From Bacteroidota bacterium (GTDB lineage Bacteria > Bacteroidota > Ignavibacteria > Ignavibacteriales > Melioribacteraceae): a stretch of DNA of 64,000 nucleotides. The translations under genes were made by a program, and so were the position numbers. Below, one piece after another: positions 1 through 64,000 of the stretch; the first letter of the stretch is position 1; each line of letters starts with the position of its first letter. The DNA lies in assembly GCA_018829205.1 (NCBI GenBank), contig JAHJUE010000005.1, positions 124,001-188,000 of the forward strand, given 5' to 3'. The notes beneath the pieces were generated by a model. It was given only the letters and a program-made list of their open reading frames with translations, had not been told where the DNA came from and made no database searches.

Positions 1-1938
1 CAGGAAAAAGAAAGAGGAATCACGATTACTAGTGCTGCTACTACCGCTGCATGGAAAGATCATCAGATTAATATTATTGATACACCGGGACACGTTGATT
101 TTACAGTGGAAGTTGAAAGATCTTTAAGAGTTCTTGACGGAGCAATTGCTTTGTTCTGTGCCGTTGGTGGTGTTGAACCTCAGTCGGAAACTGTTTGGCG
201 TCAAGCTGATAAATATAAAGTGCCAAGACTTGCATTTGTTAACAAAATGGACAGAGTTGGAGCTGATTTTTATCACGCGGTAGACATGATGAAAGAACGT
301 CTCGGAGCGAATGCTGTTCCTATTACTTTGCCTATTGGCGAAGGTGATATTTTCGCAGGCGTTATTGATTTAATCGATATGAAAGCCAGAATGTATCATG
401 ATGAAACCTTAGGCGCTACATTCGAAGATGTAGATATTCCTTCCGATTTGAAGGCTGTGTCAAACAAATACAGAACTATGATGCTTGAAGCTGTTTCTGA
501 TGTTGACGATACCTTGCTTGAGAAATATTTGGAAGGTCAGGAAATTACTCCTGCAGAAATTAGAAAAGTTTTAAGACAAGCTACTATTGAATTAAAAATT
601 ATTCCTGTTCTTTGCGGCTCATCGTTTAAGAATAAAGGTGTACAGAAATTATTGGATTGTGTTGTTGAACTGCTTCCTTCACCTGTTGATGTAGGAGAAG
701 TTCATGCTCACCATATCCACTTGAACGACGATGTTGTTAGAAGACCGGATCCGAATGATAAATTTACCGGGTTAGCATTTAAAATAATGACTGATCCGTA
801 TGTGGGAAAATTAACATTTTTCAGAGTTTATAGCGGAACTCTTAAATCTGGCTCTTATGTTCATAATTCCGTATCCGATAAAAAGGAAAGAGTAGGAAGA
901 ATTCTTCAAATGCATGCTAATGTAAGAGAAGATCTTGATGAAATTAGAGCTGGGGATATTGCAGCTATAGTTGGATTAAAATATACAAGAACAGGCGATA
1001 CCCTTTGTACGGAAGATGATCTGGTCGTACTCGAAAAAATGATATTTCCTGAACCTGTTATTCAAATTGCAATTGAACCAAAAACTAAAAATGATCAGGA
1101 TAAGTTATCGGACGCGTTGGTTAAGTTGTCTGATGAAGATCCGACATTTAAAGTTAAAGTTGATGATGAAACCGGGCAGACATTAATTAGCGGTATGGGC
1201 GAACTTCATCTAGAAATTCTTGTTGATAGAATGAGAAGAGAGTTTAAAGTTGAAGCTAATATTGGTAAACCTCAGGTTGCTTATAGAGAAAGTATTACAA
1301 AAACAGTCCAAAGCGAAGGTAAATTCGTTAAACAAAGCGGCGGACGCGGTAAATTTGGACATGTTTGGATTGAGTTGTCGCCAAATGAACCTGGAAAAGG
1401 ATTTGAATTTGAAAATGCAATTGTTGGCGGCGTTGTTCCTAAAGAATATATTCCTGCTGTATCAAAAGGTATTGAAGAGTCGATGAGAAACGGTGTTATT
1501 GCGGGTTATCCTGTTGTTGACATCAAAGCGAAAATTTACGATGGTTCTTATCATGATGTTGACTCTGATGAAATTTCTTTTAAAGTTGCAGGTTCTATGG
1601 CTTTCAGAAGCGGCGCATTAAAAGCTAACCCTGTTTTATTGGAACCTGTTATGGCTGTCGAAGTTACTACTCCGGAAGAATATTTGGGTGATGTAATGGG
1701 CGACTTAAACTCCAGAAGAGGAAAAATTGAAGGCTTTAATGCCAGAAGAGATGCGCAAGTTATTAAAGCAAATGCTCCTTTGGCGGAAATGTTCGGTTAT
1801 GCTACTAAGATGCGTTCAATGACACAAGGACGCGCTATTTACTCAATGCAGTTTTCGCATTATGCCGAAGTGCCTAGAGCCATTGCAGATGAAATTGCGG
1901 AAAAAACTCAATCAAAAAAATCATTAGAAACAGTTTAA
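1..1938 (+). CDS. fusA: Elongation factor G (5' end missing)
   Basis: This is the GTPase that drives translocation of tRNA and mRNA on the ribosome. The frame is open from base 1, so the true start lies left of the window. By comparison with E. coli EF-G about 55 residues are missing, including the P-loop. The visible 645 residues begin in switch I ([12 protein letters not shown]) and continue through the G3 motif DTPGH and the G4 motif NKMD. Domains II to V follow, including the domain [14 protein letters not shown] region and the C-terminal RSMTQGRA region. An internal GTG at 106 lies within the G domain and is not the start. tuf follows after 38 nt, the usual fusA-tuf order. Confidence 0.98.
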
Positions 1939-1976
1939 TATAAAATAATAAGCAATAAAACAACAAGGAGAATTCG

Positions 1977-3182
1977 ATGGCAAAAGAAAAATTTGATAGG
2001 AGTAAGCCCCACGTTAACGTTGGAACAATTGGACACGTTGATCACGGAAAAACTACTCTTACCGCTGCTATCACAATGGCTCTCGCAAAAAAAGGTTTGT
2101 CCGAAATTAGAACTTTCGACAGTATTGATAATGCTCCTGAAGAAAGAGAGCGCGGTATTACTATTGCAACAGCACACGTAGAATATTCTACTGCAAACAG
2201 ACACTATGCACACGTTGACTGTCCTGGTCACGCCGATTATGTTAAAAACATGATTACCGGTGCGGCTCAAATGGACGGCGCTATTTTGGTCGTTGCTGCA
2301 ACTGACGGCCCGATGCCTCAAACAAGAGAACATATATTATTGGCACGTCAGGTTGGCGTTCCTAAAATGGTTGTTTTCATGAACAAAGTTGACATGGTTG
2401 ATGATCCTGAATTAATTGAATTAGTTGAAATGGAATTAAGAGAATTGTTGACTGAATATGAATTCCCTGGCGACGAAATTCCGATTATTAAAGGTTCTGC
2501 GCTTCAAGCATTAGAAGCAGCTACTGCCGATGCTCCAGCTGATGATCCGAGATATAATTGTATTACTGAGCTTATGGATGCTGTTGATAGCTACATTCCT
2601 CTTCCTGCAAGAGATATTGACAAACCGTTCCTTATGCCTGTTGAAGACGTATTCTCTATTACAGGTCGCGGTACAGTTGCTACAGGTAGAGTTGAAAGAG
2701 GTGCGGTAAAAATTCAGGAAGAAGTTGAGCTTATCGGTTTAGGTATGCACAAAAAGACTGTTGTTACCGGCGTGGAAATGTTCAGAAAAGAATTAGACTC
2801 AGCTGTTGCTGGCGATAATGCCGGTATCTTGATGAGAGGTATAGATAAAAAAGAAATTCAAAGAGGAATGGTACTAGCTAAACCTGGTTCAATTACTCCT
2901 CATACAAAATTTGAAGGCGAAGTTTACATCCTTTCAAAAGATGAAGGCGGACGTCATACTCCTTTCTTCAACGGATATCGTCCTCAGTTCTATTTTAGAA
3001 CAACAGACGTTACCGGCGTGGCTCAATTGCCAGAAGGAACTGAAATGGTAATGCCTGGCGATAAAGTAAATCTTAAAGTTGAATTGATTACTGATATTGC
3101 TATGGATGAAGGTTTGCGTTTTGCTATCCGCGAAGGCGGTAGAACAGTTGGCGCTGGCCTTGTTACAAAAATTATTGAATAA
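1977..3182 (+). CDS. tuf: Elongation factor Tu
   Basis: EF-Tu delivers aminoacyl-tRNA to the ribosomal A site as a GTP complex. The product has 401 residues, a normal length. It shows the P-loop GHVDHGKT at about 19-26, the effector-region RGITI, DCPGH near 82, NKVDMVDD near 137 and the ribosome-binding domains II and III. The start is fixed by AAGGAG at 1965-1970, six bases before the ATG. The coding sequence uses more C and G in third positions than the genes around it (GTTGAC, GGTCAC, GGCGAC), as expected for a very highly expressed gene. A terminator-like hairpin follows in the gap before rpsJ. Confidence 0.99.
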
Positions 3183-3203
3183 TAACAAAGTTGATTATAT
3201 AAA

Positions 3204-3237
3204 AGGGTTGGATGAAGTTTTCTCCAACCCTATTTTT
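3204..3237 (+). terminator. Intrinsic terminator or attenuator between tuf and rpsJ
   Basis: A perfect 9-bp stem (AGGGTTGGA at 3204-3212, TCCAACCCT at 3223-3231) with a 10-nt loop is followed by ATTTTT. It lies in the 76-nt gap between tuf and rpsJ. It could end a fusA-tuf transcript or partly attenuate transcription into the S10 cluster. No strong separate promoter for rpsJ is visible, so partial read-through seems likely. That last point is inference. Confidence 0.7.
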
Positions 3238-3258
3238 CACTTATAGGAGAGATTAAAA

Positions 3259-3567
3259 TTGGCTGGTCAAAAGATTAGAATAAAATTAAAATCATACGAT
3301 CATATTCTTATTGATAAGTCAACTGAGAAGATTATTAAAACTGTTAAAAGCACCGGGGCAGTTGTTTCAGGACCAATTCCTCTTCCAACAAGACGCTCGC
3401 TTTATACAGTATTACGCTCTCCGCATGTTGATAAGAAATCAAGAGAGCAATTTGAAATCAGAGCTCATAAAAGAATAATCGATATTCATAACTCAAACAA
3501 CAAAACCGTCGATTCTCTAAGCAAATTAGAAATACCTGCGGGTGTTGATATCGAGATTAAGTTATAA
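3259..3567 (+). CDS. rpsJ: 30S ribosomal protein S10
   Basis: S10 is a small-subunit head protein and, as NusE, also takes part in antitermination. The 102 residues begin [15 protein letters not shown] and contain the conserved stretch GPIPLPTRR followed by [13 protein letters not shown], which identifies the family clearly. The start is TTG at 3259 with AGGAGA eight bases upstream; no ATG is available. It opens the S10 cluster, and rplC begins 11 nt after its stop. Confidence 0.98.
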
Positions 3568-3578
3568 GGATTTAAGTA

Positions 3579-4199
3579 ATGGCTGGACTGATAGGAAAAA
3601 AAATAGGTATGACAAGCATTTACTCTCCCGATGGAGCAGTAATTCCGGTTACCGCAATTGAAGCGGGTCCTTGTAAAATTGTTTCTATTAGAAACAAAAA
3701 CAAAGACGGTTATGAAGCTTTGGTGGTCGGTTTTGGAGAGAAAAAGGAAAAACACCTAACTAAACCTCTAAAAGGTTTGTTCGAAAAAGCTAAAGTTGCT
3801 CCTGCAGCAATGCTGAAAGAATTTAAGAATTTTGATATTGCCGCCTACAAAGTTGGCGATGATTTAACTGTTGAATTGTTTGCCGAAGGCGACAAAGTTA
3901 AAGTCAGTGCAAAAAGCAAAGGCAAAGGTTTTCAAGGTGTTGTTAAACGACATGGTTTTAGCGGTGTTGGCGGTCAGACTCACGGACAGCACAACAGAGA
4001 AAGAGCACCAGGATCAATAGGACAAAGTTCATGGCCATCAAGAGTTTTTAAAGGTACAAGAATGGCAGGAAGACACGGCTACTCACAAGTAACTGTTTCA
4101 AATCTTAAAGTTGTAAAAATAATTCCCGAAAAGAATATCATCTTGGTTAAAGGCGCTATTCCGGGAGCAATAAATTCAATAGTTGAAATTAATAAGTAA
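3579..4199 (+). CDS. rplC: 50S ribosomal protein L3
   Basis: L3 binds 23S rRNA near its 3' end and nucleates large-subunit assembly. The 206 residues begin MAGLIGKKIGMTSIY. The conserved loop region has GKGFQGVVKRHGF and GSIGQSSWPSRVFKGTRMAG, where many bacteria have GSIGxxxxPxxVxKGxxMxG. The glutamine that is N5-methylated by PrmB in E. coli would fall near GSIGQ. The gene sits 11 nt after rpsJ and 8 nt before rplD, so it is co-transcribed. Length and sequence are ordinary. Confidence 0.98.
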   Translation: MAGLIGKKIGMTSIYSPDGAVIPVTAIEAGPCKIVSIRNKNKDGYEALVVGFGEKKEKHLTKPLKGLFEKAKVAPAAMLKEFKNFDIAAYKVGDDLTVELFAEGDKVKVSAKSKGKGFQGVVKRHGFSGVGGQTHGQHNRERAPGSIGQSSWPSRVFKGTRMAGRHGYSQVTVSNLKVVKIIPEKNIILVKGAIPGAINSIVEINK

Positions 4200-4207
4200 T
4201 TGGTTTT

Positions 4208-4837
4208 ATGATGAAGGTAGATGTATTAAAAATTGACGGTTCAAAAGCTACTGGTAAAGTAGAGCTTTCTGAAAGCATTTTCGGAATAGAACCAAATGAT
4301 CATGTAATTTATTTGTCTGTTAAAGCATATAATGCTAATCAGAGACAAGGTACCCATAAATCTAAAGAAAGAGCAGAAGTTAGCGGCGGCGGTAAAAAGC
4401 CATGGAAACAAAAAGGCCGCGGCGGAGCTAGAGCCGGTACATCCAGGTCTCCATTATGGGTTGGCGGTGGTACTATTTTTGGCCCGCGTCCGCGTGACTA
4501 CAGACAAAAATTAAACAAAAAAGTTAATAAACTTGCTAGAATGTCTGCCTTATCATATAAGGCTAAAGCAGAACAGCTTATTGTTATAGAAGATTTTAAT
4601 TTTGAATCGCCTAAAACGGCGCAATTCAAAAAAATGCTTACTGCCTTAAAACTAAATGGTAAAAAAACTTTATTGCTTACGAACGGAACGCTTGAAAATG
4701 TTTACAAATCCGGAAGAAATATGGAAAAAGTAAATATTATTGAAGCCGAAAAAGCAAGCACTTATGATTTATTGAACAATCAGGTTGTTCTTATTCAAAA
4801 AGGTGCAATAGAAAAATTAGAAAGTATATTAAACTAA
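4208..4837 (+). CDS. rplD: 50S ribosomal protein L4
   Basis: L4 is a large-subunit protein lining the exit tunnel. In E. coli it also represses its own S10 operon; no matching leader is visible here. The 209 residues contain the tunnel-loop signature, with RQGTHKSKERAEVSGGG followed by KPWKQKGRGGARAGT and SPLWVGGG. Two ATG codons lie in tandem at 4208 and 4211, and no good Shine-Dalgarno sequence decides between them. I keep the first. Position between rplC and rplW is standard. Confidence 0.98.
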   Translation: MMKVDVLKIDGSKATGKVELSESIFGIEPNDHVIYLSVKAYNANQRQGTHKSKERAEVSGGGKKPWKQKGRGGARAGTSRSPLWVGGGTIFGPRPRDYRQKLNKKVNKLARMSALSYKAKAEQLIVIEDFNFESPKTAQFKKMLTALKLNGKKTLLLTNGTLENVYKSGRNMEKVNIIEAEKASTYDLLNNQVVLIQKGAIEKLESILN

Positions 4838-4855
4838 AGTAGCTCGGATAGAGAC

Positions 4856-5149
4856 ATGCAAAAATTGTTAGTAAGACCGCTTGTAACTGAAAAAATGAAC
4901 AGTATCACTGAAAACATAAAACAATATGGTTTTGTGGTTGATGTGAATGCTAATAAAATTGAAATTGCTAAAGCAATCGAAAAAAAGTTTTCAGTGAATG
5001 TAGTTTCTGTAAACACAATTAGATACAAAGGTAAAACAAAAACTCAGTTTACAAGAAGAGGAAGATTTACCGGTAAAACACCAAAGTTCAAAAAAGCGTT
5101 AGTGACTTTAAAGGACGATCAAACAATAGATATTTTTGGAGAAGTTTAG
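4856..5149 (+). CDS. rplW: 50S ribosomal protein L23
   Basis: L23 sits at the tunnel exit and forms the docking site for trigger factor and signal recognition particle. The 97 residues have the family pattern LVRPLVTEKM at the N-terminus, then VNANKIEIAKAIEKKF, VNTIRYKGK and a C-terminal FKKALVTLKDDQTIDIF. It follows rplD by 18 nt and precedes rplB by 26 nt. Nothing unusual is seen. Confidence 0.97.
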   Translation: MQKLLVRPLVTEKMNSITENIKQYGFVVDVNANKIEIAKAIEKKFSVNVVSVNTIRYKGKTKTQFTRRGRFTGKTPKFKKALVTLKDDQTIDIFGEV

Positions 5150-5175
5150 AAGTTTTCTGAACCGGAGTTAATGAA

Positions 5176-6006
5176 ATGGCAATTAGAAAATTAAAACCAA
5201 ATACACCAGGTACTAGATATATGTCAATCTCTTCTTTTGATGAGATTACAAAAACTACACCTGAGAAATCTCTTACCGTAAGTTTAACAAAATCCGGCGG
5301 TAGAAATAACCTTGGAAGAATTACTTCCTTCCATCGCGGCGGCGGTCATAAGAGAAAATACAGAATAATTGATTTTAAAAGAGATAAACACGGTATTCCT
5401 GCTAAGGTTTTCTCAATTGAATATGATCCTAACAGATCTTCAAGAATTGCATTGTTAAATTATGCAGATGGTGAAAAAAGATATATTATTGCGCCCGACG
5501 GATTAAAAGTTGGTGATTCGATTATGTCCGGAGAAAAAATTGAGATTAAAGTCGGCAATGCATTAAAATTAAAAGATATGCCTTTAGGAAGTTTCCTTCA
5601 CAATATCGAATTAAAACCTGGTAAAGGCGGACAAATTGGACGCTCGGCTGGTGCTGGAATTCAGTTAATGGCTAAAGAAGGAAAACATGCTCAAGTTAAA
5701 ATGCCTTCAGGCGAAGTAAGATTGATTAGTTTGGAATGTATGGCGACTTACGGAACTGTTGGAAATTCTGATCATGAAAATATTAGTCTTGGTAAAGCCG
5801 GAAGAAGCAGATGGCTTGGTATTAGACCTAATGTAAGAGGTGTTGCAATGAACCCGGTTGATCACCCAATGGGCGGCGGCGAAGGTAAAACATCTGGCGG
5901 CGGCCATCCGGTATCTCCTTGGGGTCAAAAAGCCAAAGGTTTGAAAACTAGAAAGAAAAAACACGCATCAAATAAATACATTGTTAAAAGAAGACAACAG
6001 GGATAG
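5176..6006 (+). CDS. rplB: 50S ribosomal protein L2
   Basis: L2 is one of the most conserved large-subunit proteins, needed for subunit joining and peptidyl transferase assembly. The 276 residues begin [14 protein letters not shown] and contain [19 protein letters not shown], then [14 protein letters not shown]. The C-terminal [17 protein letters not shown] segment carries the conserved histidine of the [10 protein letters not shown] motif. The full expected length is present. Confidence 0.99.
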
Positions 6007-6015
6007 GGTTTAATT

Positions 6016-6303
6016 ATGCCAAGATCAGTTAAGAAAGGTCCGTATATAGACTACAAATTAGAAGCAAAAGTAGAAAAGATGAATGCATCCGGACAAAAGA
6101 AAATAATTAAAACGTGGTCAAGATCATCCACCATTACTCCGGATTTTGTTGGTCATACTATTGCTGTACACAACGGAAATAAAATGATACCGGTTTACGT
6201 ATCTGAAAACATGGTTGGACACAAATTAGGTGAATTTTCTCCTACCAGAATTTTTAGAGGTCATCCGGGAACTAAAGCTGAAAAAGCTTCAAAAGCAAAG
6301 TAA
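6016..6303 (+). CDS. rpsS: 30S ribosomal protein S19
   Basis: S19 binds the head of the small subunit with S13, near the A-site tRNA. The 95 residues begin [12 protein letters not shown] and contain [29 protein letters not shown] and [11 protein letters not shown], all typical of the family. The gene begins 9 nt after rplB and precedes rplV by 27 nt. The short lysine- and alanine-rich tail is normal. Confidence 0.98.
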
Positions 6304-6330
6304 AGTAAAGATATTAGAGGTTATTGTTAA

Positions 6331-6675
6331 ATGGAAGCTCGCGCAAAACATAGTTATATCGCTACATCGCCAAGAAAAATGAGATTGGTGATTGATTTAA
6401 TCAGAGGTAAATCCGTTGATCAAGCTATTGAAATTTTGCATTTCAATACCAAACATGCTTCAAAGGATGCAGAAAAAGTTTTAAGATCGGCAATTTCTAA
6501 TCTTTATAATAAAGATGAAGATACTAAATTAACGCCGGCGGATCTTATTGTTAAAGAAGCTTTTGTTAATCAAGGTCCAGCGTTAAAAAGAATTTCCCCG
6601 GCTCCAATGGGCAGGGCTTTTAGAGTAAGAAAAAGATCAAATCATTTAACAATTGTAGTTGCTACAAAAAGTTAA
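6331..6675 (+). CDS. rplV: 50S ribosomal protein L22
   Basis: L22 contacts all domains of 23S rRNA, and its beta-hairpin forms part of the exit tunnel, a site of macrolide resistance mutations. The 114 residues include ARAKHSYIATSPRKMRLV at the N-terminus and the hairpin GPALKRISPAPMGRAFRVRK near the C-terminus. Length is normal. rpsC follows after 16 nt. Confidence 0.98.
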   Translation: MEARAKHSYIATSPRKMRLVIDLIRGKSVDQAIEILHFNTKHASKDAEKVLRSAISNLYNKDEDTKLTPADLIVKEAFVNQGPALKRISPAPMGRAFRVRKRSNHLTIVVATKS

Positions 6676-6691
6676 TTTTTAGGAGGATTTT

Positions 6692-7333
6692 TTGGGTCAG
6701 AAAACACATCCAGTTGGTTTTAGAGTCGGTGTTATTCGCGGTTGGGAATCGAACTGGTATGAAAACAAAAGTTACGCCGGCAAACTTCTTGAAGATAAAA
6801 AGTTGAGAATGTATGTTCGCAACAGACTTAAAAAAGCCGGTATTTCTAGAATAATTATTGATAGAACATCTAAAAATGTTATTCTAACAATTTATACCTC
6901 CAGACCTGGTGTTGTAATTGGTAAAAGCGGAAAAGAAATCGCTCAATTGGAAGAGGAATTAAAGAAAGTAGCTGACAAAGAAGTAAAAGTTCAGATTACC
7001 GAAATAAAAAGACCTGAACTTGATGCTTATTTGGTTGCCGAAAATATCGCAAACCAGCTTCAAGGTAGAATCTCTTTCAGAAGAGCTATGAAATCTTCTA
7101 TTACTTCCGCAATGAGGATGGGTGCTGAAGGAATAAGAATTATGTGTTCAGGAAGATTAGGCGGTGCAGAAATGGCCAGAACTGAACAATACAAAGAAGG
7201 CAGAATTCCATTGCATACTATCAGAGCTGATATAGATTATGCAAACGGAAGAGCTGAAACAATTTACGGTTCAATCGGAATTAAAGTGTGGATTTGCCGA
7301 GGTGAAATTTTAGGAAATAGAATGTCCGAATAG
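6692..7333 (+). CDS. rpsC: 30S ribosomal protein S3
   Basis: S3 forms part of the mRNA entry tunnel and the ribosomal helicase site. The 213 residues begin [18 protein letters not shown]. The KH domain carries [13 protein letters not shown] and the C-terminal domain carries [12 protein letters not shown]. The start is TTG at 6692 with AGGAGG at 6681-6686, five bases before it. The gene ends soon after the core fold ([10 protein letters not shown]), without the long charged tail found in many bacteria. Confidence 0.98.
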
Positions 7334-7354
7334 GACTTTTTAGGAGTTTTTCTC

Positions 7355-7774
7355 ATGTTAATGCCAAAAAGAGTAAAATACAGAAAATCACAAAGAGGAA
7401 GAAGAAAAGGTAAAGCCCAAAGAGGTCATCGTGTAGCATTTGGTGATTTCGGTTTAAAAGCCATGGGCAACGGATGGATTACAAGCCGTCAAATTGAAGC
7501 TTGCCGTATTGCCATAACTCGTACCATGAAAAGGGACGGAAAGGTTTGGATAAGAATATTCCCCGACAAACCTGTTTCTAAAAAACCTCTTGAAACAAGA
7601 ATGGGTAAAGGTAAAGGTGCTCCTGAATTTTGGGTTGCAGTAATTAAACCCGGAAGAATAATGTTCGAAGTTTCAGGCGTTTCTAAAGAAATTGCACAAG
7701 AAGCTTTATCGTTGGCATCGCATAAGTTGCCGATTAAAACCAAGGTAGTATCTAGACCCGATTACGAAAATTAA
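7355..7774 (+). CDS. rplP: 50S ribosomal protein L16
   Basis: L16 helps organise the A site and the peptidyl transferase centre. The 139 residues contain [18 protein letters not shown], then [22 protein letters not shown] and [14 protein letters not shown], all family hallmarks. The ATG at 7355 is preferred over the ATG at 7361 because AGGAG lies about eight bases upstream of it. rpmC follows after 14 nt. Confidence 0.98.
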
Positions 7775-7788
7775 CAAAGGTTTGTATT

Positions 7789-8007
7789 ATGAGAATGAAT
7801 GAAATCCGTGAAATGAGCACTGAAGAAATTGAAAAAAGAATTATACAAGAAGAAATTGACTTGGTTGATCTTAAATTTCAGCACGAGTTAAAAAACTTAA
7901 CTAATACTTCGAAATTAAAATTAGTGCGCAAAGACATTGCACGTATGAAAACTGTGCTTATGCAAAAAGAAATTGAAGCACAGAAAAAAGCAAAGGAACT
8001 TAAATAA
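7789..8007 (+). CDS. rpmC: 50S ribosomal protein L29
   Basis: L29 is a small two-helix protein near the tunnel exit beside L23. The 72 residues fit this pattern: MNEIREMSTEEIEKRI in the first helix, DLKFQHELKNLTNTSKLK in the middle and VRKDIARMKTVL in the second helix. A second ATG two codons in (7795) could also be used. Its place between rplP and rpsQ supports the call. Confidence 0.96.
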   Translation: MRMNEIREMSTEEIEKRIIQEEIDLVDLKFQHELKNLTNTSKLKLVRKDIARMKTVLMQKEIEAQKKAKELK

Positions 8008-8025
8008 GGAGTTAGCGGCGTTAAT

Positions 8026-8283
8026 ATGGAAACACGCGGATTAAGAAAAACTAGAGTTGGTTTAGTTGTTAAAAATAAGATGGACAAAAGCATTATAATT
8101 GCTATCGAAAGAAAAGTTGCTCATCCTATTTATAAAAAATATTTTAAGAAAACTACCAAACTCATGGCTCATGATGAAAATAACGAATGCGGAATTGGTG
8201 ATGTTGTTAAAGTTATGGAAACAAGGCCGCTAAGTAAAAATAAAAAATGGCGTTTTGTAGAAGTCGTCGAAAAAGCTAAGTAA
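8026..8283 (+). CDS. rpsQ: 30S ribosomal protein S17
   Basis: S17 is a primary 16S rRNA-binding protein with an OB fold. The 85 residues contain [17 protein letters not shown] near the N-terminus, [20 protein letters not shown] in the middle and [18 protein letters not shown], which is the RNA-binding signature of the family. It sits 18 nt after rpmC and 26 nt before rplN. Confidence 0.98.
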
Positions 8284-8309
8284 TAGAAGCATCTATAGGA
8301 GTTTTATAA

Positions 8310-8678
8310 ATGATACAGCAAGAATCAAATTTAGTGGTTGCGGATAATTCCGGCGCAAAAAAAATTAGATGCATCAAGGTGCTGGGCGGAAGCAGAAGAC
8401 GTTATGCAGGTGTCGGTGATATTATAGTAGTTTCGGTGAAAACTGCAATCCCTGGAGGCGGTGTTAAAAAAGGCGAAGTTTCTAAAGCGGTTGTTGTTAG
8501 AACTAAAAAAGAATTAAGAAGAAACGACGGCTCTTATATCAGATTTGATGAAAACGCTGCTGTACTTCTCGATGCCAACAACGAACCAAAAGGTACACGT
8601 ATTTTTGGTCCGGTTGCAAGAGAACTTAGAGAAAAGAAATTCATGAAAATTATTTCATTAGCACCAGAAGTTTTATAA
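8310..8678 (+). CDS. rplN: 50S ribosomal protein L14
   Basis: L14 lies at the subunit interface and forms an intersubunit bridge. The 122 residues begin [18 protein letters not shown] and carry the signature [19 protein letters not shown] and the C-terminal [17 protein letters not shown]. The length equals the usual bacterial length. It opens the spc cluster, but no separate promoter is visible. Confidence 0.99.
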
Positions 8679-8693
8679 AAGCAGGGTTATTAA

Positions 8694-9020
8694 ATGAAGA
8701 TTCGTAAAGACGATAATGTAATGGTAATTGCCGGTAACAATAAAGGGAAAAAAGGCAAAGTTCTTAAAGTTTTTCCCAAAGAAAACAGGGTGATCGTTGA
8801 AGGTGTCAATATTCAAAAAAGACATACTAAACCCAACCAGGCAAATCCGCAAGGCGGAATAATTGAAAAAGAAGCTTCGGTTAATGCTTCTAACGTAATG
8901 GTGCTCGACCCAAAATCAAGCGAGCCTACTAGAATCGGTAAAAAAATCATTATTGACGACAAGACCGGTAAAAAAAGAACCGCAAGAGTAAGTAAACTAA
9001 GCGGCGAAATGTTGTCATAA
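8694..9020 (+). CDS. rplX: 50S ribosomal protein L24
   Basis: L24 is an assembly initiator that binds the 5' part of 23S rRNA through a KOW fold. The 108 residues contain the KOW motif [18 protein letters not shown] near the N-terminus, [18 protein letters not shown] in the middle and [17 protein letters not shown] near the end. Its spacing is 15 nt after rplN and 21 nt before rplE. Confidence 0.98.
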
Positions 9021-9041
9021 CTTTAAGGATGATGATAAACA

Positions 9042-9662
9042 ATGGCAAAGAAGAAACAAGAAAATACTGAGACAGAAGTTAAAAAAGTTAAAGCGGCAGT
9101 TGCAAAAATTCCTGCGCGATTAATTGAAAAATTTAATAAAGAAATTTCTCCGAAATTAATGGAAAAATTCTCTTATTCTAATGTAATGCAGGTGCCTCAT
9201 CTTGAAAAAATTGTAATTAATATGGGTGTCGGCGAAGCTGCTCTTGATTCAAAACTTTTGGACGAAGCTTTTAAAGAATTGGAAACTATAGCCGGTCAAA
9301 AACCATCTGTTAGACTAGCTAAGACTTCAATCTCAAATTTCAAACTTCGTGAAGGAATGAAGATTGGCGCTAAAGTAACTTTACGCCGTGATAATATGTA
9401 TGAGTTTTTAGACAGACTTGTAAGTATTGCTCTGCCTCGCGTAAGGGACTTTAGAGGAATTTCAGATAAATCATTCGACGGTCGCGGGAACTATACCTTA
9501 GGTATTAAAGAACATATCATATTCCCTGAAATTAATGTCGATAAAGTTACAAAAGTTAAAGGTATGGATATAACTTTTGTTACAACCGCAAAAACAGATC
9601 AGGAAGCTTTTGAATTATTAGCTGCTTTTGGGGTTCCATTTAGAAAGAAAGAATTAAATTAA
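9042..9662 (+). CDS. rplE: 50S ribosomal protein L5 with N-terminal extension
   Basis: L5 binds 5S rRNA in the central protuberance. The core has [39 protein letters not shown] and the C-terminal [12 protein letters not shown] and [15 protein letters not shown]. At 206 residues it is about 25 longer than E. coli L5. The extra part is a lysine- and glutamate-rich N-terminal segment (about 1-28). An ATG further in is conceivable, but the first ATG has AAGGATGATG just upstream, so the extension is probably real. Confidence 0.97.
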
Positions 9663-9679
9663 GGTTAAAAAGGAAATTT

Positions 9680-9949
9680 ATGGCCAGAAAATGTTTGCCT
9701 GCTCGCGAAGCAAAAAAACAAGCCGTTGTTGACAAATACGCGGCTCAAAGAAAGCAAATGAAAGAAGCCGGTGATTATGAAGGGCTTCAGAAATTGCCTA
9801 AAAACGCTTCTCCGGTAAGATTAAGAAACAGATGCATGATTACCGGAAGACCAAGAGCATATTATAGAAAATTCGGTGTATCACGTTTGGTGTTTAGAGA
9901 AATGGCCTTACGCGGGGAAATACCCGGAGTAAAAAAATCCAGTTGGTAA
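9680..9949 (+). CDS. rpsN: 30S ribosomal protein S14 (zinc-free type)
   Basis: S14 binds the head of the small subunit. The 89 residues show the longer form lacking the CxxC-x12-CxxC zinc ribbon, with a middle insertion ([20 protein letters not shown]). The conserved C-terminal half has [20 protein letters not shown] followed by [17 protein letters not shown]. Cysteines at 5 and near 58 do not form a zinc site. It lies between rplE and rpsH as usual. Confidence 0.97.
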
Positions 9950-9967
9950 GAAGAGGAGAATAAATTT

Positions 9968-10363
9968 ATGCCGGTAACGGATCCGATTTCAGATTTTCTG
10001 ACGCGAATTAGAAATGCGGTAAATGCAAAAAAGAAATTTGTTGATATGCCGTCTTCAAACATGAAAGTACGTCTGGCTGAAATATTGAAAGAAAACAATT
10101 TCATTCGCGATTTGAATGTTGTTGAAGATAATAAACAAAATGTTTTAAGAGTTCATCTGAAGTATGTAAATGGTGCATCTTCAATCAGCGGACTCGAAAA
10201 AATCAGTACTCCTGGTTTAAGAAAATATGTTGATAAAGACAATATACCTAGAGTTTTGAACGGGCTTGGAATGTCTATAATCTCTACTTCGAAAGGAGTA
10301 TTCTCGGACAAACAAGCTAAAAAAGAAGAAGTTGGCGGCGAAGTAATCTGCCATATTTGGTAA
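9968..10363 (+). CDS. rpsH: 30S ribosomal protein S8
   Basis: S8 binds 16S rRNA helix 21 and is the translational repressor of the spc operon in E. coli. The 131 residues begin MPVTDPISDFLTRIRNA. They end with the signature region ISTPGLRKYVDKDNIPRVLN, then GMSIISTSKGVFSDKQAKKE and VGGEVICHIW. The GAAGAGGAG just upstream of the ATG supports the start. Confidence 0.98.
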   Translation: MPVTDPISDFLTRIRNAVNAKKKFVDMPSSNMKVRLAEILKENNFIRDLNVVEDNKQNVLRVHLKYVNGASSISGLEKISTPGLRKYVDKDNIPRVLNGLGMSIISTSKGVFSDKQAKKEEVGGEVICHIW

Positions 10364-10385
10364 TCTTTTATAATGAGGTTTTGAA

Positions 10386-10922
10386 GTGTCAAGAGTAGGA
10401 AAAAAACCTGTAGATATTAGCAACGTAACCGTAACTATAACGGATCAAACCGTAAAAGTTAAAGGTAAATTAGGTGAATTGGAAACCAAGGTTCATCCGA
10501 ATATTAAAGTTGAAGTTAAAGACGGAGAACTAATTGCTACCCGTCCTAATGACCAAAAAGAAAATAGAGCTCTTCATGGTTTAACTAGAGCTTTAATTCA
10601 AAATATGGTAACCGGTGTTACGGAAGGATTTACGAAAACATTGGATATAGTTGGTGTCGGTTATAAAGCAGAAATGAAAGGCAAAGGATTGTTTTTAACA
10701 ATTGGTTATTCACATCCAATTTATTTTATGCCTTCTGAAGAAATTACAATTGAAACTACTACTCCGACTCAAATTAAAGTATCGGGATTGGACAAGGAAT
10801 TAGTTGGATTGGTTGCTGCAAAAATTAGATCATTCAGAAAACCTGAACCTTATAAAGGCAAAGGTATTAAATACTCAGATGAAGTTATTGTTAAGAAAGC
10901 TGGCAAAACGGCCGGATCTTAA
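10386..10922 (+). CDS. rplF: 50S ribosomal protein L6
   Basis: L6 has two RNA-recognition-like domains and sits near the factor-binding site of the large subunit. The 178 residues begin MSRVGKKPVDI. They contain NMVTGVTEGFTKTLDIVGVG and the C-terminal GLVAAKIRSFRKPEPYKGKG with IKYSDE. The start is GTG at 10386, 22 nt after rpsH. Length and sequence are ordinary. Confidence 0.98.
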   Translation: MSRVGKKPVDISNVTVTITDQTVKVKGKLGELETKVHPNIKVEVKDGELIATRPNDQKENRALHGLTRALIQNMVTGVTEGFTKTLDIVGVGYKAEMKGKGLFLTIGYSHPIYFMPSEEITIETTTPTQIKVSGLDKELVGLVAAKIRSFRKPEPYKGKGIKYSDEVIVKKAGKTAGS

Positions 10923-10940
10923 TAGGAGATTGAAGATAAA

Positions 10941-11309
10941 ATGACACCAAAAAAAGTGAAATTAACGAACAAAAGAAGAAGACTTAGAATAAAGAAGAAT
11001 TTATTCGGTATTGCTGAAAAACCAAGAATGTCGGTTAACAGAAGCTTAACTCAAATATATGTTCAGCTTATTGACGACGTAAATAAGAAAACATTGGTTG
11101 CCGGTTCTTCATTATCAAAAGAAATTTCTGATCAAATTAAGAATGCGAAAAGCAAAATAGAGAAAAGTAAAATTGTTGGTACTTACGTTGCTAAAAAAGC
11201 AATTGAAGCCGGAATTGCAACTGTAGTTTTTGATAGAGGAACATACAGATACCACGGCAGAGTTAAAGCATTGGCTGACGGTGCTAGAGAAGGCGGGCTT
11301 AAGTTTTAG
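10941..11309 (+). CDS. rplR: 50S ribosomal protein L18
   Basis: L18 binds 5S rRNA together with L5. The 122 residues contain RRLRIKKNLFGIAEKPRMSV followed by NRSLTQIYVQLIDD. The C-terminal part has GTYVAKKAIEAGIATVVFDRG, then YRYHGRVKALADGAREGGLKF, the typical ending. A tRNA gene begins only 4 nt after its stop codon, which is unusual within this operon. Confidence 0.98.
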   Translation: MTPKKVKLTNKRRRLRIKKNLFGIAEKPRMSVNRSLTQIYVQLIDDVNKKTLVAGSSLSKEISDQIKNAKSKIEKSKIVGTYVAKKAIEAGIATVVFDRGTYRYHGRVKALADGAREGGLKF

Positions 11310-11313
11310 TAAT

Positions 11314-11384
11314 TGGCCGATCGTCTAATGGTAGGACTACGGGTTTTGGTCTCGTCAGTGGGGGTTCGAATCCTCCTCGGCCAA
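11314..11384 (+). tRNA. tRNA-Gln, anticodon UUG
   Basis: A full cloverleaf can be drawn. The acceptor stem TGGCCGA (11314-11320) pairs with TCGGCCA (11377-11383), and the discriminator base is A. The anticodon stem ACGGG/CTCGT closes a seven-base loop TTTTGGT with anticodon TTG, and the T arm has GGGGGTTCGAATCCTCC. CCA is not encoded. The gene lies 4 nt after rplR and 50 nt before rpsE on the same strand. It must therefore be cut out of the ribosomal-protein transcript, unless a hidden promoter serves it. Confidence 0.96.
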
Positions 11385-11434
11385 CAAAGTATAAATTAAA
11401 AATTGAGATTTACTGAAAGTAAGGAGAAGTTAAC

Positions 11435-11941
11435 TTGAAGCACAAGAAAGTATCGGGTCTTGAAAATCTGAAAGAAAAGATCGTACATATCAACCGTGTT
11501 GCAAAGGTTGTTAAAGGTGGTAGAAGATTCAGCTTTAACGCAATTGTTGTTGTTGGCGACGGTGAAGGACACGTTGGTGTTGGTTTAGGTAAAGCTAACG
11601 AAGTTACCGATGCAATTTCGAAAGGAATTGATGATGCTAAGAAAAACGTATATTATGTATCGATTATTAAAGGTACGATTCCTCACGAAATACTTGGAAA
11701 ATACGGTGCTGGAAAAGTATTGTTAAAACCTGCTTCCCCTGGTACTGGTCTAATTGCCGGCGGCGGTGTTCGCGCGGTTTTAGAATCTGCCGGCGTTCAA
11801 GATGTTTTAACTAAATCTCTTGGCTCAAGTAACCCTCATAACCAGGTTAAAGCAACATTAAACGGTCTGCTTAATTTAATTGATGCCGTTTCAATGGCTA
11901 ACAAACGCGGAATGAAGGTTGCAGAATTATTTAATTCGTAA
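11435..11941 (+). CDS. rpsE: 30S ribosomal protein S5
   Basis: S5 contributes to decoding accuracy and mRNA helicase activity. The 168 residues contain the N-terminal motif [20 protein letters not shown] with [18 protein letters not shown]. The C-terminal domain has [20 protein letters not shown] and [20 protein letters not shown]. The start is TTG at 11435 with AAGGAG upstream. It is separated from rplR by the tRNA-Gln gene instead of following directly. Confidence 0.98.
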
Positions 11942-11952
11942 ACGAGGATACA

Positions 11953-12141
11953 ATGGCTAAGAAATTAAAAATAACACAAACTAGAAGCATTATTGATAGA
12001 CCAAAGGATCAGAAAAGGACAATAGAAGCATTGGGACTTGGAAGACCGAATTATGAAGTTGTTCATAACGATACACCTCAAATTAGAGGTATGATTAGAA
12101 AAGTTGCCCATTTAGTTAAATTTGAAGAAACAGAGGGATAA
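11953..12141 (+). CDS. rpmD: 50S ribosomal protein L30
   Basis: L30 is a small large-subunit protein absent from some bacteria. The 62 residues show the family pattern: [20 protein letters not shown], then [20 protein letters not shown] and [13 protein letters not shown]. It starts 11 nt after rpsE and ends 9 nt before rplO. Confidence 0.97.
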
Positions 12142-12150
12142 GAGGATTAA

Positions 12151-12615
12151 ATGGATATTCTAAGTAATTTAAAGTATGTAAAAGGTTCAAGAAAAAAAAT
12201 CAAACGTGTAGGTAGAGGTCAAGGCTCAACTAGAGGCGGTACTTCAACTCGCGGTATGAACGGTCAAAAATCTAGATCTGGTGCTAAATACAGAGCTTGG
12301 TTTGAAGGCGGTCAAATGCCTTTGCAAAGAAGAGTTCCAAAACGCGGATTCACTAATATTTTCAAAATTAAATACCAGGCTATTAATGTTGCCAAATTGC
12401 AAAAATTGGTAGACGATAAAAAAGTTACCGACGGCATTATTAACCCTGTGATTCTATATAAAAACGGAGTTATCTCAAAAGCGGTTGCTCCTTATAAAAT
12501 ATTAGGCGATGGTCAAATTTCAGTTAAATTGGAAATTGAAGCGCACGCCTTCAGCAATATCGCAAAAGAAAAAATTGAAGCTGCTGGTGGAACTATTAAA
12601 GAGATTAAAAATTAA
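12151..12615 (+). CDS. rplO: 50S ribosomal protein L15
   Basis: L15 is a late-assembly large-subunit protein rich in glycine and arginine at its N-terminus. The 154 residues contain KKIKRVGRGQGSTRGGTSTR, GGQMPLQRRVPKRGF and a C-terminal segment, KLEIEAHAFSNIAKEKIEAA, that matches the usual signature position. Its TAA shares one base with the ATG of secY, so the two are translationally coupled. Confidence 0.98.
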   Translation: MDILSNLKYVKGSRKKIKRVGRGQGSTRGGTSTRGMNGQKSRSGAKYRAWFEGGQMPLQRRVPKRGFTNIFKIKYQAINVAKLQKLVDDKKVTDGIINPVILYKNGVISKAVAPYKILGDGQISVKLEIEAHAFSNIAKEKIEAAGGTIKEIKN

Positions 12616-13955
12616 TGAGCAAAATACAAGATACCTTCAGAAATATTTTCAAAATTCATGAGTTAAGACAAAGGATTTTATATACTTTGGCTCTACTTGT
12701 GATTGTACGCGTCGGCTCCCATATTACTCTGCCGGGTATTGATGCGTCTTTATTATCCCAGGCAATGGCTAATAAAACATCGGATAACCTTTTTGGTCTT
12801 TACGATTTATTTGCCGGCGGGGCTTTCAGCAATGCCGCTATATTTGCTTTGGGTATTATGCCTTATATCAGTGCTTCCATTATTATTCAGCTGGGAGGCG
12901 CAGTTATTCCTTACTTCCAAAAACTTCAAAGAGAAGGGGAAGAAGGAAGAAAAAAGATTACTCAATTAACGCGCTACGGTACAGTGCTTATTTCTATGTT
13001 TCAGGCATTCGGCGTTGTTACAGGGATATTGTTGAATATCAATTTTAACGGACAACCAATTGTTCCTGTTGAAATTCAAGGATTTGGATTTACAATATCT
13101 GCGGTAATTATTTTAGTGGCCGGAACTATGATGATGATGTGGATGGGTGAGCAGATTACTGAAAAAGGTATTGGTAACGGTATTTCACTTATAATCTTTA
13201 TAAATATTATCAATAATTTACCTTTTGCCATGCTTGATGAATTTAGACTTATAAATGCAGGACAAAGAAACATTGTAATTGAAATCGTAATTTTAGCTTT
13301 TATGGTATTGGTTATAGCCGGTATTGTTTTGGTAACACAAGGTACAAGACGAATTCCGGTTCAATACGCAAAAAGAGTTGTCGGCAGAAAAGTTTACGGA
13401 GGTGTTACTCAGTATATTCCTTTAAGAGTAAATACAGCCGGCGTTATGCCTATTATATTTGCGCAATCTATCATGTTTATTCCAAATACGGTGTTATCTT
13501 TTTTCCCGGACAACGAATTTCTGCAATCATTGTCAGGATATTTTGATTATACATCTTTTACTTATTCGGCAATATACGGAGTCATGATAGTTTTCTTTAC
13601 ATATTTTTATACGGCTATAGCGTTTAATCCGCAGGATGTAGCTGAAAATATGAAAAAGCAGGGAGGTTTTATTCCAGGTATTCGTCCCGGAAAACAAACT
13701 TCGGAATTTATAGACAATATACTTACAAAGATTACACTTCCCGGTTCATTTTTTCTTGCAATTGTAGCTATACTCCCGGCTTTTGTTACACGTTTTGGAG
13801 TGACCGGAAATTTCGCTCAGTTTTTCGGCGGAACAAGTTTATTGATTATGGTTGGTGTAGCTTTGGATACTCTTCAGCAAATTGAATCTCATTTATTAAT
13901 GAGGCATTATGACGGGTTTATGAAATCCGGCAAAATGAAGGGCAGAAGAGCCTAA
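12615..13955 (+). CDS. secY: Protein translocase subunit SecY
   Basis: SecY is the channel subunit of the SecYEG translocon in the inner membrane. The 446 residues have the expected ten membrane segments. Conserved motifs include GIMPYISASIIIQL in the second segment region and VGGRKVYGG-like text (VVGRKVYGGVTQYIP) in the cytoplasmic loop, with GIRPGKQTSEFI before the last segments. The ATG overlaps the rplO stop by one base. No adk gene follows; map comes 12 nt later, as in several FCB-group genomes. Confidence 0.98.
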   Translation: MSKIQDTFRNIFKIHELRQRILYTLALLVIVRVGSHITLPGIDASLLSQAMANKTSDNLFGLYDLFAGGAFSNAAIFALGIMPYISASIIIQLGGAVIPYFQKLQREGEEGRKKITQLTRYGTVLISMFQAFGVVTGILLNINFNGQPIVPVEIQGFGFTISAVIILVAGTMMMMWMGEQITEKGIGNGISLIIFINIINNLPFAMLDEFRLINAGQRNIVIEIVILAFMVLVIAGIVLVTQGTRRIPVQYAKRVVGRKVYGGVTQYIPLRVNTAGVMPIIFAQSIMFIPNTVLSFFPDNEFLQSLSGYFDYTSFTYSAIYGVMIVFFTYFYTAIAFNPQDVAENMKKQGGFIPGIRPGKQTSEFIDNILTKITLPGSFFLAIVAILPAFVTRFGVTGNFAQFFGGTSLLIMVGVALDTLQQIESHLLMRHYDGFMKSGKMKGRRA

Positions 13956-13967
13956 TACGGTTTTAAT

Positions 13968-14729
13968 GTGATTTTAATTAAATCAAAAAAAGAAATTGAT
14001 GGGATTCGTGAAAGTTGTAAATTGGTTGCCGAAACACTGCAGCTTGTTAAGACTTATATAAAACCCGGTACAACGACGTTAGAGTTAGATAAAATTGCTG
14101 AAGATTACATAAGAAGTAATAATGCTGTTCCGGCTTTCAAAGGTTATTCTCAACCCGGAACAATTCCTTTTCCAGGTTCATTGTGTACGTCTGTTGATGA
14201 AGAAGTTGTTCATGGAATACCTGGGAACAGAGCATTAAAAGAAGGCGAAATAATTTCTATAGATGTAGGCGTTCTTAAAAATAATTATTACGGAGATGCT
14301 GCCCTTACAGTTGCGGTTGGAGAAATTTCCAAAGAAAAGCAAATGTTAATGGATGCAACTGAAAAGTCCCTTTATATCGGAATAGATCAAGCCGTTGCAG
14401 GAAACAGAATCGGAGATATTTCTTTCGCGGTGCAAGAGTTTATTGAAGCCAGGGGATTTTCGATTGTTAGGGAACTTTGCGGGCACGGTGTCGGAAAATA
14501 TTTACACGAAGATCCGCAAATACCTAATTTCGGTAGAAAAGGATCGGGCGCGTTAATAAAAAACGGTATGACTATTGCTATTGAACCGATGGTTAACCAA
14601 GGAAATTACAGTGTAAGTGTTGCTGATGACGGATGGACAGTTTTTACATCCGATAAAAAAACATCTGCACATTTTGAACACACAATTGCAATAATTGACG
14701 GAAAACCGGAAATACTAACAGTTAGATAA
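13968..14729 (+). CDS. map: Methionine aminopeptidase, type I
   Basis: This enzyme removes the initiator methionine from nascent proteins in the cytoplasm. The 253 residues carry the five metal ligands in their usual contexts: SIDVGV and YGDAALTV (two aspartates), ELCGHGVG (histidine), AIEPM and FEHTIAI (glutamates). It lacks the N-terminal zinc-finger extension, so it is type Ia. The start is GTG at 13968, giving the normal N-terminus ILIKSKKEIDGIR; a nearby ATG is out of frame. infA follows after 3 nt. Confidence 0.97.
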   Translation: MILIKSKKEIDGIRESCKLVAETLQLVKTYIKPGTTTLELDKIAEDYIRSNNAVPAFKGYSQPGTIPFPGSLCTSVDEEVVHGIPGNRALKEGEIISIDVGVLKNNYYGDAALTVAVGEISKEKQMLMDATEKSLYIGIDQAVAGNRIGDISFAVQEFIEARGFSIVRELCGHGVGKYLHEDPQIPNFGRKGSGALIKNGMTIAIEPMVNQGNYSVSVADDGWTVFTSDKKTSAHFEHTIAIIDGKPEILTVR

Positions 14730-14732
14730 AAT

Positions 14733-14951
14733 ATGGCTAAACAAGGACCAATTAAAGTAGACGGAGTTGTAACAGAAACATTACCAAACGCAAATTTTAA
14801 AGTTAAGCTTGATAATGGACATGAAATTCTAGCGCATATTTCCGGAAAAATGAGAATGCATTTTATTAAAATTTTAGTTGGTGATAAAGTTTCAATTGAA
14901 TTGTCACCTTACGACTTAAATAAAGGTCGTATCACATATAGATATAAATAG
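14733..14951 (+). CDS. infA: Translation initiation factor IF-1
   Basis: IF-1 is a 72-residue OB-fold protein that blocks the A site during initiation. The sequence [20 protein letters not shown], then [20 protein letters not shown] and [20 protein letters not shown], matches the family over its whole length. It lies between map and rpmJ, the common position of infA in alpha clusters of this kind. Confidence 0.98.
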
Positions 14952-14962
14952 TTGAGGAAGAA

Positions 14963-15076
14963 ATGAAAGTTCGAGCTTCTGTAAAAAAGATTTGCGAACA
15001 TTGCAAAATAATTAAAAGAAAAGGCGTTGTTAGAGTCATTTGTAAAAACGCTAAACACAAACAACGTCAAGGTTAA
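14963..15076 (+). CDS. rpmJ: 50S ribosomal protein L36 (zinc type)
   Basis: L36 is a tiny large-subunit protein of 37 residues here. It begins [20 protein letters not shown] and ends with [12 protein letters not shown]. It has the zinc ligands CxxC at 11-14, a third cysteine near 27 and a histidine near 32, so it is the zinc-binding form. GAGGAAG just upstream of the ATG acts as the ribosome binding site. It lies 11 nt after infA and 19 nt before rpsM. Confidence 0.97.
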
Positions 15077-15095
15077 AATTTAGGAGGTTATTAAT

Positions 15096-15479
15096 TTGGC
15101 TCGTATCGCAGGTATAGATTTACCGAAACAGAAGAAAACTTATATTGGGTTAACCTACATTTATGGTATTGGCGATTCTGTTGCAAAAGAAATCCTAAAA
15201 AAAGCTAATGTAGATCCCGAAAAAAGAATTTCTGATCTAACAGAACAAGAAGTAGCGCAAATTCGCGCTATTATGACTTCTGATTACAAAGTTGAAGGAG
15301 CACTAAGAAGTGAAGTTCAACAGAACATTAAAAGATTAATGGATATTGGTTGCTACCGGGGTTTAAGACATCGTAGAAGTTTGCCGGCAAGAGGACAAAG
15401 AACTAGAACAAATTCTAGAACTCGTAAAGGTAAACGTAAAACAGTTGCCGGTAAAAAGAAAACACCAACTAAGAAATAA
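15096..15479 (+). CDS. rpsM: 30S ribosomal protein S13
   Basis: S13 is a head protein that contacts the P-site tRNA and forms bridges to the large subunit. The 127 residues begin [19 protein letters not shown] and contain the signature [20 protein letters not shown] with the arginine- and lysine-rich tail. The start is TTG at 15096, with AGGAGG upstream. The order rpmJ-rpsM-rpsK-rpsD-rpoA-rplQ is the standard alpha cluster. Confidence 0.98.
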
Positions 15480-15506
15480 TAAGGTTATAAACTAAGGAGT
15501 TTGGTT

Positions 15507-15893
15507 TTGGCAAAAGTAGTTAGAAAAACTAAAAAGAAAGTTCACGTTGATGCTGTAGGTGTTGCTCATGTTAAAGCATCATTTAATAATGTGATTGTTA
15601 CTTTAACTGATATTTACGGTAACACAATCTCATGGTCATCAGCTGGTAAAAACGGCTTCAAAGGTTCAAGAAAAAATACTCCCTTTGCTGCGCAAGTTAC
15701 TGCCGAAGCGGCTGCTAAAGAAGCTTATGATCTTGGTTTAAGAAAAATTGATGTTTTAGTAAAAGGACCTGGTTCCGGAAGAGAAGCCGCTATTAGAGCT
15801 TTAAATACAGCAGGTTTAGGAATTATGTCAATTAAAGATATTACACCAATTCCACATAACGGTTGCAGACCACCGAAACGTAGAAGAGTTTAA
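15507..15893 (+). CDS. rpsK: 30S ribosomal protein S11
   Basis: S11 forms the platform of the small subunit near the Shine-Dalgarno helix. It contains [37 protein letters not shown] and the C-terminal signature [20 protein letters not shown]. Two in-frame TTG codons are available. AAGGAG ends at 15499, only one base before the first TTG (15501) but seven before the second (15507). I therefore choose 15507, giving 128 residues starting MAKVVRKTK. Confidence 0.96.
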
Positions 15894-15909
15894 CTAGGAG
15901 AGAATTTTA

Positions 15910-16536
15910 ATGGCAAGATATACAGGCCCAAGCTGCAAATTATGCAGAAGAGAAAAACAGAAATTATTTTTGAAAGGCTCAAAGTGTCATTCGGAAAAAT
16001 GCCCGATTGAAACCAAAAATTACGCCCCGGGCCAGCATGGTTTAGGAAGAAGAGCTAAATTTTCTGAATTCGGTGTTCAGTTAAGAGAAAAACAAAAAGT
16101 AAAAAGAATTTATGGTTTATTGGAAACTCAATTCCATTCTTACTTCGAAAAAGCCAATAGACAAAAAGGTGTTACAGGCGAAAACCTGCTTAAGATGCTT
16201 GAAAGCAGATTAGATAACGTTGTATATAGACTTGGATTTTCTTCTTCTAGAAAATCTGCAAGACAATTAGTATTGCACAGACACGTTCTTGTTAACGGTA
16301 ATATCGTTAATATTCCTGCTTATATCTTATCTCCAGGCGATGTAATATCTATTAAAGATAAGAGCAAAAAACTTGACACAATACACAATTCTTTAAGAAG
16401 AACAAAAGATAATGTTTACAGCTGGATTCAAATTGATAAAGCCAGCCTATCCGGTACGTTTATGCAGATCCCAGAAAGAGATGAAATACCGGTTAACGCA
16501 AACGAACAATTGATTGTCGAGTTGTACTCCAAGTAA
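15910..16536 (+). CDS. rpsD: 30S ribosomal protein S4 (zinc type)
   Basis: S4 nucleates assembly of the small-subunit body and can act in antitermination. The 208 residues begin MARYTGPSCKLCRREKQKLF and have an N-terminal cysteine cluster (C9, C12, then CHSEKC near 26-31) that makes a zinc site, as in Bacillus-type C+ S4. The S4 RNA-binding domain (LESRLDNVVYRLGFSSSRKS, then ARQLVLHRHVLVNG) is intact. Confidence 0.98.
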   Translation: MARYTGPSCKLCRREKQKLFLKGSKCHSEKCPIETKNYAPGQHGLGRRAKFSEFGVQLREKQKVKRIYGLLETQFHSYFEKANRQKGVTGENLLKMLESRLDNVVYRLGFSSSRKSARQLVLHRHVLVNGNIVNIPAYILSPGDVISIKDKSKKLDTIHNSLRRTKDNVYSWIQIDKASLSGTFMQIPERDEIPVNANEQLIVELYSK

Positions 16537-16566
16537 TTTTTTAATGAATAAAATAGAGGAATCTAA

Positions 16567-17562
16567 ATGAGCTATCCGTTCATAAAGATGCCTGATAAAG
16601 TTGTTTTAGAAGAAACATCAGCAACTGAATCTTATGGTAAATTTACAGTTCAGCCCTTAGAAAGAGGTTTCGGAGTTACTCTCGGAAATTCTTTTAGAAG
16701 AGTTTTACTATCATCTTTAACAGGCGCGGCAATTAATGCTATCAGAGTTGAAGGTGTATTACATGAGTTTACCAATATTCCGGGCGTTAAAGAAGATGTT
16801 ACGGATTTTATTCTTAACTTGAAAAAAGTGAGAATAAAAATTCTGAATAAAAAAGCTACGAAATTAGAATTGAATCTTTCAGGTCCGTACGAACTTAAAG
16901 CTAAGGATCTTCAAGATGCTTGTCCGGATATCGAAATTTTAAATCCCGATCAATATTTAGCTACGTTAAACGAATCTGCTAAATTAGTTATGGAATTAAG
17001 ATATGGATTCGGTAAAGGATATGTTCCTTCAAACGAACAAAATTTAGCCGATCAAACAATCGGCCTTATTCCTATCGATTCAATTTATACGCCTATTAGA
17101 AGCGTACGTTACGACGTTGAAAACGTTCGTATCGGTGAAAAAAATGATTATGAAAAATTGACCTTAGAAATTAAAACAGACGGCTCAATTACTCCTGAAG
17201 AAGCTTTGTCTGATTCAGGCAAAATCCTAAAAGATCATATAAATCTGTTTATTAACTTTGACGCTGAACCTGAAGTTGATAAAGTTGAAAGCGAAAAAGA
17301 CGCTGAGTTTGAAAGAATCCGTAAAATATTAATAACAAGTGTTGATGATTTGGAATTAAGTGTTCGTTCTCATAACTGCTTAAAAGCTGCCAATATTAAA
17401 ACCCTTGGCGATCTAGTAGGTAAAGACGAATCAGAAATGCTTAAATTCAGAAACTTCGGCAGAAAATCATTAGCTGAACTTATTGAGATTGTAGAAAATT
17501 ATGGTCTTGAGTTTGGTATGGATGTCGATAAATACGTAAACGAAAAAACAGAGAATAACTAA
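16567..17562 (+). CDS. rpoA: RNA polymerase alpha subunit
   Basis: The alpha dimer is the assembly platform for RNA polymerase. Its C-terminal domain contacts UP elements and activators. The 331 residues contain the N-terminal dimerisation motif PLERGFGVTLGNSFRRVLLS with IPGVKEDVTDFILNLK. After a linker comes the C-terminal domain with SVRSHNCLKAANIKTLGDLV followed by LKFRNFGRKSLAEL. Length is normal. Confidence 0.99.
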   Translation: MSYPFIKMPDKVVLEETSATESYGKFTVQPLERGFGVTLGNSFRRVLLSSLTGAAINAIRVEGVLHEFTNIPGVKEDVTDFILNLKKVRIKILNKKATKLELNLSGPYELKAKDLQDACPDIEILNPDQYLATLNESAKLVMELRYGFGKGYVPSNEQNLADQTIGLIPIDSIYTPIRSVRYDVENVRIGEKNDYEKLTLEIKTDGSITPEEALSDSGKILKDHINLFINFDAEPEVDKVESEKDAEFERIRKILITSVDDLELSVRSHNCLKAANIKTLGDLVGKDESEMLKFRNFGRKSLAELIEIVENYGLEFGMDVDKYVNEKTENN

Positions 17563-17582
17563 ATTCTGTAAAAGGTAGAATA

Positions 17583-18149
17583 ATGAGACACGGAGTTAAA
17601 GGTAGAAAATTAGGTAGAACATCAAGTCACCGCAAGGCAACTTTAGAAGCTCTTGCAACTTCTTTGTTCAAGCATAAAAAAATTAAAACAACTTTGGCAA
17701 AAGCTAAAACTGCTAAAACTTTTATTGAACCGCTTATTACTAAAGCAAAAAATGATTCCGTTCACGCTAGAAGACTAATTGCTAGCCAGATTAATGAACG
17801 CAAAGTTGTTCAGGAATTGTTTAATGTTATTGTTCCGAAAATTGGGGACAGACCGGGCGGTTATTTAAGAGTAGTTAAATTAGGTCAAAGATTCGGCGAT
17901 GCGGCTCAAATGGCAATATTAGAATTAGTTGATTTTAATGACGTTGCCTCTAAAAAGAAAGAGTCTGCTCCAAAAGCGAAAGCTAAAGCTGAACCAAAAC
18001 AAAAAGCTGAAGCAAAACCAAAAGCTGCCGCTAAAGTAAAAGAAGAAGATGTTCAGGATGCAAATGTTATTGAAGAAACTGCTGAAGTAAAAACAGATGA
18101 AAATATAGAAGAAAAAAAAGAAGACTCAGCAGAAAAAGAAAATAAATAA
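17583..18149 (+). CDS. rplQ: 50S ribosomal protein L17 with charged C-terminal tail
   Basis: L17 lies near the tunnel exit. The first 120 or so residues are the normal protein (MRHGVKGRKLGRTSSHRKAT, then TTLAKAKTAKTFIEPLITKA, RVVKLGQRFGDAA). About 65 more residues form a low-complexity tail, first rich in alanine and lysine (repeats of PKAKAK type), then strongly acidic. The total is 188 residues, well beyond the usual length. Such tails occur in several Bacteroidota relatives; what the tail does is unknown. A terminator follows directly. Confidence 0.97.
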   Translation: MRHGVKGRKLGRTSSHRKATLEALATSLFKHKKIKTTLAKAKTAKTFIEPLITKAKNDSVHARRLIASQINERKVVQELFNVIVPKIGDRPGGYLRVVKLGQRFGDAAQMAILELVDFNDVASKKKESAPKAKAKAEPKQKAEAKPKAAAKVKEEDVQDANVIEETAEVKTDENIEEKKEDSAEKENK

Positions 18150-18170
18150 ATATCTTCTTAAAAAATTTGA

Positions 18171-18210
18171 AAAAGAGCAGCCGGAATTTTACGGGTGCTC
18201 TTTTTTATTA
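18171..18210 (+). terminator. Terminator of the ribosomal superoperon
   Basis: The arms GAGCAGCCG and CGGGTGCTC pair with one mismatch around an AT loop. An A run upstream and TTTTTT downstream extend the helix. It lies 21 nt after the rplQ stop and ends the long cluster that begins before the window. Confidence 0.85.
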
Positions 18211-18230
18211 TTATGAAACGAGCCGTGAAA

Positions 18231-18261
18231 ATTTTTAAGTGCAAAAAATTAATTATATTTG
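18231..18261 (+). promoter_or_regulatory. Promoter-like site before engB (TAnnTTTG type)
   Basis: TATATTTG at 18254-18261 is an exact match to the Bacteroidota -7 consensus TAnnTTTG. A T-rich stretch (ATTTTT) lies at the right distance for a weak -33 element. It stands 39 nt before engB and just after the superoperon terminator, which is where a promoter is needed. Confidence 0.5.
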
Positions 18262-18300
18262 GCGGGTTTCATTCAGTCTAAAAAAAACAGTTGTTAACAG

Positions 18301-18882
18301 ATGAAAGATGTACGTTTTGTAAAATCTGTTTTTATGCTTAGCGATCTTCCTAAAGATAATTTGCCCGAAGTTGTTCTATGCGGCAGATCAAATGTAGGGA
18401 AGTCCTCTTTCATAAATTCTTTGTTTAATAAAAAAGGTTTGGCTAAAACCAGCTCTTCGCCCGGCAAAACTAGGTCTTTGAATTATTACCTTGTGGAAAA
18501 TAAATTTTATATAGTTGATTTGCCCGGATTCGGATACGCCAAAGTATCAAAAACCGAAAGAGAAAAGTGGCAAAAGCTTGTCGAAAACTATTTGAGATCC
18601 GAAAGAAATATTGCTTTGACTTTTCATTTTGTCGACAGCAGACATCATCCCACAAATCTTGACGAATTACTGAACGGTTTTCTTCGTGAAATTGAAATTC
18701 CTTATACGATTATTCTTAGCAAAATTGATAAGTTAAAACAAGCGGAACTTGCAAAATCTAAAAAAGAAATTAAATCATATTTCCCTGAATTAATTTTCGG
18801 GCATAATCTGCTTGAGTATTCTTCCGTAAAAGGAACCGGTAAAAAAGAAATAATTAAAAGACTTTCTGCGTTATTCACATAA
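18301..18882 (+). CDS. engB: Ribosome biogenesis GTPase EngB/YsxC
   Basis: EngB is a cytoplasmic GTPase needed for large-subunit assembly. The 193 residues contain the P-loop GRSNVGKSSFIN, the switch-region SSSPGKTRSLNYY, the G3 motif DLPGFGYAKV and the G4 motif SKIDKL (where many have TKxD). The length matches this single-domain family. It has its own promoter-like site and is followed by an AT-rich gap of 97 nt. Confidence 0.96.
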   Translation: MKDVRFVKSVFMLSDLPKDNLPEVVLCGRSNVGKSSFINSLFNKKGLAKTSSSPGKTRSLNYYLVENKFYIVDLPGFGYAKVSKTEREKWQKLVENYLRSERNIALTFHFVDSRHHPTNLDELLNGFLREIEIPYTIILSKIDKLKQAELAKSKKEIKSYFPELIFGHNLLEYSSVKGTGKKEIIKRLSALFT

Positions 18883-18979
18883 TGTATTTTTGCTAAACTT
18901 TTTTTATTATTATAAGTTCTTTTAATTAAACTAATACAGTCAGCTTGGTTTATCCTAAATTATAAAATAAAGCAATAAA

Positions 18980-20872
18980 ATGAGCTTAAGCGGCAAATTT
19001 AAAAAAAGGGTATTTATATTTTTATTAGTACCGGTTTTAAGCGCTGTGCAATTTTTTACGGATGATTTTATTCTTAACTTAATTGCCGCGGCTTTGCTTA
19101 TTATTTATGTCGCCTTTATTATTTTTTTACGCGATTCAGTGCGTACAGATTTTGAATTTCAACCTGATATTCCACCGGTACAAGAACCGTTAACCGAATT
19201 CGACGACCAAACTCCTCGTTCAGCAAGACCAAAATTTGATACCGATGCCGGAGAAGAATTTAAAATTATTTCAGGTAATAAAGATATTGAAGTTATAACG
19301 GGGGATAATTATATACCTACCGGACCAAGACTAAATAGAGGCGGAATATTTAAGCCCGCGGACTTAAAAGAAAATTTTGTAAAAATTGCAAAAGAAAAAC
19401 TTCCCGAAGATGTAAGTCAAGATGAAGAATTCGGATTTGTTCTCGAAAAAATAATTGCCGTAATCAAAGAAGTTTTTATGGCTCATACCGTTGTTTTCTT
19501 CTGGTTCAATAAAAAGAAAAACAGATTAACGCTTGAAAAATTTCTATCTGGCAGTTCAGATATTACTAAGCAGAAATTTGATATAGAAAATGATGTATTG
19601 AGCAAAATTGTTAAAACCGAAGAACCTGAAATACTTACAGATATTACTTCTGCTGCCGAACATGATGTAATCAGGTATTATTCAACACCGCAGGGAATTA
19701 GAAGTTTTGTTGGCGTTCCCTTATTTTACGGCAATACTCTTGCAGGTGTTCTTGCATTGGATTCTAAAGTCGGCGACGCGTTCGGTATTGAAACTGTTTA
19801 TTCGCTTGGAAGATTTGTAAGAGTAATTTCAATTATTATCTCTTTGTTCGATGAAAAATTTGCCGAAACACTTTCGGAACAAAGACTAAAAGCATTGCTC
19901 GGCGTTCTGTCGGCCGATAAAAAATTCGTTAAAGAAAGCGAACTTCACGGCGCAATTGAAAATGCTGTTAAAAGTCTTGTGCAATGGGACGCATTTACAT
20001 TTGTTTTTTATAATCCGACTGAGCATAAATTTAAAACCTCAAAAATTGTAAACAATACATCGCTAAAATATGTTGGCGAAAATTTAGAAATAGAACTTAC
20101 CGGAACTCTTGTCGGTAAATCGATTATCAGCGGCATGCCTGTTAAAATTGATGATACTTCCTCTTCCGATTATGTTAGATTTGCTAAAGCCGAAGATGTA
20201 AGTTTTGACGGATCCTTTTTAGCTATTCCGCTTGTTTATGATGATCAAAATTACGGGGTTCTTTGTTTCGAAAGTCTGAAGAAAAGTTTATATAATAATT
20301 CCGATGTTCAGTTCTTAAAAAGCGCCACAAAAATATTCGCTTTTATAGTTTATTCCTATTCTAACCAAAGTCTGTTAAAGAGTCTGCTTTCGGTGGATAT
20401 TGAAACTAAAACGCTGAATCATGAATCATTTGTTGAACGGTTGACAAGCGATTTAGTTAAAGGAAGCGAGCTTTCTGTTCCCGGAGCCGTTGCATTAATT
20501 CAGATTGATAATTTCATCGAACAGAAAACATTATTTGAAGGCGATCCCTTCCCTAAAGTATTAAAAACAATTACGCAGCTGATCAAGGAAGAAATGTCGC
20601 CGCTTACACTATTGGGTAGACTAAACGAAAAAACTTTTTCTGTTTATTTCTTTAATTCAACAACTAAAGATATTTTCCTGTGGGCTGAAAAATTAAGAAT
20701 TAAAATAGCACGAAAACCAATTGCCGTTGTAACCAAACAAACAACTTTTACCGTATCAATTGGAGTGGCTTCAACCGCTAATAAAACAGACGCGAATGAA
20801 GTGCTTCATAATGCAGAACTCGCATTAAATAAGGCTCTTGAAAAAGGGGGCAATACTGTTAAAAGTATATAA
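18980..20872 (+). CDS. Membrane protein with two GAF domains and a degenerate GGDEF domain
   Basis: This 630-residue protein has two adjacent hydrophobic segments near residues 10-50. Two GAF-like sensory domains follow (about 145-290, with GIRSFVGVPLFYGN and GVLALDSK; about 305-455, with GSFLAIPLVYDDQNYGVLCF). The C-terminal domain resembles GGDEF: it ends with TVSIGVAS and a helix like those of diguanylate cyclases. The catalytic loop, however, reads GRLNEKTFSV, so GGDEF has become NEKTF and the cyclase is almost certainly inactive. It may sense a ligand and signal by protein contact. deoB begins 12 nt later, so the genes are probably co-transcribed. Confidence 0.8.
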   Translation: MSLSGKFKKRVFIFLLVPVLSAVQFFTDDFILNLIAAALLIIYVAFIIFLRDSVRTDFEFQPDIPPVQEPLTEFDDQTPRSARPKFDTDAGEEFKIISGNKDIEVITGDNYIPTGPRLNRGGIFKPADLKENFVKIAKEKLPEDVSQDEEFGFVLEKIIAVIKEVFMAHTVVFFWFNKKKNRLTLEKFLSGSSDITKQKFDIENDVLSKIVKTEEPEILTDITSAAEHDVIRYYSTPQGIRSFVGVPLFYGNTLAGVLALDSKVGDAFGIETVYSLGRFVRVISIIISLFDEKFAETLSEQRLKALLGVLSADKKFVKESELHGAIENAVKSLVQWDAFTFVFYNPTEHKFKTSKIVNNTSLKYVGENLEIELTGTLVGKSIISGMPVKIDDTSSSDYVRFAKAEDVSFDGSFLAIPLVYDDQNYGVLCFESLKKSLYNNSDVQFLKSATKIFAFIVYSYSNQSLLKSLLSVDIETKTLNHESFVERLTSDLVKGSELSVPGAVALIQIDNFIEQKTLFEGDPFPKVLKTITQLIKEEMSPLTLLGRLNEKTFSVYFFNSTTKDIFLWAEKLRIKIARKPIAVVTKQTTFTVSIGVASTANKTDANEVLHNAELALNKALEKGGNTVKSI

Positions 20873-20883
20873 CGGATGGTTCA

Positions 20884-22047
20884 TTGAATAATTTTATTAT
20901 AATAGTTCTTGACGGTGTCGGAATTGGTGAATTGCCGGATGCGAATAAATATAACGATACCGGAAGCAATACATTGGCAAATTTGGCAATTAATGTAGGC
21001 GGACTAAAATTGCCAAATCTGGAAAAACTTGGATTAGGAAATATTTCTGAAATAAAAGGAATTAAAAAGCAGGAAAATCCTTTAGCTTCATTCGGTAAAA
21101 TGAATGAACTTTCTACTGGTAAAGATTCAACTTCCGGGCATTGGGAGCTGGGGGGATTAAAAGTAGATTTTGATTTTCCGACATACCCCGATGGATTTAG
21201 TAATGAGATAATAGACGCTTTTATTAATAAAACCGGAGTAAAAGGAATTCTTGGAAATAAAACGGCTTCCGGTACGTCAATTATAGAAGAACTTGGGGAT
21301 GAACATGTAAAAACAGGATATCCGATTGTTTATACTTCGGCTGATTCTGTTTTTCAAATTGCGGCGCATGAAGATGTAATTGATATACAAAAACAGTATG
21401 AAATATGCAGAATTGCCAGAAACGAAGTATTAACCGGCAAAGACGCAGTTGGAAGAGTAATCGCGCGTCCTTTTATCGGTAATTCGGGTAATTATAAAAG
21501 AACAACAAATAGAAGTGATTTTTCAATTGACCCGTCCGGTGATACAATATTGGATATTCTTTCAAATGAAGGAATCCGTACAATTGCTATCGGAAAGGTA
21601 AACGATCTTTTTAATTATAGGGGAATTCAAATAGAAGAAAAAACTAAATCTAATTTTGAAGGAATAAAAAAAATTGTTGAATATTCCTCGAATGAAAATG
21701 GAAGTTTTATTTTCGCGAATCTTGTTGATTTTGACGTTTATTTCGGTCATCGGCTTGATCCTAAAGGATTTGCAAATTGTCTTTCGGAATTTGATTATGA
21801 ACTTCCTGTTATTTTGGAAACATTGCATGAATCAGATGTACTGATATTAACCGCCGATCACGGAAACGACCCGACAGTTAAGAGTACAGATCATACAAGA
21901 GAATACGTGCCATTGCTGTATTATTCAAAAAATAGAAAAGGTGTGAATTTGGGAGTACGCGATACGTTTTCTGATGTTGCTCAAACGGCCGCGCATTTTT
22001 TTAAAATAAATAATGGTTTGAAAGGAACAAGTTTTCTAAATGATTAA
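20884..22047 (+). CDS. deoB: Phosphopentomutase
   Basis: DeoB interconverts ribose (or deoxyribose) 1-phosphate and 5-phosphate, linking nucleoside breakdown to pentose metabolism. The 387 residues show the alkaline-phosphatase-superfamily metal site: LDGVGIGELPDA, then LSTGKDSTSGHWEL with the phosphorylated threonine region, and TADHGNDPT with TDHTREYVPLL at the C-terminus. The start is TTG at 20884. The next gene overlaps its end by eight bases. The window also encodes cytidine deaminase and transketolase, which suit a nucleoside salvage role. Confidence 0.95.
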   Translation: MNNFIIIVLDGVGIGELPDANKYNDTGSNTLANLAINVGGLKLPNLEKLGLGNISEIKGIKKQENPLASFGKMNELSTGKDSTSGHWELGGLKVDFDFPTYPDGFSNEIIDAFINKTGVKGILGNKTASGTSIIEELGDEHVKTGYPIVYTSADSVFQIAAHEDVIDIQKQYEICRIARNEVLTGKDAVGRVIARPFIGNSGNYKRTTNRSDFSIDPSGDTILDILSNEGIRTIAIGKVNDLFNYRGIQIEEKTKSNFEGIKKIVEYSSNENGSFIFANLVDFDVYFGHRLDPKGFANCLSEFDYELPVILETLHESDVLILTADHGNDPTVKSTDHTREYVPLLYYSKNRKGVNLGVRDTFSDVAQTAAHFFKINNGLKGTSFLND

Positions 22048-22306
22048 GGATGATTTAAGCGAATTAGGTTCTTTTGAGATTAAGTTACGGCAAAACGAAA
22101 ATTTTGAAATTTCAGCAGAAAAAATAAATAGTTTAATTGATTCTGGATTTAAAACCGTTATTGTAAAACTATACGGTTCTTCCAAAAAAGCCGCTGCTAA
22201 TTTGGGGCATAATGAAACATTATTCGAAAATATTAAAAAAGTTCAGTCTTTACCCGATAATATAGTTTATGATTTTTTTGAAAGTAAGGGGAAAATTTCT
22301 CGGTAA
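22040..22306 (+). CDS. Unknown 88-residue protein overlapping deoB
   Basis: I do not recognise this protein. It starts at an ATG inside the last codons of deoB (eight-base overlap), which suggests translational coupling. The sequence is predicted soluble and mixed alpha/beta. A strand-like VIVKLYGSS follows a helix SAEKINSLIDSGFK, and there is no signal peptide, membrane segment or cysteine. Such a pattern resembles a small nucleotide- or protein-binding fold, but no family can be named. It is 44 nt upstream of the PIN gene and in the same apparent operon as the two BMC-P genes. Confidence 0.7.
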   Translation: MIKDDLSELGSFEIKLRQNENFEISAEKINSLIDSGFKTVIVKLYGSSKKAAANLGHNETLFENIKKVQSLPDNIVYDFFESKGKISR

Positions 22307-22350
22307 ATATTATCCAAAATTTGTTTTTTTAGTATTTAATATAGAGGGGT

Positions 22351-22731
22351 ATGAAAGAGTACCTGGTTGAAACGGATTTAATTTTAGATCATTTAACATA
22401 CAAGGGATCGTTAAAATCTGATTTGGAAATTGCGATGGAAAACGGAATTTGTTTTACTACCGCTATAAACGCAAGCGAATTGTTTTTTACAGCTAAAAAT
22501 GAAGTTGAAATAAAATATATAAATAAAGTAATTACAGCTCTTAAAATTCTCGGAATTAATTCGAGATACAGTCTTGCTGTTAATGAATTTGCCGGAAATG
22601 TCTCAAGTGTAAGAGACGCAATAATTTGCGCCACGGCAAAAATTAATAAATTACCTATTTTAACTAAAGATCCGGATAACTATAAATCAACCGGATTAAA
22701 TATTATACATCCAAACGAATTACGAGGTTAA
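22351..22731 (+). CDS. PIN-domain protein (putative ribonuclease)
   Basis: The 126 residues fit the PIN fold of Mg-dependent RNases. Acidic positions are D9 in the first strand, E43 in INASELFF, D89 in VSSVRDAIICATA and D107 in PILTKDPDNY, matching the usual four. Many such proteins are VapC toxins, but no recognisable antitoxin is adjacent. The only small neighbour is the unknown 88-residue protein. GAGGGG lies just before the ATG. The downstream BMC-P gene begins 2 nt after its stop, so the two are translated together. Confidence 0.75.
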   Translation: MKEYLVETDLILDHLTYKGSLKSDLEIAMENGICFTTAINASELFFTAKNEVEIKYINKVITALKILGINSRYSLAVNEFAGNVSSVRDAIICATAKINKLPILTKDPDNYKSTGLNIIHPNELRG

Positions 22732-22733
22732 TT

Positions 22734-23033
22734 TTGATTCTCGGAAAAGTAATTGGAAATGTGTGGTCAACCAGAAAAGATGAAAATTTGGTCGGATCTA
22801 AATTTTTAATTGTCCGTCAATTAAATCTGGACTACACGCCAAAAGAAAATTTTGTTGTTGCCGTTGATTCCGTTGGAGCGGGTGTTGGTGAAGTAGTGCT
22901 ATGCGCACAAGGCAGTTCTGCAAGACAGACAGCCATAACTAAAAACAAACCTGTCGACGCGGTAATAATGGCAATTGTCGATAAACTCGACATATCCGTA
23001 AAAGAAAAACTGGCTGAAATGGTTGAGGATTAG
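22734..23033 (+). CDS. BMC-P (EutN/CcmL) microcompartment vertex protein 1
   Basis: EutN/CcmL proteins form pentamers that cap the vertices of bacterial microcompartments. The 99 residues show the family pattern from start to end: ILGKVIGNVWSTRKDENLVG, then FVVAVDSVGAGVGEVVLCAQ, GSSARQ and PVDAVIMAIVDKLDI. The start is TTG at 22734 with GAGG at 22724-22727. It follows the PIN gene by 2 nt, and its TAG is directly followed by the ATG of the second copy. No BMC-H or BMC-T shell gene or encapsulated enzyme is nearby, so its role is open. Confidence 0.92.
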   Translation: MILGKVIGNVWSTRKDENLVGSKFLIVRQLNLDYTPKENFVVAVDSVGAGVGEVVLCAQGSSARQTAITKNKPVDAVIMAIVDKLDISVKEKLAEMVED

Positions 23034-23306
23034 ATGGAGCTTGGAAAAGTTATAGGAACAATTTGGGCTACCAGAAAGTATGAAACTGTTACAGGTTATA
23101 AAATGCAATTTGTTCAGCCAATTAATTCAAATATGGAAAACCTTGGTGATCCAATAGTTGCTCTTGATACCATTGGAGCAGGTCCCGGGGAGGTTATATT
23201 TTATATAACCGCAAGCGAAGCGGTAATTCCGCTTGATGTTGATATGGCGCCGGTTGATGCGTCAATTGTGGGTATAGTTGATTCAATTAATTCAGAAATT
23301 AATTAA
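23034..23306 (+). CDS. BMC-P (EutN/CcmL) microcompartment vertex protein 2
   Basis: This second vertex-type protein has 90 residues: MELGKVIGTIWATRKYETVT, then GDPIVALDTIGAGPGEVIFY and PVDASIVGIVDSIN. It keeps the GAGxGE turn and the C-terminal VDA-IVGIVD strand. It differs clearly from copy 1, lacking the SSARQ loop residues (here TASEAVIPL). The two are thus old paralogues and not a recent duplication, and they may form mixed pentamers. The primary sigma factor gene begins 12 nt after its stop. Confidence 0.92.
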   Translation: MELGKVIGTIWATRKYETVTGYKMQFVQPINSNMENLGDPIVALDTIGAGPGEVIFYITASEAVIPLDVDMAPVDASIVGIVDSINSEIN

Positions 23307-23318
23307 TAGGAGTTTGCA

Positions 23319-24173
23319 TTGAAGATAACAAAACAATACACTAATCGTGAAAGTCAATCTCTCGACAAGTATCTTCAAGAAATTGGTAAAGTAGATCTCT
23401 TAACTCCGGATATGGAGATTGAACTGGCGATTCAAATAAAAAAAGGAAATCAGGGTGCGCTTGAACAATTAGTGAAAGCAAACCTGAGGTTTGTGGTTAG
23501 TGTTGCAAAACAGTATCAGAACCAGGGCTTGTCTCTTGGCGATTTAATAAACGAAGGAAACCTGGGATTAATAAAAGCGGCAAAAAGATTTGATGAAACA
23601 AGAGGATTCAAATTTATTTCTTATGCCGTATGGTGGATTCGTCAATCAATTTTACAGGCTTTAGCCGAACAATCAAGAATTGTGCGTTTGCCTTTAAACA
23701 GGGTAGGAGCACTAAATAAAATCGGTAAAGCGTACAGTAATCTTGAACAGGAATTTGAAAGAGAACCAAGTGCTTCCGAACTTGCTACTGAACTTGAAAT
23801 GGATATAAATGAAGTTGCCGATACTTTGAAAATATCGGGCCGCCATGTTTCAATGGACGCTCCCTTCGCTCAGGGCGAAGATAACAGGCTTTTAGATGTT
23901 CTTGAAAACGATCAGCAGCCGGCGCCTGATTATACTTTAATGTCGGAATCTTTAAAGAACGAAATTGAAAGAGCTCTGTCAACTTTAACCGAAAGAGAAG
24001 CCGAAGTTATTAAACTTTATTTTGGATTGAATAAAGAACATTCCTTAACTCTTGAAGAAATCGGAGAGAAATTTAATCTAACACGCGAAAGAGTAAGACA
24101 GATAAAAGAAAAAGCGATAAGAAGATTACGTCACGCATCAAGAAGTAAAAACTTACGCGCATATTTAGGTTAA
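23319..24173 (+). CDS. rpoD: Primary RNA polymerase sigma factor (short Bacteroidota type)
   Basis: This sigma-70 factor directs RNA polymerase to housekeeping promoters. The 284 residues start with region 1.2 ([20 protein letters not shown]). Region 2 follows ([20 protein letters not shown], then [20 protein letters not shown]), then region 3, then region 4 with [16 protein letters not shown]. Region 1.1 and the long non-conserved insert of E. coli RpoD are absent, as in Bacteroidota and Chlorobiota. The start is TTG at 23319 with TAGGAG six bases upstream. It lies 12 nt after the second BMC-P gene and is likely co-transcribed with it. Confidence 0.95.
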
Positions 24174-24182
24174 TCTTACAAA

Positions 24183-24920
24183 GTGATTTGTAAATCCCGC
24201 AAAATATTAGCCGGAGGAATATTCGTTCTTTTATTATTGAACGGCTGTTCCTCCTCTACTTATAATGAAAGATATAACAAACCTGAAAAAACAGAAAAAA
24301 TAAATTCTTCAAAGTCAGTTAGATTTACTTCTGAAAACGATAATAAAAAAAATGAAAACAATGATGAAGAAAAAGCCGCAATTCCTCATATTGAAAATTC
24401 AGACACAACTTTATACGGCGATTTACCTCAAGCTGAATTTGATGAAACGCCCGTTGAAGACTATATAATAAATAGAGACGAGTTTGTTAAGAAATATTCG
24501 AAGCTTAAAAAATTTGACATATCTTTAACATCCCGCGAAAAAATTCTTTTTGAAATTGTTAACTTCTTAGAAACTCCTTATAAATACGGCGGTTCATCAG
24601 CAAACGGAATTGACTGTTCTTCCTTTACACAAAATGTATATAAAAATTCAATCCAAATTTTCATTCCCAGAACGGCTAGAGAACAATTTAAATTCGGTGA
24701 AAATGTTGTTATTCCCGAAAAATTAAAATTCGGCGATCTTGTGTTTTTTAACACTTCTAAAAGACATTATCCGGGTCACGTTGGAATTTATCTGGGGGAT
24801 GATATGTTTGCGCATGCAAGCCGTTCGCTTGGTGTTACAATTACTTCTATGAAAAGCAGCTACTATATTAAAAGATATGTGGGAGCAAGAAGAATTGTAA
24901 TGGATATAAATGAAAACTGA
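24183..24920 (+). CDS. NlpC/P60 peptidase lipoprotein
   Basis: This is a predicted cell-wall endopeptidase anchored as a lipoprotein. The N-terminus has a signal peptide ending in the lipobox LLNGC with lipidated C22. A low-complexity N/K/E-rich linker runs to about residue 110. The NlpC/P60 domain (about 118-240) has the catalytic C145 in NGIDCSSF, H199 in PGHVGIYLG and a third polar residue, H211, in FAHAS. The start is GTG at 24183, 9 nt after the sigma factor gene; no good Shine-Dalgarno sequence is visible. Confidence 0.9.
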   Translation: MICKSRKILAGGIFVLLLLNGCSSSTYNERYNKPEKTEKINSSKSVRFTSENDNKKNENNDEEKAAIPHIENSDTTLYGDLPQAEFDETPVEDYIINRDEFVKKYSKLKKFDISLTSREKILFEIVNFLETPYKYGGSSANGIDCSSFTQNVYKNSIQIFIPRTAREQFKFGENVVIPEKLKFGDLVFFNTSKRHYPGHVGIYLGDDMFAHASRSLGVTITSMKSSYYIKRYVGARRIVMDINEN

Positions 24921-24949
24921 ATAAATTAATTTAATCAGCATGCCCAAAG

Positions 24950-24980
24950 TTTGAAAGAATTATAAACTTTTATAAGATTT
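24950..24980 (+). promoter_or_regulatory. Promoter-like site before the 137-residue secreted protein
   Basis: TTTG at 24950-24953 and TAAGATTT at 24973-24980 are 19 bases apart. This resembles the Bacteroidota -33/-7 arrangement, though the second element is an imperfect match. The site precedes the ATG at 25011 by about 30 nt. Confidence 0.35.
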
Positions 24981-25010
24981 TTCCGATAATAATCTACAGA
25001 GGAAAATATT

Positions 25011-25424
25011 ATGAAAAAAAATATTACAATTATTATTCTTTTATTCTTTTTTATTTCCGGCAAATTTTTTGCTCAGGAAAAATCCTATATAAAAATAGTA
25101 ACTCCGGATTATTGGAAGTCACTTACAATCTTGGGCGAACAAGTTAAAAAGGATGGTTCAAAAAAACATGAGTTCGGGGATTGGCAAATATTTTTCCCAC
25201 GAATGTATATTAATTTTGTTAAGAAATTTCAAAAAGACGGCGGTACTTTTGAGTATTACGCAAAAGTGGATGCCGGAGGCGCTTTCGACCTCCAGATAAG
25301 ATTTAAAGACGGACCCGGTAAATCCAGCGAAGCTTATAATGACGATTCAGGCGAAGAAATAAAATTACTGATAAAAGAAGTTAATGAAGTAATTGCGAAA
25401 GTATCCGCATCTATAAAAAGTTAA
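25011..25424 (+). CDS. Small secreted protein of unknown function
   Basis: The 137 residues begin with a clear Sec signal peptide (MKKNITIIILLFFFISGKFF) and a likely cleavage after FAQ. The mature part is about 115 residues, soluble and mixed, with YYAKVDAGGAFDLQIRFKDG in the middle and a charged helical C-terminus. I do not recognise a family. GAGGAAA precedes the ATG, and a strong terminator follows, so the gene is a single transcription unit in front of fumC. Confidence 0.8.
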   Translation: MKKNITIIILLFFFISGKFFAQEKSYIKIVTPDYWKSLTILGEQVKKDGSKKHEFGDWQIFFPRMYINFVKKFQKDGGTFEYYAKVDAGGAFDLQIRFKDGPGKSSEAYNDDSGEEIKLLIKEVNEVIAKVSASIKS

Positions 25425-25463
25425 ATCTCACCAAGTTAGAATTAATAAAAATTATAAGACAGA

Positions 25464-25500
25464 TTGCCCGGTTTTCTAAAAGAAGCCGGGCATTTTTATT
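25464..25500 (+). terminator. Intrinsic terminator after the small secreted protein
   Basis: TGCCCGG (25464-25470) pairs with CCGGGCA (25486-25492), and a TTTTC/AGAAG-like inner part extends the helix. ATTTTTATT follows. The position between two same-strand genes fits a transcription end. Confidence 0.85.
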
Positions 25501-25508
25501 AGTTTAAA

Positions 25509-25540
25509 ATTGATATTCATATTCCATTAAATTAATTTAG
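25509..25540 (+). promoter_or_regulatory. Promoter-like site before fumC
   Basis: ATTG at 25509-25512 and TAATTTAG at 25533-25540 are 20 bases apart. The same TAATTTAG element occurs before the structured RNA near 61200. It resembles the Bacteroidota TAnnTTTG promoter with one mismatch. Confidence 0.4.
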
Positions 25541-25567
25541 TAATGTTATAAAACTATGGAGAATAAA

Positions 25568-26959
25568 ATGGATTACAGAATTGAAACAGATACAATGGGT
25601 GAAGTAAAAGTTCCTGTCGACAAATATTACGGCGCGCAGACAGCACGCTCAATAATGAATTTTAAAATTGGCGGTGAAAGATTTCCAAGAGAATTAATTA
25701 GAGCGTTGGGAATATTAAAAAAAGCTGCGGCACTTACAAATCAAGAACTTGGAATGCTGTCGTCAGAAAAAGCGGATTTAATTGTTCAGGCTGCCGATGA
25801 AGTTATTGAAGGAAAACTTGACGAACATTTTCCGCTTGTCGTTTGGCAGACAGGAAGCGGCACCCAGACAAATATGAATTCGAACGAAGTTATATCAAAC
25901 CGCGCAATAGAAATTGCGGGGGGAGTTATTGGCAGCAAAAAACCAATTCATCCGAATGACGATGTAAACAAAGCTCAATCCTCAAATGATACATTTCCTA
26001 CCGCTATGCATATTGCCGCGGTCGAAGAAATTAATAGAAGATTAATTCCTATGGTTACTAAACTGCGCGACGCTCTAAATGAAAAAGCCAATGAGTTTAA
26101 AGGAATAATTAAGATTGGAAGAACACATTTAATGGATGCGGTTCCTTTAACTTTAGAACAGGAATTTTCGGCCTATGTTCAGCAGTTAACTTACGGATTG
26201 GATAGAATTCAAGGATGTCTGCCCAGATTATCCGAATTAGCTTTGGGCGGAACAGCAGTCGGTACCGGATTAAATACTCATGTAGATTTTGCCGAATTAT
26301 CAGCTAAGAAAATTTCGGAAATTACTGGATTGGAATTCAAATCCGCACCCAATAAATTTGAAGCATTGGCCGCGCACGATGCAATTGTTGAAGCAAGCGG
26401 AGTTATGAAAACATTGGCTGCTTCGTTGATGAAAATTGCTAACGACGTTCGCTGGCTGGGTTCTGGGCCAAGATGCGGAATAGGTGAACTTCAGCTTCCC
26501 GAAAATGAGCCTGGCAGTTCAATTATGCCTGGAAAAGTAAATCCAACTCAATCCGAAGCAATGACAATGGTTTGTGTTCAGGTATTCGGAAATGATGTTG
26601 CGGTAAATTTCGGGGGCGCAAGCGGAAATTTTGAATTAAACGTATTTAAGCCGGTTATGATTTTTAATCTTTTACAGTCGATAAGATTAATTGCCGACGC
26701 CTGCGAAAGTTTTACTGATCATTGCGTGGTTGGAATAGAGGCCAAGAAATTTAACATCGAAAAGAACTTAAATAATTCTTTAATGCTTGTTACCGCATTA
26801 AATCCTCATATTGGATATGATAATGCGGCAAAAGTTGCAAAAAAAGCGTTTAAAGATAACTCCACTTTAAAAGAAGCGGCAGTTGCATTGGGGTTATTAA
26901 CTGAAAAAGAATTCGATGAAAAAGTTCGTCCGGAAAATATGATAAGTCCGAAAAAATAG
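25568..26959 (+). CDS. fumC: Fumarate hydratase, class II
   Basis: This enzyme hydrates fumarate to malate in the TCA cycle. The protein has the superfamily signature [15 protein letters not shown], the substrate-binding [27 protein letters not shown] with the conserved histidine, and the N-terminal [10 protein letters not shown]. The iron-sulfur class I enzyme looks quite different. An ATG at 25556 is in frame, but GGAG at 25558-25561 is six bases before the ATG at 25568. I prefer the latter, giving 463 residues. Together with the 2-oxoglutarate dehydrogenase at 45356 it indicates an active TCA cycle. Confidence 0.97.
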
Positions 26960-26986
26960 TTTTTTTAAATCTGTGATATTCTATTA

Positions 26987-27020
26987 AATAAAAGGCGAAT
27001 TTACATCTTCGCCTTTTATT
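26987..27020 (+). terminator. Intrinsic terminator after fumC
   Basis: A perfect 13-bp stem, AATAAAAGGCGAA (26987-26999) with TTCGCCTTTTATT (27008-27020), encloses an eight-base loop. The stem ends in a T-rich arm and is followed by TAATATTATT. Confidence 0.85.
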
Positions 27021-27077
27021 TAATATTATTGAAAATTCTATAATATTTACTTTTATTAAAACATTAATAAGAAGCCT

Positions 27078-27752
27078 ATGGAAGAATTTATTGGTATATT
27101 CTTTTTATTTGTTGCAAGTCTTGAATTGTTATTATTAGTAAATGCATTAATTTTCAGCCAGAAAAACAAAATAAATATTATAATATTTATTATAATCGCA
27201 ATTTATGCCGCTAATCATTTGTTTGAATTTTTAATTTGTCAGTTTGATTTTAATGATGCAATAATTTTGTTTCTTAATTTTTCCTTAATAAGTTTCTTGC
27301 CTTCTCTTTCTCTCTTATTGGCATTAAAATTTTGGCATCATGAAACCTTATTAAAATATATTATTTTTTTACCCGTTCTTTTTCTTATTTATTATTTTAC
27401 AAATTCTGTATACGCGTTTTCAGCAACGGAATGCAGCTTTTTGTTTGTAACATATTCATATCCTTTAAGATCTGAATTGGGCATTTTCTACTTTTTATTG
27501 AATACTGCGGCATTATTATTTTTATTGGTAAAATTAAAAAACCCAAAACTTAGGTATAAGAAACATTTAAACTGGATTCTTATTATTTCAATATCGGTTT
27601 CAATTATTCTACCGTTTATCATAATTTTGTTGATTCCATCCATAAATAAATATGCTGAAAGCATTTTAAATAAATTTGCGTTTTTTTATGTCATCGGCTT
27701 AACGTATTTTTCACTTAAAAATAAAACGGAATATTTATCTGAAAAGGGCTAG
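27078..27752 (+). CDS. Polytopic membrane protein of unknown function
   Basis: The 224 residues are dominated by hydrophobic stretches that give about seven membrane segments. They start with a segment near 5-28 and end at about 195-212, and a short charged tail (LKNKTEYLSEKG) follows. The layout recalls the membrane-sensor part of some histidine kinases (7TM-type), but no signalling domain follows. AT-rich codon use (many ATT, TTA, TTT) suits a membrane protein of this genome. The next gene starts 6 nt downstream, suggesting a pair. I cannot name a family. Confidence 0.75.
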   Translation: MEEFIGIFFLFVASLELLLLVNALIFSQKNKINIIIFIIIAIYAANHLFEFLICQFDFNDAIILFLNFSLISFLPSLSLLLALKFWHHETLLKYIIFLPVLFLIYYFTNSVYAFSATECSFLFVTYSYPLRSELGIFYFLLNTAALLFLLVKLKNPKLRYKKHLNWILIISISVSIILPFIIILLIPSINKYAESILNKFAFFYVIGLTYFSLKNKTEYLSEKG

Positions 27753-27758
27753 CCTAAT

Positions 27759-28091
27759 TTGCTTGAAACCATTCTTAATATTTATCTAATAATTCAAAAC
27801 GGATTTGTTACCTCCTTTAAGGTAAAAGCATATGAAATTGAAGGCGGGGATGATGAAAAAATCCAATTTCTAAAAACAAAAGCAAAAGAAGATTATAAAA
27901 ACGCTTATGCTTTTGATGCGCCACAAAATAAAAACGGAGAGTTTTTAAGTTATAATAAATTTGCAAAACTTGAAAAACAAGGGATGCATTTTCAATTGTT
28001 TGAAGAAATATTCTCTAGTTTCAGCATTCCCGAAAATCCTTTGATTTGTGTTACTCCTGTTGTTGACGGAGATTTAGTGGAGAATAATTAA
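27759..28091 (+). CDS. Unknown 110-residue cytoplasmic protein
   Basis: I do not recognise this protein. Starting at TTG 27759 (AAGGG about ten bases upstream), it has a leucine/isoleucine-rich N-terminus (LETILNIYLIIQ). A charged stretch (KIQFLKTKAKEDYKNAY) follows, and the C-terminus has VTPVVDGDLVENN. The N-terminal segment is too short and polar to be a sure membrane anchor. It lies 6 nt after the membrane protein gene and 29 nt before transketolase, so it may belong to either unit. Confidence 0.65.
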   Translation: MLETILNIYLIIQNGFVTSFKVKAYEIEGGDDEKIQFLKTKAKEDYKNAYAFDAPQNKNGEFLSYNKFAKLEKQGMHFQLFEEIFSSFSIPENPLICVTPVVDGDLVENN

Positions 28092-28120
28092 TTTTTATAT
28101 TTATAAAATCTGGAGATTAA

Positions 28121-30121
28121 ATGACAGTAAACAATATTGATAATATGTGTATTAATACCATCAGGTTTTTATCTGCCGACGGTGTTCAAAAAGCAAATTC
28201 AGGACACCCTGGAATGCCGATGGGATGCGCTCCGATTGCGTATATTCTTTATTCAAAATTTATGAAACATAATCCGCTTAATTCTAAATGGATTAATAGG
28301 GACAGGTTTGTATTAAGCGCCGGACACGGAAGTATGCTGCTTTATAGTTCTCTGCATTTATGCGGGTATAAAGTAAGTTTTGACGATTTAAAAAGTTTTA
28401 GACAATGGGGAAGTATAACCCCCGGTCACCCTGAATTCGGTTTAACCGACGGCGTTGAAACAACTACAGGTCCGCTCGGACAGGGTTTTGCGAACGCAAT
28501 TGGTATGGCCACTGCCCAGGCATTCTTGAGCGCGAAATTCAATAAAGACGATATTAAAATTTTAGATAATTATATTTATGCGATTGCCGGCGACGGCGAT
28601 TTAATGGAAGGCGTTTCACATGAAGCCGCATCTTTTGCAGGTCATAATAAAATAAATAAACTTATTGTTTTTTATGACAACAATAAAATTACTATTGATG
28701 GGAAAACGGATATATCAATGTCCGACGATGCTAAAAAAAGATTTGAAGCATACGGCTGGTTTGTTCAGCATGTTGATGATGTAAACGATTTACAAAAATT
28801 ACAAAAAGCAATTAAGAAAGCACAGAAGTCTGATAAACCCGCATTAATAATTACAGATACTCACATTGGTTATGGAAGCCCGAATAAACAGGATACATCG
28901 CACGCTCACGGCTCACCTCTGGGAGACGCTGAAGTTGCCGCGGCAAAGAAAAACTTAGGGTGGCCTGAAGATAAAACATTTTATATTCCCGACGAGGTAA
29001 GTGATTATTTCGCTAAAGTAAAATCAGCGGGAAAAAGACATGAAACGAAATGGAATAAACTTTTTAAACAATATGCGGAAAAATATCCCGAAGACGCTTC
29101 ACTTTTTACAAAAGTAATGAATCATGATTTCGGCGATCAATGGAAATCAGTTCTGCCTAAATTTGAAAACTATGGTGAAAAACAAGCGACAAGAAACAGT
29201 TCTGAAAATGTTATAAACGCAATTTCGGCAAAACTGCCTACTCTATTCGGAGGATCTGCCGATTTGGCGGCTTCAACAAATACTAAAATGAAAAGCGATA
29301 AAGACTTTTCACCTGTTAACAGAACGGATAGAAATATTAATTTTGGAATCCGCGAATTTGGAATGGCGGCAATGTTAAACGGTATGGCGCTTTACGGAGG
29401 AGTTATTCCTTACGGCGCTACGTTTATGGTGTTTTCGGATTATCTCCGGCCGGCAATAAGATTGGCTTCCATCTCACACATCAAACCTATTTATGTTTTT
29501 ACTCATGATAGTATTGGTTTGGGTGAAGACGGACCAACACATCAACCAATCGAACAACTCGCTTCTTTAAGAGCTATACCGGGTCTGGTTGTTATCAGAC
29601 CATGCGATGCTAATGAAACTTCTTACGCCTGGAAAGCAGCGCTTGAACATAAAGGCGGACCGGTTGCTATTGTTTTAACAAGACAAAAATTAAACATTAT
29701 CGATAGAAACAAATTTGCTTCCGCTGAAGGATTGGAAAAAGGCGCGTATATATTAAAAGATACCGAAAGCAAACCCGATGTAATATTGTTGGCTACTGGC
29801 TCAGAGGTTGACATGACAATTAAAGCCGCGGAAAAACTTGAAGCGGTAGGAATTAAAACCAGGGTTGTAAGTTTCCCGAGCTGGGAATTGTTCGAAACGC
29901 AAAGTGACGATTATAAAAATTTAGTTCTTCCAAAAGACGTAAAAGCAAAATTATCAATTGAACCGGGCGTAAAACAAGGCTGGGAAAAATATGTAGGCGA
30001 TAACGGCGATTGTTTGAGTATTGAAGGTTTCGGCGCTTCAGCTCCGCTGGAAGTTATTTTTGATAAGTACGGATTTAGTGTTGATAATATTGTAACCAAA
30101 GCGAAAGGGCTGCTTAAGTAA
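28121..30121 (+). CDS. tkt: Transketolase
   Basis: Transketolase transfers two-carbon units between sugar phosphates in the pentose phosphate pathway, using thiamine diphosphate. The full-length 666 residues show SGHPGMPMGCAPIAYIL, RFVLSAGHGSMLLYS, the ThDP motif GDGDLMEGVSHEAA, and in the second half HDSIGLGEDGPTHQP, which holds catalytic and binding residues. The ATG at 28121 has TGGAGA upstream. Phosphopentomutase and cytidine deaminase elsewhere in the window could feed pentose phosphates to it. Confidence 0.97.
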   Translation: MTVNNIDNMCINTIRFLSADGVQKANSGHPGMPMGCAPIAYILYSKFMKHNPLNSKWINRDRFVLSAGHGSMLLYSSLHLCGYKVSFDDLKSFRQWGSITPGHPEFGLTDGVETTTGPLGQGFANAIGMATAQAFLSAKFNKDDIKILDNYIYAIAGDGDLMEGVSHEAASFAGHNKINKLIVFYDNNKITIDGKTDISMSDDAKKRFEAYGWFVQHVDDVNDLQKLQKAIKKAQKSDKPALIITDTHIGYGSPNKQDTSHAHGSPLGDAEVAAAKKNLGWPEDKTFYIPDEVSDYFAKVKSAGKRHETKWNKLFKQYAEKYPEDASLFTKVMNHDFGDQWKSVLPKFENYGEKQATRNSSENVINAISAKLPTLFGGSADLAASTNTKMKSDKDFSPVNRTDRNINFGIREFGMAAMLNGMALYGGVIPYGATFMVFSDYLRPAIRLASISHIKPIYVFTHDSIGLGEDGPTHQPIEQLASLRAIPGLVVIRPCDANETSYAWKAALEHKGGPVAIVLTRQKLNIIDRNKFASAEGLEKGAYILKDTESKPDVILLATGSEVDMTIKAAEKLEAVGIKTRVVSFPSWELFETQSDDYKNLVLPKDVKAKLSIEPGVKQGWEKYVGDNGDCLSIEGFGASAPLEVIFDKYGFSVDNIVTKAKGLLK

Positions 30122-30135
30122 TAAATTTATCACTT

Positions 30136-30165
30136 AGTGGTCGCAAAGTTTGCGACCACTGCATT
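30136..30165. terminator. Hairpin between convergent tkt and YqaA-like gene
   Basis: A perfect 10-bp stem, AGTGGTCGCA (30136-30145) with TGCGACCACT (30151-30160), has a five-base loop. It lies in the short gap between two converging genes. The T run on the plus side is weak (GCATTTAAAA). It may still act as a shared terminator. Confidence 0.55.
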
Positions 30166-30779
30166 TAAAATATATACTTAATTACAACAAACCCGCCGAC
30201 AAGCAATACGGTAAACGCAATTGCCAGAAGATTAAAATACTTATCTATAAAACTTTTTATCTGCGGACCGTATTTCCAAATTAAAAAAGCTACCAAAAAA
30301 AATCTTGCCGAACGGCTAATTATTGAAGCGAAAATAAACATAGGAAGACTAATATCAAAAGCGCCGCCTGAAATTGTAAAAACTTTATAAGGTATTGGAG
30401 TAAATCCGGCTGTAAAAATCACCCAGAAATTCCAGGTCTCAAACATTTCTTTTACACGGTAAAATATTGTTTCCGTGAACCCGGGAATATTTTCAAAAAA
30501 GAAAATCGCCAAAGGTGAAAAATTATGATCTGCGGTCCACCATGCAAAATAACCTATTGTATATCCTAATAACGCGCCGGTAACGGAAGCGATGGAACAA
30601 GTTATCGCAAACTTAAATGCTTTTGTCCTTGAGCCAAGTACCAGCGCAATTAATAATGCGTCGGGCGGAATAGGGAAGAATGAGGCCTCCGCGAATGCAA
30701 GAACAAAAAGCGCTGCGCTGCCATATTTTGTTTCGGACCAATGAAGAACCCAATCATAAAGCTTTTTAAGATATTTCAT
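30165..30779 (-). CDS. VTT/DedA-superfamily membrane protein (YqaA-like)
   Basis: The 204 residues form a polytopic inner-membrane protein with about five hydrophobic segments. The features of the YqaA branch of the VTT (DedA/SNARE-associated) superfamily are present: the reentrant motif FAEASFFPIPPDALLIALVL near 28-50, then FTAGFTPIPYKVFTISGGAF near 118-138, and a conserved arginine in SRSARFF. Members are thought to scramble or carry lipids in the membrane, but the exact substrate of this branch is unknown. It is alone on the minus strand. Confidence 0.88.
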   Translation of the reverse strand: MKYLKKLYDWVLHWSETKYGSAALFVLAFAEASFFPIPPDALLIALVLGSRTKAFKFAITCSIASVTGALLGYTIGYFAWWTADHNFSPLAIFFFENIPGFTETIFYRVKEMFETWNFWVIFTAGFTPIPYKVFTISGGAFDISLPMFIFASIISRSARFFLVAFLIWKYGPQIKSFIDKYFNLLAIAFTVLLVGGFVVIKYIF

Positions 30780-30931
30780 TTATTCCCGTATTATGAAAGT
30801 GCAATAATAACAAATTTAAACTCCTAATTGAATAAAAAAATAATCTAAATCGGATTTAAAAATGCTTTTTCTTTCATTGCATTTTATCCCATTCAAAATT
30901 AAATTAGGCACATATTTATTAAGGAGAGAAT

Positions 30932-32755
30932 ATGCCTGCTATAAAAGATTTTAAAACCATTCCGGAGTTATTTTATTTTTTAACAAACGAATACGGGAAA
31001 AATAAAACAAGACCTGTATTTATGCATAAAGTAAACGGGAAGTATGAAAATATATTATACGACGAATTAAAAATAGAAACTGAAAATTTCGCTAACGGGT
31101 TGGCCTCATTAGGGGTTAAGCGCGATAATAAAGTAGCTATTATTTCCGAAAATAGACCGGAATGGGTTTATACAGATTTTGCTATTCTCGGGCTTGGAGC
31201 TGTTGATGTTCCTCTTTATCCTATTTCAACATCGGATACGGTTGAGTTTATTCTTAATAACAGTGAGTCGGTAGGAATTGTGGTTTCAAATAAATTCCAG
31301 CTTAATAAAGTTATAAAAATTAAAAATAACTGTAAGAACCTTAAGTTTATTATTGTTTTAAATGATGAAGATACGAGTTCCCTGGATGGAGTTTATACTT
31401 ATAAACAGGTATGTGAAAAAGGTAAAACTTTTGTTAAGGAAAACCCGAAGCATTTTTATGATAATGTATTTCTGTGCAAGGAAAATGATGTTGCGACAAT
31501 TATATATACTTCCGGAACGACAGGAGAACCTAAAGGCGTAATTCTTACGCATAAAAATATTGTATCTAATATTTTTGCCGCGCATGCTTCCATTGATTTC
31601 GGTGATTCGGATTTATTTTTATCCTTCCTTCCTTTATGTCATATTTTTGAAAGAATGGCGGGATATTATACCGCCCTGTCGGGAGGTTGCACCGTAGCTT
31701 ACGCTGAAAGTATTGAAAAAATAGCTCAAAACATGGAAGAGCTGAAACCTACAATTATTACTGCGGTTCCACGCTTATTTGAGAGAATTTATACTAAAAT
31801 TAAAAGGAATGTTGAAAATCAGCCTGAGAAAAAACAGAAAATATTTAATTGGGCTATTGAAACTGGAAAAGAATTCGCAATCGCTAAAAAATCTCAAAAC
31901 GGCGTACCTATTGGATTATCATTAAAACATAAATTGGCGGACAAACTGGTTTTTAAAAAATTAAGAGAAAAAACAGGCGGAAGAATAAGATTTTTTGTTT
32001 CCGGCGGCGCTCCTTTATCTCGAGATTTAGGACTTTTTTTTGAAGCTGTTGGTATTCAGATTCTTGAAGGTTACGGGTTAACAGAATCTTCGCCTTTAAT
32101 TTCCGTAAATAGAGTTAACGATTATAAATTCGGAACTGTAGGAAAAGTTGTTGCAGGGGTTGAAGTAAAAATTGCGCAAGACGGTGAAATTCTAGCTTAC
32201 GGTCCTAATATTATGCAGGGTTATTATAAGAATAAAAAAGAAACAGATGCTACAATTAAAAACGGCTGGCTTCATACAGGCGATATCGGTGTTTTTGACG
32301 CCGAAGGATTTTTATTAATCACCGACCGTAAAAAACATTTATTTAAGACTTCCGGCGGAAAATATGTAGCTCCTTCTCCAATTGAGAATATGTTTCTAGC
32401 AAGTAAATATATTGAACAATTTGTGCTTATTGGCGACAGAAGAATGTTTTTAACTGCTCTCATTGTTCCGGATTTTGAAGCTTTAAAAGAATATGCCGAC
32501 GCAAACAGAATTCAATACGATTCTGTAGAAGAATTGGTGAAAATGAAGCAGATAAACGAACTTCTTGATAAAGAACTCGGTGTTTTTCAGAAAAACCTGG
32601 CTAATTTTGAAAGAGTAAGGAAATTTACATTGCTTGAAAAACCTTTTAGCGTTGAAGACGGAGAACTTACACCAAAACTTAGCGTAAAAAGAAAGGTTGT
32701 TGAAGAAAGATACGGCGATTTAATTGAGGATATGTATAAAGGTCTTGAATCATAA
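30932..32755 (+). CDS. Long-chain fatty acid-CoA ligase
   Basis: This enzyme activates fatty acids to acyl-CoA through an acyl-adenylate. The 607 residues carry the AMP-binding signature TIIYTSGTTGEPKGVILTHK (about 191-210) and the second motif ILEGYGLTESSPLISVN. They also carry the hinge region HTGDIGVFDAEGFLLITDRK and, near the C-terminus, the catalytic-lysine region. Overall it matches the bacterial FadD15-like, long-chain branch. AAGGAGAG precedes the ATG. The gene stands alone after a divergent 152-nt gap with no obvious regulator. Confidence 0.92.
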   Translation: MPAIKDFKTIPELFYFLTNEYGKNKTRPVFMHKVNGKYENILYDELKIETENFANGLASLGVKRDNKVAIISENRPEWVYTDFAILGLGAVDVPLYPISTSDTVEFILNNSESVGIVVSNKFQLNKVIKIKNNCKNLKFIIVLNDEDTSSLDGVYTYKQVCEKGKTFVKENPKHFYDNVFLCKENDVATIIYTSGTTGEPKGVILTHKNIVSNIFAAHASIDFGDSDLFLSFLPLCHIFERMAGYYTALSGGCTVAYAESIEKIAQNMEELKPTIITAVPRLFERIYTKIKRNVENQPEKKQKIFNWAIETGKEFAIAKKSQNGVPIGLSLKHKLADKLVFKKLREKTGGRIRFFVSGGAPLSRDLGLFFEAVGIQILEGYGLTESSPLISVNRVNDYKFGTVGKVVAGVEVKIAQDGEILAYGPNIMQGYYKNKKETDATIKNGWLHTGDIGVFDAEGFLLITDRKKHLFKTSGGKYVAPSPIENMFLASKYIEQFVLIGDRRMFLTALIVPDFEALKEYADANRIQYDSVEELVKMKQINELLDKELGVFQKNLANFERVRKFTLLEKPFSVEDGELTPKLSVKRKVVEERYGDLIEDMYKGLES

Positions 32756-32797
32756 ACTTTTAATACATTTTTTTCTTCATAAAATGCTTTATAATAG

Positions 32798-32857
32798 GGC
32801 CTAATTTTCTTACTTTTGTAATGTAAAAATCAGTAGTTGGAAAAATTAGGCCTTTTT
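32798..32857 (+). terminator. Terminator-like long-loop hairpin after the acyl-CoA ligase
   Basis: GGCCTAATTTT (32798-32808) pairs perfectly with AAAATTAGGCC (32842-32852), and TTTTT follows. The loop is unusually long (33 nt) with little inner pairing, so it could also be a small regulatory hairpin before the FKBP gene 105 nt downstream. Confidence 0.6.
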
Positions 32858-32961
32858 GTATTAGAATCTATTTCTAAATCAATTCTATTTTTATCCCCAT
32901 TTGCCTTCTTTTATCTTCGTAAATCTGAAATTTATTTTCTAAAATCAAAATAGGAGAAAAA

Positions 32962-33390
32962 ATGTCGCAAGTTAAAACAGGTGATAAGGTAAAAGTTCAT
33001 TATAAAGGCACATTAAACGACGGAAGCGTTTTTGACAGTTCTGAAGGCCGCGACCCGCTGGAATTTGAAGTTGGTTCTGGTCAGGTTATTCCGGGTTTTG
33101 ATCAGGCAGTTGTGGGATTAACAGTAGGTGAATCAAAAACAGTAAATATTCCTTCGGAAGAAGCTTACGGTCCTTATCAGGAAAATATGGTATTAGCTAT
33201 TGAAAGAGATAAATTTCCAGAAGGACTAAATCTAACGGTTGGAGAACAGCTGCAGGTTCCTTCTCAAGGCGGTCAGCCCGTTGTAGTGGTGATTAAAGAT
33301 GTAACAGATGATAAAGTTACGCTTGACGCTAATCATCCCTTAGCAGGCGAGGATCTCAATTTTAATATTGAATTAGTTGAAATTAAGTAA
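32962..33390 (+). CDS. FKBP-type peptidyl-prolyl isomerase (SlyD-like)
   Basis: This protein catalyses prolyl cis-trans isomerisation and probably has chaperone activity. The 142 residues have the FKBP pattern VHYKGTLNDGSVFDSSEG and PLEFEVGSGQVIPGFDQAVV, followed by EEAYGPYQENMVLAIERDKF. This last stretch leads into the SlyD insert-in-flap domain (about 70-120), after which the fold closes with HPLAGEDLNFNIELVEI. The histidine-rich metal-binding tail of E. coli SlyD is absent. No signal peptide is present, so it is cytoplasmic. AGGAGA precedes the ATG. Confidence 0.93.
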   Translation: MSQVKTGDKVKVHYKGTLNDGSVFDSSEGRDPLEFEVGSGQVIPGFDQAVVGLTVGESKTVNIPSEEAYGPYQENMVLAIERDKFPEGLNLTVGEQLQVPSQGGQPVVVVIKDVTDDKVTLDANHPLAGEDLNFNIELVEIK

Positions 33391-33393
33391 ATT

Positions 33394-33423
33394 TTTGCCC
33401 GGGAATTAAAACCCGGGCAAATT
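33394..33423 (+). terminator. Intrinsic terminator after the FKBP gene
   Basis: TTTGCCCGGG (33394-33403) pairs perfectly with CCCGGGCAAA (33412-33421) around an eight-base A-rich loop. It starts four bases after the stop codon. The downstream strand has few T residues, but the stem is strong. Confidence 0.75.
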
Positions 33424-33504
33424 CAAACCTTTTAATATATCATATCTTAATCCGCGAAAAAATTATTATATTTACCTTTTAATTTCTAACATAATGGTAA
33501 TAAC

Positions 33505-35550
33505 TTGAAGAAAGAAAAATTTTTAGTTACTTCCGCGCTTCCGTATGCAAACGGACCAATTCATTTAGGCCATTTAAGCGGCGCTTATCTTCCGGCCGAT
33601 ATTTTTGTTCGATACAAAAGATTAACCGGAGCTGATATTTTATATGTTTGCGGTTCAGACGAACACGGAGTTCCGATCACAATTACTGCAGATAAAGAAA
33701 ATATTAAACCTAAGGAAGTAATTGACAGATTCCATAATATAAACAAGGACGCGTTTGATAAATTCGGGATGAGTTTTGATATTTATTCACGTACAAGTAT
33801 TCCGCTTCATCATGAAACAGCGCAGTTGTTTTTTAAAAAATTCCATGAAAATGGACTTTTAAATGAAAAGAAAACGATGCAGTTCTATGATGAAAAAGCA
33901 AAAATGTTTTTGCCGGACAGATACGTTGAAGGAACTTGTCCAAATTGCGGAAATGAAGAAGCCCGCAGCGATGAATGTGAAAACTGCGGCGCGCTTTACG
34001 ATCCTTCCGAATTGAAAAACCCTAAAAGTAAAATATCCGGTGAATCCCCTGTTCTTAAAGAAACTTCACATTGGTATTTCCCGTTAGGCAATTATCAGCA
34101 GAGATTGCAAGAATATGTTGACCTAATGAACAAAGAACATAACTGGAAAGAAAACGTTCTGCAATACTGCAGAAGCTGGTTTAATGACGGTTTAAAAGAC
34201 AGAGCTGTAACAAGAGATCTTGATTGGGGTGTAAAAGTCCCGGTTGATAATGCAGACGGAAAGGTTATTTATGTATGGTTTGAAGCTGTACTCGGTTATA
34301 TATCCGCAACAAAAGAACTTTCGCTGAAATTGAATAGACCTGATTTGTGGAAAGAATACTGGCAGAATGAGGATACCCGTTATATTGCCTTTATTGGTAA
34401 GGATAATGTTGTGTTTCATACAATAATTTTCCCGGCAATACTTATGGCATGGAATGATAATAACGATGATAAATTTATTCTTCCTGAAAATGTTCCCGCA
34501 AATGAATTCTTAAATTTTGAAGGGAAAAAATTTTCAAAGTCCAGAGGATGGGGAATTGATGTTATTGATTTTCTTAAAATTTTTCCGCCTGATCCGTTAA
34601 GATATACATTAGCGGCAAACCTGCCCGAAAATAAGGATACCGATTTTTACTGGAAAGAATTTCAAGGAAGAAATAATAATGAACTTGCCGATATTCTTGG
34701 TAATTTTATAAACCGTACTTTTACTTTTGCGAAAAAACATTTTGAGCTTTCTGTGCCCGAAAGAGGAATGCTTGCCGGTATTGATGAAGAAATGTTAAAC
34801 ATGATTCATGACACACCTCTTAAAGTCGGCGGGTTAATCGATAATTATAAAATTAAAGAAGCTGTTTTGGAGATGATGAACCTAGCGCGCGCGGGGAATA
34901 AATATTTTAACGACTCGGAACCGTGGAAAACAATTAAGGATAATAAAGATAAAAGCTCAACTACAATAAATATTTGTCTTCAAACAATTTATACGCTTGC
35001 CGAAATATTTAATCCAATTCTTCCGTTTACTACCGAAAAAATATTTAAAATGCTTAATGCTGAAAAAACTGACTGGCATTTTTGCGGAAGAGATAATTTG
35101 ATTGCCGGGCATAAATTAAATGAGCCCGAAATACTTTTTACGAAAATTGAAGATGAAGCTATAGGTAATCAAGTTAATAAACTTGGGGTTTTTGAAATGG
35201 AAGAAGTAATTGAAGAAAAAATTCCTTTGATATCATACGAAGATTTTTCAAAAGTACAATTAAAATCCGCGCAGATTATTCACGCAGAAAAAATAAAAAA
35301 AAGCAATAAACTTCTAAAACTACAGGTTGATCTAGGCAATGAAAAAAGACAGGTTGTTGCCGGAATTGCTAAAAGTTATTCGCCTGAAGAGTTGATAGGA
35401 AAAAGAATTGTAATGGTCGCTAATCTGCAGCCGGCTATATTATTCGGCGAAGAATCTCAAGGAATGATTCTGGCCGTAGAAAATTCTGAGGGTTCATTAA
35501 ATATTCTTGAAACTAGTGATAAAGTTAAACCCGGAACTCAAATAAAATAA
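33505..35550 (+). CDS. metG: Methionyl-tRNA synthetase
   Basis: MetG charges tRNA-Met. The 681 residues begin MKKEKFLVTSALPYANGPIH, containing the HIGH-type motif GPIHLGH. A zinc knuckle follows (CPNCGNEEARSDECENCG, about 151-168), and the KMSKS-type motif reads KFSKS. The C-terminal 110 residues are a tRNA-binding (Trbp/Arc1p-like) dimerisation domain with VQLKSAQIIHAEKI and ANLQPAILFGEESQGM. The start is TTG at 33505; the ATG at 33494 is out of frame and closes at once. Confidence 0.97.
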   Translation: MKKEKFLVTSALPYANGPIHLGHLSGAYLPADIFVRYKRLTGADILYVCGSDEHGVPITITADKENIKPKEVIDRFHNINKDAFDKFGMSFDIYSRTSIPLHHETAQLFFKKFHENGLLNEKKTMQFYDEKAKMFLPDRYVEGTCPNCGNEEARSDECENCGALYDPSELKNPKSKISGESPVLKETSHWYFPLGNYQQRLQEYVDLMNKEHNWKENVLQYCRSWFNDGLKDRAVTRDLDWGVKVPVDNADGKVIYVWFEAVLGYISATKELSLKLNRPDLWKEYWQNEDTRYIAFIGKDNVVFHTIIFPAILMAWNDNNDDKFILPENVPANEFLNFEGKKFSKSRGWGIDVIDFLKIFPPDPLRYTLAANLPENKDTDFYWKEFQGRNNNELADILGNFINRTFTFAKKHFELSVPERGMLAGIDEEMLNMIHDTPLKVGGLIDNYKIKEAVLEMMNLARAGNKYFNDSEPWKTIKDNKDKSSTTINICLQTIYTLAEIFNPILPFTTEKIFKMLNAEKTDWHFCGRDNLIAGHKLNEPEILFTKIEDEAIGNQVNKLGVFEMEEVIEEKIPLISYEDFSKVQLKSAQIIHAEKIKKSNKLLKLQVDLGNEKRQVVAGIAKSYSPEELIGKRIVMVANLQPAILFGEESQGMILAVENSEGSLNILETSDKVKPGTQIK

Positions 35551-35566
35551 TTTCTTTTGCCCGAAT

Positions 35567-36502
35567 ATGATAAATAATAAATCTCCGCGAAATAGAACCG
35601 TTACAATTAATCAAAACGAACTTGATAAATATTCGGCAAACCTTATCCGGTTAGATAAGAAAGTACCTGCTGCTAAAATTAAAAATAAAATTATCAATCA
35701 GGATCTCTTTGAGGCGATAGAGTTTCTTCCTTCCAAATTTATCGATCTTTTACTGATAGATCCTCCTTATAATTTGGATAAATCATTTAATAAGCTGCGA
35801 TTTAAAGAAATGCCCGTAGAAGAATATTCAGAATGGATCGATTCTTTTTTAAGCAGGCTTGTGCGGTGTTTAAATCCAAACGCGACAGTGTATTTCTGCG
35901 GCGATTGGAAATCTTCCGCTTCAATTTATTCTGTTCTGGAAAAATATTTTATTGTACGAAACAGAATAACTTGGGAAAGAGAAAAAGGAAGAGGTTCCAA
36001 GAAAAACTGGAAAAATAATTCAGAAGATATTTGGTTTTGTACCTTGAGCGATGATTATATTTTTAATTTTGAGGATGTTAAACTCAAAAGAAAGGTTATT
36101 GCGCCTTATAGATTGGGAAACGGCGAACCAAAGGATTGGCAGGAAGACGGCTTTAGATTGACATTTCCGTCAAATATATGGACAGACATATCTGTGCCGT
36201 TCTGGTCAATGTCCGAGAATACCGAACACCCGACTCAGAAACCTGAAAAGCTGATCGCTAAATTAATCCTGGCATCCACAAATCCGGGTCAAATTGTATT
36301 CGACCCGTTCCTGGGTTCGGGAACCACCGCGGTTGTAGCAAAAAAAATAGGCAGGAACTTTTCCGGTGTTGAAATTGATAAAACATACTCGTGTTTAGCC
36401 GAAAAGAGACTTGAGGCGGCTGAAAAAAATAAACTAATACAAGGTTACGACGGGAAAGTATTTTGGGAAAGAAATACTTTTACGCTTCAAAATAAAGGCT
36501 GA
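35567..36502 (+). CDS. Orphan DNA methyltransferase, beta class (N6-adenine or N4-cytosine)
   Basis: The 311 residues show motif IV as DPPY (65-68), before the SAM-binding motif I FDPFLGSGTT (245-254), with HPTQKP at 221-226. This order defines the beta class of exocyclic amino methyltransferases. DPPY is most common in adenine enzymes, but the target base and site cannot be read from sequence. No restriction endonuclease or specificity subunit lies beside it. The gene begins 16 nt after metG, which suggests a solitary, perhaps regulatory, methyltransferase embedded in a housekeeping unit. There is no signal or membrane segment. Confidence 0.88.
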   Translation: MINNKSPRNRTVTINQNELDKYSANLIRLDKKVPAAKIKNKIINQDLFEAIEFLPSKFIDLLLIDPPYNLDKSFNKLRFKEMPVEEYSEWIDSFLSRLVRCLNPNATVYFCGDWKSSASIYSVLEKYFIVRNRITWEREKGRGSKKNWKNNSEDIWFCTLSDDYIFNFEDVKLKRKVIAPYRLGNGEPKDWQEDGFRLTFPSNIWTDISVPFWSMSENTEHPTQKPEKLIAKLILASTNPGQIVFDPFLGSGTTAVVAKKIGRNFSGVEIDKTYSCLAEKRLEAAEKNKLIQGYDGKVFWERNTFTLQNKG

Positions 36503-36581
36503 AAACTTGTTTCTTGATTTTAGCTCATTGAATAATTAATATTTCATTTTAAGTTTTATGGAATAAGGAGGAATTTTTCAA

Positions 36582-38576
36582 ATGCAGATTCGAATTCTTT
36601 TGATATTTGTACTGGCTTCATTATTTGTTTCATCTTGCTCAACCCAAAAAGATATTGTTGTTGCCCGTTACGGCGATTATGTAATTCCGATGGATGAATT
36701 TAAAGACGCGTATGGTAAAAGTGTAGGGGGATTTGATAATGCCAAAGTTGATTCATTCGATAATTACAAAAATTTTCTGGATCTTTATGTAAATTATAAA
36801 ATGAAATTAAGAGACGCCGAAGTAAGAAATTTTGATAACGATATTGATCTTATCAACGAATATAATGATTACAAAAATAATGTTGGCGAATCTTATCTTA
36901 TTGAAAAAAACGTTGTTGCACCCGGATTAAAAAAACTATATGAACTGCGAAAAAATGAAGTTAGAGCAAGTCATATTCTTATTTCAATAAAAAATCAAAG
37001 CGAGGATGAAGCTTATAATAAAGCTAAAAGCATAATAGCCGAAATTAACAACGGAGCAAGTTTCGATTCACTAGCTAATGTTTATTCCGACGATACTTAT
37101 ACAAAGGCAAACGGCGGCGATGTATTCTATCTTGTAGCAGGCAGCATACTTCCTGATCTGGAGGATGCAATATATTCGCTGGAAGTCGGAGATATATCTC
37201 CCGAACCAGTAAAAACAAGGTTCGGATTTCACATTATCAAATTAACGGAAAAAATTAAATTCAGGCCTACAATTACGGCAAGTCATATTTTAGCAACCGT
37301 AAGGGATTCAAACAATGCCGTCGATTTTGAAAAATCACTTGATAAAATAAAAGATATAAAAACTAAGTTGGAAAATGGAGAGGACTTCGGCGAGCTTGCA
37401 AAAAATTATTCAGATGATAAAGGCAGCGCGGTAAACGGGGGCAGCCTCGGACCTTTTCAAAGAAGAACCATGGTCCGTCCATTTGATGAAGCTGCTTTCA
37501 AATTAAACATCGGCGAAGTTTCTGATATTGTTAAAACCGATTACGGCTATCATATTATTAAGGTTACCGATGAGCAGAAATATCCATCGTTTAATGAAGA
37601 CAGAGAAAATTTATTAAAATTATACAAACAAATAAGATATCCAATTGATCTGTCGAATTATATAAATTCATTAAAGGATCAGTTTAATTATATGTTAAAT
37701 ACTGGATTTATTGATTATTTGGATGAAATAAACGACACAGTTAAATTTGATTCGTTTTATTTTAATACTCAATTACATAAGTCGGTCGGCGATTCAACAA
37801 TTTTTAAATATGATAATCAAAAAGTTACATTTGATTCATTGGTTTCTTATGTATTAAGCGATAAACAATTTACAGGTAAGTTAATCAATAAATCATCTGT
37901 AATTCCTGCTGTTGATAAACTTTCCGAAAAACATATGATTATTAAAAAAGTATCTGTACTTGATGATGAAGATCCGGAATTCTCAAAACTTATGAGTGAT
38001 TATAAAAACGGATTATATATATTCAAAATTCAGGAAGAGGAAATCTGGAATAAAATTAACTTGGACTCAGCAAGAGTTTACGATTATTATAAACAAAACA
38101 GTGACAAATATTTTGTGCCTGATAGAGTTGATTATAGCGAAATCTTTATTAACGACAGCGTGAAAGCGTTTGCGATTTTTAAAGTTATACAGTCCGGAGG
38201 CAATTTTGAACAAATAGCCGAAAATGAAAACGACAGGCCGGCTCTTAAATCAAAGAAAGGAAGAGTTGGTATTGTTAATGCTGACCTAAATTCAATTTCT
38301 AAAAAAGCCTTTGAATTAAATGAACCCGGAAAAGTATATGGTCCTTATGAATATCCAGGCGGCGGATGGGCAATAATTAAACTGAATGAAAAATATCCGG
38401 CAGGTCCAAAACCATTCGAGGAATGCAAAGCGGAAGTAATGAGTGATTTTCAGGAAGTTGAAAGCAAAAGACTGGAAGAAGAATACTTGAATAAACTTAA
38501 TAGTTTGTATAACCCAATTAAAAATTATGATGAACTAAAAAATGTATTTGACAGGGCAGAAAATATTAATAATTAG
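36582..38576 (+). CDS. Lipoprotein with two parvulin-type isomerase domains
   Basis: This is a periplasmic folding factor of the PrsA/SurA kind. The signal peptide ends in the lipobox FVSSC with lipidated C19. Two rotamase (PpiC) domains follow, at about 125-225 ([10 protein letters not shown], then [13 protein letters not shown] and [13 protein letters not shown]) and 230-330 (TASHILATV, then [11 protein letters not shown] and [13 protein letters not shown]). About 330 further residues include a third, divergent rotamase-like section near 510-610 ([14 protein letters not shown]). AAGGAGGA precedes the ATG. The next lipoprotein gene overlaps its end by 35 bases. Confidence 0.9.
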
Positions 38577-39372
38577 TTTGGCTATTTCTTTTTTTTCAAT
38601 TTTGGCGTGCGAAGAGAAAAAACAAACTCAGGAGTATGTTGCTAAAGTCGGGAATAAAATTTTAACCAAGGAAGGTTTGAAAAATTATTTATCCCAGGAT
38701 AAATACGGGAATAAATTCAAAAATGAATTTATAAGAGAATGGATTGATGAGGAACTATTGTTTCTTGAAGCTGAAAATAATGAGGTAACAGATTCAAAAA
38801 GTTATTTAAGTTTAATGGAGACTGCGAAAAAACAAATCGCATCTTCAATTTTACTTAACGGCTATTTCGAAGATAATTTTTCTAAACCTTCTGAAAGTCA
38901 GTTAAAAATTTACTATGAATCAATAAAAGATAATTTCATTTCAACGGATGATTCTTATCTGTTAAATATTATTGAGTTTGATAATGAACAGAACGCTGAG
39001 GATTTTAGAAACATAGCCTTGCAGAGCGACTGGCAAAATACAATAAACATATTTGCAAACGACAGCGCATTAATTCAAAAGAGTGAAAATTCGTTTTATT
39101 ACGGTTATAATTTGTCACCTCTCGAATTAAGCAGAACTGTAAAAGCATTAAATCCGGGTGAAATTAGTCTTGTTCTTCAAAAGGAACCGTCCCTATTTAC
39201 AGTTGTTCAAATGGTCAAAGTGATAAATAAAAACACTTATTTGGATTATGATCTTGTAAAAGATCAGGTTAAAGAAATATATTATTTTGAGAAAAGAAAA
39301 GAATTGTTAAATAAATATTTGCATCAGTTGTATTCAAAGTATAATGTGGAATTAAATAAGGTAGATGAATGA
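38542..39372 (+). CDS. Lipoprotein related to SurA/PrsA N-terminal domains
   Basis: The 276 residues begin with a signal peptide ending in FSILAC (C23). They then show [20 protein letters not shown], the kind of segment that opens SurA chaperone domains, followed by a helical region and a diverged rotamase-like part. The isomerase signature (SHIL, GGxLG) is absent, so it is probably a chaperone-only relative. Its ATG lies inside the preceding gene (35-base overlap); a TTG at 38548 is an alternative start. It ends four bases into the surA start, so the three genes are translationally linked. Confidence 0.8.
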
Positions 39373-40637
39373 AAAAAATATTAAGTGTTTTCTTTTTACT
39401 GCTCGGCACTCTAAATGCGCAGGAAGTTCTTGATAAAGTAATTGCAGTTATTGATAATGAAATAATTTTAAAATCGGAATTAGAATACAGAGTTTCTCTT
39501 GAAGCCGCACAGCGGAATTTGGATCCTTCCAACAAAGATTTTCGTAAAAGTGTTCTTGACGCAATGATTGATGAAAAGCTGCTTTTTGCTCAGGCTGAAA
39601 TTGATTCTATTGAAGTACAGGACTCCGAAATTGAACAGCAGATGGATTATCAGATAAACCTGTTTATTCAGCAGTTCGGATCAAGAGAAAGAGTTGAGCA
39701 GGTTTACGGAATGAGCATTGATAAAATTAAAAGAGAACTTAAAGATGACGTCCGTAAAAACTTAATGGCTCAAAAAGTTCAGCAGAAAAATTTTGCCGAA
39801 ATAGAAGTATCCGATAGAGAAGTAAGTGAATTTTTCGAAACTTATAAAGATTCACTTGGATTAATTCCTGAAAGATTTAAAGTTTCTCACATTTTTATAA
39901 ATCCTATTGCATCAGATAGAATAAAAGCAGAATCAAAACAATTTGCAAAGAGTTTGCTGGATTCATTAAACAGCGGTGCGGACTTTGCGGAACTTGCTAA
40001 AAAGTATTCTGCTGATCCCGGCAGCGCCGCAGAAGGCGGTGATCTAGGTTATGTTAAAAGAGGTGTATTTTATCCTGAATTTGAATCAGTAGCGTTTTCT
40101 TTAAAACCGGGAGAAACTTCGGGTATTGTTGAATCGCCGGTTGGTTTCCATATTATTAGATTGATTGATAGACGCGGCGAATCAATAAGAGCCAGACATA
40201 TTCTTATAAAACCTAAAAACGATGATGAAGCCGATCTTAAATCGATTGAATTCCTTACTGAAATCCGCGACAGTATTCAGAGAGGTTTTAACACTTTTGA
40301 ATATTACGCAAAAAATTACAGCGATGATAAACAAACTAGCAGCTTCGGCGGTGAACTAGGAACATTTGAAGTCAGTCAGCTTGATAAAAGCCTTCTTGAT
40401 ATAATTTATAAACTTGAGGTCGGTCAAATTAGTCCTCCAAAAAGACTTACGATTGATAAAGATAATTACGGATTTCATATTGTGAAATTGTTATCAAGAA
40501 AAAAAGAACATAGACCGGCATTTGACGAAGATTATGATGAAATAAAACAACTCGCTCAATATAGCAAACGTCAAAAGCTTTACAGCAAGTGGATGGATAA
40601 AGTCAGGAAAAACATTTACTGGGAAGTAAGAAACTAA
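39369..40637 (+). CDS. surA: Periplasmic chaperone and prolyl isomerase SurA
   Basis: SurA escorts outer-membrane proteins through the periplasm. The 422 residues start with a signal peptide (cleavage after LNAQ) and the hallmark VLDKVIAVIDNEIILKSELE. A helical chaperone module continues to about 165. Two rotamase domains follow, about 170-270 (FKVSHIFINP, AAEGGDLGYVKRG, SPVGFHIIRLIDR) and 275-385 (IRARHILIKP, GGELGTFE, GFHIVKLL). The C-terminal helix completes the chaperone part. It overlaps the upstream lipoprotein gene by four bases and precedes the MoxR gene by 10 nt. Confidence 0.95.
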   Translation: MKKILSVFFLLLGTLNAQEVLDKVIAVIDNEIILKSELEYRVSLEAAQRNLDPSNKDFRKSVLDAMIDEKLLFAQAEIDSIEVQDSEIEQQMDYQINLFIQQFGSRERVEQVYGMSIDKIKRELKDDVRKNLMAQKVQQKNFAEIEVSDREVSEFFETYKDSLGLIPERFKVSHIFINPIASDRIKAESKQFAKSLLDSLNSGADFAELAKKYSADPGSAAEGGDLGYVKRGVFYPEFESVAFSLKPGETSGIVESPVGFHIIRLIDRRGESIRARHILIKPKNDDEADLKSIEFLTEIRDSIQRGFNTFEYYAKNYSDDKQTSSFGGELGTFEVSQLDKSLLDIIYKLEVGQISPPKRLTIDKDNYGFHIVKLLSRKKEHRPAFDEDYDEIKQLAQYSKRQKLYSKWMDKVRKNIYWEVRN

Positions 40638-40647
40638 AGGGACTAAT

Positions 40648-41646
40648 TTGACAGAAAAAAAAATTAACGGCGATGATGTACAGCTTGTTGCAAAACTAAG
40701 CGATACAATTAAAATTATAAAAAAAGAAATTGCGAAAGTAATTGTCGGGCAGGATGATATAATTGATAAATTATTAATCAGTCTGCTTTCAAGAGGTCAT
40801 TGCCTGCTTATCGGTGTTCCCGGATTAGCTAAAACGCTTCTTATCAAAACTCTTTCCGAAGTGCTTGATCTTAAATTTAACAGGATTCAATTTACTCCCG
40901 ATTTAATGCCGGGCGATATTACAGGCACGGAAATTATTGAAGAAGATCAATCAACAAAACAAAGGTCATTCAGATTTATTAAAGGTCCGATATTCGCTAA
41001 CATTATTTTAGCCGATGAAATAAACAGAACGCCTCCTAAAACGCAGGCGGCCTTACTCGAAGCTATGCAGGAACACAAAGTTACCGCCGCAGGAGTCACT
41101 TATACGTTGGAAGAACCTTTCTTCGTGCTTGCTACTCAAAACCCAATTGAACAGGAAGGTACATATCCGCTGCCTGAAGCTCAGCTGGATAGATTTATGT
41201 TTAATCTATGGCTGGATTATCCGACTTATGAGGAAGAAATTGAAATTATTAAATCTACTACAAGTGAATATAAGGCGGATCTTAAAAAGGTTTTATCGGC
41301 CGAGGATTTAAGTATTTTTCAAAATTTGGTAAGAAGAGTCCCTGTTGCAGATAATGTTATTGAATATGCAGTAAAAACAATTAATTCAACCAGACCGGGT
41401 TACAACGCAAATGATGAATACGTAACACAATGGGTAAATTGGGGAGCCGGTCCGCGTGCTTCGCAGTTCTTGATTTTAGCAGCTAAAACTAAATGCATTA
41501 TTGAAGGAAGATTTACCCCTAATATTGATGACGTTAAAAGCGTTATTATACCAGTATTAAGACATAGAATAATTCCCAATTTTAATGCAGAAGCGGAAGG
41601 AATTTCATCGGTTGATATCATAAAAAAATTACTTGAGAAAAATTGA
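40648..41646 (+). CDS. MoxR-family AAA+ ATPase
   Basis: MoxR ATPases are chaperone-like enzymes often working with von Willebrand A-domain proteins. The 332 residues contain Walker A GVPGLAKT, the conserved FTPDLMPGDITGTE, Walker B ILADEINRTPPKTQAALLEA, the sensor ATQNPIEQEGTYPLPEAQLD and the arginine-finger region. The usual DUF58 and VWA partners are not adjacent. Here it follows surA by 10 nt and overlaps the capA-like gene by three to four bases. The start is TTG at 40648 with AAAGGGA upstream. Its job in this envelope operon is open. Confidence 0.93.
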   Translation: MTEKKINGDDVQLVAKLSDTIKIIKKEIAKVIVGQDDIIDKLLISLLSRGHCLLIGVPGLAKTLLIKTLSEVLDLKFNRIQFTPDLMPGDITGTEIIEEDQSTKQRSFRFIKGPIFANIILADEINRTPPKTQAALLEAMQEHKVTAAGVTYTLEEPFFVLATQNPIEQEGTYPLPEAQLDRFMFNLWLDYPTYEEEIEIIKSTTSEYKADLKKVLSAEDLSIFQNLVRRVPVADNVIEYAVKTINSTRPGYNANDEYVTQWVNWGAGPRASQFLILAAKTKCIIEGRFTPNIDDVKSVIIPVLRHRIIPNFNAEAEGISSVDIIKKLLEKN

Positions 41647-42719
41647 TTTTAAATTTTACCTTATATAAAAAATTATTAATACTATTCTTATTTGTATTCC
41701 TAAATGTTTCTTTATTTTCACAAGAAATTAGTCCATCCAAAATAGATACAATTTCATTAATTGCTGTCGGCGATATAATGATGGGGACCGATTTCCCACG
41801 GAATTTATTGCCTCCCAATAACGGTAGAAATTTATTAAAAGGAGTTGAACACATACTGATGTCGGCCGATATCACTTTCGGAAATCTTGAAGGTGTTTTG
41901 CTTGACGGTGGTATACCAAGAAAAGAATGTAAAGATACTACCACATGTTATATTTTTAGAACTCCGACCAGGTATGCCGAAAATTTAAAGAACTCGGGAT
42001 TTGACGTTATGAGTTTGTCGAACAATCACTCTAATGATTTCGGAGATACGGGAAGAGTTACATCAAGAAAAGCGTTAACCGATTACGGAATTAAATATGC
42101 GGGAATTAAAGATGAGATTGTTTTCCTAAATATAAAGAATAAAAGAATCGGGGTAATTGCGTTTTCAATTAGCGAGGATTGTTATTCAATACTTGATATT
42201 TCTAAAGCTCAAGATGAAATTCGAAAGCTTAACAGTTTATGCGATATAACAATTGTTTCATTTCACGGCGGCGCTGAAGGAGAAGATACCAAACATGTAG
42301 CAGGTGAAAATGAAATAATGTTCGAAGAAGATAGAGGCAACGTTTTAGTATTTGCACGCGCTGTTGTTGACGCGGGAGCTGATATAGTTATCGGACACGG
42401 ACCTCATGTACCGAGGGCGATTGAATTGTATAAAGATAGACTAATTGCCTACAGCCTAGGTAATTTTTGCACTTACAGAGGCTTCAGTATTCTTGATTCT
42501 AGAGGAATAGCCCCGATAATAAAAATTAATTTTGACGATACCGGTAAATTTATTAACGGAGAAATTATTTCAGCTAAGCAATTAAGGCCGGGAGGAACTG
42601 TTCTTGATAAGAAAAACAGGGCCTTAAAACTTATAACAAAACTGACAAACGAAGATTTTCCCGGGACAAATTTACTAATTGATAGTTCAGGTTATTTTGA
42701 AAGAAAAAAAACTAAATAG
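41643..42719 (+). CDS. CapA-family protein (metallophosphatase-like)
   Basis: CapA proteins have a calcineurin-like metallophosphatase fold and are linked to poly-gamma-glutamate capsules, though many members act elsewhere. The 358 residues begin with a signal peptide (about 1-27, LFLFVFLNVSLFSQ). They show the fold's metal motifs AVGDIMMG, GNLEGVLLDGG, SLSNNHSNDFG, SFHGGAEG and IGHGPHVPRAIE. No capBC genes are nearby, so capsule synthesis is not supported. The TTG start overlaps the TGA of the MoxR gene (TTGA). Confidence 0.88.
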   Translation: MILNFTLYKKLLILFLFVFLNVSLFSQEISPSKIDTISLIAVGDIMMGTDFPRNLLPPNNGRNLLKGVEHILMSADITFGNLEGVLLDGGIPRKECKDTTTCYIFRTPTRYAENLKNSGFDVMSLSNNHSNDFGDTGRVTSRKALTDYGIKYAGIKDEIVFLNIKNKRIGVIAFSISEDCYSILDISKAQDEIRKLNSLCDITIVSFHGGAEGEDTKHVAGENEIMFEEDRGNVLVFARAVVDAGADIVIGHGPHVPRAIELYKDRLIAYSLGNFCTYRGFSILDSRGIAPIIKINFDDTGKFINGEIISAKQLRPGGTVLDKKNRALKLITKLTNEDFPGTNLLIDSSGYFERKKTK

Positions 42720-42726
42720 AATTCCT

Positions 42727-43974
42727 ATGATCACATTTAATAAAGTATTTATTTATCTACTTATTTCCGCGGCCTCTATTCTTACCTTTGTTTCATGTGA
42801 AGGTGTTGAATTAAATCCTGAAAATACCGTCAACATTGCTCAGATTAATGAATATGGTATATTGGCCGATTCATTAATTGAATTCCAAAACGAAGTAAAA
42901 AAGAATGAAACCCTAACCGATATATTTTTACCGTTTAATATTTCATATAACGAAATTTATAACCTTGTTCAAAATTCCAAAGGAGTATTTGATGTTAGGA
43001 AAATTAAACCAGGCGATAAATATACCTTTTACGTATCTAATGATTCCTCAAAATCTGTTAAATATTTTGTATATGAAGAAGACGCGATAAATTATTGTGT
43101 ATTTGATTTGAGAGATTCAGTAAATATTTATAAAGCAAAAAAAGAAGTAATTACAAAGGAGAGATTAACAAACGGTACAATAGAACACTCATTATATTAT
43201 TGTCTTGAAAAACAGAATGCCGATCCAAATCTTGCGTTAAAATTATCTGATGTTTTTGCATGGGCAATTGATTTTTATTCAATTCAAAAAGGGGATAATT
43301 TTAAAGTACTTTATGATGAAATTTATGTAGCTGACAAATTTTACGGAGTTGGCAGAATAAAAGGAGCGTATTTTAATCATAAAGGAAAAGATTTTCTCGC
43401 ATACTTTTTTGAAAATGAGAATGAAAAAGATTATTTTGATGAAAACGGAAACAGTCTCAAAAAAGCATTTCTTAAAGCTCCTTTAAAATTTTCTAGAATC
43501 AGCTCAAAATTTAGTCCCAGCAGACTGCACCCGGTTCTAAAAATAAGAAGACCGCATTTAGGTGTTGATTTTGCGGCTCCTTCAGGCACGCCAATACTTT
43601 CTATTGGCGACGGAATCGTTACAACAGTGGCACGTAATTCCGGCAGCGGTAAATACGTAAAAATAAAACATAATTCTGTTTATTCAACAGGTTACCTGCA
43701 TATGTCAAGGTTTGCCGTTGGTATTAAGCCGGGCGTTAAAGTAAGACAGGGTGATGTAATCGGATATGTCGGAAGTACCGGCCTTTCTTCAGGTCCGCAT
43801 GTGGACCTAAGATTTTGGAAAAACGGGCACCTTGTAAATTTTTTAAAAGAAGAATTCCCTCCTTCAAAACCTATTGACAGTAAATATAAAGAAGAATTTT
43901 TACAGCTTAGAGACCATATAAGTTCGAAATTATTTTCCGCCGATTCGTCAATAACACAAGTCGCAATTAATTAA
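42727..43974 (+). CDS. M23-type peptidase lipoprotein with altered metal site
   Basis: This is a predicted cell-wall-associated lipoprotein of the M23/LytM kind. A start at 42727 gives a signal peptide ending in TFVSC, so I prefer it over an in-frame ATG at 42679 that would add 16 polar residues and overlap capA. A long N-terminal section resembles OapA/LysM-adjacent parts. The M23 domain (about the last 160 residues) has the first motif HLGVDFAAPSGTP and the LHM motif in STGYLHMSRF. The second zinc motif reads SSGPHVDLRFW, so the usual HxH is HxD. It may bind metal differently or act as a non-catalytic activator. Confidence 0.87.
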   Translation: MITFNKVFIYLLISAASILTFVSCEGVELNPENTVNIAQINEYGILADSLIEFQNEVKKNETLTDIFLPFNISYNEIYNLVQNSKGVFDVRKIKPGDKYTFYVSNDSSKSVKYFVYEEDAINYCVFDLRDSVNIYKAKKEVITKERLTNGTIEHSLYYCLEKQNADPNLALKLSDVFAWAIDFYSIQKGDNFKVLYDEIYVADKFYGVGRIKGAYFNHKGKDFLAYFFENENEKDYFDENGNSLKKAFLKAPLKFSRISSKFSPSRLHPVLKIRRPHLGVDFAAPSGTPILSIGDGIVTTVARNSGSGKYVKIKHNSVYSTGYLHMSRFAVGIKPGVKVRQGDVIGYVGSTGLSSGPHVDLRFWKNGHLVNFLKEEFPPSKPIDSKYKEEFLQLRDHISSKLFSADSSITQVAIN

Positions 43975-43984
43975 TAAAAAAATG

Positions 43985-44033
43985 CTTGACATTTCCATTT
44001 CTTAAATCGTATATTTGCGATATACGATTTAAG
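43985..44033 (+). promoter_or_regulatory. arsR promoter with overlapping 14-bp-arm palindromic operator
   Basis: A perfect inverted repeat has arms at 44001-44014 (CTTAAATCGTATAT) and 44020-44033 (ATATACGATTTAAG) around TTGCG. Inside it lies TATATTTG (44010-44017), an exact Bacteroidota -7 element, and CTTGACA stands 21 bases upstream. The right arm also reaches the ribosome binding site AAGGAG. An ArsR dimer bound here would block RNA polymerase, and arsenite would release it. Confidence 0.8.
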
Positions 44034-44043
44034 GAGATTTGTT

Positions 44044-44361
44044 ATGGCCAAAACAAAAACAGAAAATTTCAGTGATGAGGTTATCAATCTTGCTGAAATT
44101 GCAAAAGCTCTCGCGCACCCTGCGAGGATTAAAATACTCCAGATTTTAACTCAAAATAATTCGTGTATCACCGGTGAACTTGTTGAGCTGCTGCCGATTG
44201 CGCAGTCGACGGTCTCTCAGCATTTAAATGAGTTAAAAAAAGTAGGTCTGATTAAGGGCGAAACAGACGGGCCTAAAACATGTTACTGTGTAAACAACAA
44301 AAACATGGAAGCAGTAAAAAATAAATTCACAAAACTTTTTACATCAATTTGTAAATGTTAA
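44044..44361 (+). CDS. arsR: ArsR-family metalloregulatory repressor
   Basis: The 105 residues form a winged-helix repressor: [20 protein letters not shown], then [20 protein letters not shown] (recognition helix), [20 protein letters not shown]. Metal-type cysteines are C38 or so in SCITGEL, the C of KTCYCV and the C-terminal CKC pair. They are placed unlike the ELCVCDL site of E. coli ArsR, so the arsenite site is probably of the C-terminal kind. It lies 12 nt before arsM and directly below a palindromic operator. Confidence 0.9.
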
Positions 44362-44373
44362 TTAGGAGAAAAA

Positions 44374-45255
44374 ATGGAAACCAAAGAAGAATTAATAAAA
44401 AACAATACAACATCCTGTTGTGCTCCATCATGCTGCGGAGGAGAGACAAACAATGCGGCTGATAACCAAAATCCAAATGAAATAAAAGAAATTGTTAAAG
44501 AAAAATATTCGGAAATTGCAAAGAAGGAAAACGTATCGGGCTGCTGCGGTACTTCAAACAAGGTTATTGATTATACAATTTTCAGCGACGATTACAAGAA
44601 ACTCGACGGCTACGTTGCCGATGCAGATTTAGGTTTGGGCTGCGGAATACCGACAGAATTCGCCGGTATTAAAAAAGGAGATACTGTAGTTGATCTTGGC
44701 TCCGGAGCGGGAAATGATATATTCGTTGCTCGCTCTTTTACAGGTGAAGAAGGAAAACTTATTGGAGTAGACTTTACCGAAGAAATGATTTCGAAAGCGA
44801 ATAGAAACAAAGCCAAAACCGGATTTTCAAATATTGAATTTAAACTTGGCGAAATTGAAGACATGCCTGTGGACTCAGATTCTGTAGATGTTGTTATTAG
44901 TAATTGTGTTCTAAATCTTGTCCCCAATAAGAACAAAGCCTTCGCAGAAATTTACAGGGTTCTTAAAACAGGCGCGCACTTTTGTGTATCGGATGTAGTA
45001 CTCAAAGGTGAATTACCGGATGGACTAAAAAAATCGGCGGCTATGTATGCCGGTTGTGTTTCAGGCGCTTTGCAGCAGGAAGATTATTTAAGAATAATTG
45101 AAGAGAACGGATTTAAAAATATAGAAATCAAAAAAACTAAAGTTATTGAATTACCTGATGAGGTTTTGGAAGATTTCTTAAATAAGAATGAGATTGCCGA
45201 ATTCAGAAAAAATCAAACCGGAATATTCAGTATTACCGTTGTCGGTACTAAATAA
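44374..45255 (+). CDS. arsM: Arsenite methyltransferase
   Basis: ArsM methylates arsenite with S-adenosylmethionine. The 293 residues have SAM motif I VVDLGSGAGND (about 105-115) and the three catalytic cysteines at C90 (LGLGCGIPTEFA), C178 (ISNCVLNL) and C228 (YAGCVSGA). The last two are 50 apart, as in characterised algal ArsM. An extra N-terminal segment is rich in cysteine pairs (CC at 15-16, 20-21 and 57-58), probably for arsenic capture. AGGAGA precedes the ATG. No arsenate reductase or efflux pump is adjacent. Confidence 0.93.
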   Translation: METKEELIKNNTTSCCAPSCCGGETNNAADNQNPNEIKEIVKEKYSEIAKKENVSGCCGTSNKVIDYTIFSDDYKKLDGYVADADLGLGCGIPTEFAGIKKGDTVVDLGSGAGNDIFVARSFTGEEGKLIGVDFTEEMISKANRNKAKTGFSNIEFKLGEIEDMPVDSDSVDVVISNCVLNLVPNKNKAFAEIYRVLKTGAHFCVSDVVLKGELPDGLKKSAAMYAGCVSGALQQEDYLRIIEENGFKNIEIKKTKVIELPDEVLEDFLNKNEIAEFRKNQTGIFSITVVGTK

Positions 45256-45268
45256 GAACATACTAATT

Positions 45269-45325
45269 AGAGTAAGAAATGATTAAGAAATTAAACCGCT
45301 TTTTTCTTAAATCATTTCTTACTCT
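45269..45325. terminator. Long inverted repeat between convergent arsM and 2-oxoglutarate dehydrogenase
   Basis: AGAGTAAGAAATGATTAAGAA-type sequence at 45269-45290 pairs with its complement at 45303-45325 with a single bulged base, giving a helix of about 22 bp with a 12-nt loop. It lies between two converging genes and has A and T runs on both sides, so it can end transcription in both directions. Confidence 0.75.
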
Positions 45326-45355
45326 TAAAATTATACTAGATCAAATTTATCATAA

Positions 45356-48300
45356 TTATTCAAAAGCTTTCTTAACAAGTTCGGCCTGTGTTTTTTGATG
45401 TATCTTACTTGTACCCGATGCCGGCGAAGGATTCTCGGGTCTTCCGACATAATTCAATTTCTGCTTTGATGTAATATTTTTAAGAAGTTTAGGATAAAGA
45501 AAATTCCAAGCTCCCATGTTCTGCGGTTCTTCCTGCACCCAATTTATTATTTTGGCATTCGGGTACGATTTTATAATGTTTGTTACTTCATCTGAATTAT
45601 ACGGATAATACTGCTCAATTCTTACAATAGCGGTATCTTCTATATTATTAAGCGATTTATATTTAATTAAATCGTAATACACTTTACCGCTGGTTAATGC
45701 AATTCTGTTTATTTTTTTCTTATCATTTATGGATGCGTCATCAATAATTTCGGAAAATAAACCTTCAGTGAACTCTTTTATTTCCGAACGGGCGTCGGGT
45801 AATCTTAATAAGCTTTTAGGCGACATAACAACCAGCGGCATCTCTTTCTGATTCAGCATCTGCCTTCTTAATAAATGGAAATACTGTGCCGGAGTAGTCG
45901 GGTTGCACACGTACATATTATTCTGCGCGCATAAGATTAAAAATCTCTCTAGCCTTGCGCTGCTATGCTCGGGTCCCTGACCCTCTTGTCCGTGAGGAAG
46001 CAGCATAACAAGATTATTAGGCAAATCCCATTTAGTTTGGGATACAACTATAAAGTTGTCAATTATAACCTGAGCGCTGTTGGCAAAATCTCCGAACTGA
46101 GCTTCCCAAATAACTAGAGAAAGCGGATCGGCAACTGAATAACCGAATTCAAACCCTAATACAGCAGCTTCAGAAAGAAGACTGTCCAATGGTTCAATTA
46201 AAGATTGTTCAATATCAATGTGATTGTGAGGAATAATTTCTTCACCGCTGTTCATATCGGTGAAAATTAAATGACGCTGACTGAATGTACCCCGTGCGCT
46301 GTCCTGTCCGCTCAACCTTATGGGTATTCCTTCAAGCAGAAGAGTCCCGAATGCTAAAGCTTCCGCAAACGCCCAATCAATTCTTGCGTTTCCAGTCAGC
46401 AGTTCTTTTCGTTTGGCAATATGTTTTTTTAATTTCGGATTTAAAGAAAAATTCTCCGGGAATCTTGTAATACCTTTTACGACTTTAGAAAGTATATCAA
46501 AACTTACCTTTGTATTTACAATTTTTTTTGGTTTTAATAATTCTTCGGCATTAATGGCAAGAGGTCTATCGGGCTTAAATACCTTTGCTTCTTTTCTTGA
46601 GGTTTTCAACGCTTTTTCCAATTTATCGTATACTTCGTCATCCAGCTTTTTAATTTCTTTTTCAGATAATGTTTTTTCGGTTATTAATTTTCTTTCATAC
46701 ATCTGCTTTACTGAAGGGTGGGACTTAATTTTTTTATAAAGCAGAGGTTGCGTATATACAGGATCATCTCCTTCGTTATGACCGTGTCTTCTGTAACCGA
46801 ATAAATCAATAACAATATCTTTGTTGAATTTCATTCTATAATCAAATGCGATTTTCGCAGCCCAGATAGAGGCTTCGGGATCATCACCGTTTACATGTAT
46901 AATTGGAGCCTGCACCATTTTAGCAACATCGGTAGCATACGGAGATGACCTTGCGTCTTTAGGCGATGTAGTAAATCCAATCTGATTATTAATTATTATA
47001 TGAATTGTTCCGCCTGTTCTATATCCTTTTAATTGTGAAAGATTCAATGTTTCAGCCACAACGCCTTGACCTGCGAATGCCGCGTCGCCGTGTATTAATA
47101 CAGGAATTGTCTTTTTCCTTTCCATATCTTCTTTTCTTATTTGTTTGGCACGAACAATTCCTTCAACAACCGGATTTACCCATTCCAAATGACTTGGATT
47201 AGAAGCAACCGAAACTTTAATTTCTTTTTCCTTAAAGGTTTTATACATGCCTGTAGCACCTAGATGATATTTTACATCACCGGAACCCTGCGAGGATTCG
47301 AGATCTACAATTTCTTCAAATTCGGAAAAGATTTTTTCGTAAGTTTTTCCCATTATATTTGAAAGTATATTTAATCTGCCGCGATGAGCCATTCCTAAAA
47401 ATACTTCTTCGGCTCCTGATTCTGCGGCTTCTCCAAGAATATGATCAAGAACAGGAATCATCGTTTCCGAACCTTCGAGTGAAAATCTTTTATGGCCAAT
47501 AAATTTCGTGTGAAGAAAATGTTCAAAAGCTTCGGCTATAATTAATTTCTGCATTATTCTTTTCTTTATTTCAATGCTTACCGAAGGTTTATTTCTAATC
47601 GGTTCCATCATATTCTGAAGCCATGATTTTTCGGAAGGATTTTGAATATGCATATATTCAACGCCAATTTTATCACAGTAGGTTTGATGAAGAATATCAA
47701 GAATATCACGCAATGTACCTGTTCTTTTTCCAGCTAGCGTGCCTGTTAAAAACTCTCTGTCATAGTCCCATATTGTAAATCCGTAAGTTGCAGGATCTAA
47801 TTCTTCATGATAAGCGGCTGAATTTGAAAGGGGATTAAGGTTTGCGATTAAATGTCCTCTAACCCTGTACATATTAATTAATTGAAGTATGATTGCCTGT
47901 TTTTCAATTTCTTCATTTGATTGGTTTCCGCCGCCGTAAACTTTTATTGAGGTATCAACACCCCAGCTTACGGGCTTTTGAGGTATATGAAGGTCCTCAA
48001 ATATACTATCATAAAAATTATTTTTTCCGAGCAGCAGGTTGTCAACTTCGGCAAGAAATTCTCCTGACTCTGCGCCCTGAATAATTCTGTGATCATAAGT
48101 GCTTGTAATGTTCATAACCTTTCCGACACCCAAACTAGCTAGCGAGGCTGTATTCATAGCCTTAAATTCAGCCGGGTAATCAATTGCACCGGCTGCAATT
48201 ATACAGCCTTGGCCGGTCATTAATCTTGGTGTTGAAGAAACAGTTCCCATTCCTCCTGGATTTGTAAGCGTTAAGGTTGTGCCTTGAAAATCCGAAGGTT

Positions 48301-48976
48301 CAATTTTTCCGTTTCTTGCCCTATCTATCAAATTATTATAAGCTTCGAAAAATTCTCTAAAATTCATTAGACCTGCTTTTTTGATATTCGGAACCATCAA
48401 TGACCTGCTGCCGTCTTTGCGAATCATATCTACGGCAATACCTAAATTTATATATGTTTTCTTAATAAGCGTTGGCTTATCATCAATAAAAGTAAAAGAA
48501 TTATTCAGCGATCTAAACTTTTTCAAACCCTGTACTATAGCGTACGCTACAAGATGAGTAAAAGAGAGTTTGCCTTTATTTAATCTTTGCAAATGCTGAT
48601 TAATTAGTTTCCTATTCTCTTCAAGCAGTTTTACCGAAACAGTTCTTAAAGAAGTAGCCGTAGGAATAGATAGACTACTTTCCATATTTTCAATAATTCT
48701 TGCTCCGACTCCCGCAATTACTTCAAGTTGATCTTCGGGATTAATTTGGTAAGAATCGCTAACTGAATTTCGTTTAGATTTTGTTACTTTCGTTTTAGTA
48801 TCTAAAGATGCTCCGTTACTATTTCCTGTAATTTCATTAAAGTAATTCTGCCAGTATTCAGAAACTGATGAAGGTTCATCCAAATACTTATCAAGCAAAT
48901 CAGCTGCAAATCCGAAATTGTATCCGAAATGTTCAAACAGTTCCTTATGATACTTTTTTGCTAAACTTTCTTCCAT
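45356..48976 (-). CDS. Multifunctional 2-oxoglutarate dehydrogenase (E2-E1 fusion, KGD/OdhA type)
   Basis: This 1206-residue protein is like the actinobacterial Kgd/OdhA. The first 50 residues match the E1o N-terminal motif (FGYNFGFAADLLDKYLDEPS). A linker leads to an E2 succinyltransferase catalytic domain (about 85-320) with the active-site motif TYDHRIIQGAESG (H296). The thiamine-dependent E1 part follows (about 350-1206), with GMAHRGRLNILSNIMGK, HLGATGMYK, GDAAFAGQGVVAETLNLSQL and the transketolase-like C-terminus (LPHGQEGQGPEHSSARLERF). No lipoyl domain is present, so a separate E2p would supply it. It feeds succinyl-CoA into the TCA cycle, where fumC also acts. Confidence 0.95.
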   Translation of the reverse strand: MEESLAKKYHKELFEHFGYNFGFAADLLDKYLDEPSSVSEYWQNYFNEITGNSNGASLDTKTKVTKSKRNSVSDSYQINPEDQLEVIAGVGARIIENMESSLSIPTATSLRTVSVKLLEENRKLINQHLQRLNKGKLSFTHLVAYAIVQGLKKFRSLNNSFTFIDDKPTLIKKTYINLGIAVDMIRKDGSRSLMVPNIKKAGLMNFREFFEAYNNLIDRARNGKIEPSDFQGTTLTLTNPGGMGTVSSTPRLMTGQGCIIAAGAIDYPAEFKAMNTASLASLGVGKVMNITSTYDHRIIQGAESGEFLAEVDNLLLGKNNFYDSIFEDLHIPQKPVSWGVDTSIKVYGGGNQSNEEIEKQAIILQLINMYRVRGHLIANLNPLSNSAAYHEELDPATYGFTIWDYDREFLTGTLAGKRTGTLRDILDILHQTYCDKIGVEYMHIQNPSEKSWLQNMMEPIRNKPSVSIEIKKRIMQKLIIAEAFEHFLHTKFIGHKRFSLEGSETMIPVLDHILGEAAESGAEEVFLGMAHRGRLNILSNIMGKTYEKIFSEFEEIVDLESSQGSGDVKYHLGATGMYKTFKEKEIKVSVASNPSHLEWVNPVVEGIVRAKQIRKEDMERKKTIPVLIHGDAAFAGQGVVAETLNLSQLKGYRTGGTIHIIINNQIGFTTSPKDARSSPYATDVAKMVQAPIIHVNGDDPEASIWAAKIAFDYRMKFNKDIVIDLFGYRRHGHNEGDDPVYTQPLLYKKIKSHPSVKQMYERKLITEKTLSEKEIKKLDDEVYDKLEKALKTSRKEAKVFKPDRPLAINAEELLKPKKIVNTKVSFDILSKVVKGITRFPENFSLNPKLKKHIAKRKELLTGNARIDWAFAEALAFGTLLLEGIPIRLSGQDSARGTFSQRHLIFTDMNSGEEIIPHNHIDIEQSLIEPLDSLLSEAAVLGFEFGYSVADPLSLVIWEAQFGDFANSAQVIIDNFIVVSQTKWDLPNNLVMLLPHGQEGQGPEHSSARLERFLILCAQNNMYVCNPTTPAQYFHLLRRQMLNQKEMPLVVMSPKSLLRLPDARSEIKEFTEGLFSEIIDDASINDKKKINRIALTSGKVYYDLIKYKSLNNIEDTAIVRIEQYYPYNSDEVTNIIKSYPNAKIINWVQEEPQNMGAWNFLYPKLLKNITSKQKLNYVGRPENPSPASGTSKIHQKTQAELVKKAFE

Positions 48977-49203
48977 TATATTGTCTTTTTATTATTATAA
49001 AAATATTTGATTTGTATATTGATAGAACATTAAAAAAGGATAAAAGGTTCTATACTAAATTATAAAGAGTATTCTTCAAATTAAAGTAGAATTATTTAAA
49101 ATAGGCTTAAATTTTAAAAGATACTGATCATTTTACAGGTTTCTTGTGTGAAACAAATAAGACATAGCACTTTTAAGAAAAAACAACAAATTAGGAATAA
49201 GAA

Positions 49204-50376
49204 ATGGAAAATTTTGAATATTATAATCCGACTAAAATAATCTTCGGAAAAAGAACAATTGAAAAAATAGGTGAAGAATTAAAATTGAACGGTTTTAAAA
49301 AAGTACTTTTTCTTTATGGTAAAAACTCAATTTTTAATAACGGTGTATATGAAACTGTTACTAATTCTTTAAAGAATAATAATATTGATTCCGTAGAAGT
49401 AGGCGGAATTAAGCCAAACCCTGTTTTATCGAAAGTTTATGAAGTTATTGAAATATGCAAAAAAGAAAAAATTGATGCGGTACTTGCAGTCGGCGGGGGA
49501 AGTGTAATCGACAGCGCGAAAGCAATTGCGGCGGGAGCCAGCTACGATGGGGATATTTGGGATGCCTTTGAAGGGAAAGTCTCTTTAAATACATCGCTTC
49601 CTATTTTTACAGTGCTTACTCTTTCAGCAACTGGAAGTGAAATGAATGCGTTTGCGGTTATAACCAAGGAAAATGAAAAAAAGAAGTGGGCATTTACTGC
49701 CGGGGTTTCGTCATTTCCAAAAGTTTCAATAATTGATCCCTCTATACAGTCATCGCTCCCCATTGAACAAACGACTCACGGAGCGGTTGATGCAATGTCT
49801 CATATTTTTGAATTATATTTCGACGGTACAGATAATACAGATATTGTTGATGAATATTCAGAGGGTTTATTAAGAACTATAATTAAACATACAAGAATAC
49901 TTTTAAATGATCATAAAAACTATGAGTCAAGAGCGCAATTGGTTTGGGCAGCTACTCTCGCATTAAACGGTTCGAACGGCACTGGAAGAAAATGGGGAGA
50001 TTGGGCTACACATAATATTGAACATTCAATCAGCGCTTATTATGATATTGCACATGGAGCGGGACTTGCGATAATGTTTCCAGCGTGGATGAAATATGTT
50101 TATAAAATTAAACCTGAAAAATTTGCGCGACTTGCTGAAAAAGTTTTTGCAATTACCGAAGGTACTGTTGAACAAAAAGCTTTATCCGGAATTGAAGCCG
50201 TTAAAAATTTCTATAAAGAAATAAATGAACCAACATCTTTGGCAGATATAAATATAACAGAAAAAGATATTCCGGAATTGGTTGAAAACGCTGCTCTTCA
50301 AGCTCCTTTAGGCAGATTAAAAAAATTAGTAAAGAATGATATTGAAAGTATATTCAAAATTGCGTTGATAAAATGA
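49204..50376 (+). CDS. Iron-containing alcohol dehydrogenase (butanol dehydrogenase-like)
   Basis: The 390 residues belong to the type III iron-dependent dehydrogenases, which interconvert alcohols and aldehydes with NAD(P)H. Visible motifs are the N-terminal NPTKIIFGKRTIEKI, the nucleotide-binding AVGGGSVIDSAKAIA (about 97-111), and the metal ligands in TTHGAVDAMSHIFEL and HNIEHSISAYYDIAHGAGLA. The overall layout matches the YqhD/BdhA branch. It stands alone, divergent from the 2-oxoglutarate dehydrogenase over a 227-nt gap in which no clear regulator site was found. Confidence 0.93.
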   Translation: MENFEYYNPTKIIFGKRTIEKIGEELKLNGFKKVLFLYGKNSIFNNGVYETVTNSLKNNNIDSVEVGGIKPNPVLSKVYEVIEICKKEKIDAVLAVGGGSVIDSAKAIAAGASYDGDIWDAFEGKVSLNTSLPIFTVLTLSATGSEMNAFAVITKENEKKKWAFTAGVSSFPKVSIIDPSIQSSLPIEQTTHGAVDAMSHIFELYFDGTDNTDIVDEYSEGLLRTIIKHTRILLNDHKNYESRAQLVWAATLALNGSNGTGRKWGDWATHNIEHSISAYYDIAHGAGLAIMFPAWMKYVYKIKPEKFARLAEKVFAITEGTVEQKALSGIEAVKNFYKEINEPTSLADINITEKDIPELVENAALQAPLGRLKKLVKNDIESIFKIALIK

Positions 50377-50414
50377 AATAATTTCCATTAATCGTTATAA
50401 TTATTAAATTAATT

Positions 50415-50453
50415 GTTGATTGCAATCAACATATTTCTTATGTTCGCAACATT
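50415..50453 (+). promoter_or_regulatory. Palindromic operator-like site over the lysW promoter
   Basis: A perfect 18-base palindrome, TGTTGATTGCAATCAACA, lies at 50415-50432. GTTG within it stands 20 bases before TATGTTCG (50440-50447), a one-mismatch -7 element. A second short dyad, ATGTT-CGC-AACAT, overlies that element. A repressor bound at either place would block the lysW operon. Which regulator binds is unknown. Confidence 0.55.
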
Positions 50454-50486
50454 TATTAGTTTAACTAAAAATTTGGGAGTTTATTT

Positions 50487-50654
50487 ATGAAAGGCGAATG
50501 CCCTGTCTGTGCAGCAGAAATAGAATTGGGAAAAGATACCGTAGCTGGCGAGTTAGTTGAATGCCCGGATTGCGGAACTGAGCTTGAGGTTATTGAAATT
50601 GATCCCTTAACATTCACAGAAGCTCCGCAAGAAGAAGAAGACTGGGGAGAATAA
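50487..50654 (+). CDS. lysW: Amino-group carrier protein LysW
   Basis: LysW is a small acidic carrier whose C-terminal glutamate is joined through its gamma-carboxyl to the amino group of 2-aminoadipate, shielding it during lysine synthesis. The 55 residues have a zinc ribbon, CPVC (5-8) and CPDC (26-29), a globular acidic body and the diagnostic C-terminus EDWGE. GGGAG lies eight bases before the ATG. The stop is directly followed by the GTG of homocitrate synthase. An operator-like palindrome lies upstream. Confidence 0.96.
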
Positions 50655-51818
50655 GTGGTTCAGGTTCTTGACGCTACTTTAAGGGAAGGTGAACAAACCC
50701 CAGGTGTTTATTTTGATCGTCACATTAAATTGGCAGTCGCGAATTTATTAGATGAAATCGGAATAGATATAATTGAAACCGGCCACCCGGCTGTAACAAA
50801 CGAAATCTATCTTGCCGTTAAATCAATTGCTAAAAAAGGTTTTAATGCACGAATTGGTGCGCATGCCAGATCAATAAAAAAAGACGTGGAATTAGCTTTG
50901 GAATGCGGTGTCGGTTTTCTTGGGATTTTTTATTGCGTTTCCGATGAAAGATTAAACGGCGTATTCAAGAAAGATCTTTCCGAAGCGGTAAAACAAATTT
51001 CCGAAGTAATTAGTTTTGCGAAAAAAGAAAACCCTAATTTAATGATTCGTTATACACCCGAAGATACGGTACGGTCAAAATTTGAGAATGTCATTTCCGC
51101 GGCAGTAGGAGCAATTGAAGCAGGCGCGGATATTATCAGCGTTGCAGATACTACAGGTTATATGGTTCCGGGTACAAAAAACAATATGTTTGATTATATA
51201 TCAAACTTAAAATCAGAATTTGATAGAAGAGGACTAAAACCTAAAATAGCCGTACATTGTCATAATGATAAAGGTATGGCATTAGCAAACGCAATTGAAG
51301 CATATAGAGCAGGCGCGGAAATAATTGACGCAACCGTTCTTGGATTGGGCGAAAGGGCCGGAATAGTTGACCTAGCTCAATTGTTAATAGTGTTAAGCAC
51401 TGATTTTAATGAAGGTCATTGGGATCTGAAAAAACTTCCTGAATTATATTCCTTGGTAAGCAAACATTCCGGTTTTCCCATCCCGGCAAACTCTCCTATA
51501 ATAGGAGCGAATGCTTTTACTCACTGCGCCGGAGTTCATACTCACGCAGCAGCGTTAAATCCTATGCATTATGAAAGTTTAAATCCCGATATAGTTGGAA
51601 GAGAAAGACATTTCGCTCTTGACCATATGTCTGGTATCGCATCTTTAAAATATGCGCTAAAAGTTTTAGATATAGATGACCTTGACGAAGATGTTCAAAA
51701 AGAAGTTTTAGAAGAAGTTAAAAAAGTCGGCCAAAGAGGCAGGACAGTTGACCTTTCCGAACTACCTCACATTGTTGAAAGCTGCAAACATCATAAGTTT
51801 ATAAAGAAGATTGACTAA
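50655..51818 (+). CDS. Homocitrate synthase
   Basis: This enzyme condenses 2-oxoglutarate and acetyl-CoA to homocitrate, the first step of the aminoadipate lysine pathway. The 387 residues fit the LeuA/HCS family: [17 protein letters not shown] at the start, [15 protein letters not shown] with metal-binding histidines, [15 protein letters not shown], and the C-terminal [12 protein letters not shown]. The lysW context argues for homocitrate over isopropylmalate, and NifV-type use in nitrogen fixation is not supported by neighbours. The start is GTG at 50655, touching the lysW stop. Confidence 0.87.
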
Positions 51819-51880
51819 TTAGTCAGTCTCCCTCGCATTTTATTTTTATTACATATAAACTAATAACGGGAGCATTAAAA

Positions 51881-52735
51881 ATGAAAATCGGTTTGTTACA
51901 TTCGCTTATAAGAAAAGATGAAAAATTTCTCATCGATGAGTTCAAAAAAAGAAAAAATGTTGAACTTGTATTGATTGATGACCGAAAGCTCTCGTTTAAT
52001 ATCGGTAAAGATAATTTTGATATTGACGTTCTTGTTGAAAGAAGTATAAATCACTCCCGCGCGCTACATTCAATTGTACTTTATGAAAGCGCCGGAGTTA
52101 AGTGCGTTAATAATTCTAAAGTCGCAACAATCTGCGGCGATAAATTATTAACATCAATTGCGTTAAATGACTATAAAGTTCCTCAGCCTGAAGTAAGAGT
52201 TGCGTTTACAGAGGAATCAGCGATTGATACTATTGAAGAAATGGGTTATCCGGTTGTGTTAAAACCAGCCGTCGGATCATGGGGAAGACTTCTTTCAAAA
52301 ATTAATGATCGTGACGCCGCCGAATCAATTCTTGAACATAAAACAATTTTAGGCTCTTATCATCACTCTATTTTTTATATTCAAAAGTATGTTGAAAAAA
52401 AAGGAAAAGATATAAGAAGTTTTGTTGTCGGTGATAAATGTATTGCCGCAATTTATAGAACATCGCCCCATTGGATTACAAATACTGCGCGCGGCGGTGT
52501 AGCAACAAATTGTGAAGTTACCGAAGAACTGGCTGAAATTTCCGTGAACGCGGCGAAAGCTGTCGGTGGAGGTGTTGTAGCAATTGATGTTTTCGAAACT
52601 GAAAACGGTTATGAAGTTAATGAGGTGAATTATACAATGGAATTTAAAAACAGCATTTCAACAACCGGTGTAAACATACCTGAACATATTGTAGACTATG
52701 TAATAAAAGTGGGCAGAGGAGAGGTAAATGAGTAA
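51881..52735 (+). CDS. lysX: LysW--2-aminoadipate ligase LysX
   Basis: LysX is an ATP-grasp ligase that attaches 2-aminoadipate to the C-terminal glutamate of LysW. The 284 residues show the family order: N-terminal [36 protein letters not shown], the ATP-grasp loop [20 protein letters not shown], then the substrate-specificity region [10 protein letters not shown]. The C-terminal metal site [14 protein letters not shown] completes the fold. It lies 62 nt after homocitrate synthase with GGGAG before the ATG, and overlaps the next gene by eight bases. Confidence 0.93.
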
Positions 52736-53774
52736 AATTAAAGTATCAATAGCGGGCGGCTCCGGCTACGCCGGCGGTGAGCTTATTCGGTTATTGCTGT
52801 ATCACCCAAATGCGGAAATTAAACAGGTAACTTCCGAAAGTTATATGGGCAAATATATTTATAAAGCTCACCCAAATTTAAGAAAAGCTACCAACATTAA
52901 ATTTTCTTCTCTGTCGGAATTGGAAGAATGTGATTTATTGTTTCTCGGACTTCCGCACGGCAGTTCCATGAAAAGTATTGAGAAGTATAAAAAACTTGCA
53001 AAAAAAATAATTGATTTAAGCGGAGACTTCCGGTTAAACAATAAAGATGAATTTGAAAAGTGGTACGGTCATAAACATGAAAACCCCGATTACTTATCTA
53101 AATTTGTTTACGGAATTCCGGAACTTTATCGTGAACAAATGAAAAATGCTCAATATATATCAAGCGCGGGATGCAACGCTACGGCTTCAATATTAGGACT
53201 TTACCCGCTATTTAAAAATAATTTGATTGAAGAAGATAAAACTGTAATTGAAGTTAAAGTCGGTTCCAGCGAAGCGGGGAACAAGGTAAATGCCGGTTCG
53301 CATCATCCCGAAAGAAGCGGTTCAGTACGTTCTTATATGCCTACACAGCACAGGCATACCGCCGAAATACTGCAGGAATTAAGTTTTGGCAAAAAATTAA
53401 ATATTCATTTCTCAGGAACATCTATTGATATGGTGCGAGGAGTTCTTGCTACCTGTCATGTTTTTCTGAAAGACAATTTGGAAGAAAAAGATATTTGGAA
53501 AATTTACCGCGACGCTTATAACAATGAACCGTTTATAAGAATAGTGAAAGAAAGGGACGGCATTTACCGATATCCAGAACCAAAATTATTAATAGGAACA
53601 AATTATTGTGATATCGGTTTTGAAAAAGATCCGTTTTCAAATAGACTGGTTGTAATAAGTTCTATCGATAATCTTATGAAAGGGGCAGCCGGACAGGCAT
53701 TACAAGCATTTAATATAATGAACGGATTTGAAGAAACTCTTGGATTGGAATTTCCGGGACTTCATCCAATTTAA
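52728..53774 (+). CDS. lysY: LysW-aminoadipyl 6-phosphate reductase (LysY/ArgC)
   Basis: This NADPH enzyme reduces the phosphorylated intermediate to the semialdehyde. The 348 residues match the ArgC/LysY family: N-terminal nucleotide fold [19 protein letters not shown], the active-site cysteine in [18 protein letters not shown], and the general-base region [20 protein letters not shown]. In a lysW operon the substrate is probably the LysW-bound form, though use in arginine synthesis as well cannot be excluded. It overlaps lysX by eight bases. The amidotransferase-like gene follows after a 53-nt gap. Confidence 0.92.
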
Positions 53775-53827
53775 TACATAGCCTACGCAAACATTGCGGA
53801 AAATATAATGTCAAAAAAGAGAAAAAA

Positions 53828-54472
53828 ATGTGCAGACTACTTTATATAAATTCAAAATCAGAATTTGATATTTCGGAATACTTAAAAAAGTTTGCTGAGA
53901 TTTCAAAGAATAGCAAGGAATTTCAAGGTCACGGCTGGGGTTTTGCTTATATCGAAAACGGTGAATGGAAATATTATAAGAATATAAATCCAATTTGGGA
54001 AGATGATATTTCCAAATTCGGGAAAACTAAAAGACTTATTGCCCACGCGAGAAGCGCGTTTAAGGATAAGGATATTGTTGTAGAAAACAATATGCCTTTT
54101 TATGATGATAATTATGTGTTTGTTTTTAACGGTGAATTAAGCGGAGTAAAAATAAAAGAAGAAGGAAGAATCGGAGCTGAAAAGATTTTTAATTTTATAA
54201 AAAGATTTGATAATAATGATATTGAAACCGCATTAATAAAAGGTGTAAGTGTTATTAAAAAACGCTCGTCATATATTAGAGCAATGAATATAATAATTGC
54301 AGACAAAGAAAAAGCTTTTGTCGCTTCCAATTTTAGTGAAGATCCCGATTACTTCACCATGTACTGCAAAAAATCTGATGATCAAATAATTGTATGTTCT
54401 GAAAATTTTCCGGGAGAAATTGAATCGGACGGCTGGACAAAAATTAAAAATAATTCTATAGGTGTTTACTAA
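53828..54472 (+). CDS. Class II glutamine-amidotransferase-like Ntn hydrolase in the LysW operon
   Basis: The 214 residues form an Ntn-type glutaminase domain alone, of the YafJ/GATase class II group. The N-terminus MCRLLY supplies the catalytic cysteine at residue 2. Other landmarks are QGHGWGFAYI, IAHARSAF with R75 for substrate carboxylate binding, and FNGELSG with N101-G102 for the oxyanion hole. No synthetase domain is attached. Its TAA shares a base with the ATG of lysZ, so the two are co-translated. Such domains hydrolyse gamma-glutamyl amides, the same kind of bond that joins lysine to LysW, and no lysK is present in the window. A role in releasing lysine is my inference, not an established function. 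Confidence 0.85.
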   Translation: MCRLLYINSKSEFDISEYLKKFAEISKNSKEFQGHGWGFAYIENGEWKYYKNINPIWEDDISKFGKTKRLIAHARSAFKDKDIVVENNMPFYDDNYVFVFNGELSGVKIKEEGRIGAEKIFNFIKRFDNNDIETALIKGVSVIKKRSSYIRAMNIIIADKEKAFVASNFSEDPDYFTMYCKKSDDQIIVCSENFPGEIESDGWTKIKNNSIGVY

Positions 54473-55263
54473 TGATAATAGTAAAAATAGGCGGCGGCGC
54501 GGGAATCAATGTTGAAGGGGCGATTTCCGATTTAGCGGAATTAAAAGAGAAATTTATTATTATTCACGGAGCGAATGCATTAAGAGATCAGCTAGCAGAA
54601 GATCTTGGTTCTCCTAAAAAAACAGTTACTTCAGTATCAGGCTATTCGAGCGTTTTAACCGATGAAAAAGCCCTTGATATTATGATGATGGCTTATGCCG
54701 GATTAAAAAACAAACGTATTGTTGAACTTTGTCAGCAGAAAGGTATAAATGCCGTAGGTCTTTCCGGAATTGACGGCAAGGTTATTCAATCAAAAAGAAA
54801 CAAAGGAATACGAGTACGTGAAAACGGAAAATTAATGCTTTTAAAAGATTTTTCAGGAAAGGCTTTTAGTATTAATAAAGAACTATTAGATTTATTGTTG
54901 AAAAATAATTATACACCGGTTTTATGCGTACCGACTATAGATGAAAATAATATTGCCACTAATTCTGAAAACGATGATATAGTCGCTCTGCTTCAAAATG
55001 AATTTAAAGCTGAAAAAATAATTCAACTAATTGAGGCTCCCGGATTTCTTGAGGACAAGAATAAACCTGATTCTTTAGTTAAAGAAATGTCGCAGAACGA
55101 ATTGGAAAAAAGAGAAAATGAAGTTGAAGGCAGAATGAAAAGAAAGATTCTTGCTTTACGAAAATTATTTGAGGGCGGCAATACTACGGTTATTATTTCA
55201 GACGGCAGAACAGCGAATCCAATTAATGATGCACTTAACGGAAAAGGGACAACAATAAAATGA
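54472..55263 (+). CDS. lysZ: LysW-aminoadipate kinase (LysZ/ArgB)
   Basis: This amino-acid kinase phosphorylates the distal carboxyl of LysW-bound 2-aminoadipate. The 263 residues start with IIVKIGGGAGIN and contain VSGYSSVLTDEKALDIMMMA followed by YAGLKNKRIVELCQQKGINA. This is the pattern of LysZ proteins, unlike the N-acetylglutamate-binding motif of standard ArgB. The C-terminus has GRMKRKILALRKLFEGGNTT, where kinases bind substrate and nucleotide. It overlaps the upstream amidotransferase by one base and the downstream aminotransferase by four. Confidence 0.92.
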   Translation: MIIVKIGGGAGINVEGAISDLAELKEKFIIIHGANALRDQLAEDLGSPKKTVTSVSGYSSVLTDEKALDIMMMAYAGLKNKRIVELCQQKGINAVGLSGIDGKVIQSKRNKGIRVRENGKLMLLKDFSGKAFSINKELLDLLLKNNYTPVLCVPTIDENNIATNSENDDIVALLQNEFKAEKIIQLIEAPGFLEDKNKPDSLVKEMSQNELEKRENEVEGRMKRKILALRKLFEGGNTTVIISDGRTANPINDALNGKGTTIK

Positions 55264-56417
55264 CAAACTACAAAGAACTTCAGCAGAAATATGAATTTGA
55301 TGTATTTCCCAAAAGAGATTTATGCATTGTAAAAGGAAAAGGCGCCAGGCTTTGGGATGATGAAGGAAACGAATACATTGATTTCGCTTCGGGAATAAGT
55401 GTTGCTAATATTGGGCATTCAAATGAAAAAGTTGTTGAAGCATTAATAAATCAGGCCGAAACATTAATTACTTGTCCGGGTACATTTTATAATGACAAGA
55501 AAGCTTTGCTGCTTGAAAAATTAGTAGGGCTCGCGCCTGAAAATTTAACAAAAGCTTACCTAAGTAATTCGGGTACAGAAGCAATAGAATCTGCGATTAA
55601 GTTCGCAAGATTCACTACAAAAAAAACAGATTTTATTTCAGCTATGAAAGGATTTCACGGTAGGACTTTAGGCGCTTTGAGCGCAACTTATAAAAAAGAG
55701 TACCGCGAAGATTTTGAGCCGCTTGTACCGGGATTCTCTTTTGTGCCGTATAATAATTTCGAAAAATTAAAAGAAGCCGTTACTGAAAAAACAGCAGGAA
55801 TTATTTTAGAACCTGTTCAGGGTGAAGGCGGAATTAATATCGCGGATAAAGAATATATGCAGAATGTTCAAAAACTCTGTAATGAAAATAATATCATGTT
55901 TATTGTTGATGAGATTCAAACCGCGTTTTGCAGGACAGGTAAAATGTTCGCTTCGGAACATTTTGATTTGGCTCCCGATATGATTACAGTCGCAAAATCA
56001 ATAGCAGGCGGAATACCAATGGGCGCGGTGCTTTGCAGCGACACGGTTGCTGTACCGACAGGCGGAAAACACGGAACAACTTTCGGCGGAAATCCTCTTG
56101 TATGCGCTGCTTCTATTGCGGCAATTGATTTTATGGTTGAAAATGATTTATGCGGACAATCAGTTGATAAAGGGAATTATTTTGTTGGTAAATTAAAACA
56201 GTATGAACTTAGTAAAGTTAGAGAGATTAGAAATTTAGGTTTAATGGTAGGAATTGAATTAAAAGAAAAAGTTCAGACACTATTAGTAGAATTAATGCAG
56301 AATAAAATTATTGCGCTTCCGGCTGGAACAACAGTATTGCGTTTACTACCGCCGCTGGTAATTTCATATGAGGATTTGGATATTGTTGCGGGTAAACTTG
56401 TTGAATTATTAAAATAA
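55260..56417 (+). CDS. lysJ: LysW-lysine/acetylornithine aminotransferase (LysJ/ArgD)
   Basis: This PLP enzyme converts the LysW-bound semialdehyde to LysW-lysine, using glutamate. The 385 residues are class III aminotransferase: YLSNSGTEAIESAIKFAR, MKGFHGRTLGALSAT, then IILEPVQGEGG, IVDEIQTAFCRTGKMFA and the Schiff-base lysine in MITVAKSIAGGIPMGA (about residue 241). It could also serve arginine synthesis as ArgD. It overlaps lysZ by four bases and closes the operon before a strong terminator. Confidence 0.93.
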   Translation: MTNYKELQQKYEFDVFPKRDLCIVKGKGARLWDDEGNEYIDFASGISVANIGHSNEKVVEALINQAETLITCPGTFYNDKKALLLEKLVGLAPENLTKAYLSNSGTEAIESAIKFARFTTKKTDFISAMKGFHGRTLGALSATYKKEYREDFEPLVPGFSFVPYNNFEKLKEAVTEKTAGIILEPVQGEGGINIADKEYMQNVQKLCNENNIMFIVDEIQTAFCRTGKMFASEHFDLAPDMITVAKSIAGGIPMGAVLCSDTVAVPTGGKHGTTFGGNPLVCAASIAAIDFMVENDLCGQSVDKGNYFVGKLKQYELSKVREIRNLGLMVGIELKEKVQTLLVELMQNKIIALPAGTTVLRLLPPLVISYEDLDIVAGKLVELLK

Positions 56418-56423
56418 AATTAT

Positions 56424-56458
56424 TCCCCTATATGAAATAAACATATAGGGGATGTTTT
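56424..56458. terminator. Terminator of the LysW operon, convergent with the GNAT-nitrilase gene
   Basis: TCCCCTATATG (56424-56434) pairs perfectly with CATATAGGGGA (56442-56452) around AAATAAA. TGTTTTATTTTTT follows on the plus strand, and A-rich DNA lies on the other side, so it can serve both converging genes. Confidence 0.85.
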
Positions 56459-57992
56459 ATTTTTTCAGAATAACTTCGTAAAGATCGGATCTTCTGTCAT
56501 TCCAGTTTAATGTTGTTCCGCTTTTCCTATGACGTTTCAACACTTCTAGATCAACATCGTGTATAACAACAGTCTCAACATTGGGCGTACATTCGGCGGC
56601 AATCCCGTCTCTTGCAAAATTAAAATCAGACGGTGTAAAAATTCCTGACTGGGCGTATTGGATATCCATATTTTCTACTTGAGGTAAATTTCCCACGGTA
56701 CCGGCCATTGCAAGATAAACCTGATTTTCAATACATCTTGCTTGCGCGCAATAACGCACTCTTAAATATCCCTTTCTTTCGTCGGTGCAGAATGGCACAA
56801 AAATAATTTGAGCGCCTTTTTCAACAGCTATTCGGCTTAATTCAGGGAACTCGCAATCATAACAAATCTGAATGTTTATTTTACCTACGTCGGTGTCAAA
56901 TACTTCAACTTTATTGCCAGGTTCTACTCCCCACCATTTTCTTTCATTCGGTGTTATGTGCAATTTGTATTGTTTCCCGATTTCACCGTTTCTTTTGAAA
57001 AGATACGATACGTTATATAAGTGGTCATCTTCATTAATAAAATGAGAACCGCCTATAATATTAATATTATAAGTTACGGCAAGATTTGAAAATAATTCCA
57101 AATATTGATCGGTATAATTTGCTAATTCACGCGCTGCTAAACCTGGTCTTTTATTATCAATAAAAGAAAGAAGCTGCGTAGTCAGTAATTCGGGAAACAA
57201 CACAAAATCACTTTTGTAACCCGAAGCGACATCAACAAAATAAGTACATTGTGCGCCGAATTCATCGAAGTTATTAATTTTTCTCATTCTGTACTGAACA
57301 GTACAAATTCTAACCGGACGAGATACATGCCATCTTTTATGAGGATGCGGATTATAATTAATATTAGCCCACTCCAATAAAGTAGCATAACCTTTTGATT
57401 CCTTATCGGAGTTCATATAACTAGGCATTAATCTTTTAAGTACAAAATCATTAGCGTATTGTGTAGTTAATACAGGATCATATATAGATTTTAATCTAAC
57501 TTTTTCGATATACTCGGCGGCTGTCATTTCATTCTGATATTCTAAATAGCCGGGAATTCTTCCGCCAATGACAATTCTCATTAAGTTTAAATCCACCGCA
57601 AGTTTTTTCCTTGCATCATATAACCTTCGTGCTAATTTCATACCTCTGTATTTAGGATCAACCATTATTTCAATTCCGTATAATGTATCGCCGTCAAGAT
57701 TATGATTTGTTATCAGTCCCTTATTGCTGACATCTTTCCAATTATGCTCGTCTCCGTAAATATCAAAGTCCACAATTAAACTTGAAGAAGAAGCTATTAA
57801 TTTACCGTTATATTCAATACATAATTGTCCTTCGGGAAAAATATTTAATTGGCTTTCGATTTGATCCATAGTCCAGGTCAACATTCCGGGAAAACATTTT
57901 AATTGAAGTGAGACAAGATTTTTATAATCTTCAATTTTTAACGGACGCAGAATAATTTTTTTCTGAAACCGATCAAGATTTTTTATGGACAT
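56457..57992 (-). CDS. GNAT acetyltransferase-nitrilase fusion protein
   Basis: This 511-residue protein joins two enzyme domains. The N-terminal GNAT part (about 14-190) has [20 protein letters not shown], the acetyl-CoA loop. The C-terminal carbon-nitrogen hydrolase domain (about 225-505) has the catalytic triad in [10 protein letters not shown] (Glu), [10 protein letters not shown] (Lys) and [13 protein letters not shown] (Cys). Such fusions (YhcX-like) are known in several phyla, but their substrate is not established. The two parts could deacylate and acylate related compounds in turn; that is inference. The gene is alone on the minus strand. Confidence 0.9.
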
Positions 57993-58147
57993 GTTTGGCC
58001 TTTCATTTATTAATCATTTTGTTTTGACAATTTTAAATAAATATACATAAAAATATAGTGACTTCTAAACAGTATGGAATGTTTGGATTTTAGCATATCT
58101 TTATAATTCAAATAAATAAATTATCAATTCAATAAAAATATAAAATT

Positions 58148-59329
58148 ATGAACGCTGTTATACTTAAAAAAGGAAGAGAATCATCATTATATCGAAATCA
58201 TCCATGGGTTTTTTCGGGAGCGATTCAAGAACTTAAAGGAAACCCGGTAAGCGGTGAAACAGTTGATGTTTTATCATTTAAGAATGAGTTCCTCGCCAAA
58301 GGTTCATATTCTCCAAAATCTCAAATGACTGTAAGAGTATTAAGTTTTGATAAAAATGAAATAATTGATGAAAACTTTTTTTATCAAAAAATTAAATCTG
58401 CCAAAATGAAGAAAGAATTATTAATGGACGAATTCTCAAATTCATACCGCGTGATTTTCGGCGAGTCGGACGGCCTGCCAGGATTAATAATTGATAAATA
58501 TAATCATGTTCTGGTCTGCCAGTTTCTATCGGCTGGAGCCGAATATTGGAAAGAGATAATAGTACAACAACTAATTAATATATTTAATCCGGTTTGTATA
58601 TATGAAAGATCGGATGCCGATGTTAGAAAAAAAGAAGGACTCGGATTAATAAAACAATCATTGTACGGTGAATTAAAAAACGAGGTTATTGAAATTTTAG
58701 AAAACGGCTGTAAATATTTTGTTGATGTAATAAATGGTCATAAAACTGGATTTTATCTGGATCAAAAAGTTAATAGAGCATTAGTCGGTAATTACGCCGA
58801 AAATAAAAACATACTCAATTGTTTTTCATATACCGGAGGTTTTTCGATTACGGCATTAAATAACGGGGCCGTGTCTGTTACCAACATTGACTCATCCAGT
58901 AATGCATTAAAACTTTTATTAAAGAATTGTGAACTGAATAATATAAGCAGCGGCAAAATTATAAATGTGCAGGGCAATGTTTTTAATATTCTTAGGGAAT
59001 ATGTAAATGAAGGGAAGAAGTTTGATGTAATAATTCTTGACCCTCCCAAACTTGTTGAATCGGCCGGACAATTAACAAAAGGGGCAAGAGCGTATAAAGA
59101 TTTAAATATGACGGCATTTAAACTTCTAAATGAAAACGGTATACTTTTTACCTTTTCATGTTCAGGCTTATTAAGTGCGGAACTTTTTCAAAAAATTGTT
59201 TTTGACGCTTCGGCCGACGCGAAAATAAACGCACAAATTATTGGCAGAATGTCTCAATCACCCGATCACGGCGTAAGTTTAAATTTTCCGGAAGCATGGT
59301 ATTTAAAAGGTTTGGTGTGCAGAGTATAA
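58148..59329 (+). CDS. RlmI-like class I SAM-dependent rRNA methyltransferase
   Basis: The 393 residues match the RlmI/RlmK family that makes 5-methylcytosine in 23S rRNA. An N-terminal PUA domain (about 1-75, ILKKGRESSLYRNHPWVFSG) is followed by an EEHEE-like part and a Rossmann methyltransferase domain. That domain has GFYLDQKVNR, the SAM motif NCFSYTGGFSITAL and the catalytic region VIILDPPKLV followed by FSCSG with its cysteine. rRNA target and position are not proven by sequence. A divergent 155-nt gap separates it from the GNAT-nitrilase gene. Confidence 0.9.
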   Translation: MNAVILKKGRESSLYRNHPWVFSGAIQELKGNPVSGETVDVLSFKNEFLAKGSYSPKSQMTVRVLSFDKNEIIDENFFYQKIKSAKMKKELLMDEFSNSYRVIFGESDGLPGLIIDKYNHVLVCQFLSAGAEYWKEIIVQQLINIFNPVCIYERSDADVRKKEGLGLIKQSLYGELKNEVIEILENGCKYFVDVINGHKTGFYLDQKVNRALVGNYAENKNILNCFSYTGGFSITALNNGAVSVTNIDSSSNALKLLLKNCELNNISSGKIINVQGNVFNILREYVNEGKKFDVIILDPPKLVESAGQLTKGARAYKDLNMTAFKLLNENGILFTFSCSGLLSAELFQKIVFDASADAKINAQIIGRMSQSPDHGVSLNFPEAWYLKGLVCRV

Positions 59330-59340
59330 CCTTAATTTTT

Positions 59341-59375
59341 ATTACATCATTCCCGCGCAAAAGGAATGATGTAAT
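59341..59375. terminator. Convergent terminator after the RlmI-like gene
   Basis: A perfect 13-bp stem, ATTACATCATTCC (59341-59353) with GGAATGATGTAAT (59363-59375), encloses CGCGCAAAA. It lies 11 nt after the methyltransferase stop and just before the end of the minus-strand phosphatase gene, so it can serve both. Confidence 0.8.
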
Positions 59376-59381
59376 GAAAAG

Positions 59382-61025
59382 TTATTTTGAAATTATTTTG
59401 AGCAAGCTTTTTCCGTCAATATTTTTATCGAAATTAATTCCTAAAAACTCCGCCAATGTCGGAACAATATCAACAGTAGAAACCCGGTTATTGTATTTTC
59501 CCGGTATAATACCCGGTCCGTAAAATACTATTGGTACATGCGAATCGTAATCATAAGGCGAACCGTGATTTACTCCGTAATTATCATGATTTATTGTATA
59601 ATATTTTTTTGCTCTTATTAGTATTTCATAACTTCGCTCGGGCAAAAAATTATTTTTATAATTCTCTAAATATTCTTTGCCGCCGCTGTTATTTAACTCT
59701 TCAATTGTATATGTATCTGCTACAAATGAAATATTTTTTAGTGCATCTGCAACAGCTTTTCTTAAATCAGCACGCGGAATATTTTTTTCATCAGCTTCAG
59801 CATAGTTTAATATCATACCGTTTGACGCGCTTTTTATTAAAATAGAGTTTTTAAGTCCGAGCATTTTCTCTGCTTTTTCTACAGCTTCCGCATAATTCTT
59901 TTTTACTTCTGAATAGGGGATTCGTTTACTATCGTATCCTTTTCTTTGCAGTTCTTCTGAAACTGTTGCCGTGCCGTGGTCTGCGCTAAATGCCAAAACG
60001 TAATTATTTTTCCCAACATTTTCATCAAGGTATTTAAGAAATTCTCCGATATATTTATCGAGCCATAAATAGTAATCCTGCATTTCCTGACTAAGCGGAC
60101 CGAAGTCATGCCCAAGTTTATCTCCCGAAGAGCAGCCGATAAATAATAGGTCTGGGTTTTCATCATTGCCGAGATTCGCATATTTAATTATTGATTTTGC
60201 AAAATCAAAATTAAACTCCTCACCAAATGGAGAATAAGGAAACAATTTAAAGAATGATTTTTTATCGTTTTCATCTTTCTTTAATTTATGCGGGAATGTA
60301 TTTCCAACACGTGTGTTTTCAAATGGGAAATCATCTTCGCGGGAAATTAAATATGAATCTTCGTTTAAATGTTTTTCCCAGTCATCGCCAAAATGTTTTA
60401 AAACGCTACCGGATAAATTAAATGAATCGACCCATGCAGGATACGAATTCATATAATATTCCGATGTAACATACGTTCCTGAATTATCATCATACCAAAA
60501 TACGCCGTCGGGATTTTGTCCGCCCATCATTATACTTGGTCTATCTTTTAAAGACACGCAATAAATTTTACTTTTGCTGTTATTTTTTTTAAGCCAGTCC
60601 GATATGCCTGTTCTTAATAATCTAATAGGAGAAAGGCCATCCAAATCAGGGTGCCCAATAATTTTAGAAGAATCATCGGCGCATGAGTAAATAACTCGTT
60701 TGGAAGAATGATCATAATAATCATTTAAAACAATTCCGTGTTTTGAAGGGAAACAACCAGTTGCAATTGTAGCATGTCCGGGCGCGGTAGCAGTAAAAGC
60801 ATGGTCGTGATAAGCTTCGGTAAAATATGCGCCGTTACTTAATAAATTTGAAATACCGCTGTCAAAATATCCTGCATATCTTATCAAATAATCATAACGC
60901 ATTTGATCAACAACAATTATAACGGCAAGTTTGGTTTTGGGGGTTTCGCCTAATACATTTAAATTTATAAATAATTGCAAAAGAAGCGTTATTTTAATAA
61001 AAGTTGAAAAAAAATGATTTGTCAT
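59382..61025 (-). CDS. Alkaline phosphatase-superfamily enzyme (PafA-like)
   Basis: This is a secreted phosphomonoesterase of the PafA/nucleotide pyrophosphatase kind. A signal peptide (about 1-26, ending LNVLGE) precedes the metal site IIVVDQMRYDYLIRY. The nucleophile is the threonine in FTATAPGHATIATG. The second metal group is GDKLGHDFGP, FSADHGTATV and the final NHGSPYDYDSHVPIV. The 547 residues equal the family length. The minus-strand start lies beside the promoter-rich gap that holds the structured RNA. Confidence 0.92.
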   Translation of the reverse strand: MTNHFFSTFIKITLLLQLFINLNVLGETPKTKLAVIIVVDQMRYDYLIRYAGYFDSGISNLLSNGAYFTEAYHDHAFTATAPGHATIATGCFPSKHGIVLNDYYDHSSKRVIYSCADDSSKIIGHPDLDGLSPIRLLRTGISDWLKKNNSKSKIYCVSLKDRPSIMMGGQNPDGVFWYDDNSGTYVTSEYYMNSYPAWVDSFNLSGSVLKHFGDDWEKHLNEDSYLISREDDFPFENTRVGNTFPHKLKKDENDKKSFFKLFPYSPFGEEFNFDFAKSIIKYANLGNDENPDLLFIGCSSGDKLGHDFGPLSQEMQDYYLWLDKYIGEFLKYLDENVGKNNYVLAFSADHGTATVSEELQRKGYDSKRIPYSEVKKNYAEAVEKAEKMLGLKNSILIKSASNGMILNYAEADEKNIPRADLRKAVADALKNISFVADTYTIEELNNSGGKEYLENYKNNFLPERSYEILIRAKKYYTINHDNYGVNHGSPYDYDSHVPIVFYGPGIIPGKYNNRVSTVDIVPTLAEFLGINFDKNIDGKSLLKIISK

Positions 61026-61175
61026 AAGTACCTTTAATTAGCAAATAATAGAAATTATTTTTTGATAAACATTGTTAATTTTCAATTTCTAATGTTAAAA
61101 AATATTGAAAATATATTCTCAAAAGTTTCAAGATAAAATACGAAAGCAAAAATTCTAAATGAATAATAAAATTAA

Positions 61176-61206
61176 TTTGACATTGAGTCCTATGTTTATA
61201 ATTTAG
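61176..61206 (+). promoter_or_regulatory. Promoter-like site of the structured RNA
   Basis: TTTG at 61176-61179 and TAATTTAG at 61199-61206 are 19 bases apart, the usual -33/-7 spacing in Bacteroidota. The TTTG overlaps a TTGACA. Transcription would begin near 61212, just before the first stem of the RNA. Confidence 0.5.
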
Positions 61207-61396
61207 GAAGGTAGATGTGGAGCCTAAAAGTTTTTTTTAGAAGGGTTTCTCCGCAAACCGAACAAATATAAAAAACGGCGAAACATCTGGGTGGTCCGAC
61301 AATACCACTCTTATTAGGACGATGCCATTGTAAAGTGGCAAAGGAGTAATTAACCCCTTATATCATCAAATGGATGACATAAGGGGTTTTTGTTTT
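61207..61396 (+). ncRNA. Unassigned structured RNA of about 190 nt
   Basis: The 460-base gap 61026-61485 holds no open frame of note, but it does hold a promoter-like site, several hairpins and a strong terminator. AGATGT (61213-61218) pairs with ACATCT (61283-61288). Inside are GGAG/CTCC, CTAAAA/TTTTAG and CCG/CGG stems. A second domain has GTGGT/ACCAC (61291-61308) and TGCCA/TGGCA (61323-61340), plus a possible cross-pair GTCC/GGAC (61294-61320). The terminator helix at 61352-61388 ends in a T run. The sequence does not match the conserved cores of 6S, SRP, RNase P, tmRNA or the common riboswitches that I know. The stem list is by eye. Confidence 0.55.
61352..61396 (+). terminator. Strong terminator at the end of the structured RNA
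   Basis: AACCCCTTATATCATC pairs with GATGACATAAGGGGTT with one A-C mismatch, giving about 16 bp around AAATG, followed by TTTTTGTTTT. It is among the strongest terminators in the window. Confidence 0.85.
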
Positions 61397-61421
61397 AAAC
61401 GTATTGATGTTAATATGTTCG
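61389..61421 (+). promoter_or_regulatory. Promoter-like site before cytidine deaminase
   Basis: TTTG at 61389-61392 and TATGTTCG at 61414-61421 are 21 bases apart. The same TATGTTCG element occurs before lysW. If real, it gives the deaminase a promoter of its own downstream of the RNA terminator, so the RNA would be a separate unit. Confidence 0.4.
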
Positions 61422-61485
61422 TAAAAATTTTATTTTAATATGTTAAAAAGAAATTTTATAATTGTTATAACAATGGAATTTTATT

Positions 61486-62397
61486 ATGAGCTTAAAACCG
61501 GATCTGTTTGATATGTTTATTTCCGAGTTACCCGGGAATGTGAAAAAGTATTTTCAGAAAATAGCCGAAGAAAACAATATTGTGTCGGCGCAAATAAACG
61601 GTGAAATTCAAAAAGAATTAAATATAGACATAGAAAACCTTATGGTAATGCTTCTTCCGTTTGCGGCCGAATTTGCCAAGGTGCCGGTTTCGCAATTTAA
61701 AGTTGGAGCGTCGGTTTTATGCAATAGCGGAAATATTTATTTGGGTTCCAATATGGAATTTAAAGGCGGATCATTAAATTGTTCAATACACGCGGAACAG
61801 TCAGCGATTAATAATGCATGGTTAAACGGAGAAACCGGAATTTCAAAAATTGCCGTTACTTCCGCACCGTGCGGACACTGCCGACAGTTTCTAAATGAAT
61901 TAATTAATTCAGAAGAGGTTATAATTATTTTAGCCGATCAAAAAACTAGGATGATAGAAAGTTATAATCTCGCGCAGTTTTTACCAAATTCCTTTGGTCC
62001 GGCCGACCTAAATATTAATGATTATATGATGAAAGATGAAGATCATAAATTATCAATTGTTTATTCCGAGGATGAACTTATTGATAAGGCACTAAAAGCC
62101 GCAAATAAAAGTTACGCGCCATATAGTAAAAATTATTCAGGAGTTTCTGTAAAATTAAAGAACGGTATAGTCTATAACGGAAGGTATGCTGAAAACGCAG
62201 CTTATAATCCCAGTCTTTCCCCGCTTCAATCTGCATTAGCATTTATAAATATGAATTTATTAATTGGTGCTGAGAATGAAATTGAAGAAGTAGTTTTGGT
62301 TGAATCAAGTTCGATAATAAGTCAGAAGCGATTTACCGAAACTTTATTATCATCGTTGGGCGATATAAAGTTTAGGTACTTTTGTATTAAAAATTAA
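61486..62397 (+). CDS. cdd: Cytidine deaminase, two-domain dimeric type
   Basis: This enzyme deaminates cytidine and deoxycytidine to uridines. The 303 residues match the E. coli-type dimer: an N-terminal helical part, a catalytic domain with zinc ligand H102 and general base E104 in IHAEQSA, and C129 and C132 in APCGHCRQF. The C-terminal domain is degenerate and lacks those motifs. Residue numbers agree with E. coli Cdd. It complements DeoB in nucleoside salvage. Its stop overlaps the end of the converging MBL-fold gene by four bases. Confidence 0.94.
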   Translation: MSLKPDLFDMFISELPGNVKKYFQKIAEENNIVSAQINGEIQKELNIDIENLMVMLLPFAAEFAKVPVSQFKVGASVLCNSGNIYLGSNMEFKGGSLNCSIHAEQSAINNAWLNGETGISKIAVTSAPCGHCRQFLNELINSEEVIIILADQKTRMIESYNLAQFLPNSFGPADLNINDYMMKDEDHKLSIVYSEDELIDKALKAANKSYAPYSKNYSGVSVKLKNGIVYNGRYAENAAYNPSLSPLQSALAFINMNLLIGAENEIEEVVLVESSSIISQKRFTETLLSSLGDIKFRYFCIKN

Positions 62398-63116
62398 TTT
62401 ACAGGCACATGCACTAAAAAATACTCTTTCGCGGTTTCACCTATTTTACTTGCTTCTTCCATTGTCATATGCAGATCACTTGCTTTACCGTCGGTTGCCC
62501 CGGCTTCAATAATTGCGAGATCCGACCCTTTTGACATTTTAACTAGCGAATCGCAATAAGCTGTATCGCCGCCGTAACAAATGGATTTTCCTTTGTAGGT
62601 AAATTTAAATCCCAGAGAAGGAACCAACTCTGTAGTGCCGTCTGCATTAATTTCTTTATGATTAACTTTAAATGGTGTAATGCGAACTGTTTTACGGCTG
62701 AATGCTTTTGTATTATTTATTTCAATAAGATTAATTTTGTATGTTAACTCAGCACCGTAAACGGAATTAAATGCTTTATAAATGCTTAAAATTTCTGCGC
62801 AGCCTTTAGGGAAATATATATTAAGAGGTGTTTTTCTTCTCATTACCGAAAGGTATGTAAGGAAAGACCAAAGACCTCCTACATGATCGTGATGACCGTG
62901 ACTGATAAATACATCTGAAATATTTTTAATTTCTTTTGGACCTATTTCTTTTGTTAGATCTCTTAATATACCGTCGCCGGGATCAACAACAAAAGCTGAA
63001 TTATCGGTTGTTAATAAAATACCGGTCGCAACATTCGGAATTGAACAGAAAATTTTTATAAAAAAATCGCTTTTCTGCCAAATCATTGGATATTGAGGAG
63101 TATATTTTTTTGCCAC
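62394..63116 (-). CDS. MBL-fold metal-dependent hydrolase (RNase Z/ElaC-like)
   Basis: The 240 residues have the metallo-beta-lactamase signature HGHHDHVGG (about 73-81), an upstream VVDPGDG and further metal positions in CYGGDTAYCD and AGATDGKAS. The last histidine lies in FLVHVPVN at the C-terminus. The shape resembles RNase Z and arylsulfatase-like hydrolases. The characteristic RNase Z exosite arm is not evident, so the substrate is unknown. There is no signal peptide. Its end overlaps the end of cdd by four bases. Confidence 0.8.
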   Translation of the reverse strand: MAKKYTPQYPMIWQKSDFFIKIFCSIPNVATGILLTTDNSAFVVDPGDGILRDLTKEIGPKEIKNISDVFISHGHHDHVGGLWSFLTYLSVMRRKTPLNIYFPKGCAEILSIYKAFNSVYGAELTYKINLIEINNTKAFSRKTVRITPFKVNHKEINADGTTELVPSLGFKFTYKGKSICYGGDTAYCDSLVKMSKGSDLAIIEAGATDGKASDLHMTMEEASKIGETAKEYFLVHVPVN

Positions 63117-63147
63117 TTTATTTACCGTAAAACTTATTATAAAAAAG

Positions 63148-64000
63148 TTAAATAATAATTTGCGCTACAATTCCGCCTACTAAAAATGCCGTAAACCAGG
63201 TTCCGAACCAAATTGTAAGACCTTCTTTCCATCCTCTTTCTTTTAACATAACAACAAAGGAAGCTATACAAGGAACGAATAATGTAATTGTAATTATGGC
63301 AACAGTAATCTGCATTGTTGAAAGCGTCATGCTAAATAATCCTGCAGCTCCAAAATCCCTTCTTACCATTCCCATAACAAATGCATTAGCGGCTTCTTTA
63401 GGAAGCAACAGCCATTTTGTTGTTAAAGGAGCAAGCACATCCTGAAATACATAAAGAATACCGGTAATTTCGAGAAAACCGACTGCAAGCGCGCCAACAA
63501 AAAACCAGACGCCTGCTTCTTTCATAAAACCCGAAGTTCTGAAAATGGTTTTCTTTAAAACATTTTTTAATTTTGGAACCTGCATAACCGGCAGATCAAT
63601 TAATAACGGTGAACTTTCGCCGGGAATTAATTTATCTAATAATGTAGATAATCCAATTAATACCGTAAAAATAACAGTTGCGTAAATAGCCATTGGACCA
63701 ATTCCTGCGCCGGTTAATAACACGGCAATAACCGACAACTGAGCTGAACAGGGAATAGCAAATTGAAGAATTGCCGTTACAATTGTTTTTTCTCTGTTTG
63801 AACCTAAAATACGTGTAGTAATATTTGCCATTGTAACACAACCGAAACCAAGCATTATTGGAATAACAGCTTTACCGTTTAATCCAATTTTGTTTAATGA
63901 CCTGTCAAGCATTGTAGCCAATCGGGGAAGATAACCGCTGTCTTCAAGAAGGGCCATTACGAAATAAAATCCGATTACAAGTGGCATTAATAAAAACAAT
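63148..64000 (-). CDS. feoB: Ferrous iron transporter FeoB, C-terminal part (truncated by window edge)
   Basis: FeoB imports ferrous iron across the inner membrane. Only the last 284 or so codons are in the window, and the frame runs open past base 64000, so the GTPase domain lies beyond it. What is seen is the Gate/FeoB_C membrane region: VMALLEDSGYLPRLA, the core motif MLGFGCVTMANITTRIL and its neighbour NREKTIVTAILQFAIPCSAQ, then the second gate repeat with FVMGMVRRDFGAAG and VPCIASFVVML. About eight membrane segments are visible. It converges on no gene; the MBL gene lies 31 nt downstream on the same strand. Confidence 0.95.
   Translation of the reverse strand, partial: LFLLMPLVIGFYFVMALLEDSGYLPRLATMLDRSLNKIGLNGKAVIPIMLGFGCVTMANITTRILGSNREKTIVTAILQFAIPCSAQLSVIAVLLTGAGIGPMAIYATVIFTVLIGLSTLLDKLIPGESSPLLIDLPVMQVPKLKNVLKKTIFRTSGFMKEAGVWFFVGALAVGFLEITGILYVFQDVLAPLTTKWLLLPKEAANAFVMGMVRRDFGAAGLFSMTLSTMQITVAIITITLFVPCIASFVVMLKERGWKEGLTIWFGTWFTAFLVGGIVAQIII

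Follow-up and report, generated by a model that had tools for sequence, protein, structure and literature searches.

The question raised by this locus is what two microcompartment vertex (BMC-P) genes, here designated P1 and P2, are for between a PIN-domain gene and an rpoD-type sigma factor gene in a stretch of 64,000 nucleotides (the window) on contig C32. Both open reading frames were found as initially annotated (Table 1), with gaps of 2 nt (PIN-P1), 0 nt (P1-P2) and 12 nt (P2-rpoD), and PF03319 (EutN_CcmL; curated cut-off 25 bits) was covered over its full model with E values of 1.1e-32 for P1 and 4.3e-26 for P2. The closest solved structures to P1 were 5v74/6mzx/6mzy (E 4.7e-25), which we take to be the Haliangium ochraceum (HO) shell; the closest to P2 was 4i7a (E 1.3e-12). 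The record titles of the nine best named P1 relatives (78-90% identity) read Melioribacteraceae, Melioribacter or Ignavibacteri-, with Chlorobiota in a single case. The deoB product scored 521 bits with NF003766 (cut-off 256). For the sigma factor, the best NCBIfam models were RpoD by name, yet the score stayed under their cut-off (302.6 of 555). The GAF-GGDEF gene in front of deoB has the same position in most relatives.

Table 1. Coordinates of the vertex gene pair, its flanking genes and further proposed components in the same genome.
Feature	Location	Strand	Basis
GAF-GGDEF protein, directly 5' of deoB	window 18980-20872		
deoB, phosphopentomutase	window 20884..22047	+	NF003766 and TIGR01696 above cut-off
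Small ORF X, 88 aa	window 22040..22306	+	ORF list; no match in Pfam
PIN-domain protein, 5' of P1	window 22351..22731	+	PF01850, 31 bits (cut-off 23.6)
P1, BMC-P vertex protein, 99 aa, TTG start	window 22734..23033	+	PF03319, 112.8 bits
P2, BMC-P vertex protein, other clade than P1, 90 aa, ATG start	window 23034..23306	+	PF03319, 91.7 bits
rpoD-type sigma-70 factor, 3' of P2	window 23319..24173	+	Sigma70 regions 1.2, 2, 3, 4
P3, third BMC-P	C26:121166-121441	-	PF03319; dprA-like gene adjoining
BMC-H (98 aa) and long BMC-H (260 aa)	C4:126607-127696	-	PF00936; ruvX-like gene adjoining
PduS/RnfC-like gene, then PduT-type BMC-T	C33:32801-34699	+	BMC-T: PF00936
DeoC, N-terminally extended, candidate cargo	C4:112927-113793	-	PF01791-type aldolase
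RpiB-like, microcompartment-type N-terminal domain, candidate cargo	C8:64037-64702	+	PF02502-type
AldDh, CoA-acylating acetaldehyde dehydrogenase, candidate cargo	C26:105075-106658	-	TIGR02518

The genome (4,586,260 bases in 39 contigs, 99.95% complete) gave three matches to PF03319 and four to PF00936, in four places on C32 (window), C26, C4 and C33. All PF00936 matches were on C4 and C33, in agreement with the annotated absence of BMC-H and BMC-T genes from the window. The two families were matched on separate contigs, and no locus combined BMC-H and BMC-P. The description of the pair as orphans was refuted by a third BMC-P gene (P3), two BMC-H genes and one BMC-T gene in three other places. 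The other suggestion made for the pair, that it may serve shells encoded elsewhere, gained support from the same genes; the genome-wide search returned shell genes and no compact BMC locus. The longer of the two BMC-H proteins (L008:9108-9890, -) has a long acidic linker and a C-terminal tail, together about 180 additional residues, and a Pfam scan of the tail gave no meaningful match. The labels dprA, ruvX, folD, aroA and manC used in this text rest on reading of the sequences and not on a family scan.

For phylogenetic placement, a tree of 55 BMC-P proteins was calculated from 90 columns, in which many forks are unresolved. P1, P2 and P3 were placed in three groups, each together with triplet members of compact BMC loci. 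Branch support was 97/97 for the P2 clade, 96/91 for the P3 clade and a weak 84/69 for the group of P1 with outgroups. Because the separate groups of P1 and P2 are shared with compact-locus triplets, the two genes are not the product of a local duplication. P3, which is on a long branch, was placed closer to third triplet members from class II aldolase loci (L077, L078, L082, L085) than to those from DeoC loci.

Conservation was analysed in the 30 best named P1 loci (titled Ignavibacteri-, Melioribacteraceae, Bacteroidetes, Chlorobiota or bacterium) and in 146 genomes drawn evenly from the Ignavibacteriales. In the named loci, P1 identity was 68-90%, and P1 and P2 were adjacent in 30/30 according to the BMC-P profile. 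The order deoB-P1-P2-rpoD was found in 26/30; L053 ends ahead of rpoD, L069 begins just ahead of P1, and in L068 and L071 rpoD was present with deoB unmatched. Matches to the PIN gene were limited to 15 of the 30 loci, and a counterpart of ORF X was seen in five. A compact BMC locus elsewhere and a lack of conserved gene order would have counted against the initial annotation; neither was observed, the order being conserved for deoB, the pair and rpoD.

Across the order, PF03319 was matched in 119/146 genomes (exactly three matches in 76) and PF00936 in 139/146, meaning that 20 of the 27 BMC-P-free genomes retain PF00936 matches. In 15 of 17 BMC-P-free genomes, deoB was followed by rpoD without the pair; four of these intervals contained the PIN gene, and some contained small unmatched ORFs. 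The other two pieces were without rpoD, one having a different ORF and one ending. In genomes with a single BMC-P (n = 4), the deoB-rpoD interval was empty of BMC-P in three and occupied in G069 (L241:2877-3212), where AldDh is absent and DeoC is unextended. These intervals with and without BMC-P indicate that presence of the pair varies at a single site and that deoB and rpoD are neighbours whether or not it is there. A possible tie to pentose or nucleoside metabolism had been suggested from deoB in the same run. The hint pointed to the chemistry favoured below, but the linkage itself is no evidence, since deoB and rpoD adjoin in genomes lacking the pair.

Three enzymes are regarded as candidate cargo. 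Among the seven PF00171 genes of the genome, one was assigned by its best family match to the CoA-acylating acetaldehyde dehydrogenases (AldDh; TIGR02518, 616.7 bits, slightly below the cut-off of 620.1). The six other aldehyde dehydrogenases were set aside, L134, L135 and L139 on family matches, L136, L137 and L138 on sequence reading only. AldDh was detected in 102/146 genomes (E up to 1e-60). Both AldDh and BMC-P were present in 100 genomes, BMC-P only in 19, AldDh only in two and neither in 25 (Fisher 4e-14, a P value inflated by relatedness); for the 109 genomes of at least 90% completeness the numbers were 81, 11, 0 and 17, the 17 double-negatives spanning 8 genera. Presence lists for AldDh and for PduS (below) were transcribed by hand. 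Twelve genomes had at least two BMC-P and no AldDh match. Four of them carry PduL, and probably another compartment, and three are less than 82% complete; G049, G058, G107, G118 and G122 are fairly complete, with at least two BMC-P and neither an AldDh match nor PduL.

In the additional C-terminal region of AldDh, a variable linker separates a first conserved stretch from a likewise conserved end peptide. At the end, the best 11-residue window was amphipathic compared to shuffles in 27 of 28 relatives. For the whole end peptide, the shuffle fraction was 0.15 in the protein of this genome (not significant) and 0.057 in the consensus, and for the inner helix the whole-peptide fraction was 0.50. 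From these sequence features, the C-terminal peptide is proposed as a candidate targeting peptide.

DeoC was found in 132/146 genomes with or without a shell, so its presence alone is uninformative. N-termini were therefore compared in 49 of the 132 genomes, comprising the 30 best matches and 20 chosen regions (one genome twice), with system-free genomes picked deliberately. A conserved extension of about 72 residues was present in 31/49; each of these 31 genomes also carries BMC-P, and AldDh is present in 29 of them. Sorted by AldDh, the extension occurred in 29/29 genomes with and 2/20 without the enzyme. The 18 genomes with unextended DeoC had AldDh in 0/18; 13 were without BMC-P, three had one BMC-P and two had four BMC-P plus PduL. 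In the genome under study, deoC is about 13 kb from the BMC-H gene and is tied to the system by the extension and co-occurrence only.

Residues 1-58 of this DeoC were not covered by any solved DeoC match, and a low-confidence model predicts a helix at residues 3-23. In the window test for amphipathicity, its extension had a shuffle fraction of 0.016; at group level no difference was found (median 0.104 vs 0.08 for other DeoC N-termini), and whole-peptide fractions were 0.74 and 0.61. The missing group difference and the low model confidence speak against reading the extension as a simple targeting helix. When eight genomes were searched for other carriers of this extension type, only DeoC scored well and all remaining matches had E >0.03. 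Within residues 20-40 of the protein (L202:8928-9794, -), the extension includes a nearly invariant Cys-x-Gly-Trp-Glu motif, a possible metal or redox site, and DeoCs of compact Elusimicrobia loci have a Cys-rich stretch ahead of the same core. A shortened remnant of the extension (24 bits) was seen in the DeoC of G057 (L216:2666-3472). This genome had two PF00936 matches but none for BMC-P or AldDh, and the remnant looks like an apparent trace of compartment loss.

The RpiB-like gene is unlinked to shell genes. For this family, 20 hand-picked genomes were compared, the set without the system including G003 (one BMC-P, ten PF00936 matches). Extended RpiB-like proteins of 207-228 aa were present in 10/10 genomes with the system and 0/10 without; of the latter, four had only RpiB of ordinary length and six had no match. 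According to the predicted structure, the first 47 residues form a small folded domain followed by a flexible linker; whole-peptide shuffle fractions were 0.023 and 0.004. In a comparison of 10 members with family models (E up to 1), the N-terminal domain matched TIGR02536 in 10, EutQ in 7 and PduM in 4, with best E values of 6e-11, 2e-7 and 0.015, respectively. It recurs in proteins of 26/50 other BMC-P loci (E <1e-3), and among eight stretches scanned from this genome it was clear in the RpiB-like protein alone. When aligned with 3ph3, the RpiB-like protein has other residues in place of the CGTG motif found in ordinary RpiB. At the cysteine position of the motif, Asp was seen in RpiB-like proteins of both the scattered (L266:1297-1962, +) and the compact system (L073:8291-8734, +), which suggests that the isomerase reaction is changed or lost.

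The BMC-T protein (183 aa, two BMC domains) is encoded directly 3' of the PduS/RnfC-like gene. Its best structure match was the PduT-type 3nwg (E 5e-50), with Cys39 aligned to the cysteine of 3nwg. The PduT cysteine is an iron-sulphur ligand, and PduS acts in electron transfer. PduS-like genes were present in 104/146 genomes, 95 of which had the close form after nine low-identity genomes were dropped by a cut of the analyst's choice. The close form and at least two BMC-P occurred jointly in 91 genomes, BMC-P only in 18, PduS only in four and neither in 33. The PduL-family PTAC (PF06130) was matched in 12/146 genomes across the order and had no match in the genome under study, and PduL was consequently rejected as core PTAC. 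In at least nine of the 12 genomes, the distance between PduL and a BMC-P gene is about 3 kb, which points to a second compartment type.

Outside the order, P1 was 52-57% identical to counterparts in the Elusimicrobia loci L073, L074, L076 and L079. Each of these holds BMC-H, P1, AldDh, BMC-T, RpiB, P2, P3 and extended DeoC within about 5-6 kb. L073, home to the closest named relatives of P1 from outside the order, has in addition PduS, a second BMC-T, a second BMC-H and an 88-aa relative of the RpiB N-terminal domain, and by eye also reads as carrying TIM and PduL. AldDh of the genome under study was 45-55% identical to proteins of clostridial and Desulfoluna loci vs 32-35% to those of compact DeoC loci.

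Taken together, we consider it likely that P1 and P2 are two of the three vertex proteins of a dispersed deoxyribose-5-phosphate metabolosome that is widespread in Ignavibacteriales. Hexamers, trimers and pentamers from the separate loci would assemble the shell, and DeoC, the RpiB-like protein and AldDh would be brought into it by their terminal extensions. The function would be SPU-like (see below), from deoxyribose-5-phosphate via acetaldehyde to acetyl-CoA, with the last step carried out by AldDh within the shell. The exit route for electrons from NADH could be PduS together with the BMC-T cysteine. Weak points of the metabolosome reading are the absence of PduL, the genomes G049, G058, G107, G118 and G122, the case of G069, the tree position of P3 and the chemistry of the RpiB-like protein.

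A dispersed shell could also serve another aldehyde, for example the product of a class II aldolase, with DeoC and the RpiB-like protein being extended for another reason. A class II aldolase gene (L010:4301-4963, +; PF00596) is indeed located about 4.7 kb from P3, such aldolases are present in several compact BMC loci among relatives, and P3 clusters, on long branches, with third members of these loci. However, this aldolase has 220 aa and is without the longer tail of BMC-locus aldolases (e.g. 234-286 aa in L077, L078, L082, L085 and L118), terminal extensions linked to the system are found on three enzymes that belong to a single pathway (DeoC, RpiB family, AldDh), and L073, the compact locus with the closest named P1 relatives from outside the order, holds DeoC and RpiB. 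We therefore regard the other-aldehyde reading as unlikely.

Two further readings leave the pair without a working shell. The genes may be degenerate relics of a lost microcompartment, retained by chance in housekeeping operons, as could be concluded from their scatter, the lack of the system in some lineages, the DeoC extension remnant in G057 and the BMC-P without AldDh in G069. The open frames are full-length, though, with the P1 identity within named loci given above, and BMC-P, AldDh, PduS and the extended forms of DeoC and RpiB occur jointly, which makes loss of function very improbable. A role outside compartments had been suggested in the initial annotation, such as a mixed pentamer acting as scaffold, which might have a connection with transcription or the sigma factor. 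The rpoD linkage is conserved, some genomes retain BMC-P without an AldDh match, and G069 keeps a single BMC-P at the same site. Against this, every type of shell gene is present in the genome, compact BMC loci have adjacent counterparts of P1, P2 and P3, and AldDh-free genomes, G069 excepted, are without the pair in the deoB-rpoD interval. As the pair is part of the BMC-P triplet known from compact loci and is mostly missing where AldDh is missing, the orphan or scaffold role was rejected on shell gene types and tree placement, and we give it hardly any credence.

Constitutive expression of the pair, as proposed earlier from its position before rpoD, appears plausible, because the stretch from deoB to the rpoD start was free of terminator-like sites in a simple scan and other component genes are located among apparent housekeeping genes. 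A promoter scan gave 15 sites vs 12.6 expected. With several gene names assigned by sequence reading, the vertex genes are next to rpoD/deoB, the hexamer genes next to ruvX, the RpiB-like gene next to manC and pyrK/pyrD, and deoC next to folD and aroA. More tentatively, with somewhat more doubt than confidence, the metabolosome could be a standing housekeeping organelle that is dissolved into basal operons and made in step with growth. It would then act in routine nucleotide turnover or acetaldehyde containment and not upon an induced diet.

Parts of the proposed system resemble known microcompartments. As in propanediol compartments, a PduS/RnfC-like gene precedes a PduT-type BMC-T with a cysteine in the aligned place, but here the two are in a scattered setting. 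HO microcompartments, as described by Sutter et al. 2021 (PMC8217296), have a BMC-P triplet and a main locus, and some genomes have an unlinked DeoC-family aldolase with a targeting-like N-terminal extension. The triplet, and the best solved relative of P1 (5v74/6mzx/6mzy), are points in common, whereas a main locus is not found here.

Sugar phosphate utilization (SPU) loci were described with a DeoC-type aldolase, an RpiB family protein and AldDh, and breakdown of DNA products was proposed for them (Axen et al. 2014, PMC4207490; PMC8217296). The same three enzyme types are the candidate cargo here, and the compact Elusimicrobia loci are close to the SPU inventory. Instead of one compact locus as in SPU, seven sites carry the genes here, two each on contigs C4 and C26 and one each on C8, C32 and C33. 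Further differences are the lack of PduL in this genome and, compared to compact DeoC loci, an AldDh of another branch.

FRAG microcompartments were reported in Ignavibacteriae with shell genes in several places and a BMC-P triplet (Sutter et al. 2021, PMC8217296). The survey calls them enigmatic, mostly far from known enzymes, names neither a signature enzyme nor a function, and expects the function from environmental correlation; genes up to 12 ORFs from a shell gene were gathered (PMC8217296). Within the literature searched, which left out most subscription papers and all preprints, no report linking Ignavibacteria or FRAG shells with DeoC was found. Proposing cargo from terminal extensions and co-occurrence supplies one FRAG type with a function that can be tested. 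In addition, surveys of shell neighbourhoods (12 ORFs) seem to overlook cargo when the genes of an organelle are scattered, and gene clustering seems not to be needed for a microcompartment to persist in most of an order. The present system fits the FRAG type by its shell genes in several genomic places, BMC-P triplet and Ignavibacteriae hosts, the assignment resting on scatter and triplet. It differs in that DeoC, the RpiB-like protein and AldDh with their terminal extensions are proposed as unlinked cargo, a candidate cargo set that is new for a FRAG-type shell.
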